Notes under the pieces: model-generated
Told to the model about the DNA's origin: nothing
What the model saw: the letters and a program-made list of their open reading frames with translations, nothing else
The model's database searches: none
From: Cyanobium usitatum str. Tous
GTDB taxonomy: Bacteria > Cyanobacteriota > Cyanobacteriia > PCC-6307 > Cyanobiaceae
NCBI RefSeq assembly: GCF_963920485.1
Contig: NZ_OY986431.1
Span: forward strand, 1,178,001-1,242,000
Length of the DNA stretch: 64,000 nucleotides
Direction: 5' to 3'
In this document: piece after piece, positions 1-64,000 of the stretch
Layout: each line of letters begins with the position of its first letter
Position numbering within the stretch: position 1 is the first letter of the stretch
Position numbers and translations under genes: made by a program

Positions 1-78
1 GATGGCTGTCCACTGCGCATGTGCGGCGCCGAGGCCGGCGTGATCCAGCTGCCTGATTACAACGGCACGCCGCGTTGA
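1..78 (+). CDS. C-terminal end of an unidentified gene (cut by window edge)
   Basis: Only the last 25 codons are present, read in frame from base 1 to a TGA at 76-78. The tail contains two cysteines five residues apart (CPLRMC) and ends in a short polar segment. I do not recognise the family from so little. It is followed by a terminator-like hairpin, which suggests that its transcript ends before clpB. Confidence 0.45.
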   Translation, partial: DGCPLRMCGAEAGVIQLPDYNGTPR

Positions 79-98
79 CGGTTTCCCACTAGCTCTAG

Positions 99-128
99 GG
101 AGGACCGAATCAATCCGTTCGGTTCTCC
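99..128 (+). terminator. Hairpin between upstream gene and clpB
   Basis: An 11-bp inverted repeat (arms 99-109 and 118-128, one G-U wobble, 8-nt loop) lies 21 bases after the upstream stop codon. A T-rich tail is weak, so it is a terminator candidate rather than a textbook one. It is not a CIRCE element: the arm sequence GGAGGACCGAA does not match the TTAGCACTC arms of HrcA operators. Confidence 0.45.
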
Positions 129-191
129 TCGCTGCTGGATTGAGACAACGGACATACGGTTGATCGAGCAGCTCAAAGGAGGCAAGTGGCC

Positions 192-2822
192 ATGCATCCC
201 ACCGCCGAACTTTTCACCGAGAAAGCCTGGGCCTCCGTGGTGGCGGCCCAGCAACTGGCGCAGCAGCGGCGTCAGCAGCAGATGGAAAGCGAGCATCTGC
301 TCGCCGCCCTACTAAGCCAGCAGGGCTTGGCCGGCCGCATTCTGGAAAAGGCCGGCGTAGATGTGGGCACCCTCAGTCAGAAGGTTGAGGCCTGGATCCT
401 CGCTCAGCCAAGCCTTAGTGCGCCCCCCGATAACGTCTATCTCGGCAAGGGGCTCAATACCGTTCTTGACCAGGCCCAGGAGCTCAAACAGTCCTACGGC
501 GACAGCTACATCGCTATTGAGCACCTGCTTCTGGCCCTAGCGATCGACGACCGCTGCGGCAAGCAATTGCTATCTCAAGCTGGCACAAACACCAACAAAC
601 TCAAAGAAGCTGTACAGGCCATCCGCGGATCCCAAAACGTGACCGATCAGAACCCAGAAGGCACCTATGAATCCCTGGAGAAATACGGCAGGGATCTCAC
701 GGCCGCTGCGCGCGAAGGCAAGCTCGATCCGGTGATAGGCCGCGATGAAGAAATCCGCCGCACGATCCAGATCCTCAGCCGCCGCACCAAGAACAACCCG
801 GTGCTGATCGGCGAGCCCGGTGTGGGCAAAACCGCGATCGTCGAGGGCCTGGCCCAGCGCATCGTCAATGGCGATGTGCCCCAGGCGCTGCAGAACCGCC
901 AGCTCGTGTCGCTGGATATGGGGGCCCTGATCGCAGGTGCCAAATACCGCGGTGAGTTTGAGGAGCGGCTCAAGGCCGTGCTCAAGGAGGTCACAGCCTC
1001 CGAGGGCCAGATTGTGCTGTTCATCGACGAGATCCACACGGTGGTGGGGGCAGGCGCCAGCGGCGGTGCCATGGATGCAAGCAACCTGCTCAAGCCGATG
1101 CTGGCCAGAGGTGAACTGCGCTGCATCGGCGCCACCACCCTCGATGAGCACCGCCAGCACATCGAGAAGGATCCGGCCCTGGAGCGGCGCTTCCAGCAGG
1201 TGTTCGTGGATCAACCCACGGTGGAAGACACCATTTCAATCCTGCGGGGCCTGAAAGAGCGCTACGAGGTGCACCACGGCGTACGCATCGCCGACAACGC
1301 CCTGGTGGCAGCTGCCGTGCTCTCCAGCCGATACATCGCCGATCGCTTCTTACCAGACAAGGCAATCGATCTGATGGACGAATCGGCCGCCCGCCTAAAG
1401 ATGGAGATCACCTCCAAGCCGGAGCAGATCGACGAGCTCGATCGCCGCATCCTGCAGCTGGAGATGGAAAAGTTGTCTCTGGGGCGCGAATCCGACCCTG
1501 CCAGCAAGGATCGGCTTGAGCGACTGGAGAAGGAGCTGGCCGATCTAAGCGAACAGCAGAGCACCCTCAATGCCCAATGGCAGGCAGAAAAGAGCTCCAT
1601 CGATGAGCTGGGCGCCATCAAAGAGGAGATCGAGCAGGTGCAGCTGCAGGTGGAGCAGGCCAAGCGCAACTACGACCTCAACAAGGCCGCTGAGCTCGAA
1701 TACGGCACCCTGGCCGAGCTGCATAAGAAACTTGCAGCCAAAGAAGAGGCACTTAATGCCAGCGGCAGCGATAAGACCATGCTGCGCGAAGAGGTCACCG
1801 AAGACGACATCGCCGAGGTGATCGCCAAATGGACCGGCATCCCCGTGGCCAAGTTGGTCCAAAGCGAGATGGCGAAGCTGCTGCACCTGGAGGAGGAGCT
1901 GCACACCCGTGTGATCGGTCAGGCCCAGGCGGTCACAGCAGTAGCCGATGCAATTCAGCGATCAAGAGCAGGTCTGAGCGATCCCAACCGGCCAATCGCA
2001 AGCTTCCTGTTCCTTGGCCCCACGGGTGTGGGAAAAACGGAGCTCTCCAAGGCCCTGGCGGCCCAGCTGTTCGATTCCGAGGAGTCAATGGTGCGCATCG
2101 ACATGAGCGAATACATGGAGAAGCACGCCGTGAGCCGCCTGATTGGAGCCCCTCCGGGCTACGTGGGCTACGAGGAGGGCGGCCAGCTCACCGAAGCCGT
2201 GCGGCGCCGGCCTTACGCCGTGATCCTGTTCGACGAGGTGGAGAAGGCCCACCCCGACGTGTTCAACGTGATGCTGCAGATCCTCGATGATGGCCGCGTC
2301 ACCGATGGCCAGGGGCGCACGGTGGACTTCACCAACACGGTGCTGATCCTCACCAGCAACATCGGCAGCGCCTCGATCCTTGATCTGGCAGGAGATCCGG
2401 CCCGGCACGGCGAGATGGAAGCCCGGGTGAATGAGGCCCTGCGCAGCCACTTCCGCCCCGAGTTCCTCAACCGCCTGGATGAATCGATCATCTTCCACAG
2501 CCTCAGGCAAGAGGAATTGCGCGAGATCGTGGAGCTGCAGGTGCAGCGGCTGGCCAGGCGGCTGGAGGACAAAAAACTGGGGCTGCAGCTCAACGCCGAT
2601 GCCCTCGACTGGCTTGCCGGTGTGGGCTACGACCCGGTGTATGGCGCCCGTCCACTCAAGCGCGCCATCCAGCGCGAGCTGGAAACCCCGATCGCCAAGG
2701 GCATCCTGGGAGGCCAGTTCACCGGGGGCCACACGATCACGGTCGATGTTGCAACCGAAGGCGAGGCGCGCAAGTTGCGCTTCCAGCAAAGTGAGCCAGC
2801 CAAGTTACCCGTGCTGGTGTAG
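192..2822 (+). CDS. clpB: ATP-dependent chaperone ClpB (disaggregase)
   Basis: An 876-residue Hsp100/ClpB ATPase, the full length for the family. Known role: hexamers thread aggregated proteins through a central pore, working with DnaK. Seen in order: the N-terminal Clp repeat domain (about 1-150), the first AAA+ domain with Walker A GEPGVGKT and Walker B VLFIDEIH, the charged coiled-coil middle domain (about 410-530) that separates ClpB from ClpA/ClpC, the second AAA+ domain with [12 protein letters not shown] and [11 protein letters not shown], and the C-terminal D2-small domain. A GTG at 186 is in frame, but AAAGGAGG at 175-182 is correctly spaced only for the ATG at 192. It converges with the HIT gene and their 3' ends overlap by 18 bases. 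No heat-shock operator was recognised upstream. Confidence 0.97.
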
Positions 2823-3284
2823 TTCATCCAAAAGCTGGTGCGAGAAACTGTGGCGGGCCCGGGTCACCAGGTCCGTCACCTGCTCAGGCGCTGCGGGTAG
2901 CAACTCTCCAGCTGCCACCGCCCGGTAGTGATCTGCCACCAACCAGGCGCTGGTGCGGGGATCGCCAGCAAAGCGGGGAATTAAGTGGAGGTGCAAATGG
3001 GGCGCACCTTCGCCAAAAGCAATCGCATAAACCCTGTCGCAGCCGGTTTGTTCCTTGAGCAGGGCGCTGGCATAGCGAACTGCAAGCCCCCAGGCGGCTG
3101 CCTCCTTGTCGTTGAAATCAGCCGGGCCCGCTACATGGCGAAGACTATCTAGGAGCAACCAACCAACCAGGGGCGCGGGGTCGGGATGGTGGCGCAGCAG
3201 CCATAGCGAACCTCGGCCTATTTCGTAGGCGTCACGCGCTGCGGGGTCGTCATGAAGGCTGCAGATGGGACAGGGCCTGGTCAT
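2805..3284 (-). CDS. HIT-family nucleotide-binding protein
   Basis: A 159-residue protein with the histidine-triad motif HLHLHLIP at about residues 96-103. HIT enzymes hydrolyse or transfer nucleotides at the alpha phosphate, using the middle histidine as nucleophile. The N-terminus has a CPIC pair that often binds zinc in HIT proteins. Substrate cannot be told from sequence. It is transcribed toward clpB and overlaps its last 18 bases. It follows the YjbQ-family gene on the same strand with a 24-base gap, so the two may be cotranscribed. Confidence 0.85.
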
Positions 3285-3308
3285 GGATCGCTGGAAAAGG
3301 ACGTGGCC

Positions 3309-3761
3309 CTAAGAACCCAATAGGTGGACTGTTAGCAACCGCTCGCTGCCCCTCCTGCGATGCTCCCACAGATAGACCGCCTGCCAGGTACCAAGCAACA
3401 GACGGCCAGCCTCAAACGAAAGGCTGAGCTGACTGGTGGTGAGGGCCGTACGGATGTGGGCCGGCATGTCATCTGAGCCTTCATCAGCGTGTACGTAGGG
3501 GCGCAGTTCACCCCGGCCACTAACCGGACGGATGCCCTCCTCCGGCACCAGGGCGCGCAGGTAGCTGGAGAGGTCACGCAATACGCGTGGGTCGGCGTTT
3601 TCGTTGATGGTCAGGCTGCAGGAGGTGTGCAGACACACCAGATTGAGCAGCCCCTGCTCCATGCCGCTAGAGGCCAAAGCGGCATTGAGTCGGCCGGTGA
3701 GATCGGTAAAGCCCTCACCTGGGGTCACCACCCTCAGGGTCTCAAGGCTTTGGCGAAGCAT
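3309..3761 (-). CDS. YjbQ/UPF0047 family protein
   Basis: A small beta-barrel protein of about 150 residues of the YjbQ (UPF0047) family. Family hallmarks visible are TGRLN near the N-terminus, LHTSCSLTINENADP, the histidine-bearing YVHADEGSDDMPAHI and the C-terminal LGTWQAVYLWEHR. Some members are described as having weak thiamine-phosphate synthase activity, but the physiological role is unsettled. Start choice is uncertain: an in-frame GTG at 3782 would add seven residues (MDTWSFC). I prefer the ATG at 3761 because family members begin close to that point. Confidence 0.85.
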   Translation of the reverse strand: MLRQSLETLRVVTPGEGFTDLTGRLNAALASSGMEQGLLNLVCLHTSCSLTINENADPRVLRDLSSYLRALVPEEGIRPVSGRGELRPYVHADEGSDDMPAHIRTALTTSQLSLSFEAGRLLLGTWQAVYLWEHRRRGSERLLTVHLLGS

Positions 3762-3803
3762 GCAGAATGACCAGGTATCCACTCCTGCCTAGCACCGGCT
3801 GCC

Positions 3804-4043
3804 ATGCGCATATTGCTGTCCCTGTTGATCGTGTTGCCGGGCCTGGCATTGACTGCCCCAGCCGCCCAAGCCCAGCGCCAGGTTCCAAAAATCGGCGACA
3901 TCTGCCCAATGGGGTATGTAGACATGCTGAATGGCAAATGCAGCACCCTGGGACTGATGACCTACACGGTGCAACCCACCAACGGAGAAGCCTGCCCGAC
4001 AGGTTGGATGAATGTGGGTGGAAACTACTGCCGCAAAAAGTGA
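3804..4043 (+). CDS. Small secreted cysteine-containing protein
   Basis: A 79-residue protein with a clear signal peptide (residues 1-23, hydrophobic core LLSLLIVLPGLALTA, cleavage near AQA-QR). The mature part of about 56 residues has four cysteines arranged as two similar halves, each with a C-P-x-G-(W/Y) pattern, likely two disulfides. Function unknown. The stop codon overlaps the GTG start of the thiol-disulfide-like gene downstream, suggesting translational coupling and possibly a related role. It diverges from the YjbQ gene, with only about 40 bases between them for promoters. Confidence 0.7.
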   Translation: MRILLSLLIVLPGLALTAPAAQAQRQVPKIGDICPMGYVDMLNGKCSTLGLMTYTVQPTNGEACPTGWMNVGGNYCRKK

Positions 4044-4498
4044 GTCCCACCGCTTGCGACAGACATTTGAACGCAGCCGATTTTCCAGCACTCACCCTTC
4101 TCTTCGACGGGGGTTGCCCCCTCTGCCTGCGGGAAGTGGAGCTACTGGGTCGCAAAGACCGGCAGCGCCATGGGGAGCGACTGAAACTCGACTTCGTGGA
4201 CATCGATCAGGCCGACTACAACCCAGATAGCTACGCCGGCATCAGCTACAGAGAAGCTATGGGTCGCATCCACGCCATTGATGCCAGTGGTGCAGTTCTG
4301 CGTGATGTCGAAGTGTTTAGACGGGCCTACGAACTGATCGGCTTGGGGTGGCTCTATGCCCCAACCCAGTGGCCACTACTCCGTCCCATGACAAACCTTG
4401 CCTATGGCATTTGGGCAGATATGCGGCTGCGGATCACAGGACGACCGAGCTTGGAAAGACTCTGTCAAGGGCGCAAGGATATTTGTCGCCGCAACTAA
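4040..4498 (+). CDS. DCC1-like thiol-disulfide oxidoreductase (DUF393)
   Basis: A 152-residue DUF393/DCC protein. The family signature FDGGCPLC with a CxxC pair lies near residues 23-30, followed by a helix with REVELL; the second half has the usual RIHAIDASG and VEVFRRAYELIGLGW blocks. Members are predicted thioredoxin-fold enzymes, with few characterised. GTG at 4040 is chosen because it gives the expected N-terminus and overlaps the TGA of the secreted cysteine protein. The reading frame is open farther upstream, but that part is the shadow of the secreted protein gene. Confidence 0.8.
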   Translation: MSPTACDRHLNAADFPALTLLFDGGCPLCLREVELLGRKDRQRHGERLKLDFVDIDQADYNPDSYAGISYREAMGRIHAIDASGAVLRDVEVFRRAYELIGLGWLYAPTQWPLLRPMTNLAYGIWADMRLRITGRPSLERLCQGRKDICRRN

Positions 4499-4552
4499 CG
4501 CAGATGTAGTTGAGCTACTTGTAATCGACAGCCCTTGAACGGAATGAATCCG

Positions 4553-6100
4553 TTACTGAGCAACGGCCGTATCTCCCACAAAATCCAAGCAAAGCTGGTC
4601 TATAGGCGAATTGCCTCGCCGTCCTCTGCTGCTGGTGCGCAGACCAGAACGCCGAGAACCATGGCGCTGCTGGATGGCGTCGGCAGTTGCCGCAAAACCA
4701 TGCTGCTGCCGTAGGGCCCAGACTCGCTCGCGGGCGACTGCGGCCGCCGTATGCCAATCGATCAGCGGCAGCGGGTAGGAGCGAGCGATCTCGATGCCAA
4801 GCCGGGCCTGGCTGCGGCCATCCATGGTCCAGGGGGTGTGCAAATACACCGGTGGAACCGCCGCCAGCTCGGGCAGCCAGCGGCGGATGAACACACCCTC
4901 GGGGTCGTGGTCTAGACCCTGCTTTAGCGGGTTGTATATGCGGATCGTATTGATGCCGGTGGTGCCAGATTGCATCTGACACTGGCTCCAGTGAATGCCA
5001 GGTTCATAGTCGACGAATTGGCGGGCGAGATGTACACCGCTCTCACGCCATGGAATCCACAACTGATAGCTGGCCACGGACAGCAGCATCGCCCGCATAC
5101 GGAAATTCAGCCAACCGGTTTCGTTCAGAGAGCGCATGCAAGCATCCACAAAAGGAAGGCCCGTGCGCCCCTCTGCCCAGGCTGCCAAACGCTCATGGTT
5201 ACTTTCGCGCAGTCCGGCAGTGAGGTGATGGAGCTCGCTGTATTCCAAGCTCGGCTGGCATTCCAACTTCTGGATGAAATGGCAATGCCAATGCAGGCGC
5301 TCATCAAAGCGCTGCAAGGAGCGCCGCCAGGGGGCCACCGCAAGAGCCTGGCGGCGTAGGCGGCTTTTTTGCACTACCTCACGCATCGACAAGCTGCCCC
5401 AGCTGAGATGGGGCGAAAGGCGCGAGCAGCTGACGTCGGCCGTATTGGGGCTAGACAACCCCGATTGGTAGGAGCGGCTGCGCTGATCCAAGAAGGAAGC
5501 GAGGGTTATCAAGCCCTGGGCTCGCCCCCCCTTTTGCCGACCAGGGCAGTAATCGGTCTCCAGTCCCAGCTCTGCTGCCATAGGCAGGGCGCCGGGGTCG
5601 AGCCGGGGCAGCGGGGTAAGTCGGGGCGGCGCGGCGCTCAACTCCTCAGCCATGCGCTGCTCCCAGCGCTTTGCCCAACCCGTTCGCCTGCTGAGCCGCC
5701 GGATGACACCGAACTGGGGAATCTCCTGCCACTCAATGCCGTGCTGGCGGGCCCAGTCAGCGACACGCCGGTCGCGGGCGTAGGTCCAGCCGTTGCCAGT
5801 CTCCTCGTGACTCCACAAGCCAGCTACACCAAACTGTCGATGGGCCCGCTCCAGCACCTGCTCAATCGCACCGATGCGCACCACAAGTGGTTGGCCGAGG
5901 CCGCCAAGGGCCGCGCGCAGCTCTACTAGGCATTCGCGGCAAAATTCCCACTGCCGAGCGGAGCTGTCTGGCTGGCGCCACAGGTCTGGCTCCACCACAA
6001 AGAGTGGCAGCACTGGTCCCCGCAGCGACGCCTCTAGTAAAGGTCTGTGATCGAAGCTGCGAAGATCGCGCTTGAACCAAACGATTTGCAGCGGCCCCAT
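4553..6100 (-). CDS. Photolyase/cryptochrome-family flavoprotein
   Basis: A 515-residue member of the cryptochrome/photolyase family. The N-terminal alpha/beta photolyase domain begins QIVWFKRDLRSFDHRPL. The C-terminal FAD-binding helical domain contains RSYQSGLSSPNTA, the stretch WGSLSMREV, GLPFVDACMRSLNETGWLNFRMR and HWSQCQMQSGTTGINT. Typical enzymes repair UV-induced pyrimidine dimers by light-driven electron transfer; cryptochromes of the same fold are light sensors. Which one this is cannot be settled by eye; the overall pattern looks like the bacterial FAD-binding group often annotated as photolyase. The last 40 residues are basic and poorly conserved. No LexA-type box was seen upstream. 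Confidence 0.88.
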   Translation of the reverse strand: MGPLQIVWFKRDLRSFDHRPLLEASLRGPVLPLFVVEPDLWRQPDSSARQWEFCRECLVELRAALGGLGQPLVVRIGAIEQVLERAHRQFGVAGLWSHEETGNGWTYARDRRVADWARQHGIEWQEIPQFGVIRRLSRRTGWAKRWEQRMAEELSAAPPRLTPLPRLDPGALPMAAELGLETDYCPGRQKGGRAQGLITLASFLDQRSRSYQSGLSSPNTADVSCSRLSPHLSWGSLSMREVVQKSRLRRQALAVAPWRRSLQRFDERLHWHCHFIQKLECQPSLEYSELHHLTAGLRESNHERLAAWAEGRTGLPFVDACMRSLNETGWLNFRMRAMLLSVASYQLWIPWRESGVHLARQFVDYEPGIHWSQCQMQSGTTGINTIRIYNPLKQGLDHDPEGVFIRRWLPELAAVPPVYLHTPWTMDGRSQARLGIEIARSYPLPLIDWHTAAAVARERVWALRQQHGFAATADAIQQRHGSRRSGLRTSSRGRRGNSPIDQLCLDFVGDTAVAQ

Positions 6101-6286
6101 GGCGCGAGAGGCAAAATCCGCAAAATTAGTTTAGTCAATCTGGAGCTAGCCAGGCGGCCCAACCTGGTTACGGTGGCAGCATGAATGCTCTACAAGCATT
6201 GATCCTGGGGGTTTCCGCAACGATGGGGTGGCAGCCTCAATCGCTCGATTCCTGCCTATCTCCAATCTCCCCCACCTGAGCCAGCG

Positions 6287-6721
6287 ATGATCAACCTGCT
6301 ACAGCATCTGGCCGTAGTGCTGAGCCTTGCCCTGTTTCACTTCGTTGGTCCGGTACCGATCGAACTGGGCGTGCACGACGGTGCCCTGGCCCCTTGTCCC
6401 ACGCCAGCTCACTGCGCGAGGGCGGACTGGCCTATCCAGCAGAGCGGGGGCGATACTCCCCAAAGCGCCCTCGAAAGCCTGATTCCCGTGATTGAAGCGA
6501 TGGGGGGCGCCGAGATTGTGGAGCGAACTGAGGGTTATCTGCACGCAACCGCAACTAGCGCCCTGTTTGGCTTCGTCGACGATCTAGAGCTACATGCCGA
6601 CAATGAGCAGGCAATTCTCCAAGTTCGATCCGTCTCGCGGCTTGGCGATTCAGATCTGGGAGTCAACAGCAAACGCCTAGAGATCTTGCGCCGAGCGCTG
6701 AAACCAGCACCACAGGTGTGA
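6287..6721 (+). CDS. DUF1499 family protein with N-terminal membrane or signal segment
   Basis: A 144-residue protein. Residues 1-20 are hydrophobic (signal peptide or anchor). The rest matches the DUF1499 pattern: paired cysteines in an LAPCP...HC segment, then YLHATATSALFGFVDDLELHAD and VRSVSRLGDSDLGVNSKRLEILR. DUF1499 is widespread in cyanobacteria and plastids with no established function. Its 3' end meets the small minus-strand gene at 6724 with a two-base gap. Confidence 0.82.
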   Translation: MINLLQHLAVVLSLALFHFVGPVPIELGVHDGALAPCPTPAHCARADWPIQQSGGDTPQSALESLIPVIEAMGGAEIVERTEGYLHATATSALFGFVDDLELHADNEQAILQVRSVSRLGDSDLGVNSKRLEILRRALKPAPQV

Positions 6722-6723
6722 AA

Positions 6724-6933
6724 TCAGCTGGCCCGGCGTCCCCAGCGCTGCTGGACACCTAGCAGCAGCGATTGTTGGATCTGCCAAAGGAAGTCATGAA
6801 GGCGTTGCTGTCTGGCAGCAGAGCGGGGCAAATGGTCCGAAAAAGCTCCGGCGTGGCAGAGATCAACCAACAGGCCAACCTCCTCGGAGCTGAGGCAGAT
6901 CAGATGCTGATCGCCGTGACGAGAAACCTTCAT
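6724..6933 (-). CDS. Small conserved-looking protein, paralogue A
   Basis: A 69-residue protein with no membrane segment. Its first half (M-K-V-S-R, then HLICLSSEEVGLLVDLC) matches the neighbouring gene at 6956-7183 (M-R-I-T-R, then HLIALTASEASRLVDAC). The two start the same way and share a Leu-rich helical tail, so they are tandem paralogues. The spacing (22 bases, same strand) fits one operon. I do not recognise a named family. Confidence 0.6.
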   Translation of the reverse strand: MKVSRHGDQHLICLSSEEVGLLVDLCHAGAFSDHLPRSAARQQRLHDFLWQIQQSLLLGVQQRWGRRAS

Positions 6934-6955
6934 CGCAAGCCGACTCTGATTTTAT

Positions 6956-7183
6956 TCAACAGGGAGGCGTTGAGGGGTGCTTTTGGGCGGGCTTTGGTGT
7001 TTCAGCGGCTGACTTCAAGCCGTCAAACAACTGGCCAAGCAGAGTTGCCATATCAGGAGGCAGTGCCGCCTGGGGAGCAGCCTCAGAAGCCAGTACCAAC
7101 AAGGCACAGGCATCAACCAAACGGGAGGCCTCTGATGCCGTTAGGGCGATCAGATGTTCAGAATTGCACCGCGTAATTCGCAT
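6956..7183 (-). CDS. Small conserved-looking protein, paralogue B
   Basis: A 75-residue protein, the upstream member of the tandem pair. It shares the N-terminal HLI-x-L-x(3)-E-x(3)-LVD-x-C pattern with the next gene. The C-terminus is proline- and lysine-rich (PKPAQKHPSTPPC) and absent from the other copy. Function unknown. Conservation between the two copies is the main argument that both are real. Confidence 0.6.
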   Translation of the reverse strand: MRITRCNSEHLIALTASEASRLVDACALLVLASEAAPQAALPPDMATLLGQLFDGLKSAAETPKPAQKHPSTPPC

Positions 7184-7257
7184 ACAGCTGCGTCCTTACC
7201 AGTTAAACGGTACTCCGTAAAGGGGTTGCGTGTGATCGAGCACTCCAAATGGCTGAA

Positions 7258-7821
7258 TCAAGGGTTCAGCAGCTGTTCAGACCAGGCCCCAGAGGCGCTC
7301 CAGCGCCTGCGCCGGTGGGGTTGCCCGCCAAGTTCCAGCAACTCAACCTGATGCACCTCAAAGCTCAGCAGTTCAAAGTGGCTGGGCATGGGTGTGGTGT
7401 CGCCAAGTTCCTGGGGGAAAGCTGCCTCCAGCTCGAGGGGAATTCCTGGCTCAGGCCAGCCCCACAAAGCCCTAGCGGAGGGTGTGAGGCTTTGCCAATG
7501 GTGCTGCCGCTGGATCAGCAGCTCCGCTGCAGGAAGCTGGCATCGCCTTGAGCGCAAGCGAAACTGGCTGCGTGCCCGAGGCAAAAGCCAGCAGATTTCC
7601 GCCTCTGGCAAATTTCGCAGCTCGCTGGCTTTCTCACTGCGACCATCAGTAAACAAATCCAGAACCGCTGGAGCTGACCAGCCCCTAAACACCAAGGTGC
7701 GCACCCTGGGGGTGCCATCGCAGGCGACAGTTGCAAGTTGTAGCCAGCGGCTATTGGAAGATCTGCCCTCCCTCTGCAGGGCAGCTCGCAAAATGGGGCG
7801 CCATGGGGGGAGAATATCCAT
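7258..7821 (-). CDS. Pyridoxamine 5'-phosphate oxidase-like FMN-binding protein
   Basis: About 187 residues with the split-barrel FMN-binding pattern of the PNPOx-like Alr4036 group: WLQLATVACDGTPRVRTLVFRGW, then DLFTDGRSEKASEL, AEICWLLPRARSQFRLRSR and the C-terminal FELLSFEVHQVELLEL followed by a basic RRRRW segment. Homologues are usually annotated as pyridoxamine-phosphate oxidase family. The true substrate may differ, as the classic PdxH C-terminal substrate residues are not obvious. An ATG at 7821 is preferred over a TTG four codons upstream. It is downstream of the DoxX gene on the same strand. Confidence 0.82.
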   Translation of the reverse strand: MDILPPWRPILRAALQREGRSSNSRWLQLATVACDGTPRVRTLVFRGWSAPAVLDLFTDGRSEKASELRNLPEAEICWLLPRARSQFRLRSRRCQLPAAELLIQRQHHWQSLTPSARALWGWPEPGIPLELEAAFPQELGDTTPMPSHFELLSFEVHQVELLELGGQPHRRRRWSASGAWSEQLLNP

Positions 7822-7851
7822 TATTAAGCCCAAGCAGAACAGCCAGCTGGT

Positions 7852-8541
7852 TCAGCGGTTTGAGTTGCTGGCTTTAATTGGCACGTAAGCAGGGGCCAAT
7901 CCTGAAATGCCAGCGGAGGGGGCAGAAGTCTCTGGCTTAATACGAACAACTGGCTTAAGGAGCAGACCCTTCAGCATGCCGGCATCAAATGAAAAGCGGC
8001 CAGGACCAACAAGTAAGAGGGCAAGGCTGCCGCCCAAATAAAGGACTACCAGCTCGAGCACATAAATGTTGAGCCCTGCGGTAAGGATGTGTTGGTAGGC
8101 GGCAACTGTCATAGTGCCGGTAAGGGCAAGAGCTCCAACTGGTGTCAGCAAGCCGAGAATCACCAACCAACTGCCGATCAGCTCAGAGAAGCCTGCGGCA
8201 TAAGCAAAAAACAAGGGAAATGGCAGGTGCAGAGATGCCACATAGATATTGGCAAATTGTTGCGGATCGGCAAGTTTTTCCTGGCCATGGTGAATCATCA
8301 TCACGCCGATAGCCAAGCGAAGCAGCAGCAGGCCGAGCGACGCAACCGCGCCTGGCTTCAGCACATAGGCCTCTAAACCGGAACGGATCCGTTGAGCCTG
8401 GCCAGTCGTGATCCATTGATCATTTGCAGGGCTCTGGGCGGCAGCCGGTTGATCAGCAGGGCGGCTGAGGGCGACAAACCAAAGAGCCATACAGGCAGCC
8501 AAGAAGCTTCCAAACAGCTCAAGAAGCAGGGGCGTGGACAT
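7852..8541 (-). CDS. DoxX family membrane protein
   Basis: A 229-residue membrane protein. An N-terminal hydrophobic helix is followed by a hydrophilic linker (about 25-65) and then four helices typical of DoxX: GLLLLRLAIGVMMIHHGQEKL, FAYAAGFSELIGSWLVILGLL, PVGALALTGTMTVAAYQHIL and YVLELVVLYLGGSLALLLVGPG. DoxX proteins are often linked to redox or thiol stress, but their function is not fixed. The 3' neighbour is the PNPOx-like gene, 30 bases away on the same strand. Confidence 0.85.
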   Translation of the reverse strand: MSTPLLLELFGSFLAACMALWFVALSRPADQPAAAQSPANDQWITTGQAQRIRSGLEAYVLKPGAVASLGLLLLRLAIGVMMIHHGQEKLADPQQFANIYVASLHLPFPLFFAYAAGFSELIGSWLVILGLLTPVGALALTGTMTVAAYQHILTAGLNIYVLELVVLYLGGSLALLLVGPGRFSFDAGMLKGLLLKPVVRIKPETSAPSAGISGLAPAYVPIKASNSNR

Positions 8542-8617
8542 GGTGAATTGATTGCTTCACCAATCTTGGCAAGCCAGATGAAGAAACGTGAAGCAGCCAG
8601 TTGGACCTGCCCAGGGC

Positions 8618-8779
8618 TTAGCCCAGCGCAACGGCGATCATGCGGGCGCTGGAGCGGTAAGCCAGTGTTTCACCCCCTAGGGTTCGGCCAAACGCCAATG
8701 CCTGCGTTTCCAGCCAACCCATTTGCTGGTGAAGCGACGCATCAGGGGCCGGAGCAGAAGCTGCCACGGAAATACCCAT
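8618..8779 (-). CDS. Candidate 53-residue protein
   Basis: An ATG at 8777-8779 opens a 53-codon frame in an otherwise empty gap between DoxX and the DUF2973-like gene. The C-terminal half (GWLETQALAFGRTLGG, then YRSSARMIAVALG) has the balanced helical composition of a real protein, and codon use is like that of the neighbours. No ribosome-binding site stands out and I know no homologue. It is offered as a candidate only. Confidence 0.4.
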   Translation of the reverse strand: MGISVAASAPAPDASLHQQMGWLETQALAFGRTLGGETLAYRSSARMIAVALG

Positions 8780-8854
8780 TTATCCCAGAGGATTTAAGAA
8801 GAAGGATAAGTTCCTTTTGAATGTTATCCGCTTACTACGCATTTATTACCAAAA

Positions 8855-9082
8855 TCAGGGGGTTTGCTGAAAGATCTGCTCTAAACGCTCGCGGCTGAAG
8901 TCGACGTAAAGCACCTCTTCGCCTGCCTGGGGAGCCTCTGGGTGAACCCTGCTGCGCTTGCGAGGAGCTCGAAGCGAATCACTCTCCTGGGAATTACGCA
9001 AATTTTGAGTCATCAGAGCAAAGGCGCCGCCTGCGATGGCCGCAAAGAAAACCAAATAAATGAGTGCCAGTAAATCGTTCAT
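8855..9082 (-). CDS. DUF2973-like small membrane protein
   Basis: A 75-residue protein with one N-terminal membrane helix (LLALIYLVFFAAIAGGAFALM), then a basic linker, HPE and VLYVDFSRERLEQIF near the end. This order (helix, HPE, then a beta strand with R-x-x-L-x-x-(I/L)-(F/Y)) is that of cyanobacterial DUF2973 proteins, which are of unknown function. The ATG at 9082 is chosen; the frame is open farther upstream but the added residues look non-coding and run into the SDR gene's end. Confidence 0.65.
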   Translation of the reverse strand: MNDLLALIYLVFFAAIAGGAFALMTQNLRNSQESDSLRAPRKRSRVHPEAPQAGEEVLYVDFSRERLEQIFQQTP

Positions 9083-9105
9083 TAGTCCATCGGCTTTTAC
9101 AAATC

Positions 9106-10113
9106 CTAATATGAAGAAATGTGAAACGTGGCTTTCGGCCCTGCCGCTGCGGCGCTCAGATCCCATAGAAGCCGCGCCAATGGATCGGAGCAAGCCTCCG
9201 CACTGGGTTGGCTGGCCTCAAAACGCAGCCGACCTGGCCCCACAACTCGGTTGCTCAGGTAGTGGAAGCCACTGGCGTGCTGTTTTGAGCCAGCGGCAAA
9301 GCCGGCCAACAGGGCGCCTGCCCTCTGGGGAGTTTCGGTGAGCCGCAGCAGGTCGCGGGCAACGAAGGCGAACAGGGCCTGGCCCACGGGGTTATGGCTG
9401 CAGCTGTAGCGGAAAAAGCCGCCCTTGCTGCGCGGGATCACCAGCCCCGGGCTCCAGGCGAGCACCGGCAGCTGAATGCCCTGCTCTCTCAGCCGCCGCT
9501 CCGCCTCCCTTGCCATCAGCAGGTTGCAGAGCTTGCTGTCTTTGTATGCCTTCTCGGCATTGAAGCTGCCGCTGCCATCCAGCATTAGCGCCCCAGGACC
9601 CTGGCGCAGACCAGCAAGATCCCCGAGGCCAGCCGGGAGGCCCACTTTTCCTCCGGCACTGGTGGGGTCATGCACCTCCGATGCGGTGACCACCAAGCGA
9701 GGGGCTGTGCTGCGAATCAACAGGGGCAAAAGTTGCTGCAGCAGGGCCTGGTGGCCTAGGTGGTTGACGGCGATAGTCAGTTCAAACCCCTGGGCCGACC
9801 AGCGGGGCTCGACCATGCCGCTGTACTGCAATCCGGCGTTGAGCACCAAGGTGTCGATCGGCTCGCCCTTTGCCAGCAAGGCATCAGCACAGCGCCCGAT
9901 ACTGATCAGATCGGCCAGATCGCAAGTAGGGGTATCGATGCTGCCGCTCAGGCGCTGGCGCAGGAGCGCGGCGGTGGTCCCGTCCCGGCAGGGAATGATG
10001 AGCTTGTGACCGGCCTGGAGCAGCAGGGTTGCCGCCTGAAAACCGATCCCGGAGCTGCCACCAGTGAGCAGGATCTTGCGCGCGGCTCCATCACTGTGCT
10101 CATCAACCGCCAT
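9106..10113 (-). CDS. Short-chain dehydrogenase/reductase (POR-like group)
   Basis: A 335-residue classical SDR. The NAD(P)-binding motif TGGSSGIG is near residues 17-24, LVLNAG is the NAG motif, and YKDSK is the YxxxK catalytic pair. Overall length, the SELTIAVNHLGH-like segment (FELTIAVNHLGHQALL) and KLCNLLMAREAERRL resemble the protochlorophyllide-reductase-like branch, but the enzyme is too divergent to call light-dependent POR. Substrate unknown. The ATG at 10113 is preferred; the open frame starts 28 codons earlier but adds residues unlike an SDR. It diverges from the PRXL2-like gene. Confidence 0.85.
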   Translation of the reverse strand: MAVDEHSDGAARKILLTGGSSGIGFQAATLLLQAGHKLIIPCRDGTTAALLRQRLSGSIDTPTCDLADLISIGRCADALLAKGEPIDTLVLNAGLQYSGMVEPRWSAQGFELTIAVNHLGHQALLQQLLPLLIRSTAPRLVVTASEVHDPTSAGGKVGLPAGLGDLAGLRQGPGALMLDGSGSFNAEKAYKDSKLCNLLMAREAERRLREQGIQLPVLAWSPGLVIPRSKGGFFRYSCSHNPVGQALFAFVARDLLRLTETPQRAGALLAGFAAGSKQHASGFHYLSNRVVGPGRLRFEASQPSAEACSDPLARLLWDLSAAAAGPKATFHISSY

Positions 10114-10218
10114 GGCATCTGTTTCCGGCAAGACTCGATTCTGTTGATCCAATAGGCGGATCGCCAGAGAACCTGATATGCGCCGGCATAGCGCCACGAT
10201 GGTCAGCTCAAGAGCGCA

Positions 10219-10965
10219 GTGATCCCCGTGGCCAGCACCGAGTTAGCCCCAGATGCCCTGGTTGAGCGGCTAGCGAGCGTTGCGGGGATGGGTCGGGGAC
10301 GCCGCCGTTTGGTGCTTCTGCTACCCCAGCTGGGGGATTTCGACAGCCTCGAATACGCCCAGGCCCTGGTAGCCGCTTTGCCGCAGCTGGAGTCTGCTGG
10401 CATCGTTGTGCTGGCAATCGGTATCGGCCAGAGCGCCGGAGCCGATCGCTTCTGCGAGTTCACAGGCTTTCCCCGCGAGCTACTGCAGGTGGATGCAGAC
10501 CCACAACTGCACCGTGCCCTAGGCCTCTACGAAGGCCTGCAGCAACTCGGCGGCCCCTGGCCCAACCTGCTTTTGATGTGCGCCGGCATCGGCTCCCCCG
10601 GCACCCTGGCCGAGGTGTTGCGCGGCTACACGGGCGATCGAACGGCCCCCCAGCGAATCGCCGATGACGAGACCATCCAGGCCGGCCCCTTACCGCCGAT
10701 CAAAGGTGCCTTCTTTGCAAGGGCTGGCGGGACCGGATTCCAGCGCCCCTTCGAACTGGCCACGGTTCGCCTGCGCAACATGAGCGAAGTGTTGGGCAAC
10801 TGGCGCACCTACGTGCCTTGCGACGACTTTCTTACCCAGCGCGGCGGCACCTTCTTGCTGGAGGAAGACGACACCCTGCTCTACAGCTACAAAGACCGCG
10901 GCATCCTCGGCTTCTCGGCATCCATGGCAAGGCCGCTCAGCTTCCTGGATCCTTACCTCGAATGA
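10219..10965 (+). CDS. Peroxiredoxin-like protein of the AhpC/TSA_2 (PRXL2) family
   Basis: A 248-residue protein with the pattern of cyanobacterial AhpC/TSA_2 proteins: LLLPQLGDFDSLEYAQAL, IVVLAIGIGQ, FCEFTGFPRELLQVDADP, LHRALGLYEGL, NLLLMCAGIGSPGTLAEVLRGYTGD and the C-terminal GGTFLLEEDDTLLYSYKD. It has a thioredoxin-like fold but the usual peroxidatic CxxC is absent at the first helix, where LGDFDSLE sits instead, so peroxidase activity is doubtful. It starts at a GTG at 10219. The hli gene 63 bases downstream is on the same strand, so this may be part of a light-stress cluster. Confidence 0.75.
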   Translation: MIPVASTELAPDALVERLASVAGMGRGRRRLVLLLPQLGDFDSLEYAQALVAALPQLESAGIVVLAIGIGQSAGADRFCEFTGFPRELLQVDADPQLHRALGLYEGLQQLGGPWPNLLLMCAGIGSPGTLAEVLRGYTGDRTAPQRIADDETIQAGPLPPIKGAFFARAGGTGFQRPFELATVRLRNMSEVLGNWRTYVPCDDFLTQRGGTFLLEEDDTLLYSYKDRGILGFSASMARPLSFLDPYLE

Positions 10966-11028
10966 GCCTTTAGCCCACGGACCCTCGTCATATCGCGTTA
11001 CAGTCCTCCGTAACAAACCGCAACACTC

Positions 11029-11172
11029 ATGGCCAATTCTGCTGCCCGCTTCGGATTCGTTGAATTTGCTGAAACCTGGAATGGCCGCCTGGCCATGCTC
11101 GGCTTCGTGATCGGCCTTGGCACTGAGCTACTCACAGGCCAAGGCATCCTTTCCCAGATCGGTTTGGGTTGA
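11029..11172 (+). CDS. High-light-inducible protein (Hli/SCP), 47 residues
   Basis: A 47-residue one-helix protein with the chlorophyll-binding Hli motif E-x-W-N-G-R-L-A-M-L-G-F at residues 15-26 and a C-terminal membrane segment ending LTGQGILSQIGLG. Hli proteins bind chlorophyll and carotenoid and protect photosystems under excess light. A GTTACAGT element at 10997-11004 lies just upstream and resembles half of an HLR1 (RpaB) site. The next small gene starts 5 bases after the stop, so the pair is probably one operon. Confidence 0.9.
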   Translation: MANSAARFGFVEFAETWNGRLAMLGFVIGLGTELLTGQGILSQIGLG

Positions 11173-11177
11173 TCAGC

Positions 11178-11294
11178 ATGGAAACCGATTACACCGCCGC
11201 CATTTTCACCGTGATCGCCCTTGTGGTGGTGCTTGGTGGCATGAGCATCTATGTGCTCAGTCGCCCCACCGATCTGACCCCTAGGTCCAGATAG
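11178..11294 (+). CDS. 38-residue single-helix membrane protein (weakly PsbN-like)
   Basis: A 38-residue peptide: a short polar start (METDYTA), one membrane helix (residues 8-27) and a basic tail. It begins at an ATG five bases after the hli stop codon. The layout MET..., helix, then IY and a short charged tail recalls PsbN, the small PSII assembly protein, but the conserved PsbN tail is absent, so I leave the symbol blank. It sits between two hli genes, which suggests a thylakoid role. Confidence 0.6.
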   Translation: METDYTAAIFTVIALVVVLGGMSIYVLSRPTDLTPRSR

Positions 11295-11349
11295 GCGCAA
11301 CCCTCGAGATCGTTGAGTTTCTTACACCTCCATCTTTGCTGCAGAACCA

Positions 11350-11586
11350 ATGACGAACACTCCGGCTGGCCGAGAATGGCTGAAGCATCGGGCCGAAGAG
11401 CTTATTTTATTGGAGCAGCTCAAACGAGTTGAACTATTTAACGGCCGGGCGGCAATGTTGGGTATTGTGATTGGCATCATTACTGAAGGGCTTACGGGCT
11501 CCGGTATTGCCCATCAGATTGGCCTCGGAGCCCTAATAGACGGTTACGCGGCCTGTCGTACCCAGTTTCTGCCCTTCTGCTTCTGA
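11350..11586 (+). CDS. High-light-inducible protein, second copy (78 residues)
   Basis: A 78-residue Hli protein: a hydrophilic N-terminal extension (about 1-27), then the chlorophyll-binding segment E-L-F-N-G-R-A-A-M-L-G-I at residues 28-39, and the membrane helix running to GIAHQIGLGALIDGY. In the binding motif, Phe replaces the more usual Trp before NGR. The final 12 residues (CRTQFLPFCF) are unusual for the family, so a 3' change is possible. It ends 10 bases before the methyltransferase gene, so the PKS cluster may be cotranscribed from the hli promoter. Confidence 0.88.
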   Translation: MTNTPAGREWLKHRAEELILLEQLKRVELFNGRAAMLGIVIGIITEGLTGSGIAHQIGLGALIDGYAACRTQFLPFCF

Positions 11587-11595
11587 TCCCGCTAA

Positions 11596-12387
11596 ATGCG
11601 GCAAGGAAATTTGCAGCCTAAATTCGCTAATCTTCAAGCGGACCTTGCGGTGCCCTTGCCCCAGTTATGGAGTCAGCTTGATCAGCGGCAGCTCAGGCCA
11701 GAGCTGATGGATCAGCCCGGACTTGATCCTATCCATCATCAGCAAGCCCTGCTTGGGCTGGCTCGCATCAATGGCTTGACCCGCAGTGCTGCTTGCTTCT
11801 TTCCGGATATCCGTCGTCTAGCAAAATTGAATCCATCTAGGAGGTTGCGCCTCCTAGATGTGGCCTGCGGTGGGGGCGACACAGTGCGTGCCATTAGTCG
11901 CATGGCCCGGCGCGAAGGGATTGATCTGGAAGTGCACGGCTGCGACATCAGCGCTGAAGCTGTTTCCCTGGCAGGGGCCGCTGCAAAAGCTGAGGGATTG
12001 GAAACTCATTTCTTCCAAACCGATGCAATCAATACTCCTCTTCCTGGTGGTTATCACCTAATTACCACCTCTTTGTTTTTGCATCACCTCAGGGAAGCCG
12101 ATGCAGAAAGTTTGTTGCGCTCTATGGCCGCCGCCACCCTCGAGCAGCTGTTGGTGCACGACCTAATCCGCAGCCACGTTGATCTACTGCTCACCTGGAT
12201 CGGCACCCGGCTGCTTAGTCGCTCGCCGATCGTGCAGATTGATGGTCCACTCTCGGTGGGGGGTGCCTTTCAACTCGATGAAGTGGCGCAGCTGGCAGCA
12301 GCGGCTGGCCTGGTTAATGCAGAACTCAGCCGGTTTTGGCCCGAGCGCTTCCTTCTCAGCTGGAGCCGGAATGCCCTTAGCTCCTGA
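11596..12387 (+). CDS. Class I SAM-dependent methyltransferase of the PKS cluster
   Basis: A 263-residue Rossmann methyltransferase. SAM-binding motif I LLDVACGGGDTVRAI lies at residues 84-98, and VHGCDISAEAV follows as motif II. It is UbiE/ubiquinone-methyltransferase-like in overall plan. It is the first gene of a same-strand set: methyltransferase, FAD oxidoreductase, type III polyketide synthase. In such bacterial sets it probably methylates a polyketide phenol or pyrone ring. Its last 17 bases overlap the start of the FAD gene, so translation is likely coupled. Confidence 0.82.
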   Translation: MRQGNLQPKFANLQADLAVPLPQLWSQLDQRQLRPELMDQPGLDPIHHQQALLGLARINGLTRSAACFFPDIRRLAKLNPSRRLRLLDVACGGGDTVRAISRMARREGIDLEVHGCDISAEAVSLAGAAAKAEGLETHFFQTDAINTPLPGGYHLITTSLFLHHLREADAESLLRSMAAATLEQLLVHDLIRSHVDLLLTWIGTRLLSRSPIVQIDGPLSVGGAFQLDEVAQLAAAAGLVNAELSRFWPERFLLSWSRNALSS

Positions 12388-13552
12388 GGTTCAAGGGTTA
12401 CCTAGCTCCACTTGCTGGGATGTGGTGGTGGTGGGTGCTGGACCGGCCGGCGCCCTTGCCGCCCATGGTCTCGCCAGCCGGGGCGCGCGCGTGTTGCTGG
12501 TGGAGCAGCGCCTGTTCCCGCGCTGGAAAGTCTGCGGGGCCTGCCTCAGCCCCCAGGCCCTGGCAGCACTTGAAGCCGCAGGACTTGCCGACCTAGTGGC
12601 AGCCCAGGGTGGCCTCTCCCTTGAGCGGCTGCAGTTAGGGGTGGCCGGACTGGTGAGCCCAATCGCCCTGGGGGCTGGCCGGGTCCTATCCCGCTCTCGC
12701 CTTGATCAGGCGCTGCTGGAAGCAGCTGTAGCTGCTGGTGCCACGGTGCTGACGGGTACCCGAGCCGTATTAGGAGCCACCGCCACCGGCTTAGAACCAG
12801 ACCGGGAGGTGGTGCTGCAAACAGGCACGGCGCGGCGGAGTGTCAGCGCCAAGGTGGTGTTGATCGCGGCGGGACTCAGCCACCGCGCCATCGATGACGA
12901 GTCTGAGATCAGCACCAGCATCGAGCCCGGTAGTCGTATGGGCGCAGGATGTGTGCTGCCCGGAGAAGCTGCCGGGCTCCCGCCCGGTGTGCTGCAGATG
13001 GCTGTGGGCCGAGGCGGTTATGTGGGGTTGGTGCGGGTGGAGAGCGGGGAGATCAACCTGGCCTGTGCCTTCGATCGGCCCATGCTGGGCTCCGGTGGTG
13101 GTGCGGCCCTGGTATGCCAAAAAATCCTTGCTGAAGCTGGCTTTGCGCCGCTGCCTGGCCTCAAAGAGGCAGCCTGGCAACTCACCGCAGCGCTCAGCCG
13201 CCGCACAACTCCGCTTGCGGGCCACAGGTTGCTGCTGCTTGGTGATGCCGCCGGCTATGTGGAGCCCTTCACCGGCGAAGGCATGGGTTGGGCTCTGAGC
13301 TCCTCACTAGCTGCCCTGCCTCTAGTGCTTCGCGGATTGGAGCAGTGGGATGGCGCGATTGAGATGGAGTGGCGGCACCTGCACCGGCGCTGGGTTACAA
13401 AGCGGCAGAGATCATGCCGAGTGCTGGCAGTGGTTTTGCGGCACCCCAGGATCAGCTGGGGCCTGCACCGGCTAGCGGGGAGCTTCCCCACGGTCGTCGG
13501 CTCCATGATTGGGCTTCTGCAACGGCCCGCCCTGCCCTGCTCGACGGCCTGA
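12371..13552 (+). CDS. FAD-dependent oxidoreductase of the PKS cluster (geranylgeranyl-reductase-like)
   Basis: A 393-residue flavoprotein. The FAD-binding DVVVVGAGPAGALAA motif is at about residues 17-31, followed by RWKVCGACLSP (the C-G-x-C pattern of the geranylgeranyl reductase/SrsC-type hydroxylase group) and GDAAGYVEPFTGEGMGWAL near residue 300. In comparable clusters such flavoproteins oxidise the polyketide ring. The ATG at 12371 overlaps the methyltransferase. An earlier in-frame start at 12179 is spurious, because it lies inside that gene in another frame. The PKS gene begins 6 bases downstream. Confidence 0.83.
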   Translation: MPLAPEVQGLPSSTCWDVVVVGAGPAGALAAHGLASRGARVLLVEQRLFPRWKVCGACLSPQALAALEAAGLADLVAAQGGLSLERLQLGVAGLVSPIALGAGRVLSRSRLDQALLEAAVAAGATVLTGTRAVLGATATGLEPDREVVLQTGTARRSVSAKVVLIAAGLSHRAIDDESEISTSIEPGSRMGAGCVLPGEAAGLPPGVLQMAVGRGGYVGLVRVESGEINLACAFDRPMLGSGGGAALVCQKILAEAGFAPLPGLKEAAWQLTAALSRRTTPLAGHRLLLLGDAAGYVEPFTGEGMGWALSSSLAALPLVLRGLEQWDGAIEMEWRHLHRRWVTKRQRSCRVLAVVLRHPRISWGLHRLAGSFPTVVGSMIGLLQRPALPCSTA

Positions 13553-13558
13553 TCAATC

Positions 13559-14629
13559 ATGCCCTTGTCCTTGATTGGTCTTGGCACTGCGGTGCCTCAG
13601 AGGCGCATCAGCCAGCGAGAAGCCCTGGCCCTTGCACCACAGATGCGCAACGCCAGCCCTCGTCAACAACGCCTGCTGGAGAGGATCTACCAGCGCTCGG
13701 GCGTGATGCACCGCCACTGCATTCCCCTGCCTGACTCCAGCAACCCGTCAACGGCTGAGCGGATGAGGAGCTATCAACCGGCCGCGCTGGAGCTAGCTCT
13801 AGAGGCATCCCGGCTAGCGCTGAAGGATGCCGGCATCGAGGCAAGCGCGATCACCCACTTGATCACCGTTTCATGCACAGGCTTCGGCGCCCCTGGCTTT
13901 GACCTGGCCTTAATCGCCAACCTGCCACTAGCAATGGATGTGGCCCGAACCCATGTGGGTTTCATGGGCTGCCACGGAGCGTTCAACGGACTGCGGGTGG
14001 CGCGGGCCTTTGTGGAGGCTGATCCCAGTGCCTGCGTACTGCTGTGCGCAGTGGAGTTGTGCAGCCTGCACCTGCAGGAGGGCTGGAACCCCGACCACAT
14101 CGTGGCCAATGCCCTATTCGCTGATGGTGCAGGCGCGGTAGTGGCGATAGCTGCCGATGGCGCTGATGTGGGCTCAACTAATAAAAAAGGCTTGCAGCTA
14201 GTTGCTTCAACTTCAACGGTGCTGCCTGGCACTGAAGAGCTGATGGGTTGGATCATTGAAGATCATGGTTTTTCCATGGTTCTTTCATCAAAAGTCCCCA
14301 GTCGCATCGCCACCCAGCTGCGCCCTTGGTTGGAGCAGTGGCTGGCGGGCTTGGGGCTGACGTTGCCAGAAATAGAAACCTGGGCTGTTCATCCCGGCGG
14401 CCCCCGCATCCTTGCGGCGGTACTAGAGAGCGCTGGGTTGCAACCGGCCCAGATTGATCTCTCCACTGCGGTATTGCGTCAGTTCGGCAATATGTCGTCG
14501 GCAACTATTTTGTTCATCCTGGAGCGGCTGCGCACCTCAGCAGGCCGAGACGGCCCCTGCCTGGCTTTGGGGTTCGGTCCCGGTCTCACAGTGGAAGCGG
14601 CGTTGCTCATGGTGCAAAAGCCCATCTGA
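13559..14629 (+). CDS. Type III polyketide synthase (chalcone/stilbene synthase family)
   Basis: A 356-residue type III PKS. It makes polyketides directly from acyl-CoA and malonyl-CoA with one homodimeric ketosynthase. The catalytic triad is visible: Cys138 in GFMGCHGA, His278 in AVHPGGPRIL and Asn311 in GNMSSAT. The final GFGPGLTVEAALL block is also present. The starter unit cannot be told; bacterial relatives make alkylresorcinols or alkylpyrones. It is the third gene of the methyltransferase-FAD-PKS set, 6 bases after the FAD gene. The next gene faces it and is broken. Confidence 0.93.
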   Translation: MPLSLIGLGTAVPQRRISQREALALAPQMRNASPRQQRLLERIYQRSGVMHRHCIPLPDSSNPSTAERMRSYQPAALELALEASRLALKDAGIEASAITHLITVSCTGFGAPGFDLALIANLPLAMDVARTHVGFMGCHGAFNGLRVARAFVEADPSACVLLCAVELCSLHLQEGWNPDHIVANALFADGAGAVVAIAADGADVGSTNKKGLQLVASTSTVLPGTEELMGWIIEDHGFSMVLSSKVPSRIATQLRPWLEQWLAGLGLTLPEIETWAVHPGGPRILAAVLESAGLQPAQIDLSTAVLRQFGNMSSATILFILERLRTSAGRDGPCLALGFGPGLTVEAALLMVQKPI

Positions 14630-14681
14630 TTGCGGTTCTGACCACCGGAGATGGGAGCAGGTTGGGGTGTTGGCGTGCTGC

Positions 14682-15267
14682 TCACCAAAGGCCTGGCAGC
14701 AGCCGGGAGCTGCGCTGCTGCCAGGCGCTGAATTCCGGGTATTTCGCTGCCATCTGCTTTTCCTTCTGGCCGATGCGCTGCAGGTAGATCAGCAGATCGC
14801 CTAGGTAGTTCACATGGCGCACACGCCGCCAGATGCCATCGCTCACCAGGCCAGCCCCCATCGCTCACCAGGCCAGCCCCCATCGCCTTGGCGGTGGTTT
14901 TCTGCGCATCGGCGCTGGCGTTGATCAGGCTGCCAAAGCTGAAAAGCACCAGTGCCAGGGCTACGGCGGCCTGGGAGATCGGCACGGGATTGAGAAAAGC
15001 CAGCAGCCCCGGCAGGCTGTAGAGCACGCCGATGAACAGCAGGGCGAAGCCAAAGCTCACCACCCCTACGCGCTCGTTGAACAGTTGGCGGGCCCGCTCG
15101 GGAAACAGCCACTGCTCCAGCAGCCACCAGAGGCAGTAGCTGATGTGCAGGCTGAGGTAAAGCACCTGGCGCATGTCCTGCACCCCGATCACGGCCGCCA
15201 GCACCAGCAGCAGCAAAATCGTGAGCGCCTTGGCGGTGTTGATCGCCGTGAGTTGGCTCCAGCCCAT
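14682..15267 (-). pseudogene. Membrane methyltransferase/steroid-reductase-like gene (ICMT/DUF1295 type), frameshifted
   Basis: From the ATG at 15267 the frame encodes several membrane helices (AKALTILLLLVLAAVIGV, YLSLHISYCLWWLL, FALLFIGVLYSLPGLLAFL, AAVALALVLFSFGSLI). It then reaches a 22-bp tandem duplication at 14837-14880. Removing one copy restores a frame reading GIWRRVRHVNYLGDLL, YLQRIGQKEKQ and a stop at 14682-14684. RHxNYxGD is the hallmark of isoprenylcysteine methyltransferase/DUF1295 membrane enzymes. Because 22 is not a multiple of 3, the present frame reads on as unrelated sequence with no such motif. Enzymes of this type are the usual fourth member of PKS-FAD-methyltransferase sets. 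Confidence 0.8.
14837..14880. repeat. 22-bp perfect tandem duplication inside the membrane methyltransferase gene
   Basis: Two identical 22-bp units, 14837-14858 and 14859-14880, are followed by six bases of a third. The duplication shifts the reading frame of the minus-strand gene and destroys its C-terminal catalytic motif. It is a simple polymerase-slippage type change and could revert. Confidence 0.9.
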
Positions 15268-15306
15268 TAACACAACCGCGATGGCGCACCCTACCGGCGC
15301 TGCCAG

Positions 15307-15753
15307 TTGGGCCAGAGACGCCCATTTGCTCGTGCTGGATCCCTGGCTGCCCTGCAGGTATCCCTGCCGACCCTGGTCTGGGCCCCGGCCGCATAGGCGG
15401 AACAGCCCTCCGCTCCCTCCAGCCGTTGCAACAAAGCCACCCTGAAGGGCACTTACCTCTATAGCTCGGTCGGCATGCTGGATGGCAAGCCCTACGCCGA
15501 AGCCGGCCGGGAGGTGTATGACGGCAAAGGTGGCGTTGAACTCACCTACCGCGGCACCGGTGGCGCCACCGGCACGATGCGCACTACCTACAGCCCGAGC
15601 CCCGACTGCATCGGCAAGGCTGTCTATCCCTACGGTCAGACCCTGGTGAGCTTCATCAGCCCCGATGGCAGCCGCTTCGCTTACACGATCACCCGCGGCC
15701 CTGGAGATCGGCCCACCGTGCTCTCAGGCTGGGAGATCCGCGTCGATCCTTAA
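15307..15753 (+). pseudogene. Secreted protein remnant with a stop codon at the signal-peptide end
   Basis: An open frame from an ATG at 15475 gives only the C-terminal 92 residues (GREVYDGKGGVELTYRGTGG, DCIGKAVYPYG). Reading upstream in the same frame gives SRCNKATLKGTYLYSSVG, then a TAG at 15394-15396, then a signal-peptide-like segment (RRPFARAGSLAALQVSLPTL, VWAPAA). The stop falls exactly where cleavage would be expected. The upstream part has no ATG, only a TTG at 15307. I read it as a secreted-protein gene inactivated by a nonsense change. Alternatively a short cytosolic protein starts at 15475. Confidence 0.5.
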
Positions 15754-15984
15754 GGACCCGTCGTTGCCGAACCACCCAGAGCAGTTTGTGGCGGGCCCTC
15801 ACCTTCCACCAACTCAGAAGGGACTGGCGAAAGCCTTCCTGCCGGGGTGTGATCTGACCCGCTGCGACGGCGTATTCGGCCCCTATGCCGCGTCTCGCCT
15901 CTGATCCCTGGGTTGCCAGCCTCGGGGCTGTAGGGCGAGCGCCCCTAGGGTCCGCTTTGGCTCCAAGTTTCCTGCGGCGCGCCC

Positions 15985-17265
15985 ATGGCTTTGATCCAGC
16001 TGATCAGTGTGGGGTCGCGAGGCGATTTAGTGCCTTATCTGGCCTTGCTGCTTGAGCTGCAGCGCCTCGGCCACAGCGTCACCTTGATCGGCAGCACCAA
16101 TTTCGCCGATGCGGCCCGGAAGGCCGAGATTGCCTTTACCCCCTTGCCCGGTGATTTCCGCGACCTGCTGGGCTCCCCTGCCGGACTGGAGCTGATGCAG
16201 GGCAAGCCGGTGCGACTGGTGAACGATGCCCTGCTGCATCAGTGGCTGACCACCGCCCGAGAGGCCATCCGGGGGTGCGATCTGCTGCTGGTATCGCCGC
16301 TGGCGCTGTGGGCTTATCACCTCGCCGAAGCCGAGGGGTGTCGTTTCGCCGTGCTCAGCCCCATCCCGGTGGTGGCGACCGGGGCTTTTCCCTTTTTGAA
16401 GTTCCCGGCCCGCAAGCACTCCCCCGGCAGGTTGCAGCGTCGGCTGAACCGCCTCAGTTACCGAGCCTTCCGTCTGATCAAATGGCGCCAGGAATCCGGT
16501 GTGATCCAGGCCTTCCGCAGCCAGCAGCTGGGATTGCCGCAGTTGCCCTGGAGCGGGGCTGGGAAGCGGCGCGATGCCCCGCCCCAGTTGAAGGCGCCAC
16601 CGATTCTCCATCTGTTCAGCCGCCATGTACTGGAGCGTCCAGCGGATTGGCCCGCCCATGCTCAGATCACCGGCTACTGCTTCAACCCCACGTCGACAGC
16701 GGAGAGCTACAGCCCGCCTCTGGATCTGCAGCGCTTCCTCGAGGCCGGGCCACCTCCTTTTTATGCCGGTTTCGGCAGCATGATTCCGCACAATCCCGCG
16801 TCGTTGGGCGCGGTGCTGGTGGAAGCCGCACGGCTGGCGGGACAGCGCCTGATTCTCTCGCCGGGCTGGGGCCGGGTGGTGCCCTCTGCCGACCTTCCCG
16901 CCACGGTGTTTCTGTTGGAGGAGTGCCCCCACGACTGGCTGTTCCCGCAACTGCGTGGCGCCGTGCATCACGGCGGGGCCGGCACCACGGCCGCCACCCT
17001 GCGCAGTGGGATCCCCTCCACGGTGGTGGCTTTCTTCGCCGACCAGCCTGCCTGGGGCCGAACCCTGGAGGAACTCGGCGTCAGCCCTGCAACTCATCAC
17101 CACACCACGCTCACAGCCCTAGCCTTGGCGGAGTGCTTGCGGTCGATGGCGGAGATCCCCAGCTACCGCTGCAGGGCCGAGCAGCTCCGCGATCAGCTCG
17201 CTGCGGAGAATGGCCTCGCCACGGCGGTGGCGGCCTTGGAGACGCTCCTAGAACCCCAGCCATGA
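15985..17265 (+). CDS. GT1 family glycosyltransferase (MGT/UGT type)
   Basis: A 426-residue GT-B glycosyltransferase. It starts with the UGT-type N-terminus LISVGSRGDLVPYLALLLEL, and the donor-binding C-terminal domain has AVHHGGAGTTAATLRSGIPSTVVAFFADQ. It resembles the sterol/lipid/macrolide glycosyltransferases that use UDP or dTDP sugars. The acceptor is unknown; lipids, polyketides or carotenoids fit the neighbourhood. Its stop codon overlaps the start of the FMN reductase gene (ATGA), so the two are coupled. The 230 bases upstream hold no other gene that I can support. Confidence 0.88.
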   Translation: MALIQLISVGSRGDLVPYLALLLELQRLGHSVTLIGSTNFADAARKAEIAFTPLPGDFRDLLGSPAGLELMQGKPVRLVNDALLHQWLTTAREAIRGCDLLLVSPLALWAYHLAEAEGCRFAVLSPIPVVATGAFPFLKFPARKHSPGRLQRRLNRLSYRAFRLIKWRQESGVIQAFRSQQLGLPQLPWSGAGKRRDAPPQLKAPPILHLFSRHVLERPADWPAHAQITGYCFNPTSTAESYSPPLDLQRFLEAGPPPFYAGFGSMIPHNPASLGAVLVEAARLAGQRLILSPGWGRVVPSADLPATVFLLEECPHDWLFPQLRGAVHHGGAGTTAATLRSGIPSTVVAFFADQPAWGRTLEELGVSPATHHHTTLTALALAECLRSMAEIPSYRCRAEQLRDQLAAENGLATAVAALETLLEPQP

Positions 17266-17789
17266 CCATTCCAACACCGACAAATGTGCTGGTGATCGCC
17301 GCTAGCAACGGCCATAACCTCCAGCTGGCTGAGCGCTTCGCAGCGGCCGCCGGCCAACAGGGCCACAGCGCTGCTGTGCTCGATCTCACCACCATCGACC
17401 TGCCGCTGTTCACCCCGCGAGCCCAAGTCGCCGGCACACCGCCTGGCTTGGCGACGTTGGAGGCTCAGCTGGCTGCCGCTCCGCGCTGGGTGATCTGCTC
17501 GCCGGAATACAACGGCTCGATCCCGCCGGTGCTCACCAGCGCCATCGCCTGGCTGTCGGTGCAGGGCAGCGACTTCAGGGCCCTGTTCAACTGCCGCCCC
17601 GTGGTGCTCGCCACCCACTCCGGCGGCGCTGGCTATGGCGTGCTCACGGCCATGAGACTGCAGCTGGCCCATCTCGGTGCCCATGTGGTGGGCCGCCAGC
17701 TATCGAGCAACAGCGACCATCCCGCCCAGGACGACTCCATTGCTGATCTGATCACGCAACTTCACCAGCTCCATATCACCCAACCATGA
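17262..17789 (+). CDS. NAD(P)H-dependent FMN reductase-like flavoprotein
   Basis: A 175-residue flavodoxin-fold protein. VLVIAASNGHNLQLAERF is the N-terminal phosphate-binding loop of NADPH-dependent FMN reductases, and WVICSPEYNGSIPPVLTSAIAWLS is the family PEYN block. The ATG at 17262 overlaps the stop codon of the glycosyltransferase, so both products are probably made together. Such enzymes supply reduced flavin or reduce quinones and azo compounds. Confidence 0.87.
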   Translation: MTIPTPTNVLVIAASNGHNLQLAERFAAAAGQQGHSAAVLDLTTIDLPLFTPRAQVAGTPPGLATLEAQLAAAPRWVICSPEYNGSIPPVLTSAIAWLSVQGSDFRALFNCRPVVLATHSGGAGYGVLTAMRLQLAHLGAHVVGRQLSSNSDHPAQDDSIADLITQLHQLHITQP

Positions 17790-17874
17790 CCGCTAGTGAT
17801 GTTGAGGCTTGCCTCCCTGCTAATTGGTAACCATCACCGTGATGGCCTTGCCGGACTCAATAAGTAGTCAGGGT

Positions 17875-19410
17875 TCAGCTCACCAGCTCCAACTCCTCCA
17901 GTAATCGTCGTTGGGCCGCAGCGGGCACAAATCGGTGGGCCGCCATGGCGCCGCTCACGGCTACAGGCGGCACGCCAATTCCGGGGAACACGCCCGCACC
18001 GCAGAGCACCAAGCCTTTGATCGGGGTGCCGCCGCCGGGGAAGGCTCCGCGGTTGGCGGGCCAGGCGGGGCCATAGCTGCCCTGGTGCACCCGCAGAAAA
18101 TCGCGATGGCTGAGGGGGGTTCCCTGCAGCTCAAACACCACCCGCTCGCGCCAATCGGGCACCAGTTGATCGAAAACGCCATGGAACACACCGCAACGCT
18201 CGCGGCGCAGCTGCTCATAGGCGGGAGTGCCCCGCTCCAGATCCTTCCAGAGCTCCCAGGGTTCGTTGGCTGGCGTGTAGCCGTGCAGCACCTGGTGGCC
18301 AGGCGGCGCCAGGGAGGGATCCAGCCGCGACGGCATCGACAGCACCACCATGTTGCGCTCAGCCCTGATGCCCCGCTGCCAATCCCCCACCCACACATGG
18401 TGGATCGGCAGCTCGGCCAGGCCTTCAGCTTTGAAAGCCAGGTGCCAGTGCAGAAAACTGGGACAAGCCGGCGCAGCTAGAAGCTTCTGGCGCCAGCGCT
18501 CCGGGGCACTGCCCTTACCCAGTAGGGCGGCCGTATCCCATGGGCTGGCATTACTAATAACTCCGTGGCGGGCGTTCAGCCGTTCGCCGCTGACCAGGCG
18601 CACCCCCGTGGCTCGCCCCCCCGACAGTTCGATTTCAGCCACCGCCGCGCCCGTGCGCAGCTCGCCCCCATGGCGGCGGATGCCCCGCACCAAGGCGTCC
18701 ACCACGGCGGGGCTGCCACCTAACGGGTAGTCCAACCCCGCATCGGGCTCAAACCACTCGCCAAATAGGGTGGCCATGGCGGCTGCACTGGTCTGATCCG
18801 GCTCCAGTCCGGAGATCAGAAAACACAGCATCTCCACCCAATGGAGCAGGAAGGGATCACGCAGATGGCGGCGGGCAATAGGCCCAAAAGCTCCGCCCAG
18901 CGCTGCCAGCTGGCCCGCCTGGCCGATCAGCCCCAAACCCTGGCTGCCCAGAGTGGTGAGCAGGCCAGCGCCGGGGCGCAGGGCCAGCAGCGGCAGCGAT
19001 CCGGCGGCGCGGCACAACGGGGCCATGGCCACCAGAAAGTCCTGCCATTCAGCGGCAACCGCTGGCCCCCGCAGGCTGCGGAGCACCTCCAGAAATGGAT
19101 CCAAACCCACACCAACCCGAAGACTGCCCTCGGGCAACAGCAGGCCCCACTCCGAGTAGCGCACCACCGGCACGCTTTCGCCCACGGCCCGCAGCACCTG
19201 GGCCAGGGGGTTGGCACTAGGCCAGCGGCCCAGCCCGCTCCAAAGCGAAGGGCCAGACTCGAAGTGGAAGGGTCCCCGTCGAAAACCATGGGCGGCGCCG
19301 CCGGGCTGACTGTGGGCCTCCAGTACCTGCACCTCTAGCCCGTGACGCGAGGCGATGGCGGCGGCACAAAGGCCCCCCAGGCCACTGCCGATCACGATTA
19401 GATCCGGCAT
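17875..19410 (-). CDS. Phytoene desaturase/carotene isomerase-like FAD oxidoreductase
   Basis: A 511-residue protein of the CrtI/CrtISO superfamily. The FAD-binding start LIVIGSGLGGLCAAA and EAHSQPGGAAHGF follow the family pattern. Near the C-terminus GLVLCGAGVFPGIGVPPVAVSGAMAAH is the typical FAD-contact tail. It could act on a carotenoid, a related polyene, or an unrelated substrate, so I do not give a symbol. It diverges from a P450 remnant, and the adjacent glycosyltransferase and reductase point to lipid or pigment modification. Confidence 0.82.
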   Translation of the reverse strand: MPDLIVIGSGLGGLCAAAIASRHGLEVQVLEAHSQPGGAAHGFRRGPFHFESGPSLWSGLGRWPSANPLAQVLRAVGESVPVVRYSEWGLLLPEGSLRVGVGLDPFLEVLRSLRGPAVAAEWQDFLVAMAPLCRAAGSLPLLALRPGAGLLTTLGSQGLGLIGQAGQLAALGGAFGPIARRHLRDPFLLHWVEMLCFLISGLEPDQTSAAAMATLFGEWFEPDAGLDYPLGGSPAVVDALVRGIRRHGGELRTGAAVAEIELSGGRATGVRLVSGERLNARHGVISNASPWDTAALLGKGSAPERWRQKLLAAPACPSFLHWHLAFKAEGLAELPIHHVWVGDWQRGIRAERNMVVLSMPSRLDPSLAPPGHQVLHGYTPANEPWELWKDLERGTPAYEQLRRERCGVFHGVFDQLVPDWRERVVFELQGTPLSHRDFLRVHQGSYGPAWPANRGAFPGGGTPIKGLVLCGAGVFPGIGVPPVAVSGAMAAHRFVPAAAQRRLLEELELVS

Positions 19411-19498
19411 CGCCCCCCTAGCTCGCGGCCAACCATTAACGCGACCCTAGGGAGGGGAGATAGGCCTTGGGCTAGGGCCCACACCTACAGGGTCAGGC

Positions 19499-20151
19499 TT
19501 GGATGAATCCGGCCTTCCACTGGCTGACGACGACGTGGCTGAGCAGCTCCTGCTACTGCTGTTTGCCGGTTACGAAACCACTGACTCATCGTTGAGTTGC
19601 TTGCTGCTGGCCCTGCTCCAGCACCCCGAGCAACTCGCCTGGTTGCAGGAAGAACTCGACACCTTGTCTTGGCCAGCTGCAGATGGTGATGCTGTGAACG
19701 CCTTCGACACCTCAAGGGCTCCCCGTCTTGATGCGGTGGTGAAGGAGGTGTTGCGGCTCACCCCCCCGGTGGGGGGCTTTTTTCGCCGCACCCAACAGCC
19801 CATCGGCCTGGCTGGCGTGCTGGTGCCTGCCGATCGGGTGGTGCAGGTGAGCATCAGCGCTAGCCAGCTCCACGGCGCTGATCCTGATGATCTAGCGACT
19901 TTTCGGCCCCAGCGGCATCTCGACAACGACGAAACAATGACCCTGTTGCCCTTGGCGGCGGCGAACGGGTCTGCCTCGGCAAGGCGCTAGCGGAACTGGA
20001 AATCCGGCTGTTGGCTGTGGGGTTGCTCAAGCAGCTCACCCTGGAGTTGGAGCCGGATCAGGACCTATCACTCAGCATCATCCCCACCCCCTCTACCAAG
20101 GACGGCTTGCTGGTGCGTTCAAGCCGCAAACCATCTCAAGCCAGAGCCTGA
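19499..20151 (+). pseudogene. Cytochrome P450 remnant (5' truncated and frameshifted)
   Basis: The first frame starts around the P450 I helix (LLLLLFAGYETTDSSLS, the oxygen-binding A-G-x-E-T-T) and has EVLRLTPPV and FRRTQQPIG. It ends after LLPLAAANGS, one base before the haem motif. A one-base shift restores PFGGGERVCLGKALAELEIR, the haem-binding FxxGxxxCxG with its cysteine, and the frame then runs to a stop at 20149-20151. About half the protein, including helices A-H, is missing. The pattern resembles CYP120-type P450s. It is a non-functional relic, unless the shift is a sequencing error. Confidence 0.82.
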
Positions 20152-20177
20152 TAGATCGAGATAGGGCACCCAGCCAA

Positions 20178-20207
20178 TAAAAAAGCCCCCTCTGGCGAGG
20201 GAGCTTT
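20178..20207 (-). terminator. Rho-independent terminator of psbA
   Basis: On the minus strand, just downstream of the psbA stop, an AGCTCCCTC/GAGGGGGCT stem with a 4-base loop is followed by a T-run. The distance from the psbA stop codon is about 40 bases. A second short hairpin (CCCAGC/GCTGGG) lies at 20224-20239. Confidence 0.85.
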
Positions 20208-20249
20208 TGGGATTCCGTTATTACCCAGCCGTAGCTGGGCTGTTGACTA

Positions 20250-21329
20250 TCAACCGATTGCAGGTGCGGTCAGTGCCACGGGGGTGGCAGTAGCAGCAGC
20301 AAGGTCAAGCGGGAAGTTGTGAGCGTTGCGCTCGTGCATCACTTCCATACCCAGACCAGCGCGGTTCAGAACGTCGGCCCAGGTGTTCACCACACGGCCT
20401 TGGCCGTCGAGGATCGACTGGTTGAAGTTGAAACCGTTGAGGTTGAAGGCCATCGTGCTCACGCCAAGGGCGGTGAACCAGATGCCAACCACGGGCCAGG
20501 CAGCCAGGAAGAAGTGGAGGCTGCGGCTGTTGTTGAAGGAGGCGTATTGGAAGATCAGACGACCGAAGTAGCCGTGAGCAGCCACGATGTTGTAGGTCTC
20601 CTCTTCTTGGCCAAACTTGTAGCCGTAGTTCTGGCTCTCGCTCTCGGTGGTTTCACGAACCAGTGAAGAGGTAACGAGTGAACCGTGCATTGCAGAGAAC
20701 AGGCTGCCACCGAAGACACCAGCCACTCCCAGCATGTGGAAGGGGTGCATCAGGATGTTGTGCTCAGCCTGGAACACCAGCATGTAGTTGAAGGTGCCGG
20801 AGATGCCCAGGGGCATGGCGTCCGAGAAGGAGCCTTGACCGAAGGGATACACCAGGAACACAGCAGATGCTGCGGCCACAGGTGCGCTGTAGGCGACGCA
20901 GATCCAGGGGCGCATGCCCAAGCGGTAGGAAAGCTCCCACTCGCGGCCCATGTAGGCGTAGATGCCGATCAGGAAGTGGAAGACCACCAGCTGGAAAGGA
21001 CCACCGTTGTACAGCCACTCATCGAGGCTGGCGGCTTCCCAGATTGGGTAGAAGTGCAGGCCGATGGCGTTGCTGGAAGGAACAACAGCACCGGAGATGA
21101 TGTTGTTGCCGTACATCAGGGAGCCAGCTACGGGCTCACGGATGCCGTCGATGTCGACAGGGGGTGCGGCGATGAAGGCCACGATGAAGCAGATGGTGGC
21201 AGCCAGTAGGCAGGGGATCATCAGCACACCGAACCAGCCCACATAGAGGCGGTTGTTGGTGGAGGTGACCCAGTCGCAAAACTGATTCCACGCAGAAGCG
21301 CCTTGGCGCTGCTGAATAGTGGTTGTCAT
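20250..21329 (-). CDS. psbA: Photosystem II D1 protein, E130 form
   Basis: A 359-residue D1 protein of the photosystem II reaction centre. Cofactor ligand regions are intact, including [21 protein letters not shown] and [27 protein letters not shown], and the C-terminal processing region follows NFPLDLA. Residue 130 is Glu (GREWEL). In Synechococcus, Glu130 marks the high-light D1:2 form and Gln130 the D1:1 form. An in-frame ATG lies 162 bases farther upstream, but those codons belong to the leader; [20 protein letters not shown] is the standard start. A terminator follows. The gap to cysK is 424 bases. Confidence 0.98.
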
Positions 21330-21753
21330 GAGAACGAGAAGAGGGTGTTCCAGAGGAACGGGTATGGAAGGTGGCAAGCCACCAGACGGAATCCCGTCAA
21401 GCGCAAGAACATTGCGCAACACAACTGTAACGGAAGATTGCAGCGTTGGTGAGAAGACTGGCCGGGCGGCGCCAAAGCCCTGCTGATGCATCCCATAAGC
21501 GGCGCTGATGTGGGTTAAGAGGTGCGCTTCTTAAGGGCTTGGCAACCAGGACGACCACAGACCCGAAATCAGATCAAGACCTCGATTAAGGATGGGGAAA
21601 AAGCCCATTTGGGTCTGATCGGGCTGGGTCATCTGGCTAATCGGCAGCTGGAAATCCTTCATCTGCAAAAAGGCCTGTAAAAACTGGCTAATTCCTGCTG
21701 TTCGCTCGGCCGAGCATCCCTATGGTGCGCCAAGAGAATGGCTCCCCCAAAGG
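21330..21753. other. Intergenic region between psbA and cysK
   Basis: This divergent spacer must hold both promoters and the psbA leader. A GTTACAGT element (minus strand, 21424-21431) lies about 95 bases before the psbA start and matches half of an HLR1-type site. I saw no tRNA, open frame or convincing -35/-10 pair, and no further structure. Confidence 0.5.
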
Positions 21754-22740
21754 ATGACGAGCATCTACGCCGACAACAGCCTCACCATCGGCAAAACCCC
21801 CCTGGTGCAGCTCAATCGGGTCACAGAGGGATGCAAGGCCCGCGTTCTGGCCAAGATTGAAGGCCGCAATCCTGCCTTTTCGGTGAAGTGCCGCATCGGT
21901 GCCGCCATGATTTGGCGCGCCGAGCAGGAGGGTCTGCTGGGGCCTGGCAAGGAGCTGGTGGAGCCCACCAGCGGCAATACCGGCATCGCTCTGGCTTTCG
22001 TAGCCGCCGCCAAGGGGATCCCCCTAACCCTGACGATGCCGGAAACCATGAGCCTGGAGCGCCGCAAGCTGCTCACGGCCTACGGCGCCCACCTCGTTCT
22101 CACTGAAGGCAGGATGGGCATGCCCGGCGCCATCGGCGCTGCCAAGGAAATGGCAGCCTCCGACCCCGACCGGTACGTCCTTCTGCAGCAGTTTTCCAAC
22201 CCGGCCAACCCCCAGATCCACCACGACACCACCGGCCCGGAGATCTGGACTGATACCGAAGGATCGGTGGATGTACTCGTGGCTGGAGTGGGCACCGGCG
22301 GCACCATCACTGGCGTCAGCCGTTACATCAAGGGCACCCTCGGTAAGCAGTTGGTGTCGGTGGCGGTGGAGCCCACCAACAGCCCAGTGATCAGCCAGGC
22401 CAAGGCGGGCCAGGAGCTCAAGCCCGGTCCCCACAAGATCCAGGGCATCGGCGCTGGCTTTGTGCCCGCAAACCTCGATCTAGGCCTGGTGGACCGGGTC
22501 GAAACCGTGAGCGACGAGGAGGCGGTGGCCATGGCCCGCCGGCTGATGAAGGAGGAGGGAATCCTGGCTGGCATCTCCTGTGGTGCCGCAGCCACGGCCG
22601 CCCTGCGGCTAGCCCGAGAGGAGACCTACGCCGGCAAAACCATCGTGGTGGTGCTGCCTGACTCCGGCGAGCGCTACTTGAGTTCAGTGCTGTTTGAAGG
22701 GGTGTTTGACGAGAAGGGGCTGGCCGCACCAGCTAGCTGA
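21754..22740 (+). CDS. cysK: Cysteine synthase A (O-acetylserine sulfhydrylase)
   Basis: A 328-residue PLP enzyme. The PLP lysine sits in SVKCRIG, where most homologues read SVKDRIG; the E. coli CysK-like form is [24 protein letters not shown] is the substrate-binding loop, and [15 protein letters not shown] and SGERYLS complete the pattern. It makes cysteine from O-acetylserine and sulfide. It is transcribed toward glutathione reductase and separated from it by 21 bases. Confidence 0.95.
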
Positions 22741-22761
22741 ACCCACCTTGGAGCTCCCTGC

Positions 22762-24105
22762 CTAGTTCGGCATGGTCACAAACTCCTCGGCAACCGAGGG
22801 GTGCAGGGCCATGGTGCGATCGAAGTCGGCCTTAGTGGCGCCCATACCGATGGCAATAGCTGCCATCTGAATAATTTCAGCGCTGTGCTCGCCCACCATG
22901 TGGCAGCCCAGCACCTTGCCGCTTTCCAGCTCCACAACCAACTTGAGCAATACCCTGGGCCCCCTGGCCGGCAAGGCCTGGCTCATTGGCCGGAAACGGG
23001 CCCGATGCACCCGCACGCCAGCTGGTCCGTGGCGCTGGATCGCCTCCTCTTCGGTGAGCCCCACAGTGGCCAACTCCGGCTGACTGAACACCGCACAGGC
23101 AACCAGGCTGTGGTCCACCTGGCGCGGGCTAGGGCCATAGACACTGTCAGCAAAGGCGCGTCCCTCATCAATGGCAACCGGGGTGAGGTTGATGCGGTCG
23201 GTGACATCGCCAACTGCATAAATGTGGGGCACGTTGGTGCGCTGCTCCCTATCAACCGGTATGCGATTGGCCTCAGTGGCGATAGCCGCTGCCTCAAGGC
23301 GCAGGCCCTCCAGGAAAGGCCGCCTTCCTGTGGCAAGCAACACCCCACCACAGGCAATGATTTCGCCGGTCTCGCTGTGGACGCTGAGGCTGCCGGCACT
23401 GCCGCTGATAGCTGCAGGACTGTGGGCAAAGCGAATCTCAATACCCTCCTGCTCCATGCCCTCTTGAACAGCCTTGGCAGCTTCAAGATCAAAGCCCCGC
23501 AGCAAATGATTGCCGCGTACCAGCTGGGTCACAGCCACGCCAAGGCCATTGAGGATGCAGGCGAACTCACAGGCGATGAAGCCAGCGCCCACCACCACAA
23601 CGCGCTCAGGCAGCTGCTCCAACAGAAACATCTCATCGCTAACCCAGCCCAGCTCTGCCCCTGGAATCGCTGGCCGCTGGGGCCGCCCTCCCACAGCGAT
23701 CAAGATGCGCTCGGCCCGCAGGCGGCGCTCGCCAACGGCAATGGTGTGACTGTCTTCAAAGCAGCCCCAGCCGCGCACAAGCTCTACCCCCGCTTTTTCA
23801 AGAAATCCAAGATGCAGCTGGTTGAGCCGATCCACCTCAGCGCGCACATTGGCCAGCAGGATGCTGGGGTTGGAGCGAATCCCCTCGATTTGCCAGCCAT
23901 AGCTGGCTGCATCGGCGAGCAGGTGTTTGTAGGCAGAGCCATAAACCAGCAACTTTTTGGGCACGCAGCCGCGGATCACGCAGGCGCCGCCCACCCGATC
24001 ACCCTCCACAATCGCCACCCGGGCGCCGTGGCCAGCGGCCCGTTTGGCAGCAGCTAGACCACCCGAGCCAGCACCAAGCACCACCAAGTCGAAGTGTTCG
24101 TTCAT
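22762..24105 (-). CDS. gor: Glutathione-disulfide reductase
   Basis: A 447-residue flavoenzyme of the glutathione reductase family. The FAD motif is VVLGAGSGGLAAAKRAA, the redox-active disulfide is CVIRGC in GACVIRGCVPKKLLVY, and the NADPH-binding domain carries VVVVGAGFIACEFACIL. The interface domain ends with HPSVAEEFVTM. It reduces GSSG to GSH with NADPH. It converges with cysK, so the pair combines cysteine synthesis and thiol redox upkeep. Confidence 0.93.
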   Translation of the reverse strand: MNEHFDLVVLGAGSGGLAAAKRAAGHGARVAIVEGDRVGGACVIRGCVPKKLLVYGSAYKHLLADAASYGWQIEGIRSNPSILLANVRAEVDRLNQLHLGFLEKAGVELVRGWGCFEDSHTIAVGERRLRAERILIAVGGRPQRPAIPGAELGWVSDEMFLLEQLPERVVVVGAGFIACEFACILNGLGVAVTQLVRGNHLLRGFDLEAAKAVQEGMEQEGIEIRFAHSPAAISGSAGSLSVHSETGEIIACGGVLLATGRRPFLEGLRLEAAAIATEANRIPVDREQRTNVPHIYAVGDVTDRINLTPVAIDEGRAFADSVYGPSPRQVDHSLVACAVFSQPELATVGLTEEEAIQRHGPAGVRVHRARFRPMSQALPARGPRVLLKLVVELESGKVLGCHMVGEHSAEIIQMAAIAIGMGATKADFDRTMALHPSVAEEFVTMPN

Positions 24106-24253
24106 GGGCTGGCAGCCAGTTGCTCAGTGCTTCCCATCTTCCCTGCTACCTGGACCAATGATGTCGCCACCTGAGCGGGGGTGGGCAAATAAGCTTGACT
24201 CACACGCACAGGGGCACGAATCAATGGCGGTTTTGCTTGTACAACTGCCCAAC

Positions 24254-24281
24254 TAAAAAGCCCGCAGCAGAACTGCGAGCT
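24254..24281 (-). terminator. Rho-independent terminator of amt
   Basis: On the minus strand, AGCTCGCAG and CTGCGGGCT form a 9-bp stem (one G-T wobble, 5-base loop) followed by a T-run, 44 bases after the amt stop codon. Confidence 0.85.
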
Positions 24282-24324
24282 GAATAGAGGATTTGAAAAC
24301 TAGCGTGAAATAAACAGCAGATAC

Positions 24325-25788
24325 TTACTTTGCCGAGGTGGCGAAGTCAGGATAAGCTTCCATTCCATGCTCACCGATGTCAAGGCCAATAACTTCTTCA
24401 CTCTCACTGACGCGAATGCCACCGAAGAGGGCTCCTATTACTGACCAGACTATCCAGGAGGAGACAATCGCGAAAACAGCAAAGGCTGCTGTCCCAATGA
24501 TTTGAATCCAAAGCTGACTGAAACCGTGGCCAGTAAGCAGACCTTTGTCCACATTGAACAAGCCCACGGCAAGGGTTGCCCAGATGCCGCATACACCGTG
24601 CACCGAGAAAGCACCAACGGGATCATCAATCTTGATGCTGTCGATGAAGGCCACCGAGAACACCACAATGATTCCTGAGATGAATCCAACTACCCAGGAG
24701 CCGGGCATGGAGAAGCCATCGCAACCTGCAGTAACTCCCACCAAACCGGCCAGAATGCCGTTGATGGTCATGGTGAGATCAGGCTTGCCCGGGCGCTTAT
24801 CTGGACCCATGCCAGGCAGCTGGGATGCCAGGGTTGCAGCGATAGCACCGCCTGCAGCACCAAGGGTTGTGGTCACGGCGATGTAGGGAACCTCAGGTGC
24901 CATGGCAAGCCAGGAACCGGGGTTAAAGCCGTACCAGCCAATCCAGAGGATCAGGCAGCCCAAGGTTGCAAGCGCCAGGTTGTGACCAGGGATGGCCTGG
25001 GGCTTGCCATCAACAAATTTGCCAATACGGGGGCCAAGCAGCATGGCTCCTATCAAGCCAGCCCAAGCACCAAAGGAGTGCACCACAGTTGAGCCAGCAA
25101 AGTCGATGAAACCGAGCTTGTTGAGCCAGCCTTCACCAACGTTCCACTGCCACGAACCAGAAATCGGATAAAGAACTCCGACCAAGATCAGCGAGAAGAT
25201 GACAAACTCGCCAAATTTGATCCGTTCGGCAACCAAACCTGAAACGATCGTGGCAGCAGTGCCGGCGAACGCAGCCTGGAAGAGAAAGTCAATGCTTGGC
25301 ACCAGACTGCCATTTGTAACCATCTCAGGCGTGACGGTTGGATCGAAGAACAAACCACCAAACTTGAACCAGCCTGGAATTACCCAGCTGGCGTTGTACA
25401 TGATCTTGTAGCCAATGAACCAGTAGGCCGTCACCGCCAAAGCGAAGACGATCAGGTTCTTAGCCAGAATGTTGACGGCATTCTTGGAACGACACATGCC
25501 GGCTTCCACCATGGCAAAGCCGGCGTTCATGAAGATCACCAGAACGGCGCAGATAAACAAGAACGAGTTATTGGCCAAGAAGGCCGGAGTGAGCTCGGGT
25601 AGCTCGGCGGCATGGGCCGCCAAATTGAATACGCCTAGGCCAAAAAGCGCCAAGGGCACGCAGGCCAGCCACACAAGGGTGCGGCTGTTGCTGAAACCTT
25701 TGATACTGCGGATCAGCATCATCGGGGCCTCGGTCAGACTCGCCTCTTGAAGGCGCTTGCGCCGGGGAGGGGTGGAAGCAATGGTCAT
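24325..25788 (-). CDS. amt: Ammonium transporter Amt
   Basis: A 487-residue channel protein with about 11 membrane helices. Family blocks are NAGFAMVEAGMCRSKNAVNIL, the central FAGSTVVHSFGAWAGLIGA with the twin-histidine pore, and DDPVGAFSVHGVCGIWATL with the second histidine. It moves ammonium across the cytoplasmic membrane. The N-terminal extension of about 22 residues before MMLIRS is basic and typical of picocyanobacterial Amt1. It diverges from the PII-like gene, a classic pairing, and has a terminator downstream. Confidence 0.95.
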   Translation of the reverse strand: MTIASTPPRRKRLQEASLTEAPMMLIRSIKGFSNSRTLVWLACVPLALFGLGVFNLAAHAAELPELTPAFLANNSFLFICAVLVIFMNAGFAMVEAGMCRSKNAVNILAKNLIVFALAVTAYWFIGYKIMYNASWVIPGWFKFGGLFFDPTVTPEMVTNGSLVPSIDFLFQAAFAGTAATIVSGLVAERIKFGEFVIFSLILVGVLYPISGSWQWNVGEGWLNKLGFIDFAGSTVVHSFGAWAGLIGAMLLGPRIGKFVDGKPQAIPGHNLALATLGCLILWIGWYGFNPGSWLAMAPEVPYIAVTTTLGAAGGAIAATLASQLPGMGPDKRPGKPDLTMTINGILAGLVGVTAGCDGFSMPGSWVVGFISGIIVVFSVAFIDSIKIDDPVGAFSVHGVCGIWATLAVGLFNVDKGLLTGHGFSQLWIQIIGTAAFAVFAIVSSWIVWSVIGALFGGIRVSESEEVIGLDIGEHGMEAYPDFATSAK

Positions 25789-25874
25789 GGGCAGATCAGA
25801 GGGACGGCTGCTCAGGTTGGGGATTGTCGAGATCCCATCGCCAAGAAGAATGAGTGTTCACCGTGGGATGGGAT

Positions 25875-25888
25875 GTTCGTTTTGATAC
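25875..25888 (-). promoter_or_regulatory. Possible NtcA site upstream of amt
   Basis: Forward GTT-N8-TAC (25875-25888) matches GTA-N8-TAC in 5 of 6 fixed positions. It sits 86 bases upstream of the amt start, a usual position for NtcA activation. Confidence is low because one mismatch is common by chance. Confidence 0.35.
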
Positions 25889-25938
25889 CAAATCAGCCCT
25901 CGACTGGCCGCTCCGCCAAAAAGCCTGCGTTGAAAAGG

Positions 25939-25965
25939 CAAAAATGTTCGCTCCAAACATTTTTG
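25939..25965. promoter_or_regulatory. 10-bp perfect inverted repeat between amt and the PII-like gene
   Basis: Arms CAAAAATGTT (25939-25948) and AACATTTTTG (25956-25965) are perfect complements with a 7-base spacer. It is in the shared 271-base divergent spacer, where no gene ends. It could be an operator, or a weak hairpin in the leader of the PII-like gene. Confidence 0.6.
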
Positions 25966-26059
25966 GTGACGTTGCCCAAGTCAGGGCCCTGCTTGCTGCG
26001 GTTGCTACAACAAGCCCGGCTGGTTGTGGCTAGAAATCATCGAGACTCTCTCTGACCAC

Positions 26060-26401
26060 GTGAAACAGATCCAAGCCATCATCCGCCCCGAAAAGCTTGA
26101 TGCCGTCAAGGATGCTCTTGTGAGCCTCGGCATCAACGGCATGACAGTCACCTCCGTTCAGGGCTTCGGCAAGCAGATGGGTTACACCGAGGTCTACCGG
26201 GGCGTCAAGGTGGAAGCCCGGCTGCTCTCTAAGACCATGATCACAGCCGTGGTAACAGATGCCGCCCTTGCTGGCGTGGTCGAGGCGATCAAGTCTGCAG
26301 CCCAAACCGGCGAGATTGGCGACGGCAAGATCATCGTCCTCCCCGTGGAAGCTTCCATCAGGATTCGAACGGGCGAAACAGGTGATGTCACCCTGGATTA
26401 A
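26060..26401 (+). CDS. PII-family nitrogen regulator lacking the T-loop modification residues
   Basis: A 113-residue PII (GlnB/GlnK) protein. Nucleotide- and 2-oxoglutarate-binding parts are intact: Gln39, Lys58, GEIGDGK around Lys90, and IRIRTGE near residues 100-106. In the T-loop, Tyr46 remains, but position 49 (Ser, phosphorylated in cyanobacteria) is Val and position 51 (Tyr, uridylylated in proteobacteria) is also Val. The T-loop length is unchanged. The GTG at 26060 gives the standard start MKQIQAIIRPEKL. It diverges from amt, the hallmark of a GlnK-type protein that plugs the Amt channel. It is unlikely to be regulated by the usual covalent modification. Confidence 0.9.
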   Translation: MKQIQAIIRPEKLDAVKDALVSLGINGMTVTSVQGFGKQMGYTEVYRGVKVEARLLSKTMITAVVTDAALAGVVEAIKSAAQTGEIGDGKIIVLPVEASIRIRTGETGDVTLD

Positions 26402-26449
26402 TCTTTTAACCATCCAGGCCTTTTCGCCAAATAAAATCTAGTTCAATAA

Positions 26450-26483
26450 AAACGTCGTTCAATCAAAAGATTGAGCGACGTTT
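26450..26483. terminator. Bidirectional terminator between the PII-like gene and cpcB
   Basis: A 15-bp stem (one wobble, AAAA loop) has a T-run on each strand: TTTATTTTTT on the plus side and its equivalent on the minus side. It separates the convergent PII-like gene and cpcB. Confidence 0.9.
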
Positions 26484-26510
26484 ATTTTTTGCTTTTTACA
26501 AAAGCTGCGA

Positions 26511-27029
26511 TCAGCCTACTGCAGCAGCAGCGCGGTCGAAGTAGGTGCCAACTTCGGACATCAAGGCGGAGCAATCGCCAGGGGTGATGCCGTTGCGATC
26601 GTTAGCGATCGAGATAGCAGCGTCCTTCATTTTGCGAACGCCTTCTGCCACAGAAGCGCCAGGAACGCCGAGGGCGAGGTAGGTCTCACGCAGGCCGTTG
26701 AGGCAGCGGTCTTCCAGCACGGAAGCATCGCCGTTGAAAATGGCATAGGTGACGTAGCGGAGAATGATCTCCATATCGCGCAGGCAAGCAGCCATGCGGC
26801 GGCTGGTGTAGGCGTTGCCACCTGGAGCGATCAAGGAGGACTGCTGATCGAAGAGATCGCGAGCAGCTTTGGTAACGATGGCAGAAGCGTTGGAGGTGAT
26901 GCGGTTCACCGTATCCATGCGCTTGTTACTTTCAGCAACCATCGCCGCGAGGGCATCGATCTGGCCGGCGTTAATGAATTCGCCACGGGCATCAGCCTGG
27001 GCAACAACCTTGGTGAAGGCGTCGAACAT
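26511..27029 (-). CDS. cpcB: C-phycocyanin beta chain
   Basis: A 172-residue phycocyanin beta subunit of normal length. Both chromophore cysteines are present: Cys82 in MAACLRD and Cys153 in GDCSAL. Asn72, the methylated asparagine, is also in place (GGNAYTS). It is a light-harvesting protein of the phycobilisome rod. Normally cpcB is followed by cpcA; here a strong terminator comes after 28 bases and no alpha subunit exists on either side. This is therefore a solitary, probably extra, cpcB copy. Confidence 0.96.
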
Positions 27030-27122
27030 TGGATCTCTGTTATGGAATTTCGCTCTTGAAACTTAGATAGGCCACCTAGCACCCCGCGAGCTCCTAGAAC
27101 CAAGGCTGCTGCAGCGATAGGC

Positions 27123-28379
27123 ATGGAGTCGACAGCCGAGGAAGTGCTCGATTGGCAAGAGCTCACTCAGCTGGTAGCCCAGCCAGGCGATCCCATCAAC
27201 GGGCCCGCCAGTGCCCAGGCGAACCTGCGCCTGTTCGGCCACCAGGAGCAGGACGTTCGCGTCACCTTGTTTCGCGATCACCATGCCTGGTGCCCCTACT
27301 GCCAGAAGGTTTGGCTCTGGCTGGAAGAAAGGCGGGTGCCCTACCGGGTGCGCAAGGTCACGATGTTTTGCTACGGCGAAAAGGAGACATGGTTCAAGCG
27401 GCTGGTGCCTTCGGGGATGCTGCCGGCGCTTGAGCTCGATGGCCGCCTGATCACGGAGAGCGATCGCATCTTGGAGGCCCTTGAAGGGGCTTTCGGCAGC
27501 TTGGGCCCGGGCATGGGCGACCCCGCAGTGCTGCCCCTGCGCCAGCTCGAGCGGTTGTTGTTTCGCGCCTGGTGCCAATGGCTCTGCAGTCCGGGCCTAC
27601 GGCCTGCCCAAGAGGAAGCTGCCCGGGCGTCTTTTCAGCGCATCGCCAGCAAATTTGAGCAGGCGCTCAGCCAACACAGTGGGCCGTTTCTGCTTGGCGA
27701 GTTAGGCACCGCTGATCTGGTGTTCGTGCCCTACGTGGAGCGCATGGCTGCAAGCCTGGCCTACTACAAGGGTTTTCTGCTGCGCAGCGAACATCCGGCC
27801 ATTGGCCGCTGGTTTGAGGCCCTGGAGCAGCGCCCCAGCTACTTAGGCACCCAGAGCGACTTCCACACCCATGCCCACGACCTACCGCCCCAGATGGGTG
27901 GCTGCTACGCCAGCGGAGAGGCCAACCAACAAGCACTGGCCAGCCAAATCGATCGGGGCCCCTGGCCCCTGGGCAGCCCCGACCCGGAAACCAGCCAAAC
28001 CGAACCGGCCAATGCGGCAGCTTTTGCCCTCAGCCGGGTGATCAAGCACCGAGCGGCGATTCTTGGCCGCAGCCCCCTGGGAGCGGAAAAATTCGATGTC
28101 CCGCTCCGCACAGCTCTCACGGCCCTGATCCACGCCAAGCCCCTGCCAGCACCGGCGGGCTCTGCCCCTGCCCTGCGCTACTTGCGCGATCGGATCAGCG
28201 TGCCGCGGGACATGCCGCTGCATGCGGCCCGGCGCCTGCGCCAGGCACTGGAAACCACGGCCAGCCTCGATCCGCTGGCTGGCACAGCCCAGGGAGAGCC
28301 GCTCCCGGTGGCCCATCGCCGTGATCAAGATCCCAAGCCATTTCTCCAGGCTGCCCCTAGCGTTTTTCCAGTCGCCTAG
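27123..28379 (+). CDS. Glutathione S-transferase family protein with extended C-terminus
   Basis: A 418-residue protein. The N-terminal thioredoxin-fold domain of GST type has [17 protein letters not shown], with the active CPYC, and [14 protein letters not shown]. The alpha-helical domain follows to about residue 250. The last 165 residues are an unusual extension with no clear domain, containing [10 protein letters not shown] and [11 protein letters not shown], a feature of cyanobacterial homologues. It may conjugate or reduce glutathione-linked substrates. The DUF2808 gene follows 6 bases later. Confidence 0.85.
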
Positions 28380-28385
28380 CTCCCT

Positions 28386-28943
28386 ATGAACCTGGCTCGA
28401 CTTCGCCGCCTTGCCCTTGGAGTGGCCCTAGCTGCCTCGATTGGCCCAGGGCTGATTGGCACTGCCCGAGCCCTGGAGCTCAGGGGGTCTACCTACTTCA
28501 CCAGCCCCCCCTGGAAGGTGGATCTGGTGAGCTACTACACCACTATTTGGCAGCCTTTTGCCAAGTATTACTTCACGATCAGCCTCGATGCCGACGCCGG
28601 TGCCGCCTTGGGCGGCCTCACCATTCAGCAGACCCGCGGGGTAGACAATCGCTTCCCATTTGCTGTGGAGCGCACCGAAGCCTTTTTGGGCCGGCCACGC
28701 CAGCGGGGCCAGCGGCTGCCAGTGCAGGCGGAGTTTGATGCTGCTGCAAGGCAGTTCAGCCTCACCTTCCCTGAACCAATCCCCCCCGGCTCCACCTTCA
28801 CCGTGGTGCTCAGACCCTGGAACAACCCATCTTTTTCAGACACCTACATGTTCCAGGTGACGGCCTATCCAGCCGGCCCCAACCCCTCGCCAGCGCCGGT
28901 GGGATTTGGCACCCTGCGGATCTACGACCCCGATTGGCGCTGA
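28386..28943 (+). CDS. DUF2808 family secreted protein
   Basis: A 185-residue protein with a signal peptide (residues 1-29, cleavage near ARA-LEL). The mature domain matches cyanobacterial DUF2808: LRGSTYFTSPPWKVDL, YYFTISLDADAGAALGGLTI, the FPFAVERTEAF block and FGTLRIYDPDWR at the end. Function unknown. It is expected in the periplasm or cell envelope. Confidence 0.88.
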   Translation: MNLARLRRLALGVALAASIGPGLIGTARALELRGSTYFTSPPWKVDLVSYYTTIWQPFAKYYFTISLDADAGAALGGLTIQQTRGVDNRFPFAVERTEAFLGRPRQRGQRLPVQAEFDAAARQFSLTFPEPIPPGSTFTVVLRPWNNPSFSDTYMFQVTAYPAGPNPSPAPVGFGTLRIYDPDWR

Positions 28944-29021
28944 ACCAATTCAACGCCCTGCTGGCCCCTCAGCCTGCAGCACCTGTTGCCAGAATTGGCA
29001 CTTGATGGCCAAGTGATGCCG

Positions 29022-29300
29022 ATGCAAGCCCAGTGGAATGGTCAGGTGATCGCCAGCAGCGATGACATCGTCAAGGTCGACGGCAACGCCTATTTCCCCG
29101 CCGCCGCCCTTGACCCCGACTGCATCCGCCCCTCCAGCCACACCAGCGTGTGTGGCTGGAAAGGCACGGCCCACTACTACGACCTAGTGGTCAATGGTCA
29201 GGTAAACGCCAATGCGGTCTGGTTTTATCCAGAGCCCAAGGAGGCGGCCGCCAACATCCGCGGCCGGGTGGCCTTCTGGAAGGGAGTGCAGGTGACCTGA
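29022..29300 (+). CDS. DUF427 family protein
   Basis: A 92-residue protein with the DUF427 pattern: AQWNGQVIASSDDIVKVDGNAYFP, CIRPSSHTSVCGWKGTAHYYDLVVNG and AVWFYPEPKEAA. The ATG at 29022 gives the usual family start; an ATG two codons earlier is possible, and TTG at 28986 is unlikely. Function unknown. It converges with the SnoaL-like gene one base away. Confidence 0.88.
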   Translation: MQAQWNGQVIASSDDIVKVDGNAYFPAAALDPDCIRPSSHTSVCGWKGTAHYYDLVVNGQVNANAVWFYPEPKEAAANIRGRVAFWKGVQVT

Positions 29301-29301
29301 A

Positions 29302-29817
29302 TCAGCTGGGTTGCAAGGAGGAGTGGTGATGGAGGATCCGCCACTTGCCATCTTCCAAGCCATACACAAATGTGTAGCGAGCCTCCACCGTGGCCTCTGG
29401 GTCATGGAGGGTGAACCGGTAGGTGCCCGCATCTACGGCTCCATTGCAACCCAAACGGATCTGACGGTGGGTGACGCTGCCACTGGGGTGGCGGGCCAAG
29501 AAGGAGTTGAAGTAATCAGTGATGGCCTCTGGTGTCTCGCGCAACTCACTAGAGAGAGTCGGCAGCAGCAAGGCATGGTCGCCATAGAGCTGGGCGACTT
29601 GGGCCGGATCGCCGGTGGCTAAGGCCTGATTCCAGCTTTCAAACCAGCCTTCCACCTGCCGCTCATCGAGGGGGCTGCAGGCGGCTTGCTGGGTGCTGGG
29701 GTAAGCACTGGCCTCAAGCGCCAGCACCGGTGGGGCCAGCAGAGCTACGGAAAGGGCTAGGACCAAACCGCAAAGCTGCAGGCCAGTCTGGAAGTGGCGA
29801 AGCAAGGGATTCAGCAA
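29302..29817 (-). CDS. Secreted SnoaL/DUF4440-like protein
   Basis: A 171-residue protein with a signal peptide (residues 1-34). The mature part has the SnoaL-like, CaMKII-association cone fold: VEGWFESWNQALATGDPAQVAQLYGDHALLLPTLS, then YFNSFLARHPSG and WRILHHHSSLQPS. Homologues occur widely in cyanobacteria as exported proteins. Function unknown. It overlaps the upstream small gene by seven bases. Confidence 0.83.
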   Translation of the reverse strand: MLNPLLRHFQTGLQLCGLVLALSVALLAPPVLALEASAYPSTQQAACSPLDERQVEGWFESWNQALATGDPAQVAQLYGDHALLLPTLSSELRETPEAITDYFNSFLARHPSGSVTHRQIRLGCNGAVDAGTYRFTLHDPEATVEARYTFVYGLEDGKWRILHHHSSLQPS

Positions 29818-30047
29818 CCTGGAAATCGCAGGGTGCGCCAGTCGCCGCTGGCAGTACTCACTTCAACGCCAATCTCCACAGGCCCTGAGCTGCCACCGCA
29901 GTGGTCATTCCACCAGCCAATCGCCTCGCTCCAGGCGGCATCGAGGGATTCGTAGAGGTCGTCGAGCACGGGATGGGGGGCGCCCTGACGATCGACTAGG
30001 CGGTAGATCCGCACGTGGCTAGGGGATTGGATTCGCACTGCTGGCAT
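29811..30047 (-). CDS. Small conserved-looking protein of unknown function
   Basis: About 78 residues with a compact, charged sequence (VRIYRLVDRQGAPHPVLDDLYESLDAAWSEAIGWW, EIGVEVSTASGDWRTL). The ATG at 30047 is chosen; the open frame starts 10 codons earlier. It looks like a cyanobacterial-specific protein. Overlap of 7 bases with the SnoaL-like gene implies cotranscription. Confidence 0.65.
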   Translation of the reverse strand: MPAVRIQSPSHVRIYRLVDRQGAPHPVLDDLYESLDAAWSEAIGWWNDHCGGSSGPVEIGVEVSTASGDWRTLRFPGC

Positions 30048-30151
30048 GTCTGGCTTCGCTGCTCTGCTGGTAATCATGGACCTTGTGCCAGATCGAAACT
30101 GTCACCTTCACAACATCTTCCGGTGTTGCAGGTTGCTGCACCGCCAGGGCC

Positions 30152-32320
30152 TCAGCGCATAAACAGCATCTCCTGGTAGCTGGGCAGGGGCCAGAGACCG
30201 TCGTCGACCAAGCCCTCCAGGCCATCCACCGCCGCACGCAGGTCGCCGATAAGCGGCATCAGGCTGTCGGCGCAGTGACGCATGTGGGCTTCGCTGCCGT
30301 GGGGCGCGGCATGTAGGGCCTGATCGAGGCTCTCGCAACCGTTGTTGAGCTGCTCGAGCAGTTCGCCCAACTGATTGCGCAGTTTGAGATTGGGATGCAG
30401 ACCCATTGCCTGCTGCTCCTGCAGGGCCTGGCCCAGCTCGCCTAGATAACGCACAGCAGCTGGATATACCTGGGTGCGAGCGATCTGCAGGGCCAGCTTT
30501 GCCTCCACTTCAATCGCCAGCACGTACTGCTCGGCGTACACCTCAAAGCGGCTCTCCAGCTCCACCGCACTGAGCACTCCCTGGCGCTCAAACAGCTCCC
30601 GCACCTCCGGACGTTGCAGCACTGGCAAGGCGTCGGCGCAAGTGCGCAGGTTTTCCAGGCCACGCTCTTCGACAGCCAGGCGATGCCATTCGCTGGAGTA
30701 GCCGTCGCCGCCAAACACCACGGCGCCGTGCTCTCGCATCACCTGCTGGAGCACGTTGAAGGCCGCCTCGCCTAGGGCGGTGCCGCTGTCGAGCTGACTT
30801 TGCAGCCGATCGGCAATCCAGCCGATCGAATCGGCCAGCACCGTGTTCATCGCCACCAGGGGCCCGGCAACCGATTGGTTGGAGCCAACTGCGCGGAATT
30901 CAAAGCGGTTGCCCGTAAAAGCAAATGGTGAGGTGCGGTTGCGATCGCCGGGGTCTTTGGTGAATTCCGGCAGGGTGTCCACCCCCAGGGTCATCACGCC
31001 GCCCTTGGCGGAACTCTGCAGGTTGCCCTCGCGGATCTGGTTGAACACATCCTCGAGCTGGCTGCCCAAATAGACCGAGATGATCGCCGGGGGAGCCTCA
31101 TTGGCGCCGAGGCGGTGATCGTTGCCAGCGGTCGCCACCACCGAGCGCAGCAGGGGCCCGTAGCTGTGGACGCCGCGAATCACGGCGGCGCAGAACAGCA
31201 GGAACTGCAGGTTGTCATGGGGCGTTTGGCCGGGGTCGAGCAGGTTGCCCTGGGTGGCGTTGCCGATCGACCAGTTGACGTGCTTACCCGAGCCGTTGAT
31301 GCCCGCGAAGGGCTTTTCGTGCAGCAGGCAGGAGAAGCCATGCTTTTTGGCCGTGCTCTTGAGCACGGTCATGGTGAGCTGCTGGTGGTCGGTAGCGACA
31401 TTGGCGGCTTCGAAGTAGGGCGCAATTTCAAATTGCCCAGGTGCCACCTCGTTGTGGCGAGTCTTGGCGGGAACGCCCAGGCGGTAGAGCTGCTGCTCCA
31501 CGTCCTGCATGAACACCTGGACGCGCTCGGGGATGGCGCCGAAGTAGTGGTCGTCGAATTGCTGGCCCTTGGCGGGCGGGGCGCCAAACAGGGTGCGGCC
31601 AGCGAGGAGCAGGTCTGGGCGCAGGGCGACGAAGGCGTTGTCGACCAGGAAATACTCCTGCTCGGCGCCGCAGCTGGAGTTCACCGGAGCAACGTCGGTT
31701 TCACCGAGCAGACGCAGCAGGCGCTGGGCCTGGCGATTCATGGCGGCGTTGGAGCGCAGCAGCGGCGTTTTTTTATCTAGGGCCTCCCCGGTCCAGGAAA
31801 CAAAAACGGTGGGAATGCAGAGGGTGACCCCATTGGGGGTCTGCATCAGGTAGGCGGGGCTGGTGATGTCCCAAGCGGTGTAGCCGCGGGCCTCAAAGGT
31901 GGATCGAATGCCGCCATTGGGGAAGGAGGAGCCGTCGGGCTCGCCCTGTACCAGCAGCTTGCCCGTGAACTCGGTGATCACCCGACCATCACTTTTGGGC
32001 GAAATGAAGCCGTCGTGCTTCTCGGCCGTGGAGTTGGTGAGCGGGTAAAAAACGTGGGCGTAATACAGCGCTCCACGGGCGCTGGCCCAGGTCTTCATGG
32101 CGTCGGCCACGGCGTTGGCCAACGACAAATCGAGCTTGCCGCCTTCCCGGATGGTGAGCTGGATCGATTTAAAGATGCGTCCAGGCAAGGCTTCCTTCAT
32201 CGCCTGGAGGCCGAATACGTCGCTAGCCCACAGCTCATCGAAGGGGCCGGCAGCAGTTGTCACCACCGGGCGTCGCCGCTGAATCTGCTGGAGGGCGGCG
32301 TAACGGTGCGAGCTGGGCAT
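30152..32320 (-). CDS. glnN: Glutamine synthetase type III
   Basis: A 722-residue GSIII, the large-subunit glutamine synthetase of cyanobacteria and Bacteroides. Family marks are [57 protein letters not shown] and [20 protein letters not shown]. It makes glutamine from glutamate, ammonium and ATP. The ATG at 32320 is chosen because the NtcA-activated promoter predicts transcription starting near 32344, downstream of an alternative ATG at 32356. The perfect NtcA site upstream implies induction under nitrogen limitation. No classic glnA is in the window. Confidence 0.97.
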
Positions 32321-32377
32321 GGGATCGATGTGAAAAAGCTTTATGGGGGCATCCAATGCGGCAATCCCGCCCCCTTA

Positions 32378-32393
32378 TGTAGCTGTTGCTACA
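32378..32393 (-). promoter_or_regulatory. NtcA-binding site of glnN
   Basis: TGTA-N8-TACA is matched in all eight fixed bases (TGTAGCTGTTGCTACA). It sits 58 bases upstream of the glnN start. NtcA activates nitrogen genes in cyanobacteria when 2-oxoglutarate is high, with sites usually near -41.5. Here that predicts a start near 32344. A clear -10 is not visible; TTGGAT at 32351-32356 is the best candidate. Confidence 0.85.
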
Positions 32394-32445
32394 AAATTGC
32401 TCTCCGCATTCGAGGGCTGGTGGCCACGGCGACAGACCGGCCAGC

Positions 32446-32841
32446 TCAGATCAAGTAACGGCGAATGCTGGGCCGACTCCAGAAAACCAGCGCAGCAGTG
32501 GTAGCGGCCCAAAGCAGACCAGACAGCACTGCGGTGAGCAATCGGCCCTCACTGAGCAGAGCCAGGCGCACGATTCCGTAAGGCAGCCCCACCGCCAGAG
32601 CCATAGAAAGGGCCACGATCGCAAGGATCTGGCCCCAGGCACGCCACTTGAGCAGGGCGATCGAGGCCACCAGGCCCACCACGGCCGTAGGCAGCACGGC
32701 ACTGGCGCCCACCACCAGATTGGCCGTGCGCCAGGTGGGATCCAGCAGGATTACCGCCAGGCCGAGGGGAATGGCCAGACCATTGGCCATTAAACCCAGG
32801 CGAGCCAGGGTCACGTAACCGCGGGGGGGATGCTGCAACAT
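32446..32841 (-). CDS. Four-helix membrane protein of unknown function
   Basis: A 131-residue protein with four hydrophobic helices: LGLMANGLAIPLGLAVILL, NLVVGASAVLPTAVVGLVAS, GQILAIVALSMALAVGLPYG and LLTAVLSGLLWAATTAALVF. The first 12 residues are basic. I do not recognise the family. It diverges from arsS, with only 10 bases between the starts if arsS begins at 32852. Confidence 0.65.
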   Translation of the reverse strand: MLQHPPRGYVTLARLGLMANGLAIPLGLAVILLDPTWRTANLVVGASAVLPTAVVGLVASIALLKWRAWGQILAIVALSMALAVGLPYGIVRLALLSEGRLLTAVLSGLLWAATTAALVFWSRPSIRRYLI

Positions 32842-32851
32842 CGCAAACTCG

Positions 32852-33907
32852 GTGCCAGCGACTCACCATGCTCGTTCATGGGTAGGCGGCAGGATGGTGG
32901 CGTTCGCAAATGGACGGGGATTGCAACTCCATTCCGCCCCGCCCCCAACAGGAGCCCAAGGGCCAGCAACGGCCTTCCCGCCGCTGCAACGGGGACCCCT
33001 GACAACCCTGCAGGTAAACCTTGGCTACCGCTGTAACCAGGCCTGCAGCCACTGCCACGTCAACGCTGGTCCATCCCGCACCGAAATGATGGATCCGGCC
33101 ACCCTGGCCCTGATCCCGCCGGTTTTGGCGGCTCGCCAGCTGAGCTGCCTCGACCTCACCGGTGGAGCGCCGGAGCTCCATCCCCAGTTCAGGGAGCTGG
33201 TGGTGGCTGCCCGCCAGCTTGGCGTCGAGGTGCTCGATCGCTGCAACCTCACGATTCTGTCGGAACCCGGCCAGGCTGATTTGGCTCGCTTTTTGGCCGA
33301 TCAGGGCGTCACGGTGGTGGCCTCCCTGCCCTGCTACGCCGCCGAAAACGTTGATCGCCAGCGAGGTAGCGGCGTGTTTGAGCGCAGCATTGAGGCCCTA
33401 CGCCAGCTCAATGCCCTTGGCTACGGCCAGCAAGGCAGCGGCCTCGAGCTGCAGCTCGTTTACAACCCCCAGGGGCCGGAGCTACCCCCTCCCCAAGCCC
33501 AGCTGGAGGCCGACTACCGCCGGGTGCTCGGCGCCGACTTCGGGGTGGTTTTTACCAGCCTCTACGCCCTTGCCAATATGCCGATCCAGCGTTTTGCCAG
33601 CTGGCTCCAAGCCCAGGGAAAGCTGGAGGCCTACCAAGCCCTGTTGCAAAACAAGCATTGCGGCGCCAACCTCGAGCGGGTCATGTGTCGCTCCCTGATC
33701 AGTGTCGACTGGCAGGGCTGGCTTTATGACTGCGATTTCAACCAGCAGCTTGGTCTGAGCGCAGCTGGCCGGCCCAGGCGCCATCTTGGCGAACTGCTGA
33801 GCTGGGATCCGCAGGGCGATGCGGTGGCAGTGGCAGATCATTGCTTTGGCTGCACCGCCGGGGGGGGCTCTAGCTGCGGTGGTGCCCTAAGCCGCGCCGC
33901 GGGCTGA
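32852..33907 (+). CDS. arsS: Arsenosugar biosynthesis radical SAM protein ArsS-like
   Basis: A 351-residue radical SAM enzyme. The cluster motif CNQACSHCHVNAGP has the CxxxCxxC spacing, and DLTGGAPEL follows as the SAM-binding GGAPE block. The C-terminal domain has NKHCGANLERVMCRSLISVDW and CFGCTAGGGSSCGG, as in DUF3641 of ArsS. ArsS adds the ribosyl group of SAM to methylated arsenic in arsenosugar synthesis. No arsM methyltransferase is adjacent. An alternative start at 32894 (MVAFANG) is possible. Confidence 0.87.
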   Translation: MPATHHARSWVGGRMVAFANGRGLQLHSAPPPTGAQGPATAFPPLQRGPLTTLQVNLGYRCNQACSHCHVNAGPSRTEMMDPATLALIPPVLAARQLSCLDLTGGAPELHPQFRELVVAARQLGVEVLDRCNLTILSEPGQADLARFLADQGVTVVASLPCYAAENVDRQRGSGVFERSIEALRQLNALGYGQQGSGLELQLVYNPQGPELPPPQAQLEADYRRVLGADFGVVFTSLYALANMPIQRFASWLQAQGKLEAYQALLQNKHCGANLERVMCRSLISVDWQGWLYDCDFNQQLGLSAAGRPRRHLGELLSWDPQGDAVAVADHCFGCTAGGGSSCGGALSRAAG

Positions 33908-34038
33908 ATGCATCCTGGCCACGATCAAAATTTTCAGCCACTTCTCAGTTGGCTTTTCGAGTCGCCTCAGTAAGATGCGAAGAAATTACTGGGTGATGTG
34001 CACACGCGGATGTTTACGAATATCTGCCTGCATTTGAC

Positions 34039-34449
34039 TTGATGCCGGATCCTTCCCCAAGGAACGAGGAGAGGCACATCGTGCCCTCGATCAGCATGAC
34101 GATTCAGATCGACTTTCATGTCGATCCAGTTCCGTTTATTGGTCGCCTTTGGGATGTGAGCTCCTCCGGTGCCTGCCTGCTGTTTCCCATCCGCGAGCCT
34201 GTTGTGCCTGGCTTGGTCGGCACCCTCACGATTCACCACCCCACCTTCGGCGATCCGATCCGGCTGCGGGCCAGCTCCCTCTGGGTAGATCGGCTGGAGT
34301 CTGCCTCCTATGTGGGGGTGCGCTTTCTTGAAACCGTCGACTTCAACACCACCTTTTTGAATTTTCTGATGCGCCGCAGCGGTGGCCATACGCCCGTGGG
34401 TGGTTTTGGCGACCTTCGCTCTGGCACGGCATTCGGCAGCTTCAGTTGA
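34039..34449 (+). CDS. PilZ-domain protein (predicted c-di-GMP receptor)
   Basis: A 136-residue protein that is mostly one PilZ domain. The c-di-GMP-binding signature is present: R-N-E-E-R (RxxxR) at residues 8-12 and DVSSSGAC (DxSxxG) at about 39-46. The C-terminal 30 residues are glycine-rich and basic. PilZ proteins often control motility, exopolysaccharide or cell surface. Its stop overlaps the TTG start of the exported protein downstream, so both are probably made together. Confidence 0.78.
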   Translation: MMPDPSPRNEERHIVPSISMTIQIDFHVDPVPFIGRLWDVSSSGACLLFPIREPVVPGLVGTLTIHHPTFGDPIRLRASSLWVDRLESASYVGVRFLETVDFNTTFLNFLMRRSGGHTPVGGFGDLRSGTAFGSFS

Positions 34450-35039
34450 GCAAGCAGCGCCTTGGCCCAGCCCTGCTGATACCCCTTGGGCTGGGCTGGC
34501 TGCTTGCTAACTCTGCCCAAGCCCTGCAGCGGCCGGTGGATCCAGTAGCGGTCTGCGTGGTAGCCCCCCGGGTCGAGCCAGTGACAGAGGGCGATGCCAT
34601 TGGCCTGGTGCCCACACCCATGCCCCTGCTGGTCGTGGTCGAACCCCTGCTGGAGCTCCGCATCGAGCGCCAGGGCCTGCTGGCCTGGCAGCAGCTTGCG
34701 CCTCCAGGACGCCCCTTGCGCGCCCCCCTGGCCTGGCCCCTGGCCCCCATTGCCCCCGGCGAGGTGGTGGTGCTGCGCCTGAGACCTGAGCAGGCGGCAG
34801 AGGGCAGCTTTGCCCAAGTGCAATTAGTGGGGGCCGACGCCGAGCGGATGGCTCGCACCGCTGCCCTGATTCACTCCCTGGGCCAGCGCCCCCCCGCCTG
34901 GCTGGCAGCGATCGAAACGGCCCTGGAAGCTGGAGATGTGTCCCTGGCCTGGACCCTGCTGTTTGAACCCCAGCTCCCCGATGCAGCCGATCTAGTCGCC
35001 CTGCGCAACGAGGTGGTGAGCAGGGGCTGCGGCGACTGA
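34446..35039 (+). CDS. Secreted protein of unknown function, coupled to the PilZ gene
   Basis: A 197-residue protein starting at a TTG that overlaps the PilZ stop. Residues 1-26 form a signal peptide (LLIPLGLGWLLANSAQA). The mature domain is proline- and leucine-rich (LVPTPMPLLVVVEPLLELRIE, APIAPGEVVVLRLRPEQA) and ends in a helical segment. No family recognised. Coupling to PilZ suggests an envelope function under second-messenger control. Confidence 0.65.
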   Translation: MSKQRLGPALLIPLGLGWLLANSAQALQRPVDPVAVCVVAPRVEPVTEGDAIGLVPTPMPLLVVVEPLLELRIERQGLLAWQQLAPPGRPLRAPLAWPLAPIAPGEVVVLRLRPEQAAEGSFAQVQLVGADAERMARTAALIHSLGQRPPAWLAAIETALEAGDVSLAWTLLFEPQLPDAADLVALRNEVVSRGCGD

Positions 35040-35060
35040 CGCGCCACTGCGGCACCGGTC

Positions 35061-35074
35061 AGTACGGCCGTACT
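35061..35074 (+). promoter_or_regulatory. Cyanobacterial LexA-type SOS box upstream of the UmuD-like gene
   Basis: A perfect 14-bp palindrome AGTACGGCCGTACT, 36 bases before the UmuD-like start codon. It fits the cyanobacterial LexA box RGTAC-N3-D-GTWC-B in all but one position and has the GTAC-N4-GTAC core. LexA would repress the downstream gene until DNA damage. Confidence 0.8.
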
Positions 35075-35109
35075 ACTTTTCGCTAGTGTTGCGGCCTTCT
35101 GGGATTGCC

Positions 35110-35631
35110 ATGGCGAGCGATCTGATCTGGCTTGGTCCCTTGCAGCCAGCACATCACGACCTCGAGCCCCTGCTCCTGCCCTTGGCGGGAGAAACCGTGG
35201 CCGCAGGTTTTCCCAGCACTGCCGATGACTACATCGAGGCAACGATCGATCTAAATGGAGCCCTGATTCCGCGACCGAGCTCCACCTTTTTGATGCGGGT
35301 AGACGGCGATGCCATGCGCAGGGAGGGCATCCACCACGGCGATCTATTGGTGGTTGATCGCAGTGTGGGTCCCCGTTCGGGCTCCATCGTGGTCGCCGTG
35401 CACGAGGGGCGCTTTCTGCTGCGGCGACTGGAAGGGGCACCTGCCCATTGGCGCCTGGTGGCCAGCGATGCCACTAGCCCCGCCATTGCCCTGCAAGGTG
35501 ACGATCCCGACCTGCTGATCTGGGGCGTGGTGATCCATGCGGTGCATCACCTCTGGAAGCCATCGCCGCAATCGCGGGTCCGAGGAAGCGCTTTTAAGCC
35601 TTCACCAGAAGCCTTTGGAATAAAGCCATAG
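35110..35631 (+). CDS. UmuD-like S24 protein lacking both catalytic residues
   Basis: A 173-residue S24/UmuD protein that aligns with E. coli UmuD from AGFPSTADDYIEATIDLN through FLMRVDGDAMRREGIHHGDLLVVDRS to IWGVVIHAVHHLW. The cleavage site Ala-Gly, equivalent to UmuD Cys24-Gly25, is kept. The catalytic serine (Ser60) is Ala here (GDAM, codon 35311-35313) and the catalytic lysine (Lys97) is Arg (LLRRL, codon 35422-35424). It should not be able to cleave itself. The ATG at 35110 is chosen; eight residues upstream are possible. No umuC follows. The last 20 residues are a basic tail. Confidence 0.85.
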   Translation: MASDLIWLGPLQPAHHDLEPLLLPLAGETVAAGFPSTADDYIEATIDLNGALIPRPSSTFLMRVDGDAMRREGIHHGDLLVVDRSVGPRSGSIVVAVHEGRFLLRRLEGAPAHWRLVASDATSPAIALQGDDPDLLIWGVVIHAVHHLWKPSPQSRVRGSAFKPSPEAFGIKP

Positions 35632-35715
35632 GCCTAGCAATCCCACTGGCACAAACACTGCGCCAAGGATCTGCAACTTGATGGTGCGCGCAGATGGCTG
35701 ATTCTTACTAGGCAT
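35602..35715 (-). CDS. 37-residue single-helix membrane protein
   Basis: An ATG at 35713-35715 starts a 37-codon frame: basic N-terminus (MPSKNQPSARTIKLQ), a membrane helix (ILGAVFVPVGLLGLWLYSKG) and a stop. It overlaps the 3' end of the UmuD-like gene on the other strand and ends inside it. The layout is of a real small membrane protein. It lies downstream of the secreted-protein gene at 35721 by only five bases, which would place both in one operon. Confidence 0.5.
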   Translation of the reverse strand: MPSKNQPSARTIKLQILGAVFVPVGLLGLWLYSKGFW

Positions 35716-35720
35716 GGGGA

Positions 35721-36035
35721 TCAGGCTGAAGGGGAGAACAAAATCGGGCGATAGGTGGGGCGAGCGGCGGGCGAAAGGCTCCAGTTCACCCGGCAGGTGA
35801 AGGTGGCGTATTCACCTTGGATGGCAGTTGATAGCCGCATGGCCGTAGCGGTTGCATTGGCTGGCATGCGGTATTGGGCCTGGTTGCAGGAGTCCACTTC
35901 CGAGACTCCCGAGCTGTATTCAACGGTGCCACTGGTGGGCGGGGCTTTGGCCTCTGCCTGGGCTGCTCCGGGAGCAAGCAAGGAAGCGGTGGTACACAGG
36001 ACCAGCAGACAGGGAAAGGCAGCAATGCGGCGCAT
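35721..36035 (-). CDS. Small secreted protein of unknown function
   Basis: A 104-residue protein with a signal peptide (MRRIAAFPCLLVLCTTASLL, cleavage near AQA). The mature part of about 76 residues has two cysteines (SCNQAQ and TFTCRV) that can form one disulfide, and an SPAARPTYRP tail. No family recognised. It is upstream of the tiny membrane protein on the same strand. Confidence 0.6.
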   Translation of the reverse strand: MRRIAAFPCLLVLCTTASLLAPGAAQAEAKAPPTSGTVEYSSGVSEVDSCNQAQYRMPANATATAMRLSTAIQGEYATFTCRVNWSLSPAARPTYRPILFSPSA

Positions 36036-36125
36036 GGCTTGGCTTTAAAGTCTTCCTGTAATAGCCGAAGAGAGGCAGCCGCGCCCAGGCGAGCAGCCAG
36101 TGCGGCAACCTGGACCTACCGCTTC

Positions 36126-36290
36126 GTGAACCTGCGCAGCCATCGCGTTTTTCTAACAATTCTTGTCGTGGTGATCGCAGTGGTCGTGGCGGGTTTGGCA
36201 GCAGGAGCGCTGGTGAGCTTCCCAGCCTCACTACTAATTCCCCTGCTGCTGATGGCTGCTGCCACAGCCCTTTTTTACATCTGGGCCTAA
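36126..36290 (+). CDS. Candidate 54-residue membrane protein
   Basis: A GTG at 36126 opens a 54-codon frame with two hydrophobic helices (VFLTILVVVIAVVVAGLAAGALV and LLIPLLLMAAATALFYIW) and a basic start (NLRSHR). The same frame is open farther upstream but as a shadow of the minus-strand gene. Codon use is normal. Start codon uncertain. Confidence 0.45.
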   Translation: MNLRSHRVFLTILVVVIAVVVAGLAAGALVSFPASLLIPLLLMAAATALFYIWA

Positions 36291-36383
36291 AATCTGGGCC
36301 TAAAACATTTGCGGTATGGCGAAATGGCCAAGCAGCGTTGCGGCGCCAGGAGCGGTACTTAGAGCGGCGGCATTGCCACGGGG

Positions 36384-36596
36384 ATGACTTTGCGAGCCCC
36401 GCAGCATCACATTGGCCATTCCTGTGGCGGACCGCGCGGGGCAAACCAACTGGGTCAGCTAGCCGATCAACTCGAAATCCTGGCGCTGGTGGAGCGACTC
36501 CAATCCGTGGGCATGTGGGACGGAACGTTTAACCAGCTCGAAGATCGCGAGGTGCTTAATCTTCTGGCAGCGGGAACACCCGAAGCCCCCAGCTAA
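36384..36596 (+). CDS. Doubtful 70-residue hypothetical protein
   Basis: A 70-codon frame with a helical C-terminal half (LADQLEILALVERLQSVGMW, LEDREVLNLLAAG) and a histidine-rich start. The second half looks protein-like, but no family or ribosome-binding site is evident. It ends just before the RHH remnant on the other strand. Confidence 0.35.
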   Translation: MTLRAPQHHIGHSCGGPRGANQLGQLADQLEILALVERLQSVGMWDGTFNQLEDREVLNLLAAGTPEAPS

Positions 36597-36598
36597 AA

Positions 36599-36759
36599 TC
36601 ACTGCTTGCCCTTGACCTCAAGATCGTGGGCACCCTTTTGCAAAAGGTAGGAATGGATGGCCTCTTTCAAGACGGCCCCAAGTTTTTTTCCTCGAGAATG
36701 GTTAAAAGTTTTAGAGCTCGATGCTCTTCCACGGAGAGCTCAACGGTAATTCTTGGCAT
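36599..36759 (-). pseudogene. Frameshifted ribbon-helix-helix (CopG/antitoxin-like) gene
   Basis: From the ATG at 36759 the frame reads MPRITVELSVEEHRALKLLT, ILEEKNLG, then shifts at a G-run. In the next frame it continues AVLKEAIHSYLLQKGAHDLE to a stop at 36599-36601. Joined, this is a 53-residue CopG/RHH DNA-binding protein with the typical beta strand and two helices. A single missing base in a homopolymer explains the break. No toxin gene is next to it. It could also be a sequencing error. Confidence 0.65.
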
Positions 36760-37208
36760 GACTACGAAGGGAACTGGACCGATCAGACAAATCTATGCCA
36801 ACACTACTGGAGAATGTGCAATCGGATATCAACACCTCAATGCCAACGCTTCAGCACGGGATTGTGAGATAGTGCTCAGGGCCAAGAGTTAAGTTAGTGA
36901 ATTAGTGAATTTATGATTAGACTTCAAGGTTGATTTTGCAAAGCGTCCCAACATCCCAAAGCGTCGCAGCTTTACAAGTTGTCAGGCCGTGCGGCGGCCA
37001 GCTCCCCCACCAGGTCGGTGCGGCCAGCCTGTCGGAAGCTAGTTTCAGTAGTCCTGGAACTCTAGGAATGAATAATTATCATCAGGGCTTACTGCCTCGC
37101 CAACCAATCAAATAGGAAATTCTTCAGTGATATTGGCGCCAACAGCGCCAACTTTCAATATTGATCAACAAGCCAAGCAGGGTCATCACCGCCATCAGCA
37201 CGATCTGA
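36760..37208. other. Gene-poor stretch between the RHH remnant and the broken rhodanese gene
   Basis: No gene can be supported here. It contains a direct repeat TTAGTGAA twice in tandem (36894-36909) and an inverted repeat TTGGCGC/GCGCCAA (37133-37151). On the minus strand, LMAVMTLLGLLINIE around 37140-37190 is hydrophobic and may be the last trace of the DUF2892 domain of the adjacent broken gene. Confidence 0.5.
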
Positions 37209-37509
37209 TCAAGGCGTGCATCTGGCGCCAAACAAAAGCGGCAATGCTCCCAGAGGCACTTGGCTGTTGATCTCGGGTGACTGCTCGTGGAACAAGGGCA
37301 TCAAGCCCAAATCCACATGGAACAGCATGGCCAGCAGGCGTGCCATGCCACAAAAACCACTGATGCCAGCAAACACCAGGCCGGCGTCACCCAGTGTGAC
37401 CGCCGGCGAATTCCATTGCCTCGCGCACATCGATAACGCTGACCCGCTTTTCAGCCAGCTGCCTGGCTAGTTCCTGGGCATTGAGACGGGTATCGAGGTC
37501 TGGTTTCAT
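37209..37509 (-). pseudogene. Rhodanese-DUF2892 fusion gene reduced by internal deletion
   Basis: The first 40 codons (ATG at 37509) start a rhodanese domain: LNAQELARQLAEKRVSVIDV, then REAMEFAGGH, and stop after HTG at 37387. The next frame then continues LVFAGISGFCGMARLLAML, which is the DUF2892 membrane segment. The rhodanese active-site cysteine region and about 60 residues are missing. Rhodanese-DUF2892 (YgaP-like) proteins move sulfane sulfur at the membrane. It lies 18 bases after the persulfide dioxygenase gene, so it was the second gene of that operon. Confidence 0.75.
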
Positions 37510-37527
37510 GACTGATAAGAAGGTTGA

Positions 37528-38691
37528 TCAAGTGGAAGCGACGCCTTGCAGCGGATAGCCCTCATCCGCCCAGCGGGCCAGGCCGCCATGAAGGTTTGCC
37601 ACCTGGCTGAGGCCGGCCTTAAGCAACTGCTGGGTAGCCAGGGCCGAGCGGCTGCCGGAATGGCACACCACCACCACCGGTTGATTGGCGGGAAGTTCAG
37701 AGATGCGACTCTCCAGTTCCGGCAGGGGAATCAGCAGGCTGCCCGCCACCCGACCGTCGGGGCCGCCAAATTCCCCAGCCGAACGCACATCCAGCAAGGT
37801 GAGGCCATCACGGTGGGACGCCACCCAGGCGGGGTGAAGTTCCGGCAGGCCTGCATAGCTGCGTTGCAATGGCGCCCAACATGGGTTTGCAGCAGGGCTG
37901 GTGACGTCCTGATCAACGGGCTTGCCAGAGCGCATGTTGCCCGGCAGGGCTTCGGCGATCCTGTGGGGGTGGGGCAAATTCATGGACTCCATGTGACCAA
38001 CGAAATCCCTTTCCGTGGCCATACCGCCTAGGCGAGCGTTGAAGGCTTTTTCTTCAACTACCGAGCTGACCGTGCGGCCCTCGTAGTCGTGGCCTGGATA
38101 GAGCAAGCAGGAGTCGGGCAGGCTGAAGAGTTGCTGGGTAATCGAGGCCCAGAGGGTATGGGGGTTGCCCTGCTGAAAGTCACAGCGACCGCAGCCCCGC
38201 ACGAGCAAGGCGTCACCACTGAATGCCATCGACTGATCGTCGAGCACAAAACTGAGGCAGCCATTCGTATGACCTGGGGTGCTGCGCACCTCGAGCCAAC
38301 GAACGCCAAAAGACAGCCGATCCCCGTGCTGCAGGGGCATGGTCACGTTTTTCGCCTTAGCGGCCGCAGCTAGGCCGATTGCACAGCCAGTGGCCTCGTG
38401 CAGTAGCCAGCTGCCGGTGACATGGTCGGCATGGACATGGGTATCCAGAGAGGCCACCAGCTCGAGCCCCAGCTCACGGATTAGGGCAAGATCCCGGCCA
38501 TGGCGCTCAAACACCGAATCGATGATCACCACCTGGCGACTGGACACATCGCCTAGTAAGTAGGTGAAGGCGCCGGTCTGGGCATCAAAAAGCTGGCGGA
38601 AGAGCAGGGATCCCCCTCCAGCCGCTGCCCGCAGGGAGATCGGCCTAAACGGGGCGACAACCATCGCGGCATTGCAGCTTGTTATGACCAT
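37528..38691 (-). CDS. Persulfide dioxygenase-rhodanese fusion (ETHE1/Blh-like)
   Basis: A 387-residue fusion. The N-terminal metallo-beta-lactamase domain has THVHADHVTG, STPGHTNG, FSGDALLVRGCGR and YPGHDYEG, the pattern of ETHE1-type persulfide dioxygenases. The C-terminal rhodanese domain has its active Cys343 in VVVCHSGSRSA. This arrangement equals Blh of the BigR operon, which oxidises glutathione persulfide and handles sulfite/thiosulfate. It diverges from the ArsR-family regulator, and the broken rhodanese follows. Two start ATGs are possible (38691, 38664). Confidence 0.9.
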   Translation of the reverse strand: MVITSCNAAMVVAPFRPISLRAAAGGGSLLFRQLFDAQTGAFTYLLGDVSSRQVVIIDSVFERHGRDLALIRELGLELVASLDTHVHADHVTGSWLLHEATGCAIGLAAAAKAKNVTMPLQHGDRLSFGVRWLEVRSTPGHTNGCLSFVLDDQSMAFSGDALLVRGCGRCDFQQGNPHTLWASITQQLFSLPDSCLLYPGHDYEGRTVSSVVEEKAFNARLGGMATERDFVGHMESMNLPHPHRIAEALPGNMRSGKPVDQDVTSPAANPCWAPLQRSYAGLPELHPAWVASHRDGLTLLDVRSAGEFGGPDGRVAGSLLIPLPELESRISELPANQPVVVVCHSGSRSALATQQLLKAGLSQVANLHGGLARWADEGYPLQGVAST

Positions 38692-38756
38692 AGCCGCATA
38701 AAGGCGCCGCGTCCGCGGGTGGCTCGAGGGAATGCGTCTTGCGACATAATCAAGTC

Positions 38757-39095
38757 ATGGCTTCTTCCAGCTCCATGCCGTCTCCCCAGTTGCTGGAGGA
38801 GTACTGCCAGTTTTTCCGTTTGCTGAGCGAGCCGGCGCGCCTGCAGTTGATTTGTCAGCTCAGGGCAGGGCCCATGGATGTGGCAGCACTGATCGGAGCC
38901 ACTGGCTTCTCCCAATCCCACATCAGCCGCCAGCTCGGCCAACTGCAGCGGGCTGGCCTGGTGCACTGCGAGCGCGATGGGGTGCGCACGATCTGGAGCG
39001 CCGAAGGCGCCTTGGTAGACAAGCTCTGCTCCCTAGTTCAGACCCGACTCAAGCGACGGCTGGAGAACCAGCTGGCCCAACTGCAATCAGCCTGA
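38757..39095 (+). CDS. ArsR-family regulator, BigR/SqrR-like
   Basis: A 112-residue winged-helix ArsR protein: FFRLLSEPARLQLICQLRAG, then the recognition helix FSQSHISRQLGQLQRAGLV and the wing CERDGVRTIW. Four cysteines are at 17, 33, 71 and 91. Cys33 in the second helix and Cys91 near the end match the two redox cysteines of BigR/SqrR persulfide sensors, which form a tetrasulfide or disulfide and leave the DNA. It starts at the ATG at 38757. Divergence from the persulfide dioxygenase gene supports this role. Confidence 0.82.
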   Translation: MASSSSMPSPQLLEEYCQFFRLLSEPARLQLICQLRAGPMDVAALIGATGFSQSHISRQLGQLQRAGLVHCERDGVRTIWSAEGALVDKLCSLVQTRLKRRLENQLAQLQSA

Positions 39096-39142
39096 GCGCG
39101 CAGGGCCTGAAGCCGGAAGAATGGCTGCATTAAGAGTTCCGT

Positions 39143-40693
39143 ATGGCGCAGGCAACATCGCCCCTAGATCAGCTGCGGGAGCACCTGCGCCAGAGCCAGC
39201 TGCTGGGCTCAATCAGCAGTGCCCTCTACTACGACCAGAACACGGTGATGCCGGCAGCCGGCGCCGAATGGCGTGGCGACCAACTGGCCCTGCTGGCCAG
39301 CCAGCTTCACCAACGCCAGAGCAGCCCTGCTTACGCCGACCTGGTCGAGGCGGCGGAAGCCGAGCTGCAAGCCAGCACTCCAGCGGCGGTGCGCCGCAAC
39401 CTGCAGCTACTACGGCTTGAGCTAAATCGCCAGCGCTGCCTAGATCCCCAGCTAGTGGCCCAAATCGCCCAAGCCCAGTCGCGCGGCAATGCCATCTGGC
39501 AGGAGGCACGGCGCCGCAGCGACTTCAGCATCTTTGCTCCGGCCCTGGAAAGCCTGATCGCCCTCCGCCGCGAACAAGCGACCCAACTTGCCGCCGCCGA
39601 AGCCCAACAGCGCAGCCCATGGGAAATCCTGGCCCAGCCGTTTGAGCCCGACGTCAGCAAAGAACGTCTGCAGCAGCTATTTGCCCCACTGCAGGCCGAG
39701 CTGCCCGTCCTGCTCCAGCAGGCAGATGCAACCCAGCCATCCCCCCTGCCAGAGCTACCCGAAGCCCTGCAGGAAAATCTCTGCACCGAGCTGCTCAACA
39801 GCTGGGGCTACGACCCGGCCTACTGCCAACGCTCCCGCTCAGCCCATCCCTTCTCCTGCACCGTGGGCCCCCAGGACTTCCGCATCACCACCCGGGTGGT
39901 GCCGGATCAGCCCCTCTCCGCCTTCCTTGCCACCGCCCATGAATGGGGCCACTCCTTATATGAACAGGGCCTGCCCCGCACGGGCAACCACTACTTCCCC
40001 TGGCCCCTGGGTGAGGCCACCTCGATGGGGGTGCACGAGTCGCAGTCGCTGTTCTGGGAATGCCGCGTGGGTCGTAGCCGCGCCTTCGCCGAGCGCTGGC
40101 ATCCGCGCTTCTGCACCGGCCTAGGCAGTGGCTTAGGCAGTGGCGGTGGTAGGGATCCCTGGGGCGGCGCCTTCGGCTTCTGGCGTGGGCTCAATCCGTT
40201 GCGGCCCGGCCTGATTCGGGTGGAAGCCGACGAGCTCAGCTACTGCTTGCACATCGTGCTGCGCTTTGAGCTGGAGCTGGCCCTGCTCGAGCAGGACATG
40301 CCGGTGGCGGAACTACCCCAGCAGTGGAACCAACGGATGCAGCAGTTGTTTGGAATCCAGCCGGAAAATGACGCTGAGGGATGTCTGCAAGATATCCACT
40401 GGGCCGAAGGCCTGTTTGGCTATTTCCCCAGCTATGCCCTGGGCCATTTGATCAGCGCCCAACTCGCGGAAACCATGGAGCAGGAGCTTGGCGGCCCAGG
40501 TGCCATCGAGGCCGCGATCGCTGCTGGTCAGGAGAGCAGCCTGCGGGACTGGCTGGCCAGCAGGGTTTATCCCCTGGGCCGCAGCGTCAATGCGGAGGAG
40601 CTGGTGGAGCAGGTGAGTGGCCAGAGCCTTAGCGCAGCAGCCTTCCTTCGCTATCTGCGCAACAAGCTTGAGCGTCTGCGCTCAGATCCTTAG
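39143..40693 (+). CDS. M32 family metallocarboxypeptidase (Taq type)
   Basis: A 516-residue zinc carboxypeptidase of family M32. HEWGH (HExxH) is in ATAHEWGHSLYEQGLPR, the third ligand region is GVHESQSLFWE, and RVEADELSYCLHIVLRFELE is the substrate block. It removes C-terminal residues, usually in cytosolic peptide turnover. The insert GLGSGLGSGGG in the middle is unusual and might be a local repeat expansion. It starts 47 bases after the regulator, on the same strand. Confidence 0.92.
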   Translation: MAQATSPLDQLREHLRQSQLLGSISSALYYDQNTVMPAAGAEWRGDQLALLASQLHQRQSSPAYADLVEAAEAELQASTPAAVRRNLQLLRLELNRQRCLDPQLVAQIAQAQSRGNAIWQEARRRSDFSIFAPALESLIALRREQATQLAAAEAQQRSPWEILAQPFEPDVSKERLQQLFAPLQAELPVLLQQADATQPSPLPELPEALQENLCTELLNSWGYDPAYCQRSRSAHPFSCTVGPQDFRITTRVVPDQPLSAFLATAHEWGHSLYEQGLPRTGNHYFPWPLGEATSMGVHESQSLFWECRVGRSRAFAERWHPRFCTGLGSGLGSGGGRDPWGGAFGFWRGLNPLRPGLIRVEADELSYCLHIVLRFELELALLEQDMPVAELPQQWNQRMQQLFGIQPENDAEGCLQDIHWAEGLFGYFPSYALGHLISAQLAETMEQELGGPGAIEAAIAAGQESSLRDWLASRVYPLGRSVNAEELVEQVSGQSLSAAAFLRYLRNKLERLRSDP

Positions 40694-40723
40694 GATGCCG
40701 CCCAGCTACTCAAATTCCGCTTC

Positions 40724-41311
40724 ATGGCGAACATCGACCACGCCCCGAGCCGCACAATGCTCAACCTGCTGCACGTGCTGCCGGCCTTCGCCGATGAAGC
40801 CAAGCTGCGTCTGAACGCCATCGTGGAGCTCAACTCCATGACGATCAACAAGTACGAATTGATCACGGAAACCGGCCACCTCAAGCTGGATCGCGTCGGC
40901 TACTCGTCGCTTGCATACCCCTTCGCCTACGGCTGCATCCCCCGCACCTGGGACGAGGACGGCGACCCCCTCGATATCGAGATTGTCGGCGTGACCGAAC
41001 CCCTGGTACCCGGATCCCTGGTGGAAGCTCGGATCATCGGCATCATGACCTTTGACGACGGCGGCGAGGTCGACGACAAGGTGATCGCCGTGTTGGCCGA
41101 TGACAAGCGCATGGACCACATCACCAGCTTCACCCAGCTTGGTGAGCAGTGGGTCACGGAAACCCAGTACTACTGGGAGCACTACAAAGATCTCAAAAAA
41201 CCCGGCACCTGCAAGGTCAATGGCTTCTTGGAACCAGTTGAAGCCGTGCGCATCATCAAGGAGTGCGAGCAGCGCTACCTCGATACGATCGACGCCAAAT
41301 TAGTGAACTGA
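40724..41311 (+). CDS. ppa: Inorganic pyrophosphatase (family I)
   Basis: A 195-residue soluble pyrophosphatase. The metal- and pyrophosphate-binding residues are in the blocks KYELITETGHLKLDRVGYSS, YPFAYGCIPRTWDEDGDPLDIEIVG and the charged region around DDGGEVDDKVIAVL. It hydrolyses PPi made by biosynthesis. The extra N-terminal residues before LNLLHV are normal for cyanobacteria. It lies 30 bases after the peptidase gene and just upstream of the L,D-transpeptidase. Confidence 0.95.
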   Translation: MANIDHAPSRTMLNLLHVLPAFADEAKLRLNAIVELNSMTINKYELITETGHLKLDRVGYSSLAYPFAYGCIPRTWDEDGDPLDIEIVGVTEPLVPGSLVEARIIGIMTFDDGGEVDDKVIAVLADDKRMDHITSFTQLGEQWVTETQYYWEHYKDLKKPGTCKVNGFLEPVEAVRIIKECEQRYLDTIDAKLVN

Positions 41312-41325
41312 GCGCCCGTATCTCT

Positions 41326-41814
41326 ATGGCTAGCTACCTCAAGCCTCTCTGGCTTGCCGCAGCAGCCCTGGCGATGGCCCCGGCCTGGACCCCCGTCCAG
41401 GCCCAGAGCAACAGCCGGGAAATTGTGCTGCAGCTAGACAAGCGCACTATCAGCCTGCGTGAAGGCGGCAAGGTGCTGGACAGTTGGCCAGTGGCGATTG
41501 GCGATCCCAGCACCCCCACACCAGTAGGGCGCTTCTTGGTGCAAAACAAGGTTGTTAATCCCAAATACCAGAGCACCAAAAGCGGCAAGATCAACGCCAC
41601 CGTTGGACCAAATGGCCCCTTAGGCGATCGCTGGCTTGGATTCCAAAAAAGCGGACTCAACCAGTACGGCATCCATGGCACGCCTGATGCTTGGTCCTGG
41701 ACGGTGACATCACGCGCGGCCGTGACCAACGGCTGCGTGCGCATGCTCCACGAGCATGTGCACTCCTTATTTGATCAGGTGGAAGTCGGTACGCCAGTAA
41801 TCGTGCAGCGCTGA
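41326..41814 (+). CDS. Periplasmic L,D-transpeptidase (YkuD)
   Basis: A 163-residue exported protein. The signal peptide covers residues 1-26 (PLWLAAAALAMAPAW, AQA). The YkuD domain has the active-site segment HGTPDAWS, then NGCVRM, where the catalytic cysteine sits. It forms 3-3 peptidoglycan cross-links or attaches proteins to the wall. The ATG at 41326 is used; 21 codons upstream are open but overlap ppa. Confidence 0.9.
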   Translation: MASYLKPLWLAAAALAMAPAWTPVQAQSNSREIVLQLDKRTISLREGGKVLDSWPVAIGDPSTPTPVGRFLVQNKVVNPKYQSTKSGKINATVGPNGPLGDRWLGFQKSGLNQYGIHGTPDAWSWTVTSRAAVTNGCVRMLHEHVHSLFDQVEVGTPVIVQR

Positions 41815-41850
41815 AGCCAGCCAGTTGTCGGAAAATATTCTGGAGATCAG

Positions 41851-41873
41851 CCCAGCTTCGGCCGCAAGCTGGG
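41851..41873 (+). terminator. Hairpin after the L,D-transpeptidase gene
   Basis: An 8-bp inverted repeat CCCAGCTT/AAGCTGGG with a 7-base loop, 36 bases after the L,D-transpeptidase stop codon. No strong T-run follows, so it is a weak terminator candidate. Confidence 0.4.
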
Positions 41874-41929
41874 GTTATCGGCGTATTTTATAAGGCCAAA
41901 ACAAGGCATGAGGCCTTTCGACTGCGTCT

Positions 41930-42103
41930 ATGTCTGCGGTTCCCCACTCCAACCAATCCTGCGAACCCCAAGTGAGCACCACCTTGAAGTGGGCCAGTGA
42001 CGGCGAGCTTTCGGCCCTTGATTTGGAGCGGATATTGGCCAGGCTAAGTGCGGTTGATCCAGCAGCCCAGGCGCTCTCTAGCCAGCTCCAGACTCAAGCT
42101 TGA
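41930..42103 (+). CDS. Candidate 57-residue protein
   Basis: An ATG at 41930 opens a 57-codon frame ([40 protein letters not shown]) with an amphipathic, charged profile typical of small soluble proteins. Its last 10 bases overlap the 3' end of the ClC gene. A TATTTTATAAG stretch at 41884-41894 could be a promoter -10 region. Family unknown. Confidence 0.5.
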   Translation: MSAVPHSNQSCEPQVSTTLKWASDGELSALDLERILARLSAVDPAAQALSSQLQTQA

Positions 42104-44112
42104 TCCCAATCTTCAGCGGGTGTGAGCTGGCGCGCTAGGGCCCGGGCCATGCCATCGCGGCTGGCTAAGCCACGTAAAGAAGCAACCGGCAAACCCGGAT
42201 TGGGAAGTCCATGGGGTAGGGCTGCAGCCGCCGCCGCCGGCACATCAAAAACCGGCAATTGACGCAAGCCATTTGGCCTGAGCTGGTCTTCCAGCTGAGC
42301 TAGCTGGGCAGACATCGGCAGCCATACCAAGTCACCGCGGCGACAAGAGAGCAAGGTGGGCACCGGCAAAGATCCGTCGTCACTGAACTCCCGCTCGGCA
42401 CTTAGGGCCCGCTGCAGATCAGCCAGGGTGACCAGCCCCACCACCCAAGCCCCATCCGCCACCACCAGACATTGGCCGTGGGCCTCCACCAGCTGAACCA
42501 AGGCCTTTTGGGCTGGCAGCTCGGCTGGCAGCACTAGGGGGGCCTCGGGCTCGAAAGCCTCAGTCACCTGCAGGGCGGCCAACTGGCGGCGGCGATGCTC
42601 CTCTTGGGAGTCAGGCCCAAGTAAGCCCGGATCAGCCAGGCCCTGCCAGCGCTCCACCAAGGCAGCACTGAGGCCGGCGGCGGCCATCAGCGGCAGCACA
42701 ATTCGAATGTCGCGGGTGAGCTCAAACAGCAGCAGCAGGGCCGTCAGGGGAGCCCGGGCACTACCGGCCAGCACAGCTGCCATGCCCACCATGGCGTAGG
42801 CGGGAGGCTCAGCCACCGGCAGGTGCAGGCCACTATCACCAAGCAGCTGGCCGTAGCAGTTGCCGAGCACCGCTCCCAGGAATAGGGATGGGGCGAAGCC
42901 ACCGCCAACAAAGCCGGTGGCATTACTGATACCAGTGGCCAAAAGCTTGACGCCCAGCAATACCAGCAAGGTGAGCAGGGGCACGCCACCCTCGCTGCCA
43001 AGCAGGGCCTCAATCGTGTCGTAGCCGACACCCAGCACCTGGGGAAAACCGAGAGCCATCACACCCACACAGGCACCCCCCAGGGCCGTGGGCAGGCCTG
43101 GGGGCAGCTGGCCCAGCCAGGACTGCAGCCGCTCGCTACGGCCTGCGGCCAGCAGGCTCACCAGGGCCCAGGACATCAAGCTGGCCACCAGGCCTAACCC
43201 CAGATAAAGGGGCAACTCCAGCGGTGAACGCACCTCGTAAGCAGGCAGCCGCAAAATCGGTGTGTCGCCGAGCAGCAATTGGGTGACCAGCGAGGAAGCC
43301 ACAGCCGCCACCAGCACCGCACGCAAGCTGGGCCGCCCCTGAACGGCACTGAAGCTTCCTTCAAAAGCAAAAAACACGCCAGCAATGGGTGCCTTGAAGC
43401 CCGCCGCCAGACCTGCGGCCACTCCCGCGGCCACCAGGGCTTTCTGGCTCTGGGGCGAGAGCCCGCCGCGCAGGGCCACCCACAGTCCAATATTGCCGCC
43501 ACTCTCAACGCTGGGCCCCTCTGGGCCGAGGGAGGCACCACTGCCCAGGCTGATGGATGCGCCCAGCAGGCGCTGAAAGGGCAAGCGGGGCCGAGCGCTA
43601 ACGGCGCCATCGGCCATCGCCATCAGGCTGGGTAGGCCAGGGCCCAGGTCACCGCCATAGCGGCGCAAAAGGCCAACAGCCCAGCCCCCCAGGGTGGGCA
43701 CCACCACCACCGGCCAGAGACTGATCCAATCGGGCAGGGAGGAACCCGGCAGGGGCAACGGCTCAGGAATGGCTGGTGGCGGTGGCAGGAAGCCAAGCCC
43801 GCCGAGACCTACCTGAAGCAGGGCCCGCAGCGGTGTGCCCGCATCAGGAGCCACCACCAGCGGCAATTCGGGTGCCAACTCCGGCGGCTGGCTACGACCA
43901 ACTGTTAGGAGCCCCTCCACAAAAGGTCCAAACAGGCCGTTATTAATAAAGCCCAGCAATTCGTGGAAGGCCACCACTGCCAGACCCGTGAGCACCCCAA
44001 TCAGGGCAGCCCAGGCCAGCAGATTCCATTGATAGGGAAGGGCGCGTGCCTCGGCTTCAACGGGGCTGGCGGCGACTGACGCTGGTTCAGGCTTCGGGCC
44101 GGACAGTTGCAA
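42094..44112 (-). CDS. ClC-type chloride channel/transporter with CBS domains
   Basis: A 672-residue ClC protein. Selectivity-filter blocks are [20 protein letters not shown] (the conserved gating Glu in GPEGP), and [19 protein letters not shown]. About 10-12 helices run to residue ~450. The C-terminus has a CBS pair ([32 protein letters not shown]). It carries chloride, or exchanges it for protons. Its start overlaps the end of hemC by 26 bases, so they are cotranscribed. Confidence 0.92.
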
Positions 44113-45037
44113 AAATCTCCTCCAGGATCTCGCCTGCGCCCTGGGCCTTCAAAGCATGGGCAAGGGCGATACCAATGGCCTCAGGGTCAGCCTGGGGACC
44201 GCAAGCCTCATCGCGAATCAGGCGCAGGCCGTCGATGCTTGCCACCATGCCCGTTAATACAAGCGTATCGCCATCGAAACGGCTGTTAACGCCGATGGGC
44301 ACCTGACAGCCCCCCTCCAACTCACGCAAAAAGGCTCGCTCAGCCAGGCAGCGACGGGCGGTGGGCTGGTGCTCCAACACCTTGATCTGCTCGAGCACGG
44401 CGGCATCTCCCTCGCGGCACTCAATACCCAAGGCACCCTGGCCAACGGCGTGAAGGGAGATGGAGGGGTCGATCAGCTCATGGATGCGATCCCCCAAACC
44501 CAGCCGTCCCAAACCAGCGGCCGCCAGGATCAGGCAGTCGTACTCACCGGCATCAAGTTTCTCCAGTCGGGTGATTACGTTGCCGCGCACATCCTTGAAG
44601 CTGAGGTGCGGGAAGTGGTGGCGCAGCTGGGCTAGACGGCGCAGGGAACTGGTGCCCACCACGGCACCAGCGGGCAGGGTTGCCAGGCTCTTATCGCGGT
44701 GCTGTTCATGCACCACCAAAGCGTCGGCGGGATCTTCCCGCTCAGTGATGCAGCCAAGCATCAGCCCCTCGGGCAGGTTGGTTGGCAGATCCTTGAGGCT
44801 ATGGACGGCGATATCAGCCTGTCCAACAAGCATCTGAGCCTCTAACTCCTTGGTAAACAGGCCCTTGTCGCCGATCTTGGCGAGGGCCACATCGAGGATC
44901 TTGTCCCCCTGGGTGGCCATCGCTTCGATCGTGATCTCCAGGCCGTTGTGGGCCTGGATCAGTTCATCGCGCACCCAATTGGTTTGCACCATGGCCAGCT
45001 GGCTGCGGCGGGAGGCGATGCGCAGGGGGTTGGCCAT
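44087..45037 (-). CDS. hemC: Porphobilinogen deaminase (hydroxymethylbilane synthase)
   Basis: A 316-residue enzyme of tetrapyrrole synthesis. It polymerises four porphobilinogens into hydroxymethylbilane using a dipyrromethane cofactor. Visible blocks are [41 protein letters not shown] and the cofactor cysteine in [11 protein letters not shown]. It feeds chlorophyll, haem and B12 synthesis. The ATG at 45037 is used. The ClC gene follows with an overlap, and DUF1824 precedes by 25 bases. Confidence 0.96.
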
Positions 45038-45062
45038 CAGGGGCAGATCACAGCCACTCAGA

Positions 45063-45461
45063 TTAAGGGCCGAAGAAATCAAGGGGCAATGGGCCCCAGG
45101 TGTCTTCTGCGGCCGTATCTGCTGAACAGTGGCCGCTGATCAAAAGGCCCTCACCTAAACCGGTTTCAGCGCGCACCTGGAAGCGACCGCTGTTCTGGTT
45201 GGCCTTAAGGAAGACCGGACCCTCGATCGAATCGAGGGCTACACCGGCTGGATCTAGCTCCAATTGCGACCAGCCCAGAGCCGTTTCAACTTGACGCAGG
45301 CAGGTCACCGCTGATGCTGCAGAAGCGGCCATCACCCCCGCCGTAAACCAGTCGCAGCGAGCAAGCAGCGGCTCAAGCTCTAGCCGTAACGCCGAGCAGG
45401 CTGCTGGGTCAAGCGAAGGAGCAGTGCGCAGCCCCCGCAGGGATGCCAGGCCCTGACTCAC
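45063..45461 (-). CDS. DUF1824 family protein
   Basis: A 132-residue cyanobacterial protein of DUF1824: the [20 protein letters not shown] region and the C-terminal [22 protein letters not shown] are the family marks. Function unknown. Its start overlaps the rpoD stop by four bases, so it is read with rpoD. Confidence 0.85.
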
Positions 45462-46819
45462 TTGATGTACTCCTTGAGCACGCCGTTGCGGTTGGGGTGG
45501 CGCAGCTTGCGCAGGGCCTTGGCTTCAATTTGACGAATGCGCTCCCTGGTGACATCAAAGATCTGGCCGATCTCTTCAAGGGTCTTCATGCGGCCGTCGT
45601 CCAGGCCGTAGCGCAGACGCAGTACGTCCCGCTCCCTGGGGCTGAGGGTGGCCAGCACGCCCTCAAGGTCCTCGCGCAGCAGGTTCTTGGCCACGTCCTG
45701 CTCAGGGTTTTCGATATCGGCCTCGATGAAGTCACCGAGGCGGGAATCCTCCTCTTTGCCGATCGGCGTTTCCAGGGAGATGGGCAGCTGGGCGCTCTTG
45801 GCGATGAAGCGCAGCTTCTCGATGGTCATTTCCATCGATTCGGCGATCTCCTCCTCGGTGGGCTTGCGGCCAAATTCCTGGGAGAGGGTTTTGGTGGTTT
45901 TCTTGATCCGCGAGATCGTTTCGTAGAGGTGCACCGGCAGGCGGATGGTGCGGCTCTGGTCGGCGATGGCCCGGGTGATGGCCTGGCGGATCCACCAGGT
46001 GGCATAGGTGGAAAATTTATATCCCTTTTCGTGGTCGAATTTCTCGGCAGCCCGGATCAAGCCGAGGGAACCCTCCTGAATCAAGTCCTGGAAGCTCAGG
46101 CCCCGATTCATATATTTCTTAGCGATCGATACCACCAGGCGCAGGTTTGACTGCACCATCTTTTCCTTGGCACGGCGGCCAAGCATCAGCCGGCGGCGGA
46201 ACTTGATGGAGGGCATCTCCACCAATGCCGCCCATTCCTTGTTGTCGGGCTGGCGGCCGTGATCGGCCTCAAACTGAGCGGCGATCTCCTCGAGCTGGAG
46301 CAGATCGGCGATCTTGCGGGCTAGCTCGATCTCCTCATCGGGCCGGAGCAGGCGGATGCGGCCGATCTCCTGGAGATAAACCCGAATCGAGTCCTCGGTG
46401 TAGACACCTTTAGGCCCCACCTTGATGCTGGCGAGGGCCTTGGCTGCCTTCTCGTCCTTCTCGGCCGAGCTGCCAGATGGGCCTAGATCGTCGGCATCGC
46501 CTTGCGCGGCGGTATCGACAGGAGCCTCAATCTTGGCCTTGGCCGCAGGGGATTTAGGCGCTGAGGATTTGCTTGCGGCCGCCTTTGCTTTTGGCGCAGC
46601 CTTTGCCTTGGCAGCAGCTGTCGCTTTAGAAGCAGCCGGGGCTTTGGTGGCAGCCTTGGCTTTGGGAGCAGCAGTTCCCTTGGCAGCAGCCGGGGCCTTG
46701 GCAGCAGCTTTTGCTTTTGGCGCAGCCTTCTTCGGCTTAACTTGCACCTCTTCACCGGCCGCCGTGGCCACCATCAAGATTTCCGGGGTTGCTTTCGGCT
46801 GGGCAGCAGCGGGGCTCAT
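45458..46819 (-). CDS. rpoD: Principal sigma factor RpoD
   Basis: A 453-residue group-1 sigma-70 factor. Regions visible: 1.2 ([16 protein letters not shown]), 2.1-2.4 ([40 protein letters not shown]), 3 ([12 protein letters not shown]) and 4 ([20 protein letters not shown] and [20 protein letters not shown]). The first 110 residues are Lys/Ala/Pro repeats resembling histone H1 tails, found in picocyanobacterial RpoD. It directs core RNA polymerase to housekeeping promoters. The ATG at 46819 is used. Confidence 0.96.
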
Positions 46820-47244
46820 AGGTAACGAAAACGAAACAACAAAACAAATGGGCGGAAACGCATCACCTCAAATCGCATCTAGCTATCTCCTGCCAGCAAC
46901 CGGCAAAAAATCGTTCCAGCCATTTCGGGATTAGCCGTAGGAGCTGGTGCAAGACCACGAAAGCGGGAAGGAAACCTCTGAAACGGTGGTAGTCGGCAGG
47001 GAAATGTCGAGCGACCCGGCAAAAAGCAAGGGGTCGGTGGCCGAGGCCTGGGAGGGGTGGCCGAGGCCTAGACAGGGCGGCCGAGGCCTAGACAGGGCTG
47101 ACAGGGGTGGTCGCAGACCGGGAGGCCGAATGGTGGGAGGCTGGCTCCCGGGGTCTCACTTCAGGTCTTCCCGCTGGACGGAACTCTGTTTGGTTCCGAC
47201 GGCAGTCTTTGAACTGCCCAACATTCACATCCTAAGAATGGGTT
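46820..47244. other. Intergenic region between rpoD and priA
   Basis: A 425-base divergent spacer with no gene that I can support. It must hold the rpoD and priA promoters. It contains a 3-copy tandem repeat (47039-47098). No clear -10/-35 was identified. Confidence 0.5.
47039..47098. repeat. 20-bp tandem repeat, three copies, in the rpoD-priA spacer
   Basis: Three units of 20 bp, each starting GGCCGAGGCCT, at 47039-47058, 47059-47078 and 47079-47098; the second and third are identical, the first differs at a few bases. It is a short, GC-rich, non-coding repeat close to the priA start. Confidence 0.85.
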
Positions 47245-49476
47245 GTGACCTTTGCAAGCTTGTCGATCCCCTGGTTGCAGATCTGGCTCGAAGCCGGGCG
47301 GGAAGGCCAGGTATTCACCTACGCCAACTGCCCCGAAACCCCAGCAGGGATTGGGGATTTGGTGCGGGTGAAGCTGCAGGGACGTCCGCACACTGGGCTG
47401 GTGGTGGGCTGGCTTGATCAATTACCCGCCAGTCTCAGCAGCAAGCGAATACAACCAATCCAGGAGGTTTGGCAGCGGGCTGCCGTAGATCCTGATTGGC
47501 AAAACTTAATGTCAAGCGTGGCGGCGGAGTGCCACACAAGTCTGTTCAAAACTCTAAAAAGCGCCCTGCCCCCTGGCTGGCTTGGCCAGCGCAACCAGGG
47601 GCCCAGCAAGCCAAGCCGCCCAATCTGGCTGGTGGAGCGCTCGCAGGCAGCACTCCCGGGCCAGCCCCTCACCGAGCGCCAGCAGCAACTGCTTGAGCAC
47701 CTTGATCGCCATAGCGGGCCAGTGCCCCTGCGGGATCTTTGTGGTGAGGCTGGCTTCAGCCGCGCCGTGCTCAAGGGGCTAGAGGTTCGGGGTCTGGTGC
47801 AGCGCCTTCAGGCTCCCCCAGAGGGAAGGGGAGCTGGTCTCGCACCGGCCCACTGGCCTGCCCTGACAGAAGCCCAGGCCGCTGCAGTAGGGGCCCTGGC
47901 CGGTGCCCCAGCGGGCGCAGAATTTTTGCTCTGGGGTGTAACAGGCGCTGGCAAAACTGAGGTGTATCTGCGGGCGGCCGCTCAGGCCCTGGAGGCGGGG
48001 CAGGCCACCCTCCTACTCACCCCCGAGATTGGCCTAATTCCCCAGTTGCTCGACCGGGCACGGGAACGCTTCGGCTACCGGGTGGTGGAGTTCCACAGCG
48101 GCCTTTCCGACGGTGCCCGGGTGGCGGTCTGGCGCCGCTGCCTGGAGCGAGAAGCGGTGGTGGTGGTGGGTACCCGCTCAGCAATCTTTCTGCCCATGCC
48201 CAGGCTGGGCCTGATCGTGCTCGATGAGGAACACGACAGCTCCTACAAGCAGGACAGCCCGATGCCCTGCTATCACGCCCGCGACGTAGCTCGCCTACGG
48301 GCCAAGCAAAGCGGAGCGCGGCTGGTGCTCGGCAGTGCCACCCCCTCGCTCGAGAGTTGGCTGAGCTGTCAATCCCCCCAACCAGCCACTCGCCTCCTAC
48401 GACTACCGGAGCGGATTGGTTCGCGGCCCCTGCCTGCCGTACGGGTGATCGACATGCGCCACGAGCTCGCGGACGGCCACCGCAGCCTGATCAGCCGGGC
48501 CCTGATGGGGCGCTTAGAGCAGCTGCAGGAGAAGGGCGAACAGGCTGTTGTGCTGGTGCCCCGCCGGGGCTACCGAGCCTTCCTGAGCTGTCGCAGCTGC
48601 GGTGAAGCGGTGCTCTGCCCCAACTGCGACGTGGCCCTCACCGTGCACCGCTCCAAAGGGGGCCAGGAATGGCTGCGCTGCCACTGGTGCGACCACCGCG
48701 CCGAGCTGGGCAATCGCTGCGGCCACTGCGGCTCCACGGCCTTCAAACCCTTCGGCGCGGGCACCCAGCGGGTGATGGAGCAGCTGGCAACCGAGCTTGA
48801 AGGGTTGCGCCTGCTGCGCTTTGACCGTGACACCACCCGGGGCCGCGACGGCCACCGCCGCCTGCTCGATCGCTTCGCCCAGGGGGAAGCCGACGTATTG
48901 GTAGGCACCCAGATGCTGGCCAAGGGCATGGACCTACCCCGGGTCACGCTCGCGGCGGTATTGGCGGCAGATGGGCTTTTGCATCGCCCCGATCTGCGCT
49001 CCTCCGAGCAGTGCCTGCAATTGCTGTTGCAATTAGCGGGCCGGGCGGGCCGCGGCGAAAAACCGGGCGAGGTGCTGGTGCAGACCTACAGCCCCGACCA
49101 TCCGGTGATTCGCCACCTGGTGGATGGGCGCTACGAGCTGTTTTTGGCCGAGGAGATCCAGATGCGGCGCCAGGGTGGCCTGGTGCCCTTCAGCCGGGCC
49201 TGCCTGCTGCGACTGAGCGGACCAAGTGCCAGCGGCACGGCAACCGCCGCCGCCGCCTTAGCAGAGAGAATCCGTAGCCAGGTGGAGGCAGCCGGATGGC
49301 TGTTGATTGGTCCCGCCCCGGCCCCGGTAGCCCGGGTAGCGGGCAAGAGTCGCTGGCAGCTGTTGCTGCATGGTCCCGCCGGCCAGCCCCTGCCCTTGCC
49401 AACTGAAAGCCTGCTGCGGGAGGGGCTGCCAGCGGGGGTGGGTCTGGCGATCGACCCCGACCCCCTCAGCCTTTGA
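47245..49476 (+). CDS. priA: Primosomal protein PriA (replication restart helicase)
   Basis: A 743-residue DEAH-type helicase. Walker A is WGVTGAGKTEVYLRA, the DEAH-type motif reads LDEEHDSSYKQ, and the zinc-binding cysteines CRSCGEAVLCPNC and CHWC...CGHCGS are all present. The helicase C-terminal block is VGTQMLAKGMDLPRV. It reloads the replisome at stalled forks. The N-terminal 3'-end-binding domain is intact. It starts at GTG 47245. Confidence 0.95.
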   Translation: MTFASLSIPWLQIWLEAGREGQVFTYANCPETPAGIGDLVRVKLQGRPHTGLVVGWLDQLPASLSSKRIQPIQEVWQRAAVDPDWQNLMSSVAAECHTSLFKTLKSALPPGWLGQRNQGPSKPSRPIWLVERSQAALPGQPLTERQQQLLEHLDRHSGPVPLRDLCGEAGFSRAVLKGLEVRGLVQRLQAPPEGRGAGLAPAHWPALTEAQAAAVGALAGAPAGAEFLLWGVTGAGKTEVYLRAAAQALEAGQATLLLTPEIGLIPQLLDRARERFGYRVVEFHSGLSDGARVAVWRRCLEREAVVVVGTRSAIFLPMPRLGLIVLDEEHDSSYKQDSPMPCYHARDVARLRAKQSGARLVLGSATPSLESWLSCQSPQPATRLLRLPERIGSRPLPAVRVIDMRHELADGHRSLISRALMGRLEQLQEKGEQAVVLVPRRGYRAFLSCRSCGEAVLCPNCDVALTVHRSKGGQEWLRCHWCDHRAELGNRCGHCGSTAFKPFGAGTQRVMEQLATELEGLRLLRFDRDTTRGRDGHRRLLDRFAQGEADVLVGTQMLAKGMDLPRVTLAAVLAADGLLHRPDLRSSEQCLQLLLQLAGRAGRGEKPGEVLVQTYSPDHPVIRHLVDGRYELFLAEEIQMRRQGGLVPFSRACLLRLSGPSASGTATAAAALAERIRSQVEAAGWLLIGPAPAPVARVAGKSRWQLLLHGPAGQPLPLPTESLLREGLPAGVGLAIDPDPLSL

Positions 49477-49485
49477 GCACCGCTC

Positions 49486-50604
49486 TCAAGCCGGTAGTTC
49501 CGGCAGGCCGAAGCCCAGCAGACGCCGCAGCCGCTCCAGGGCCAGCACCAGCACTAGGGCAAGGGCAATCAGGGCGCCGCCAATGCCAAGACCACTCCAG
49601 CGCCAGCAGCTGAGCTGCAGGGTATTGCTGGCGCCAAAGCGCAGGGGCCAGTGCAGGGCAGCTCGTCCTGAAATCGCCGCAGCGGGCTCGGGACTGGCCA
49701 GGCGGACAGCCGCAGGGGTCACAGGGGCCAGGTCGATGGCGGCGCTGAAGCCCGGCAGAGCACTGAGCCCCCGCAGGTCCACTGCCAGCTCAAGGCTTTG
49801 GCGCACCCCCAGCAGCCAATTGCGCTCCCGCAGCTGGAAGTGGGGCGGCGGCAGGACCACACCGGCCAGATCCGCTGCCGCGCCCAGGTTCGCTGCCAGC
49901 AGGGCAAGGGCCTCGGGCGCTGCTAGCACCGGGCTCTCCAGGCGCTGGTGAAAGCCGTCAGCGCCAGCAGATGGCTCGGGCTGCTTGGCCGGGTGAAATC
50001 CCTGGCTCAGCAAGCTGCGGCCAAACTGACGGGCCCAAGGCTCAGGTTGGCTACCGGGGCTCGATAGACCATGGGCGATCTGCAGCCTGCCCGGCCCCTT
50101 AAAGGTCAACTCGCTGCGCACCTCGGTGCAGCCGCCGAGCAGCAGCGTCAGCAGCAACAGCAAAACGGCCAGCACAGCGAAGCCCACTGGCGCCCTGGTT
50201 GGCCCCACCGGTGGAGCTGGCGGCGGTGGCGGTTTGTTGGAGCGGCGGCCGCGGGCAAGCTGCTGCATCTGGCCGCCCATGGCCTCGGCCGAGCCCAGAT
50301 CGGGCAGGGTGATCGACCATTCGCGGGGGCGCTCGAGGGCCGGTGCCTCCAGCACGGTGAGTAGGTCTATGGCCTGAGCCCGCAGGCTGGCATCACGGCA
50401 GCGCTTGATCAGCCGGCAACACAGGATCGCCCGGCCGTTGTCGCCCCGCCCCATCCAGGCGGTGGCGAGCAGCAGCTGAATCTCAGCGCCGGTGGCGGTG
50501 GTAGCAGGATGTTCACTGGTGAGGGGTTCCAGCAGGCGTACAACCTGGCCGTAATCGCCCCGCTCGAGGGCTGCACGGGCTGCAGCCAACTGGTCTTCAG
50601 CCAT
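49486..50604 (-). CDS. DUF3153 family protein with N-terminal helical repeat and membrane anchor
   Basis: A 372-residue protein. The N-terminal part (about 1-130) is helical and tetratricopeptide-like ([20 protein letters not shown]). A hydrophobic segment ([18 protein letters not shown]) then resembles a lipobox, and the DUF3153 domain follows. A second helix ([16 protein letters not shown]) lies near the C-terminus. Function unknown; homologues occur in cyanobacteria and plastids. The ATG at 50604 overlaps the end of argB by eight bases, so it is cotranscribed. Confidence 0.8.
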
Positions 50605-51478
50605 GGCTGACGCGCTGGCTGCCCACCACCATGGTGCCGATCCCCGAATCGGTGAATACCTCCAGCAACAGGGCGTGGGGCACCCTGCCATCGACGATGT
50701 GGGCCGCCGCCACTCCCTGGGCCAGGGCCCGGATGCAGCACTCGGTCTTCGGGGTCATGCCGCCTGCCACCACACCGTCATGGATTAGTTGGCGTGCGTC
50801 CGCCAGGGTCAGCTGACGAATTAGGGAGTCAGGATCGTGGCGATCCTTCAAAATCCCTGCCGTGTCGGTGAGCAGGATCAGCTTCTCGGCCTGTAAAGCC
50901 GCGGCCAGTTCACCGGCCACCGTATCGGCATTGATGTTATGGGCCTGGCCCTCAGCATCGGCGGCCACACTCGAAATCACCGGGATGTAGCCGGCATCAA
51001 GCAGGGGAAAAAGCACTGCCGGATCTACTGCCGCCACCTCTCCCACCAGCCCATTTACTCCGCCGGCGTAGGTGCGGGCCCGCACCAAGGAGCCATCGCT
51101 GCCGCAAAGTCCCACGGCCCGGCCACCCACCTGATTGAGGCCGTTAACAATATTTTTGTTGACCCGGCCTACCAGCACCATCTCCACCACGTCCATGGTT
51201 TCCGGAGTGGTGACCCGCAAACCATTACGGAATTCGGGCTCTATTTGGAGGCGATTCAGCCAGTCATTGATCTCCGGGCCGCCGCCATGAACCACCACCG
51301 GCTGCACCCCCACCGAGGCCAGCAGCACCACGTCGCGGTAGACCGCTTCGCGAAGCTCCGCTTGCACCATTGCCGCGCCGCCGTACTTGACCACCACCCG
51401 GCGGCCCGCGAAGCGCTGGATGTAAGGAAGGGCCTCACTTAGGACCGACACCCTCAGGGTGTCCTGGCTGCTGATCAA
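50597..51478 (-). CDS. argB: Acetylglutamate kinase
   Basis: A 293-residue amino-acid kinase: [10 protein letters not shown] (phosphate-binding Lys), [26 protein letters not shown] and [15 protein letters not shown]. It phosphorylates N-acetylglutamate, the controlled step of arginine synthesis. In cyanobacteria this enzyme is activated by PII, through the T-loop and its Ser49. The only PII gene in this window lacks Ser49 and is far away. TTG at 51478 or GTG at 51451 may be the start. Confidence 0.94.
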
Positions 51479-51516
51479 GGTTTCGCTTCTCGATGGGGCA
51501 GATGGATTAAGCGGTC

Positions 51517-52065
51517 TTAGCTAGCGCTGGGCTCGGGCACCAGAGCCAGACTGAATTCATCGCGGCGCTCGGGCTTGATGTCGGCACTCAAACCGGGGCC
51601 AAAGAAGCGGCCCAGCCGATCAGCGCGGGCCTGCCAGCGATCCAGGGGCACCCCTTCGCAGCGAAAGCGCAGGCGCAAGCCATAGCGGCCATCGCAGTCG
51701 AGCTCCTCAACGCTCAGCAGCTGGGGCGGAGCGTCCTCGTCCCAGAGCTTGAGCACCTCCAGAGAGCTTTCCAGATGGGCTTTCTGGCCATAACGCCAGC
51801 GATCTACATCGGCCAGCAGCTTGCGCAGGGGCTCGCTCTCCGGCAGGTCCCGCAATTGCTTGAAACGGGGGGCCGGCGTGAGTCGCTTAGGTGGAGGCAG
51901 CTCAGAGGATTTCAAGGCCAACCCCCCCAACAGGATCGGAATGCCGTAGAAGATGGTGGGCAGGCTGAGATTGGGGATATCGGTGGCGTAGGCGATCGTG
52001 CCGATGACCGTGAGCACAGCCCCCGCGATGGTCACGAGGCTGCCTGGTGAGAGAAGTGCTTGCAT
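51517..52065 (-). CDS. DUF2854 family membrane protein
   Basis: A 182-residue protein with two N-terminal membrane helices ([36 protein letters not shown]) and a soluble C-terminal domain ([34 protein letters not shown]). This matches the cyanobacterial and plastid DUF2854 family. Function unknown. The ATG at 52065 has GGAGG just before it; the open frame is longer by 29 codons. Confidence 0.84.
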
Positions 52066-52087
52066 ACCTCCATCTTCCTTGATGCCC

Positions 52088-52291
52088 ATGGCGGATGCGA
52101 CCACCAGCCGACCCAGCGAAACCGGCACCGCCGAACTGATCAGCAACCTCAAGAGCGACCGGCTTTGGTTATTGCGCCAGATTGATGCGGGTCGTTGGCC
52201 CCAATGGCGCCTTGATCTAGCCGCCCTGGAGCGGGAGCTGGGCCAGCTGCTCGATCAATTGAGCGACGCTGATTCCAGCGCCGACGCCTAG
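52088..52291 (+). CDS. Small helical protein of unknown function
   Basis: A 67-residue protein, mostly helical (ELISNLKSDRLWLLRQIDAG, LAALERELGQLLDQLS). It starts at ATG 52088, or two codons earlier at 52082. It diverges from DUF2854 and converges with the ssb gene. No family recognised. Confidence 0.6.
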   Translation: MADATTSRPSETGTAELISNLKSDRLWLLRQIDAGRWPQWRLDLAALERELGQLLDQLSDADSSADA

Positions 52292-52314
52292 CCCTGGAAA
52301 GGGCCAACCCAGGA

Positions 52315-52803
52315 TTAAAAAGGAATGTCGTCGTCGTCAGGCAGATCAGGCACCAGCGGGGAGGTATTCCAGGTGGGGGGCTGGGCACCTGCCGGCGCCG
52401 CTGGAGCAGCTGGAGCCGGGGGTGCCGCCGCTGGGGCACGGCGCTGGGGCGCAGGCGCAGTTGCGGCAGCTGGATTGACAGCCGGACTGCTAGTGGCGCC
52501 AGGGCCCATGCCGTGCAGCCGGGCCAGGGTGAATTCAGCGCGCTTTTCCTTGACGCCGTCCTGACGGGTAACGGTATTCATGCGCAGCCGGCCCTCGAGC
52601 ATCAGCCGCTGGCCAACCTGCACCCGGTTCTGGAGCTCTTGGGCCAAATTGCCCCAGCCGACCACCTTCAATTGACCCGGGGGATCATCGGGACGCAGGC
52701 CATCTATCTGGACAGCCATCTCCGCCACCGGCGTCTGATTGTCCTGGGTGTAACGCACCTGGGGCGCTTCCAGCACCTCAACCTCGAGCAGACAGTGATT
52801 CAC
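52315..52803 (-). CDS. ssb: Single-stranded DNA-binding protein (Ycf41-like group)
   Basis: About 162 residues. The OB-fold has LLEVEVLEAPQVRYTQDNQT, LKVVGWGNLAQELQNRVQVG and LEGRLRMNT. A Pro/Ala-rich linker leads to the C-terminal acidic tip DDDDIPF, the partner-binding tail of SSB. The N-terminal block is that of the chloroplast/cyanobacterial Ycf41 group. GTG at 52803 gives the normal start; a 9-residue-longer form is possible. It diverges from cobK. Confidence 0.87.
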   Translation of the reverse strand: MNHCLLEVEVLEAPQVRYTQDNQTPVAEMAVQIDGLRPDDPPGQLKVVGWGNLAQELQNRVQVGQRLMLEGRLRMNTVTRQDGVKEKRAEFTLARLHGMGPGATSSPAVNPAAATAPAPQRRAPAAAPPAPAAPAAPAGAQPPTWNTSPLVPDLPDDDDIPF

Positions 52804-52834
52804 TCCCAGGCAACCATTGGTGGATCCCATCCTG

Positions 52835-53626
52835 ATGCACCGACCTGAGATTCACCAGACCTCGCCCCGTCTGTGGCTGATCGGCGGCACCGGCGAAGGC
52901 CCCGTAGTGGCGGAGCGGCTGCTGCAGCGCGGCTGGCACCTAACGGTGAGCGTGGTTGGTGCAACAGCGGCCCTGGCCTATCGCCCCCATCCGGGCCTAA
53001 CCCTGCGCGTTGGCGCCATCGATGGTGAGCAGGGGGTTTGGGCAGAACTGGCGGCCGCCGAATCGCTGGGTTGGGCCTATGCGGTGGTGGTGGATGCCAG
53101 CCATCCTTTCGCTTGTGTGGTGAGTCGCCAGCTGGCCGCCGTTTGCAAGCAGCGCCGCCAACGGCTGATACGGCTGCTGCGCCCCACCCTGCCCGGAGCG
53201 GCAACGATCCTCTCAAGCTTGGAGGATTTGCGCAGCCTCTCGCTGCAGGGCCACCGCCTCCTGCTGGCAATCGGTGCCCGCCAACTAAAAACGGCGCTGG
53301 CCTGCAGCCCCGGCGCCCAGCACTTCGCCCGGCTGCTGCCCAGCCCAAGGGCCCTCCAGCTGGCCATGGCAGCTGGCTTGGCGGCCGATCAGGTCGCCTG
53401 CCTCCGCCCAGGCTCGCAGCTGGAGGTGGAGCGGTCCCTGATTCGGCGCTGGCGCATCACCACGGTGTTGGCACGCCAATCGGGCGGTGTTACTGAACAG
53501 CTCTGGCAGCAACTCTGTGCCGGCACAGGCCCCCAGCTATTGCTGCTCGGCAGGCCGGCAGAGCCGGTCGGGGTAGAAGCCCTTAGCCAAAAGGAGCTCT
53601 TGGGGGCTCTGGCGCTGCCGCAGTGA
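52835..53626 (+). CDS. cobK: Precorrin-6A reductase
   Basis: A 263-residue CobK/CbiJ reductase of cobalamin synthesis. It has the Rossmann start LWLIGGTGEGPVVAERLL, the substrate block VVVDASHPFACVVSRQLA, AIGARQL and a C-terminal VLARQSGG pattern. It reduces precorrin-6A with NADPH. The ATG at 52835 (MHRPE) is used, though a GTG 6 codons earlier is in frame. It converges with the adenosine kinase gene. Confidence 0.85.
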   Translation: MHRPEIHQTSPRLWLIGGTGEGPVVAERLLQRGWHLTVSVVGATAALAYRPHPGLTLRVGAIDGEQGVWAELAAAESLGWAYAVVVDASHPFACVVSRQLAAVCKQRRQRLIRLLRPTLPGAATILSSLEDLRSLSLQGHRLLLAIGARQLKTALACSPGAQHFARLLPSPRALQLAMAAGLAADQVACLRPGSQLEVERSLIRRWRITTVLARQSGGVTEQLWQQLCAGTGPQLLLLGRPAEPVGVEALSQKELLGALALPQ

Positions 53627-53629
53627 GGC

Positions 53630-54628
53630 TCAGCCCAGGTGCTGGGCTACGAGCTGCTTTAGGGAGCCCTGGGGCCGGGGACCTAGCTGGGTCACAACCT
53701 GACCAGCGCAGAGGGAGCCCAGCCGTCCACAGGCTTCGACTGCCTGGCCCTGGGTGTAGGCGTGCAGGAAGCCAGCGGCGTACAGATCACCCGCCCCCGT
53801 GGTGTCCAGTAAGGGACCGAGCTGGAAGGGGGCGACGCTGTGGGTGCCGGCGCCATTGAGGACTACCGATCCCTGCTCGCTGCGGGTGAGGGCTGCCAGC
53901 TTGCAGCGGCCCCGCACCTGGTCGGCAGCCTCTTCAAAACTATCTGCCTTGTAGAGGGCCGTGATCTCCATTTCGTTGGCAAACAGGATGTCGACGTGGC
54001 CGTCCACCAGCTCCTGAAAGCTTTCGCGGTGACGCTCGACGCAAAAAGCATCCGACAGGCTCAAAGCCACCTCGCCCCCATGGGCGCGGGCCACCTCGGC
54101 CGCAGCGATGAAGGCCGCCTTGGCCTCGTCGCTGTCCCAGAGGTAACCCTCTAGGTAAAGCACCTTGGCTTGGCCAACCATCTCAAGATCGAGGTCGGCT
54201 GGATCCAGCCCCACCGAAGCCCCCAGGTAGGTGCACATGGTGCGCTGGGCATCTGGAGTCACCAGGATCAGGCAACGGGCCGTGGAGGGCCCCTCCGTGG
54301 CCGCAGGGGTGTCAAAGCGAGCTCCAACCGAACGGATGTCGTGGCTAAAGATCCCCCCCAGCTGATCGTTGCGCACCCGACCGATAAAGCCCGCCCGGCC
54401 GCCCAGTTGGGCAACCCCGGCCAGGGTGTTGGCAGCGGAGCCACCAGAGGTTTCAAGGCCCGGTCCAACGCTGGCGTAGAGGCGCTCGGCTTGGGCTTCG
54501 TCCACCAGGGCCATGGTGCCCTTGGTGAGTTCGAAGTTGGCGATCAGGTCATCGTCGGCTTGCACCAGCACGTCAACGATGGCGTTGCCAATGCCGACGA
54601 CGTCGTAGCTCTTTTCCATGGGATCCAT
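53630..54628 (-). CDS. PfkB-family sugar kinase, adenosine kinase-like
   Basis: A 332-residue ribokinase-family kinase. PfkB signature 1 is GGSAANTLAGVAQLGG and signature 2 is DTTGAGDLYAAGFLHA. The N-terminal GIGNAIVDVLVQADD and EMEITALY suit adenosine kinase. It would phosphorylate adenosine or a related nucleoside. Its start overlaps the purA stop (TGATG), so they are coupled; an ATG nine bases downstream is also possible. Confidence 0.88.
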   Translation of the reverse strand: MDPMEKSYDVVGIGNAIVDVLVQADDDLIANFELTKGTMALVDEAQAERLYASVGPGLETSGGSAANTLAGVAQLGGRAGFIGRVRNDQLGGIFSHDIRSVGARFDTPAATEGPSTARCLILVTPDAQRTMCTYLGASVGLDPADLDLEMVGQAKVLYLEGYLWDSDEAKAAFIAAAEVARAHGGEVALSLSDAFCVERHRESFQELVDGHVDILFANEMEITALYKADSFEEAADQVRGRCKLAALTRSEQGSVVLNGAGTHSVAPFQLGPLLDTTGAGDLYAAGFLHAYTQGQAVEACGRLGSLCAGQVVTQLGPRPQGSLKQLVAQHLG

Positions 54629-55947
54629 CAGGTGCTCAGCAGGGCCCGCTTGGGACCATGAATGGGGTCTTCCACAACGATCGTCTGATCGCGGTTAGCG
54701 CCAAGGGAAACGATGGCGATCGGCACCTCCATCAGATCGGCAAGAAAGCGCAGATAGCTCATCGCCGTTGGAGGTAACTCCTCGAGGCTGCGGCAATCGG
54801 CTGTAGAGGTTTGCCAACCCGGCAAGGTTTCAAAGATCGGCTGGCAGCGGGCGAAATCCTCCGAACTGCTGGGGAAATATTCGATCCGTTCGCCGTCGAG
54901 TTCGTAGGCAACACACACCTGAATCTCGTCGAGCTCATCGAGCACATCGAGCTTGGTGATGGCCAGGCAATCGAGGCCGTTCACCTCCACCGCATAGCGA
55001 CCGATCACCCCGTCAAACCAACCGCAACGGCGGCGGCGGCCCGTGGTGGTGCCAAATTCACCGCCCCGATCACAGAGGTGATCGTTGAGGCTGCCCTGGA
55101 GCTCGGTGGGGAAGGGGCCCTCTCCTACCCGAGTGGTGTACGCCTTGGCTACACCGATCACCCGATCGATCAAGGTGGGTCCCACCCCAGCTCCGATGCA
55201 GGCGCCGCCACTCACCGGATTAGAGGAGGTCACATAGGGATAGGTGCCGTGATCGAGATCCAGCAAGGTGCCCTGGGCACCCTCAAACAGTATGTTTTGG
55301 CGGGCCCGCGCAGCGCTGTGGATGGTGCGGGTGCAATCGACCACATGGGGGGCTAGCCGCTTGCCGTAGCCGACGTATTCGGCCACAACCGTCTCGAAAT
55401 CCAACGGCTCAAGGCCGTAGAGCTTCACCAAAATCTCGTTCTTTTCGGCAAGGGGGCCGGCAAGGCGGTCCCGCAACCGATCCGCATCCAGAATGTCCAG
55501 GATGCGGATGCCATTGCGCTCCGATTTATCTGCGTAGGTGGGACCGATGCCTCGGCCAGTGGTGCCGATGCGGCGATCGCCGCGGCGCTGCTCCATCGCC
55601 TGATCCAGCAGGCGGTGATAGGGCATGGTCACGTGGGCCGTAGAAGCGAGCTTCAGGCCACTGATATCGATGCTGTAGGTGGCGAGCATGTCGAGCTCGC
55701 CCAGCATCACCTTGGGATCGACCACCGTGCCGGAGCCGATCAGGCAAATCGTGTCCGGGTAAAGGATCCCGGAGGGGATCAGGTGCAGTTTCAGCACCTT
55801 GTCGTCCACGACGATGGTGTGGCCGGCGTTCACTCCGCCCTGATACCGCACCACAACGTCGGCTGAGCGGCTGAGAAGATCCGTGATCTTGCCCTTCCCC
55901 TCGTCACCCCACTGAGCACCGATGACGACAACGTTGGCCAAGGACAC
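54628..55947 (-). CDS. purA: Adenylosuccinate synthetase
   Basis: A 439-residue GTP-dependent enzyme of AMP synthesis. [20 protein letters not shown] is the P-loop motif and contains the catalytic Asp, [10 protein letters not shown] follows, and [14 protein letters not shown] is the IMP-binding motif. It joins IMP and aspartate to adenylosuccinate. Coupled to the adenosine kinase gene, so both serve adenine nucleotide supply. The 88 bases to psb27 hold nothing else. Confidence 0.97.
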
Positions 55948-56035
55948 AGCGGCCCGAAGCCGCTTCTGAGCACAATCCGAGAGCTTCTCAGATCGTGGGG
56001 TCCTTCGTCAAAGATGGACGGCTCGGATCAGGGCC

Positions 56036-56470
56036 TTAGGCGCCGCGAGTCGCGTTGGTTTCAGCCTTCTTGAGTTCCTTGGCGATCCGCTCCTTAAGCG
56101 CCTCCGGCAGCGGGCGATTGGGATAATTGGTGTAGTGGCCAGCCATGGAGTTGATGGCCGTCTGCATGGTGGTGAATGAGCCCAAGCCGTTCACCGAGCT
56201 GCGGGGGCGGTAGCGGGCCACGTAGCCATTGCTCAGGCTGCGAGCTTCGATCTCGGCCTCGGCGCGAGCAGGATCATCGGCCCCTAAGGCGATGGTGCTC
56301 AGCAGGCTGTCGGCCACCGCCACCGTGTCCTCGACGTAGTTACCTGAAAGACCAGTATTTGCAGAGCTACAGGCAGTGAGTGCCAGGCTGAGGCAGAGCA
56401 CCAGCGCTAGGGCCAAGCGTGAAAAAAGCTGCTTCAGCCGCTGGCGGAAGGAAGGAAGCGCAGCGGCCAT
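56036..56470 (-). CDS. psb27: Photosystem II assembly lipoprotein Psb27
   Basis: A 144-residue lipoprotein. Signal with lipobox L-T-A-C at residues 31-34. The mature four-helix domain has YVEDTVAVADSLLSTIAL and VNGLGSFTTMQTAINSMAGH, YTNYPNRPLPEALKER. Psb27 binds CP43 on the lumenal side during PSII repair and delays assembly of the oxygen-evolving cluster. It fits next to purA and proS as a separate transcription unit. Confidence 0.93.
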   Translation of the reverse strand: MAAALPSFRQRLKQLFSRLALALVLCLSLALTACSSANTGLSGNYVEDTVAVADSLLSTIALGADDPARAEAEIEARSLSNGYVARYRPRSSVNGLGSFTTMQTAINSMAGHYTNYPNRPLPEALKERIAKELKKAETNATRGA

Positions 56471-56517
56471 GGGTGAAATGCGAATCTCCCGATCCTAGAA
56501 GCCGCCTCAGGGGCCCT

Positions 56518-58344
56518 TCAGCCAGGCAGGCCCATGCGCTGGCTTGCCAAGCTGGGCAGCAGGGTCTCAAGCAGCTCAATGGCCGGTAGATCGCGCTTAC
56601 TGCTGCTGGAGCGCTCCACCAACTCCACCAGACCATCCGCCGCGCCGCGACCCACCACTACCCGCCAGGGAATACCAATCAGATCGGCATCCTTAAACTT
56701 CACTCCAGCCCGCTCACTGCGGTCATCCAGCAATACATCTACACCTGCTTCCTGGAGACGCAGATAGAGCTGCTCAGCCAAGCTGCTCTGCTCGGCCTCG
56801 GCCCAATTGGCCGCCACCACGATCACTTCGAAGGGCGCAATTGATACGGGCCAGCAGATGCCATTGCCATCGTGATGTTGCTCAACAGCCGCCTGGGCCA
56901 ACCGGGACACACCGATGCCGTAACAGCCCATCCACAGGGCTTCTTCCGAGCCAGCCTCATTGGTGAAACGGGCCTCAAGGGCCTCTGAATATTTGCGGCC
57001 CAGCTGAAAGATGTGTCCCACCTCGATGCCCCGACTGGCCTGGAGCTGCTGGGAGGGGTCGTGTTGGCAGCGATCACCTGGTTGGGCGGCCCGCAGATCA
57101 AGGCTCTCAGGGCAGGGGCAGAGGGATCCCCAGGCCGCGCCTAACAGGTGGATATCGGTGCTGTTGGCACCACAAACAAAGGAGCTGAGCTCAGCAGCGG
57201 TGCTGTCAGCTAGTCGCAAGAAATGCTTGCTCCAGTGACCGGAATCGCTCAGCAGCCCATCGGCTAGGTGGGGACCCATAAAGCCAAAAGGCAAGGGCAG
57301 CAGCCCTTCGCTGGCCGCGGCCTCCTTAGTAATTGGGGAAATGTCCAATAGCGCCCCGTGCTCCGCCGAGCAGCGGGCCGTGACTGCATTGGCCAGCTTG
57401 ACTTCGTTGAGCTGTTGATCGCCCCGCAGGCTCACCAGCAGGGGCTGGGCGCTTTCATCTTCAAAACGGGCCAACAACATCAACACCTTTACGGTTTGAC
57501 AGGGCTCAATGCCATGGCCGGCGCAGAGATCTTCAATGCTGCTTTGGCCAGGGGTGGCCCAAGGTTCACCCGTGCCGCCAGCCCGCGGTCCACCCGGTAG
57601 GGGAATTGGGTCAGCAGCTAACGAAACAGCCCGCTCCTGGTTGGCGGCGTAGGCCCCATCGGAACTAGCCAGAATCAAATCCTCACCGGCCTCAGCCGTA
57701 ACCATGAATTCTTGGCTTGCCGATCCACCAATCGCACCGCTGTCGGCTTCCACCGCGACGGCTCGCAAACCACAACGGGCAAAGATTCGTCTGTAGGCAC
57801 CATCCATAGCGGCGTAGGTTTGCCGCAAGGACTCCTCATTGGCATGGAAGGAGTAGGCATCTTTCATAATGAATTCGCGACCACGCATCAAGCCGAAGCG
57901 GGGACGAATCTCATCGCGGAATTTGCTCTGTATCTGATACAAATTGACGGGCAACTGCCTGTAAGAACGCAACAGATCGGCGGCCAGATATGTGATCACT
58001 TCCTCATGGGTAGGCCCCAGCCCCAACTCACGCCCCTGACGATCCTCCAGGTGAAACATGATGCCCTCCCCTGCGGTGTAGCCGGCCCAACGGCCGCTGC
58101 GCTGCCACAACTCCGCCGGCTGAAGTTGGGGCAACAGGGTTTCGAGGGCTCCGGTGCCGTCCATCTCCTCACGCACCACCCGGGAAACCTTCTGGAGCAC
58201 CCGCCACATCAAGGGCAGATAGGCGTAGATGCCCGAGGCCACTCGGCGGATGTAGCCGGCGCGCAGCAGCAACTTGTGAGAGGGAATCTCAGCCTCCGAC
58301 GGATCGTCGCGGAGCGTCACCAGCATCAGGCGGGAGACGCGCAT
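56518..58344 (-). CDS. proS: Prolyl-tRNA synthetase
   Basis: A 608-residue class II aminoacyl-tRNA synthetase of the bacterial type. Motif 2 region FRDEIRPRFGLMRGREFIMKD, motif 3 GCYGIGVSRLAQA, and an inserted YbaK-like editing domain (about 240-390). The anticodon-binding domain ends the protein. It charges tRNA-Pro. It starts at ATG 58344 and diverges from the small helical gene at 58485. Confidence 0.97.
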   Translation of the reverse strand: MRVSRLMLVTLRDDPSEAEIPSHKLLLRAGYIRRVASGIYAYLPLMWRVLQKVSRVVREEMDGTGALETLLPQLQPAELWQRSGRWAGYTAGEGIMFHLEDRQGRELGLGPTHEEVITYLAADLLRSYRQLPVNLYQIQSKFRDEIRPRFGLMRGREFIMKDAYSFHANEESLRQTYAAMDGAYRRIFARCGLRAVAVEADSGAIGGSASQEFMVTAEAGEDLILASSDGAYAANQERAVSLAADPIPLPGGPRAGGTGEPWATPGQSSIEDLCAGHGIEPCQTVKVLMLLARFEDESAQPLLVSLRGDQQLNEVKLANAVTARCSAEHGALLDISPITKEAAASEGLLPLPFGFMGPHLADGLLSDSGHWSKHFLRLADSTAAELSSFVCGANSTDIHLLGAAWGSLCPCPESLDLRAAQPGDRCQHDPSQQLQASRGIEVGHIFQLGRKYSEALEARFTNEAGSEEALWMGCYGIGVSRLAQAAVEQHHDGNGICWPVSIAPFEVIVVAANWAEAEQSSLAEQLYLRLQEAGVDVLLDDRSERAGVKFKDADLIGIPWRVVVGRGAADGLVELVERSSSSKRDLPAIELLETLLPSLASQRMGLPG

Positions 58345-58484
58345 GGCAGGAGCTTTCGATGAGGGCGGAACCTATCACCGACACCCAGCCAGAGGAGCCG
58401 GTAAGGGGGTGACCACCGCTGCTGTTTGCCTTCAAAACCCCTGCTATGTTCTCGGACTGATCCCGTTAGTCCAAAAGCCGTCTC

Positions 58485-58973
58485 ATGCCACCCCAACCCA
58501 GTTCTGCAAATGGATTGGGGGCAATTGGGCTACCTGGTGGGCTTGTAGCCGAGGCCGAACCTGCAGATCCGGGATCCGCCGAGATCGCTGAAGGCCTAAT
58601 CGGTATTGATGAGGTCCAAAGGGCTCTTAACCGTTCTCGGGCATCTGTATACCGTTATACAAATACAGATCCCCGCAATCTCAATCCGCCTTTCAACGCC
58701 CGCAAGTTGAATCCGGAATACCGCAGCGATCAAAAGGATCCGCTGATGTTCCACCCCAACGAGGTGGCCCGCTTTGCCCGCGACGTGCTGCGGATCAAGG
58801 AGGTAACGGTTGAGGTACTCAACTCACCCTCCACTGCCACCCAACAATTGTTGGGTTCAATCCTTGAAGAGCTGCGCTCGATCCGATTGCGCCTGGACCA
58901 TCTCGATGGCCGCCCCACGGACCTGAGTGCCCGCCGTGATCAACACGATCAAGGCTCCCGCCCTGCCGCCTAA
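58485..58973 (+). CDS. Conserved cyanobacterial protein, DNA-binding-like
   Basis: A 162-residue protein. A helix-turn-helix-like stretch (IGIDEVQRALNRSRASVYRY) and a basic TNTDPRNLNPPFNARKLNPE segment recall a MerR/resolvase-like DNA reader. The second half is helical (LLGSILEELRSIRLRLDHL) and may dimerise. Function unknown. It is probably a small regulator. Confidence 0.65.
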   Translation: MPPQPSSANGLGAIGLPGGLVAEAEPADPGSAEIAEGLIGIDEVQRALNRSRASVYRYTNTDPRNLNPPFNARKLNPEYRSDQKDPLMFHPNEVARFARDVLRIKEVTVEVLNSPSTATQQLLGSILEELRSIRLRLDHLDGRPTDLSARRDQHDQGSRPAA

Positions 58974-59109
58974 ACATCGGCATTGATAGTTGAACGAGTA
59001 AGTAAATAGTTGTTTGACCCCCAATTTCTGAGCCACAGTGCCAGAATTAAAAAAGTTCCTTTGAATTTCTGAGTGGACTCGGTGCCCTTATGCGCCCTTT
59101 CCCATCGCT

Positions 59110-59433
59110 ATGGATTCAGTTCCCCGAGATTCCAAACCCTCTTCCATCGCCCATCTTGCTGAAGCGAGCGCGCCAGAGCGCGACCTTGATGAGCAGGGCG
59201 AGGATCCATTCAGTACGGGCCCCCAAGCCCTTTCAGGCCTGCTGGGAAGCCTGATCGCCCTGGCCACGGCGGTGGTGCCGCTAGCCATGGTTGTCGCTGG
59301 ACGACCCTTCAGCTATTCGGCCCCGAGCTTCGAGGGCTCAGGGGCGGCGTTGCAGCAGAAAGCCCTCATAGCCGAGAGCCTGAAAGATCCTGGCCGGATC
59401 TCCAAAGCCAGCCGCGTTGACCAGAGCCGTTAG
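59110..59433 (+). CDS. Small single-helix membrane protein
   Basis: A 107-residue protein: a charged N-terminus, one membrane helix (LLGSLIALATAVVPLAMVVA) and a short C-terminal tail. The last 96 bases overlap the 3' end of the methyltransferase gene on the opposite strand, so the true C-terminus may be shorter. Function unknown. Confidence 0.55.
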   Translation: MDSVPRDSKPSSIAHLAEASAPERDLDEQGEDPFSTGPQALSGLLGSLIALATAVVPLAMVVAGRPFSYSAPSFEGSGAALQQKALIAESLKDPGRISKASRVDQSR

Positions 59434-60072
59434 CCGCGCTTCACCAATCGGATGGAGGCCTTGGGTAAGAGGCGCCAAATCGTGATGATCAGCGTTGAGG
59501 CCACTAGCCCGTTGGAAACCCATCCAGGCTGCCTCCACCTGGCTTTGCAGGGCTGATCGCTCCGGCGCCATCAAATCAACCAGCACGAGTTGGCCACCAG
59601 GCTCAAGGCTGCGGGCAAGGGCCGTAAGGAATGCAAGCTTGCTGCCATCGTCTGGCAAGGACTGCAAAACCAGCACGGACAGGGCGCCAGCAAAACAGCC
59701 GTCGGCGTTGAGGTCCTCGACCGTGGTTTGACGCCAGCTGATCGACTCGACACCCAGCCGCTCTTGAGAAGCCGCGAGCATCTCAGCGGAGGGATCGATT
59801 GCGGTGAGCTGCCAGTCCGGGCGCTGGGCCCTTGCCTCCACCAGCTCTGCTCCGGTGCCGCAGCCCGCCACCAGCACAGCTGCACCAGAGCTGCCGGCCC
59901 GGGGCGAAGCAGCCAGCAGGGCAACCGCCAGTCGAGCCAGGCTGGCGTATCCCGGAATCAGCTGCTGGACTATCAGGTCATAACCAAGAGGCAGGTCATA
60001 ACCAAGAGGCAGGTCATAACCAAGAGGCAGGTCATAACCAAGAGGCAGGTCGGAACTGAGGGGCGTTGACAC
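59338..60072 (-). CDS. Class I SAM-dependent methyltransferase with an N-terminal repeat
   Basis: A 244-residue methyltransferase: motif I VLVAGCGTGAELVEA, LTAIDPSAEML (motif II) and LVLQSLPDDG (post-motif) are visible. Residues 8-31 are a six-residue unit DLPLGY repeated four times, encoded by an 18-bp minisatellite. Substrate unknown. The start ATG at 60072 lies before the repeat. Confidence 0.8.
   Translation of the reverse strand: MSTPLSSDLPLGYDLPLGYDLPLGYDLPLGYDLIVQQLIPGYASLARLAVALLAASPRAGSSGAAVLVAGCGTGAELVEARAQRPDWQLTAIDPSAEMLAASQERLGVESISWRQTTVEDLNADGCFAGALSVLVLQSLPDDGSKLAFLTALARSLEPGGQLVLVDLMAPERSALQSQVEAAWMGFQRASGLNADHHDLAPLTQGLHPIGEARLTALVNAAGFGDPARIFQALGYEGFLLQRRP
59974..60051. 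repeat. 18-bp minisatellite, four copies, inside the methyltransferase gene
   Basis: Units at 59974-59991, 59992-60009, 60010-60027 and 60028-60045, with six bases of a fifth to 60051. Perfect copies. Being a multiple of three, copy changes keep the reading frame. Confidence 0.95.
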
Positions 60073-60154
60073 AGCTCGTTCGCGAAGGTTCCGATGCTAG
60101 GCATCGGGACGGGCGTGACCTAAGTTGGGCGGCGCCCATTCCCCCAGCTCGACC

Positions 60155-60517
60155 GTGCCCACCATCCGTTTTGAACAGGAAGGCCAGACGGTCGGTTGCA
60201 TCGAAGGTGCCAATCTCCGCAAGGCCGCCCTGGATGCGGGCATCAACCCATACAAAGGGCTCAACAACGTCAACAACTGCGGTGGCATCGGCCAGTGCGG
60301 CACCTGCGTTATGGAGGTGATCGAGGGCATGCAAAACCTTTCCCCCCGCAGCGATGTCGAAGAGGTTTACCTCTCTGATCGTCCAGCCAATTTCCGCCTC
60401 AGCTGCCGCACCAGCGTCAACGGCGACGTCACCTTGCGCACCAAGCCGACCAACGCCGTTGGCCAGGGTTCAAACAGCCTGGTGGGTGCCCTGAAGTCCC
60501 TAATCGGCATCAAATAA
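60155..60517 (+). CDS. 2Fe-2S ferredoxin-type protein
   Basis: A 120-residue ferredoxin fold. Cluster cysteines follow the plant-type CxxxxxCxxC pattern in NNCGGIGQCGTCVMEV, and the fourth is in LSCRTS. The N-terminal FEQEGQTVGCIEGANLRKAA and PYKGLNNV are typical of the cyanobacterial ferredoxin group with an extended tail. It would carry electrons. GTG at 60155 is used. It lies 29 bases before the ArsC-like gene. Confidence 0.85.
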   Translation: MPTIRFEQEGQTVGCIEGANLRKAALDAGINPYKGLNNVNNCGGIGQCGTCVMEVIEGMQNLSPRSDVEEVYLSDRPANFRLSCRTSVNGDVTLRTKPTNAVGQGSNSLVGALKSLIGIK

Positions 60518-60546
60518 GCGGCCGGCACCCCAATCCGTAGCTCCGG

Positions 60547-60891
60547 ATGAAGCTCTACAGCTATCCCCGCTGCAGTACCTGTCGTAAGGCAATCGCCTGG
60601 CTGACAGCCCGGCACCTAGCTGCCGAAACGCTGGACATCACCGAGCAGCCGCCCAGCATCGCCGAACTTGAGCAGGCCTTGGCCCAGCTTGGCAGGCAGC
60701 GCCTGTTCAATACCAGTGGGCAGAGCTATCGGGCCTTGGGAGCTGCTGCGGTGCAGGCCATGGACGACCAGGCCGCCCTGGCAGCGCTTGCCGCTGACGG
60801 CAAATTGATCAAGCGGCCTTTTCTGGTTGCAAACGACGGGCGCATCCTCACCGGCTTCAAGGAGCCGGAGTGGCTGGATCTTCTGGGCTAG
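60547..60891 (+). CDS. ArsC/Spx family thioredoxin-fold protein
   Basis: A 114-residue protein of the arsenate reductase/Spx superfamily: the N-terminal CSTC pair in YSYPRCSTCRKAIAWL, and ITEQPPSIAELEQALAQLG, KRPFLVANDGRILTGF. The CxxC suits a disulfide-regulated Spx/MgsR-type protein as well as a reductase; the arsenate-binding arginine is not certain. It converges with the membrane protein gene by 35 bases. Confidence 0.75.
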   Translation: MKLYSYPRCSTCRKAIAWLTARHLAAETLDITEQPPSIAELEQALAQLGRQRLFNTSGQSYRALGAAAVQAMDDQAALAALAADGKLIKRPFLVANDGRILTGFKEPEWLDLLG

Positions 60892-62398
60892 CGGGGCCAG
60901 GGGCGGTCATCAACTGGTCGAGCTCTTGAATCAGGGCTTCGATTCCGGCCCTGTTGATCTGGCTGAGATAGGTGCCCTTGGCGCCGTCTATCAAGGTGCA
61001 AAGCAGCTCCTGGGAGCGCTCTAGGGCCGAGCCGCTCTCGAGGGCCGCGGCCAGCTCCTCCCAGAACCGGTCGATGAACCGCTGCAGTAAATCGAGTTGC
61101 ACGTCATCGCGGCGGGAAAGCTGGTTGCCAGTGCTGCGGGAAAGCTCAAGAAGGCTGTCGACCATGCCGCTCGCTAGTTGGCGACTGATGCCGGTCTCGA
61201 CCTGGAGCAGCGGCTGCAACTGGCGCAGCGGTGCCGGCACCACGGTGCGCTCGAGACTTTGACGCAGGCTGTATCCCAGCAAACCCTGCAGCTCCGGCGC
61301 GAGCTTCGGTGCCACCCGGCTCAGCAGCAGCGGCGCCCAGATCCTCACCAGCTCCACCAGCGCCCGCTCGTCGCTGCTGCTGGCCACGCTCTGATGGCTG
61401 CGCAGGGCTCGCAGCCGCTGGGGCCAGCGCCGCGAGCGAATCAAACCCTGGGTGCCATCGAGGATCTGCAGCGACAGCACTTCAAACAGCTCCACCGCCA
61501 GCAGCGCCACCACCCCCCGGCTCACCACGGCCCGCAGCGGCTCAAAATTGACCAAGCCGGAGGTTTGCAGGCGCTCCAGAACCGGTACTAGCCGCAGCCA
61601 GCGCCAGAAGGGCAGCAGCAGGGGCAGGTCGCTCCAACGGCGCAACAGGGCATCACCCCAGCTGAGGCCCGGCAGCCGGCGCCGCAGCAGGATCAGCCGC
61701 AACAAAATATCCAGAACAAAGACGCTCTGAAACAGCAGCAGGTCGATGCGCCAGAAGTGGTCTGTGGGTCGGCCGTTTTCATCGATCGAGCGCCAGTAGT
61801 TGGTGGCCACCAGCGGCAGCACCTGGTCGTTCCAGAAGAGCCGCTCCTGGCTCCAGCCGCTGGTTTGTATCCGCTCTGGACTCAGCAACAGGCTGGAGGC
61901 TTGTCGAGCGGAATCCCGGTCGGCTCGCTGCCGCAAGCGATTTTTGATCTTCTCCAGGGTTCCCGAGGCCTCAGAAGCCAGAAATGGATTGCTATCGATC
62001 AGCTGGGCCGTGAGTTGGGCCTGACGATTCAGCAGCAGCACCTGGCGGGGCTGGGGTGCCTGGCCGGCAGGTAGGGATAGCAGGGCTGCATCGAGTTGGC
62101 GAAATTGCTCTAGGTAGGCCTGGGTCTCCCGGTGGGGCTCAATGCCCTTGATCGGATCTACCAGGGGGGTGAGATCCGGGATGAAGCGGAGGGGCACCAC
62201 CAGGGGGACCGAGGGGATCGGGTAGAGGTTGCGCTGCAGCCAGAAGGTGCGCAGCGGCACGTAGGTGATATCGAAGGCCACCCACAGCAGGTTGACGCTG
62301 GCCCACACCGCCACAAAGCGGTCCCACCCCAGCATCCAGCGGCCCACTGGCTCAGCCGATGCCGACTTGGTGCGATCTTGCCAGCGAGGGGACGCCAT
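60857..62398 (-). CDS. Large membrane-associated protein of unknown function
   Basis: A 513-residue protein with hydrophobic helices near residues 24-45 (GWDRFVAVWASVNLLWVAF), in the middle (FQSVFVLDILLRLILL, PLLLPFWRWLRLVPVL) and around 290-310. The rest is helical and charged. The arrangement resembles a voltage-sensor-like or ion-channel-like core flanked by cytosolic helices, but no family is certain. It is typical of cyanobacterial conserved proteins. It diverges from lepB. Confidence 0.7.
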   Translation of the reverse strand: MASPRWQDRTKSASAEPVGRWMLGWDRFVAVWASVNLLWVAFDITYVPLRTFWLQRNLYPIPSVPLVVPLRFIPDLTPLVDPIKGIEPHRETQAYLEQFRQLDAALLSLPAGQAPQPRQVLLLNRQAQLTAQLIDSNPFLASEASGTLEKIKNRLRQRADRDSARQASSLLLSPERIQTSGWSQERLFWNDQVLPLVATNYWRSIDENGRPTDHFWRIDLLLFQSVFVLDILLRLILLRRRLPGLSWGDALLRRWSDLPLLLPFWRWLRLVPVLERLQTSGLVNFEPLRAVVSRGVVALLAVELFEVLSLQILDGTQGLIRSRRWPQRLRALRSHQSVASSSDERALVELVRIWAPLLLSRVAPKLAPELQGLLGYSLRQSLERTVVPAPLRQLQPLLQVETGISRQLASGMVDSLLELSRSTGNQLSRRDDVQLDLLQRFIDRFWEELAAALESGSALERSQELLCTLIDGAKGTYLSQINRAGIEALIQELDQLMTAPGPASPEDPATPAP

Positions 62399-62475
62399 GG
62401 GCTTTGGCGGGGTGGTGGTTGTGCCTAATCTGCCCTGTCTGGTTCGGTGAACCTGAACAAAGGAGATCTGCTGTC

Positions 62476-63243
62476 TTGAGCCCTTCCAAAAGTCCAGAGA
62501 GTGGTCAGGTTGTCAATCAGGATGGCGGCAGTCCCAACCCCTCCCTGATCCAGCCCGAACAGGCGCCCCAAGAGAGCCCTTGGGCCTTCTGGCGCAGCGT
62601 GCTGATCACCCTGGCAGTGGCACTAGGTATTCGCCAGTTTCTGGTGGAAGCTCGCTATATCCCCTCGGGTTCGATGCTGCCAGGGCTGCAGCTTCAGGAC
62701 CGCCTTCTGGTGGAAAAGCTGAGCTATCGCCAGCGCTCGCCGCGCCGCGGCGAGATCGTCGTATTCCATTCGCCCCACCGCTTTGACCCGGTGCTGGCGG
62801 CTGGATCAAGCTCCAATCCCCTGCGTTGCCTGCTAGTGAACCTGCCGCTCCTGGGCAGCCTGCCCGGGGTTGCCAATCCTGCCTGCGACGCCTACATCAA
62901 GCGGGTTGTAGCCCTGCCCGGTGAGCGGGTGGTGGTGGATCCAAGGGGTCATGTGTTCATCGATGGCCAGCGGCTGGCCGAGCCGTATGTCCAGGGCGAT
63001 TGCCCCGTAGATAGCCAGGGCATGGGTCCCTGCCGAACCTTGAATGCCGTCGTTCCAGCTGGTCACGTGCTCACCCTGGGCGACAACCGATCCAACAGCT
63101 GGGATGGCCGCTTCTGGCCCGGGGGAGCGTTCCTGCCCGAAAGCGAAATAATCGGTCGGGCCTTTTGGCGTTTTTACCCCTTCAACCAAACCGGTGCCCT
63201 TGGCGTCACAAGCTCCAGTGATCTGCCGGCTGCAGGCCGGTAG
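62476..63243 (+). CDS. lepB: Signal peptidase I
   Basis: A 255-residue leader peptidase. One N-terminal anchor helix (VLITLAVALGIRQFLV), then the catalytic Ser in IPSGSMLPGL and the catalytic Lys in YIKRVVALPGERV. GDNRSNSWDGRFW is the third box. It removes signal peptides outside the membrane. TTG at 62476 follows AAAGGAG at 62459-62465 with correct spacing; upstream in-frame codons overlap the membrane protein gene. The N-terminal 30 residues are hydrophilic. Confidence 0.93.
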   Translation: MSPSKSPESGQVVNQDGGSPNPSLIQPEQAPQESPWAFWRSVLITLAVALGIRQFLVEARYIPSGSMLPGLQLQDRLLVEKLSYRQRSPRRGEIVVFHSPHRFDPVLAAGSSSNPLRCLLVNLPLLGSLPGVANPACDAYIKRVVALPGERVVVDPRGHVFIDGQRLAEPYVQGDCPVDSQGMGPCRTLNAVVPAGHVLTLGDNRSNSWDGRFWPGGAFLPESEIIGRAFWRFYPFNQTGALGVTSSSDLPAAGR

Positions 63244-64000
63244 CCCGCACGGCCCCGCATACCGACTGGCCCAATCGAGGCTGGTTGGCTGCCATCGACA
63301 AGGACTCACCCCGCTGCCAGCTCCAGGGTTGCTGGGGGTCGAACAGCAGCCAGCGGCGAGTCCCCTGGCTTAATTGCTCGGGGGGCAGCCCAAGCAACTC
63401 GGAGCCTCCCCAGCTCAGGGCCTGCCAGAGCAGTTCCACGCTCCAGCCACGGCGCTGCACCAGCTCTTGCCACAACAGCGGCAGCACAAGCCCATGGCGG
63501 GCGCCATGGCCGGCCACTCCAGCCCGCCGCTGATCGAGGGGAAGCAGCTGCTCTTCCGCATCAAGGGGCAGATGGTGCACGGCCACGGCCGTAAGCAGCC
63601 GCTGCTCTAGGCCAGCGAGCAAGCCCAGGCGATCAGCGGGAGTTCCCAAGCTGGGCTGCAGGCGCCAGCCCTCCTCGGTGGGGTGGAGATTGCCGCTATC
63701 AGCTAGCAGGTGCCACCAGCTGACGCTGGCCAGGGGCCGCCCTGGGGCCTGGGCCAGTAGCTCCACCCCAGCGGCCGTGGATAGGTTCATCAGCCGCATA
63801 GCCACTGCCGAACGAGCCTGAGCCAGGCTGAGCAGGCTTTGCAGCGGCAGGGTTTCGCTGAGCTCCGGATCAAGGGGCCAGCCCGCCCTCAGAGCATCAA
63901 CCCCCTCGCGCACGAAGCCACCGCAGCTAAGGCCGGCATCGCGGGGGGCCACAAGCACGGGCCGGCTGCCCATCTCCGCCAGCAGCAGGCCCCGCTCCAG
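63206..64000 (-). CDS. Dihydroorotase-like amidohydrolase (N-terminus beyond window)
   Basis: The C-terminal 264 residues of a dihydroorotase/PyrC-like protein, open through the right window edge. The blocks HLLADSGNLHPTEEG, TAVAVHHLPLDAEEQLL and the final GESLSMAANQPRLGQSVCGA, VRATGL fit the family C-terminus. The metal-binding HxH of active dihydroorotases would lie outside the window, so activity cannot be judged. Its 3' end overlaps lepB by 38 bases on the opposite strand. Confidence 0.75.
   Translation of the reverse strand: MERGLLLAEMGSRPVLVAPRDAGLSCGGFVREGVDALRAGWPLDPELSETLPLQSLLSLAQARSAVAMRLMNLSTAAGVELLAQAPGRPLASVSWWHLLADSGNLHPTEEGWRLQPSLGTPADRLGLLAGLEQRLLTAVAVHHLPLDAEEQLLPLDQRRAGVAGHGARHGLVLPLLWQELVQRRGWSVELLWQALSWGGSELLGLPPEQLSQGTRRWLLFDPQQPWSWQRGESLSMAANQPRLGQSVCGAVRATGLQPADHWSL

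Follow-up and report, generated by a model that had tools for sequence, protein, structure and literature searches.

Mutagenic repair has its textbook switch in UmuD, which cleaves itself; the locus described here raises the question of what a UmuD-like protein does when its own cutting residues are gone. The window, i.e. the whole stretch of 64,000 nucleotides that was analyzed, covers C1:1178001-1242000 of the 2.66-Mb single-contig genome of Cyanobium usitatum str. Tous (G000). It contains a gene for a UmuD-like protein, hereafter A (Table 1), that starts with ATG at 35110, 36 bases beyond the end of a LexA-type box, and stops with TAG at 35629-35631 (alternative start: in-frame GTG at 35086). 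The initial annotation had described a perfect box at this distance, UmuD homology including the Ala-Gly site, replacement of both catalytic residues, and the lack of a UmuC gene behind A. The box is the sole match without mismatch in the window, both replaced codons are where they had been placed, and the absence of UmuC is true locally: the single UmuC match of the genome lies at C1:1052327, behind another UmuD-like gene. The closest named relatives of A are found in Cyanobium sp. T1B-Tous (97%), Synechococcus sp. CS-1330 (95%) and Cyanobium usitatum (94%). Two genes upstream of A, a PilZ-domain ORF is located (34039-34449; Pfam PF07238, 1.2e-8), and the 197-aa ORF between the two (34446-35039) matched zero Pfam families at E 1.

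Table 1. Features of the A locus (positions in the window)
Feature	Position	Strand	Remark
LexA-type (SOS) box AGTACGGCCGTACT	35061..35074	+	perfect palindrome
Protein A, putative UmuD-like substrate subunit, 173 aa, without Ser-Lys dyad	35110..35631	+	
N-terminal arm of A, residues 1-32	35110..35205	+	alignment with UmuD arm
Cleavage site Ala32-Gly33 (P1-P1') of A	35203..35208	+	
Ala68 (GCC) of A, replacing catalytic Ser	35311..35313	+	
Arg105 (CGG) of A, replacing catalytic Lys	35422..35424	+	

The homology to UmuD was confirmed by matches to Pfam Peptidase_S24 (1.9e-22, 79.6 bits), to the NCBIfam UmuD model NF007621 (118.6 bits, cut-off 110) and to E. coli UmuD in the PDB (8gmt, 2.9e-23). 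Ala68 aligns with Ser60 of the E. coli protein and Arg105 with Lys97, its catalytic base. Ser60 and the TVKK strand at 95-98 follow the E. coli numbering given in an excerpt of PMC12984324. A thus combines the S24 fold, the arm, a site with Gly at P1' and, judging from its box, probable SOS control with the absence of the dyad and of an adjacent umuC. As the dyad is missing, we file A as a UmuD paralog without protease residues and not as an autoproteolytic UmuD. S24 is its sole domain, so that the DNA-binding domain of LexA is absent, and the LexA model scores 59 bits (cut-off 110.95). HumD is a ready-processed UmuD' protein; its model (NF051876) gives 76.4 bits for A, below the cut-off of 120. 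The predicted tertiary structure of A is poor (mean pLDDT 59.4, with residues 13-56 and 148-173 below 50) and was used for the fold only; UmuD' ranks first among the PDB matches of the modeled core.

Four S24 matches were detected in the source genome, namely A, LexA and two proteins that we call B and C. In LexA (C1:463675), an S24 domain accompanies the DNA-binding domain, and an AAG site is present together with Ser and Lys. B (C1:1051953-1052288) lies directly before the sole UmuC found, in which the catalytic motifs DGNNFYASCE and SIDEAF are kept. Ser and Lys of B are retained in the motifs GESM and FTLKRL, only 43 residues separate the first possible start from the Ser, and AGFPSP is absent. 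The box of B is located right at the 5' end: an in-frame stop codon overlaps its last base, and the first start codon, TTG, follows 8 bases after it. The predicted structure of B has the UmuD' fold (mean pLDDT 81.5; best PDB matches 1umu, 8gmt and 1ay9). B is therefore a partner of the type that cleavage in trans would require, with the dyad kept, the arm absent and the genome shared with A, and, lying beside UmuC, it is a candidate for the second, active UmuD for which a search had been proposed. Automatic names mislead here: the dyad-less A is called 'autoproteolytic subunit', being above the cut-off, whereas the dyad-bearing B falls below. C (C1:1356197-1356547; L004, L089) is an armless orphan without dyad. 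Further members of class C occur (L053-L061, L075, L076, L166, L167, L272, L277) in up to three copies per genome, fragments counted, and in one case beside a full-length UmuD (G245); Gly or Arg replaces the Ser in all 15 copies that cover the position.

The distribution of these genes was surveyed in 129 classified genomes of the family, using four classes: A (UmuD-like, with arm and site, without dyad), B (UmuC-linked, dyad kept, armless), full-length UmuD (arm, site and Ser all present) and C (armless orphan UmuD-like gene). The genomes were reached via 60 relatives and a family search over 400 genomes that had been taken from a larger group, with two chosen sets (48 and 34 genomes) and 20 extra loci as further sources; the first set of the survey comprises 99 family genomes and the second 34, of which 30 were new. 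Because genomes with strong or several A matches were preferred, the sample is not random and the share of split genomes among the 129 is inflated. A full-length UmuD cut by a contig end (G240, L182), LexA (L002) and rows from outside the family (G042, G046, G058, Gynurincola, Melainabacteria) were left out of the counts.

A was present in 65 of the 129 genomes, amounting to 66 proteins (G007, with 3% contamination, has two); by genus code these are g6 (40), g1 (12), g70 (6), g54 (3), g82 (3) and g46 (1). A full-length UmuD without A was found in 64 genomes, beside UmuC by our distance rule in 62 (exceptions G219 and G088). A together with a full-length UmuD was observed in none of the 129 genomes, nor was B without A. 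All 66 A proteins carry Ala and Arg at the dyad positions and Gly at P1', and 61 have Ala at P1; the dyad change, which was to be looked for in related strains, is shared by all of them. This agreement among 66 proteins from 65 genomes rules out sequencing error or a lone relic as its source. B was detected in 55 of the 65 A genomes, with Ser and Lys kept in every case, and lies near UmuC by the distance rule in 54; in the exception, G383, UmuC is beside B by coordinates. Two A genomes are undecided, UmuC having been found in neither: G060 is 62% complete, and G370 has, at the end of a contig, a B-like fragment that includes the Ser. In all six g70 genomes, A is located upstream of B-UmuC on the same strand, with 593-1847 nt between the A stop and the Ser codon of B. 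One full-length UmuD (G031) has Arg at the aligned Lys position (FTLRKL, with Lys next to it) and the site SSGF.

An AGFPS-like site was found in none of the 42 first-set B loci covered by a search of three frames over 600 nt upstream of the Ser codon. In the controls, the site was recovered from all 56 full-length genes, three of which belong to genomes beyond the family, and from 46 of the 47 A genes; the A gene missed is presumably that of G123, whose EAGF site is outside the search pattern. In the variable N-termini of two B proteins (G386, G347) the stretch AAGLPL occurs, which makes a cis site possible in those two; LPLAxExVxA in the arm of A is largely conserved among A proteins. The losses in A and B are thus complementary and the two genes co-occur: in many small cyanobacteria UmuD seems to be divided into two genes, with the cut part and the cutting site apart.

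A scan with the pattern MRVDGDAM yielded two further UmuC-linked UmuDs with GDAM for GDSM, both from outside the family: one in Gynurincola endophyticus (L050:6001-6363; Arg for Lys, ATGF) and one in a Melainabacteria MAG (L051:6001-6351; Lys kept, SAGF). A split was not seen in either genome; the other S24 matches are two weak ones in Gynurincola and one in a 244-aa frame of the MAG. As to a possible phage or plasmid origin of A, relatives of it were not detected in viral contigs in one tblastn scan; the 69 phage records that matched A, and likewise the best 5000 plasmid records, were all below 60% identity.

Boxes were searched with the pattern AGTAC-N4-GTACT, allowing one mismatch, 450 to 90 nt before the Ser codon. 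The predicted cyanobacterial LexA box consensus is AGTACWNWTGTACT (excerpt of PMC3091678). In the first set, boxes precede 34 of 47 A, 33 of 42 B (without a 43rd row, the truncated full-length UmuD of G240), 43 of 53 full-length and 11 of 13 C genes, compared to 0.6% of shuffled upstream regions; in the second set, they precede 16 of 19 A and 13 of 13 B genes. Across the source genome, the box scan gave 8 and 6 matches vs. 3 and 3 for the reversed-pattern control. A box of the form seen at A also lies before recA (C1:1978463), a dprA-family and an rmuC-family gene. Perfect boxes at C1:1309196 and 1438705 (L083, L084) each stand before an 82-codon ORF, the two having the stretch KQAWIQDPxTAxTMRFxFDPKSWSAHPMYFVD in common, and these may possibly be SOS genes. 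Box-like sites at C1:336600 and 2080202 precede ORFs that by eye resemble groEL and a peptidyl-tRNA hydrolase.

We consider it probable, from gene content and sequence, that UmuD is split in two here, that A is one of the halves and that B cuts A in trans within an A-B heterodimer. An ancestral self-cleaving UmuD would have been duplicated, one copy (A) keeping the arm and the Ala-Gly site and losing the Ser-Lys dyad, the other (B) remaining beside UmuC with its dyad and losing arm and site. Upon DNA damage, LexA would release A and B-UmuC, each from its own box; A would pair with B as UmuD does with UmuD', and B, through its active site, would cut the arm of A on the RecA filament. The products, A' and B, could then serve UmuC as an asymmetric UmuD'2, in which A' perhaps reaches into the polymerase with its new N-terminus and B is bound to the UmuC tail. 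The complementary losses, the co-occurrence and the boxes are read directly from the sequences; dimerization, trans-cleavage, RecA dependence and the division of roles on UmuC are inferred. E. coli offers laboratory precedents for the steps. According to excerpts of PMC5342242, E. coli UmuD is capable of trans-cleavage: its S60A variant, when in a heterodimer with UmuD 18, whose arm is truncated, is efficiently cut by that partner in the presence of RecA and ssDNA. UmuD and UmuD' also form heterodimers by preference. In a Pol V model, one UmuD' sits on the UmuC tail and the other inserts its arm into the polymerase cleft (excerpt of PMC12926913); these unequal places make a division of labor between A' and B plausible.

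Conservation of the cleavage site bears on this proposal. In the first set, the site region of A (VAAGFPSPADD) has a mean genus-weighted entropy of 0.41, compared to 0.36 in full-length UmuDs and a median of 0.80 over the columns of A. This kept region, together with a dyad-bearing, armless partner in 55 of 65 genomes, argues for A being the substrate of a dedicated trans-cutting partner. The residues after the site may be conserved for the sake of the N-terminus that processing creates, and not for cleavage. The initial annotation had suggested that A is an uncleavable damper of mutagenic polymerase activity or a decoy for RecA or LexA. Neither reading is the best supported one, given that the site is kept about as in ordinary UmuDs and that the partner exists; the damper reading is possible, most of all for genomes in which A and UmuC were found and B was not.

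There are eight such genomes (G096, G146, G326, G337, G342, G377, G389, G392; assemblies 73-99% complete). B is absent from the DNA before UmuC in all eight, and a box with 0-2 mismatches is located there, 15-65 nt upstream of where UmuC is estimated to start. Searches of the eight whole genomes with the B protein did not find B: G146 gave A alone, and in the other seven the matches besides A are LexA, 77-85% identical to LexA of the source genome, and in G377 also a C-like gene. A itself has a box with 0-1 mismatch in six of them and with 3 mismatches in G096 and G146. All 56 A proteins with a B partner have Ala at P1, compared to three of the eight without one (Fisher P = 8e-6, kinship uncorrected). 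The three (G326, G389, G392) keep AAG; the other five have Thr (G096, G146) or Ser (G337, G342, G377), residues that occur at P1 of A only among genomes lacking B. On the A tree, this corresponds to four losses of B and three changes of P1, with non-Ala P1 only in lines without B (paired test, P = 0.5). That P1 departs from Ala only without B is as expected if B is the protease for A. Conversely, A with its dead dyad has outlived B in these genomes, from which it follows that A is useful uncut there or is cut by something else, e.g., LexA. In G377, the arm of A before the site is no longer alike; in G337 (L227), the cleavage-site region is doubled (GASGFPGPTSGFPSP).

Ancestry limits how much weight the co-occurrence can carry. 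In a tree of the UmuD-like proteins (160 cores, 112 columns; many forks open and bootstrap not settled), B forms one clade (100/92), and A and C are split from full-length UmuD and B with support 100/99; the two A-labeled rows from outside the family (Gynurincola, Melainabacteria) fall among the outgroup. A and B therefore most likely each arose once within the family, and the 55 co-occurrences are for the most part not independent events. In the UmuC tree, split and full genomes are intermixed, with five label changes, three of them forced by supported branches. The presence of A and the armlessness of the UmuC-linked gene switch together in three of three supported independent pairs (five in all) and are concordant in 93 of 93 rows; the pairs are so few that a sign test yields P = 0.25, and an uncorrected Fisher value should not be taken to show independence. 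Within genus codes, the median dN/dS (first set, overlapping pairs) is 0.23 for A (289 pairs), 0.41 for B (266 pairs) and 0.11 for full-length UmuD (33 pairs). By these ratios A is under purifying selection, and B evolves fast.

The main rival to trans-cleavage, which we regard as rather unlikely, is that A acts as an uncleavable brake: A-B would be inactive, and the arm of A would deliver B to ClpXP, keeping mutagenic repair in check. E. coli offers precedents, as UmuD S60A strongly lowers UV mutagenesis (excerpt of PMC3901139) and the UmuD arm carries a ClpX signal and delivers its partner (excerpt of PMC5342242), and the eight genomes with A and UmuC but without B would suit a brake. It leaves unexplained, however, why Ala at P1 is invariant wherever A has a B partner and is replaced only where B is missing, and why all 55 B proteins keep the dyad while the Ser is gone from every one of the 15 armless C copies that cover the position.

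We find it distinctly improbable that the dyad of B serves another substrate, such as LexA or a phage repressor, that A is cut by LexA or stays uncut, and that the co-occurrence reflects nothing but common history. The single origins of A and B would fit this, as would the domains, AAG site, Ser and Lys of LexA in the source genome. On the other hand, B adjoins UmuC and not LexA, A and B are neighbors in g70, and A and the armless state switch together on the UmuC tree, in pairs too few for significance. That A is a functionless, decaying duplicate seems very improbable: both catalytic residues are lost and its dN/dS exceeds that of full-length UmuDs, but the two replacement residues and the P1' Gly are identical in 66 of 66 copies, purifying selection acts on A, and the box is kept in most. 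The initial annotation was right that A is not a random relic, since selection keeps it.

Returning to trans-cleavage by B, we lean on balance, with some reserve, toward the wider view that an SOS self-cleaving switch has been naturally split into enzyme and substrate, that each of the two subunits has taken over one of the unequal jobs in UmuD'2, and that some lineages later dispensed with the protease subunit, leaving UmuC to work with a dead UmuD that stays uncut. If true, a homodimer would have become an obligate heterodimer by complementary loss, and Pol V could be activated only once two gene products under separate control come together. UmuD is considered capable of cleavage in cis as well as in trans (excerpt of PMC5342242). 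In the split lineages, gene content leaves trans-cleavage as the only simple option, which makes them a natural experiment on this question, and likewise on the need of Pol V for two UmuD' subunits. Among open-licence papers in PMC, as far as their accessible text goes, we found no report of a split UmuD. Second umuD copies are listed for Cyanobium gracile PCC6307, Synechococcus PCC6312 and Acaryochloris in PMC5101192; the excerpted parts of that paper on umuD duplications give copy numbers and nothing on dyad, arm or complementarity.

Compared with known systems, A is like UmuD/UmuD' of E. coli (Pol V, S24) in fold, arm, place of the site and SOS-type box, with homology over most of its length (residues 19-146 of A). 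It differs in having neither the dyad nor a umuC behind it, the cutting function residing in another gene. B resembles a ready-made UmuD' such as the HumD-like proteins (NF051876), but reaches only 35.1 bits with their model, against the cut-off of 120, and is accompanied by A in all 55 B genomes. The nearest counterpart is the E. coli pair UmuD S60A and UmuD 18 (excerpt of PMC5342242), in which a dead-site, armed partner is cut in trans by a live-site partner without a usable arm, and to which we liken A and B. That pair is laboratory-made, whereas A and B occur naturally, as genes, in 55 of the 129 classified genomes; compared to UmuD S60A, A has also exchanged Lys for Arg, and A and B stand behind two separate boxes.
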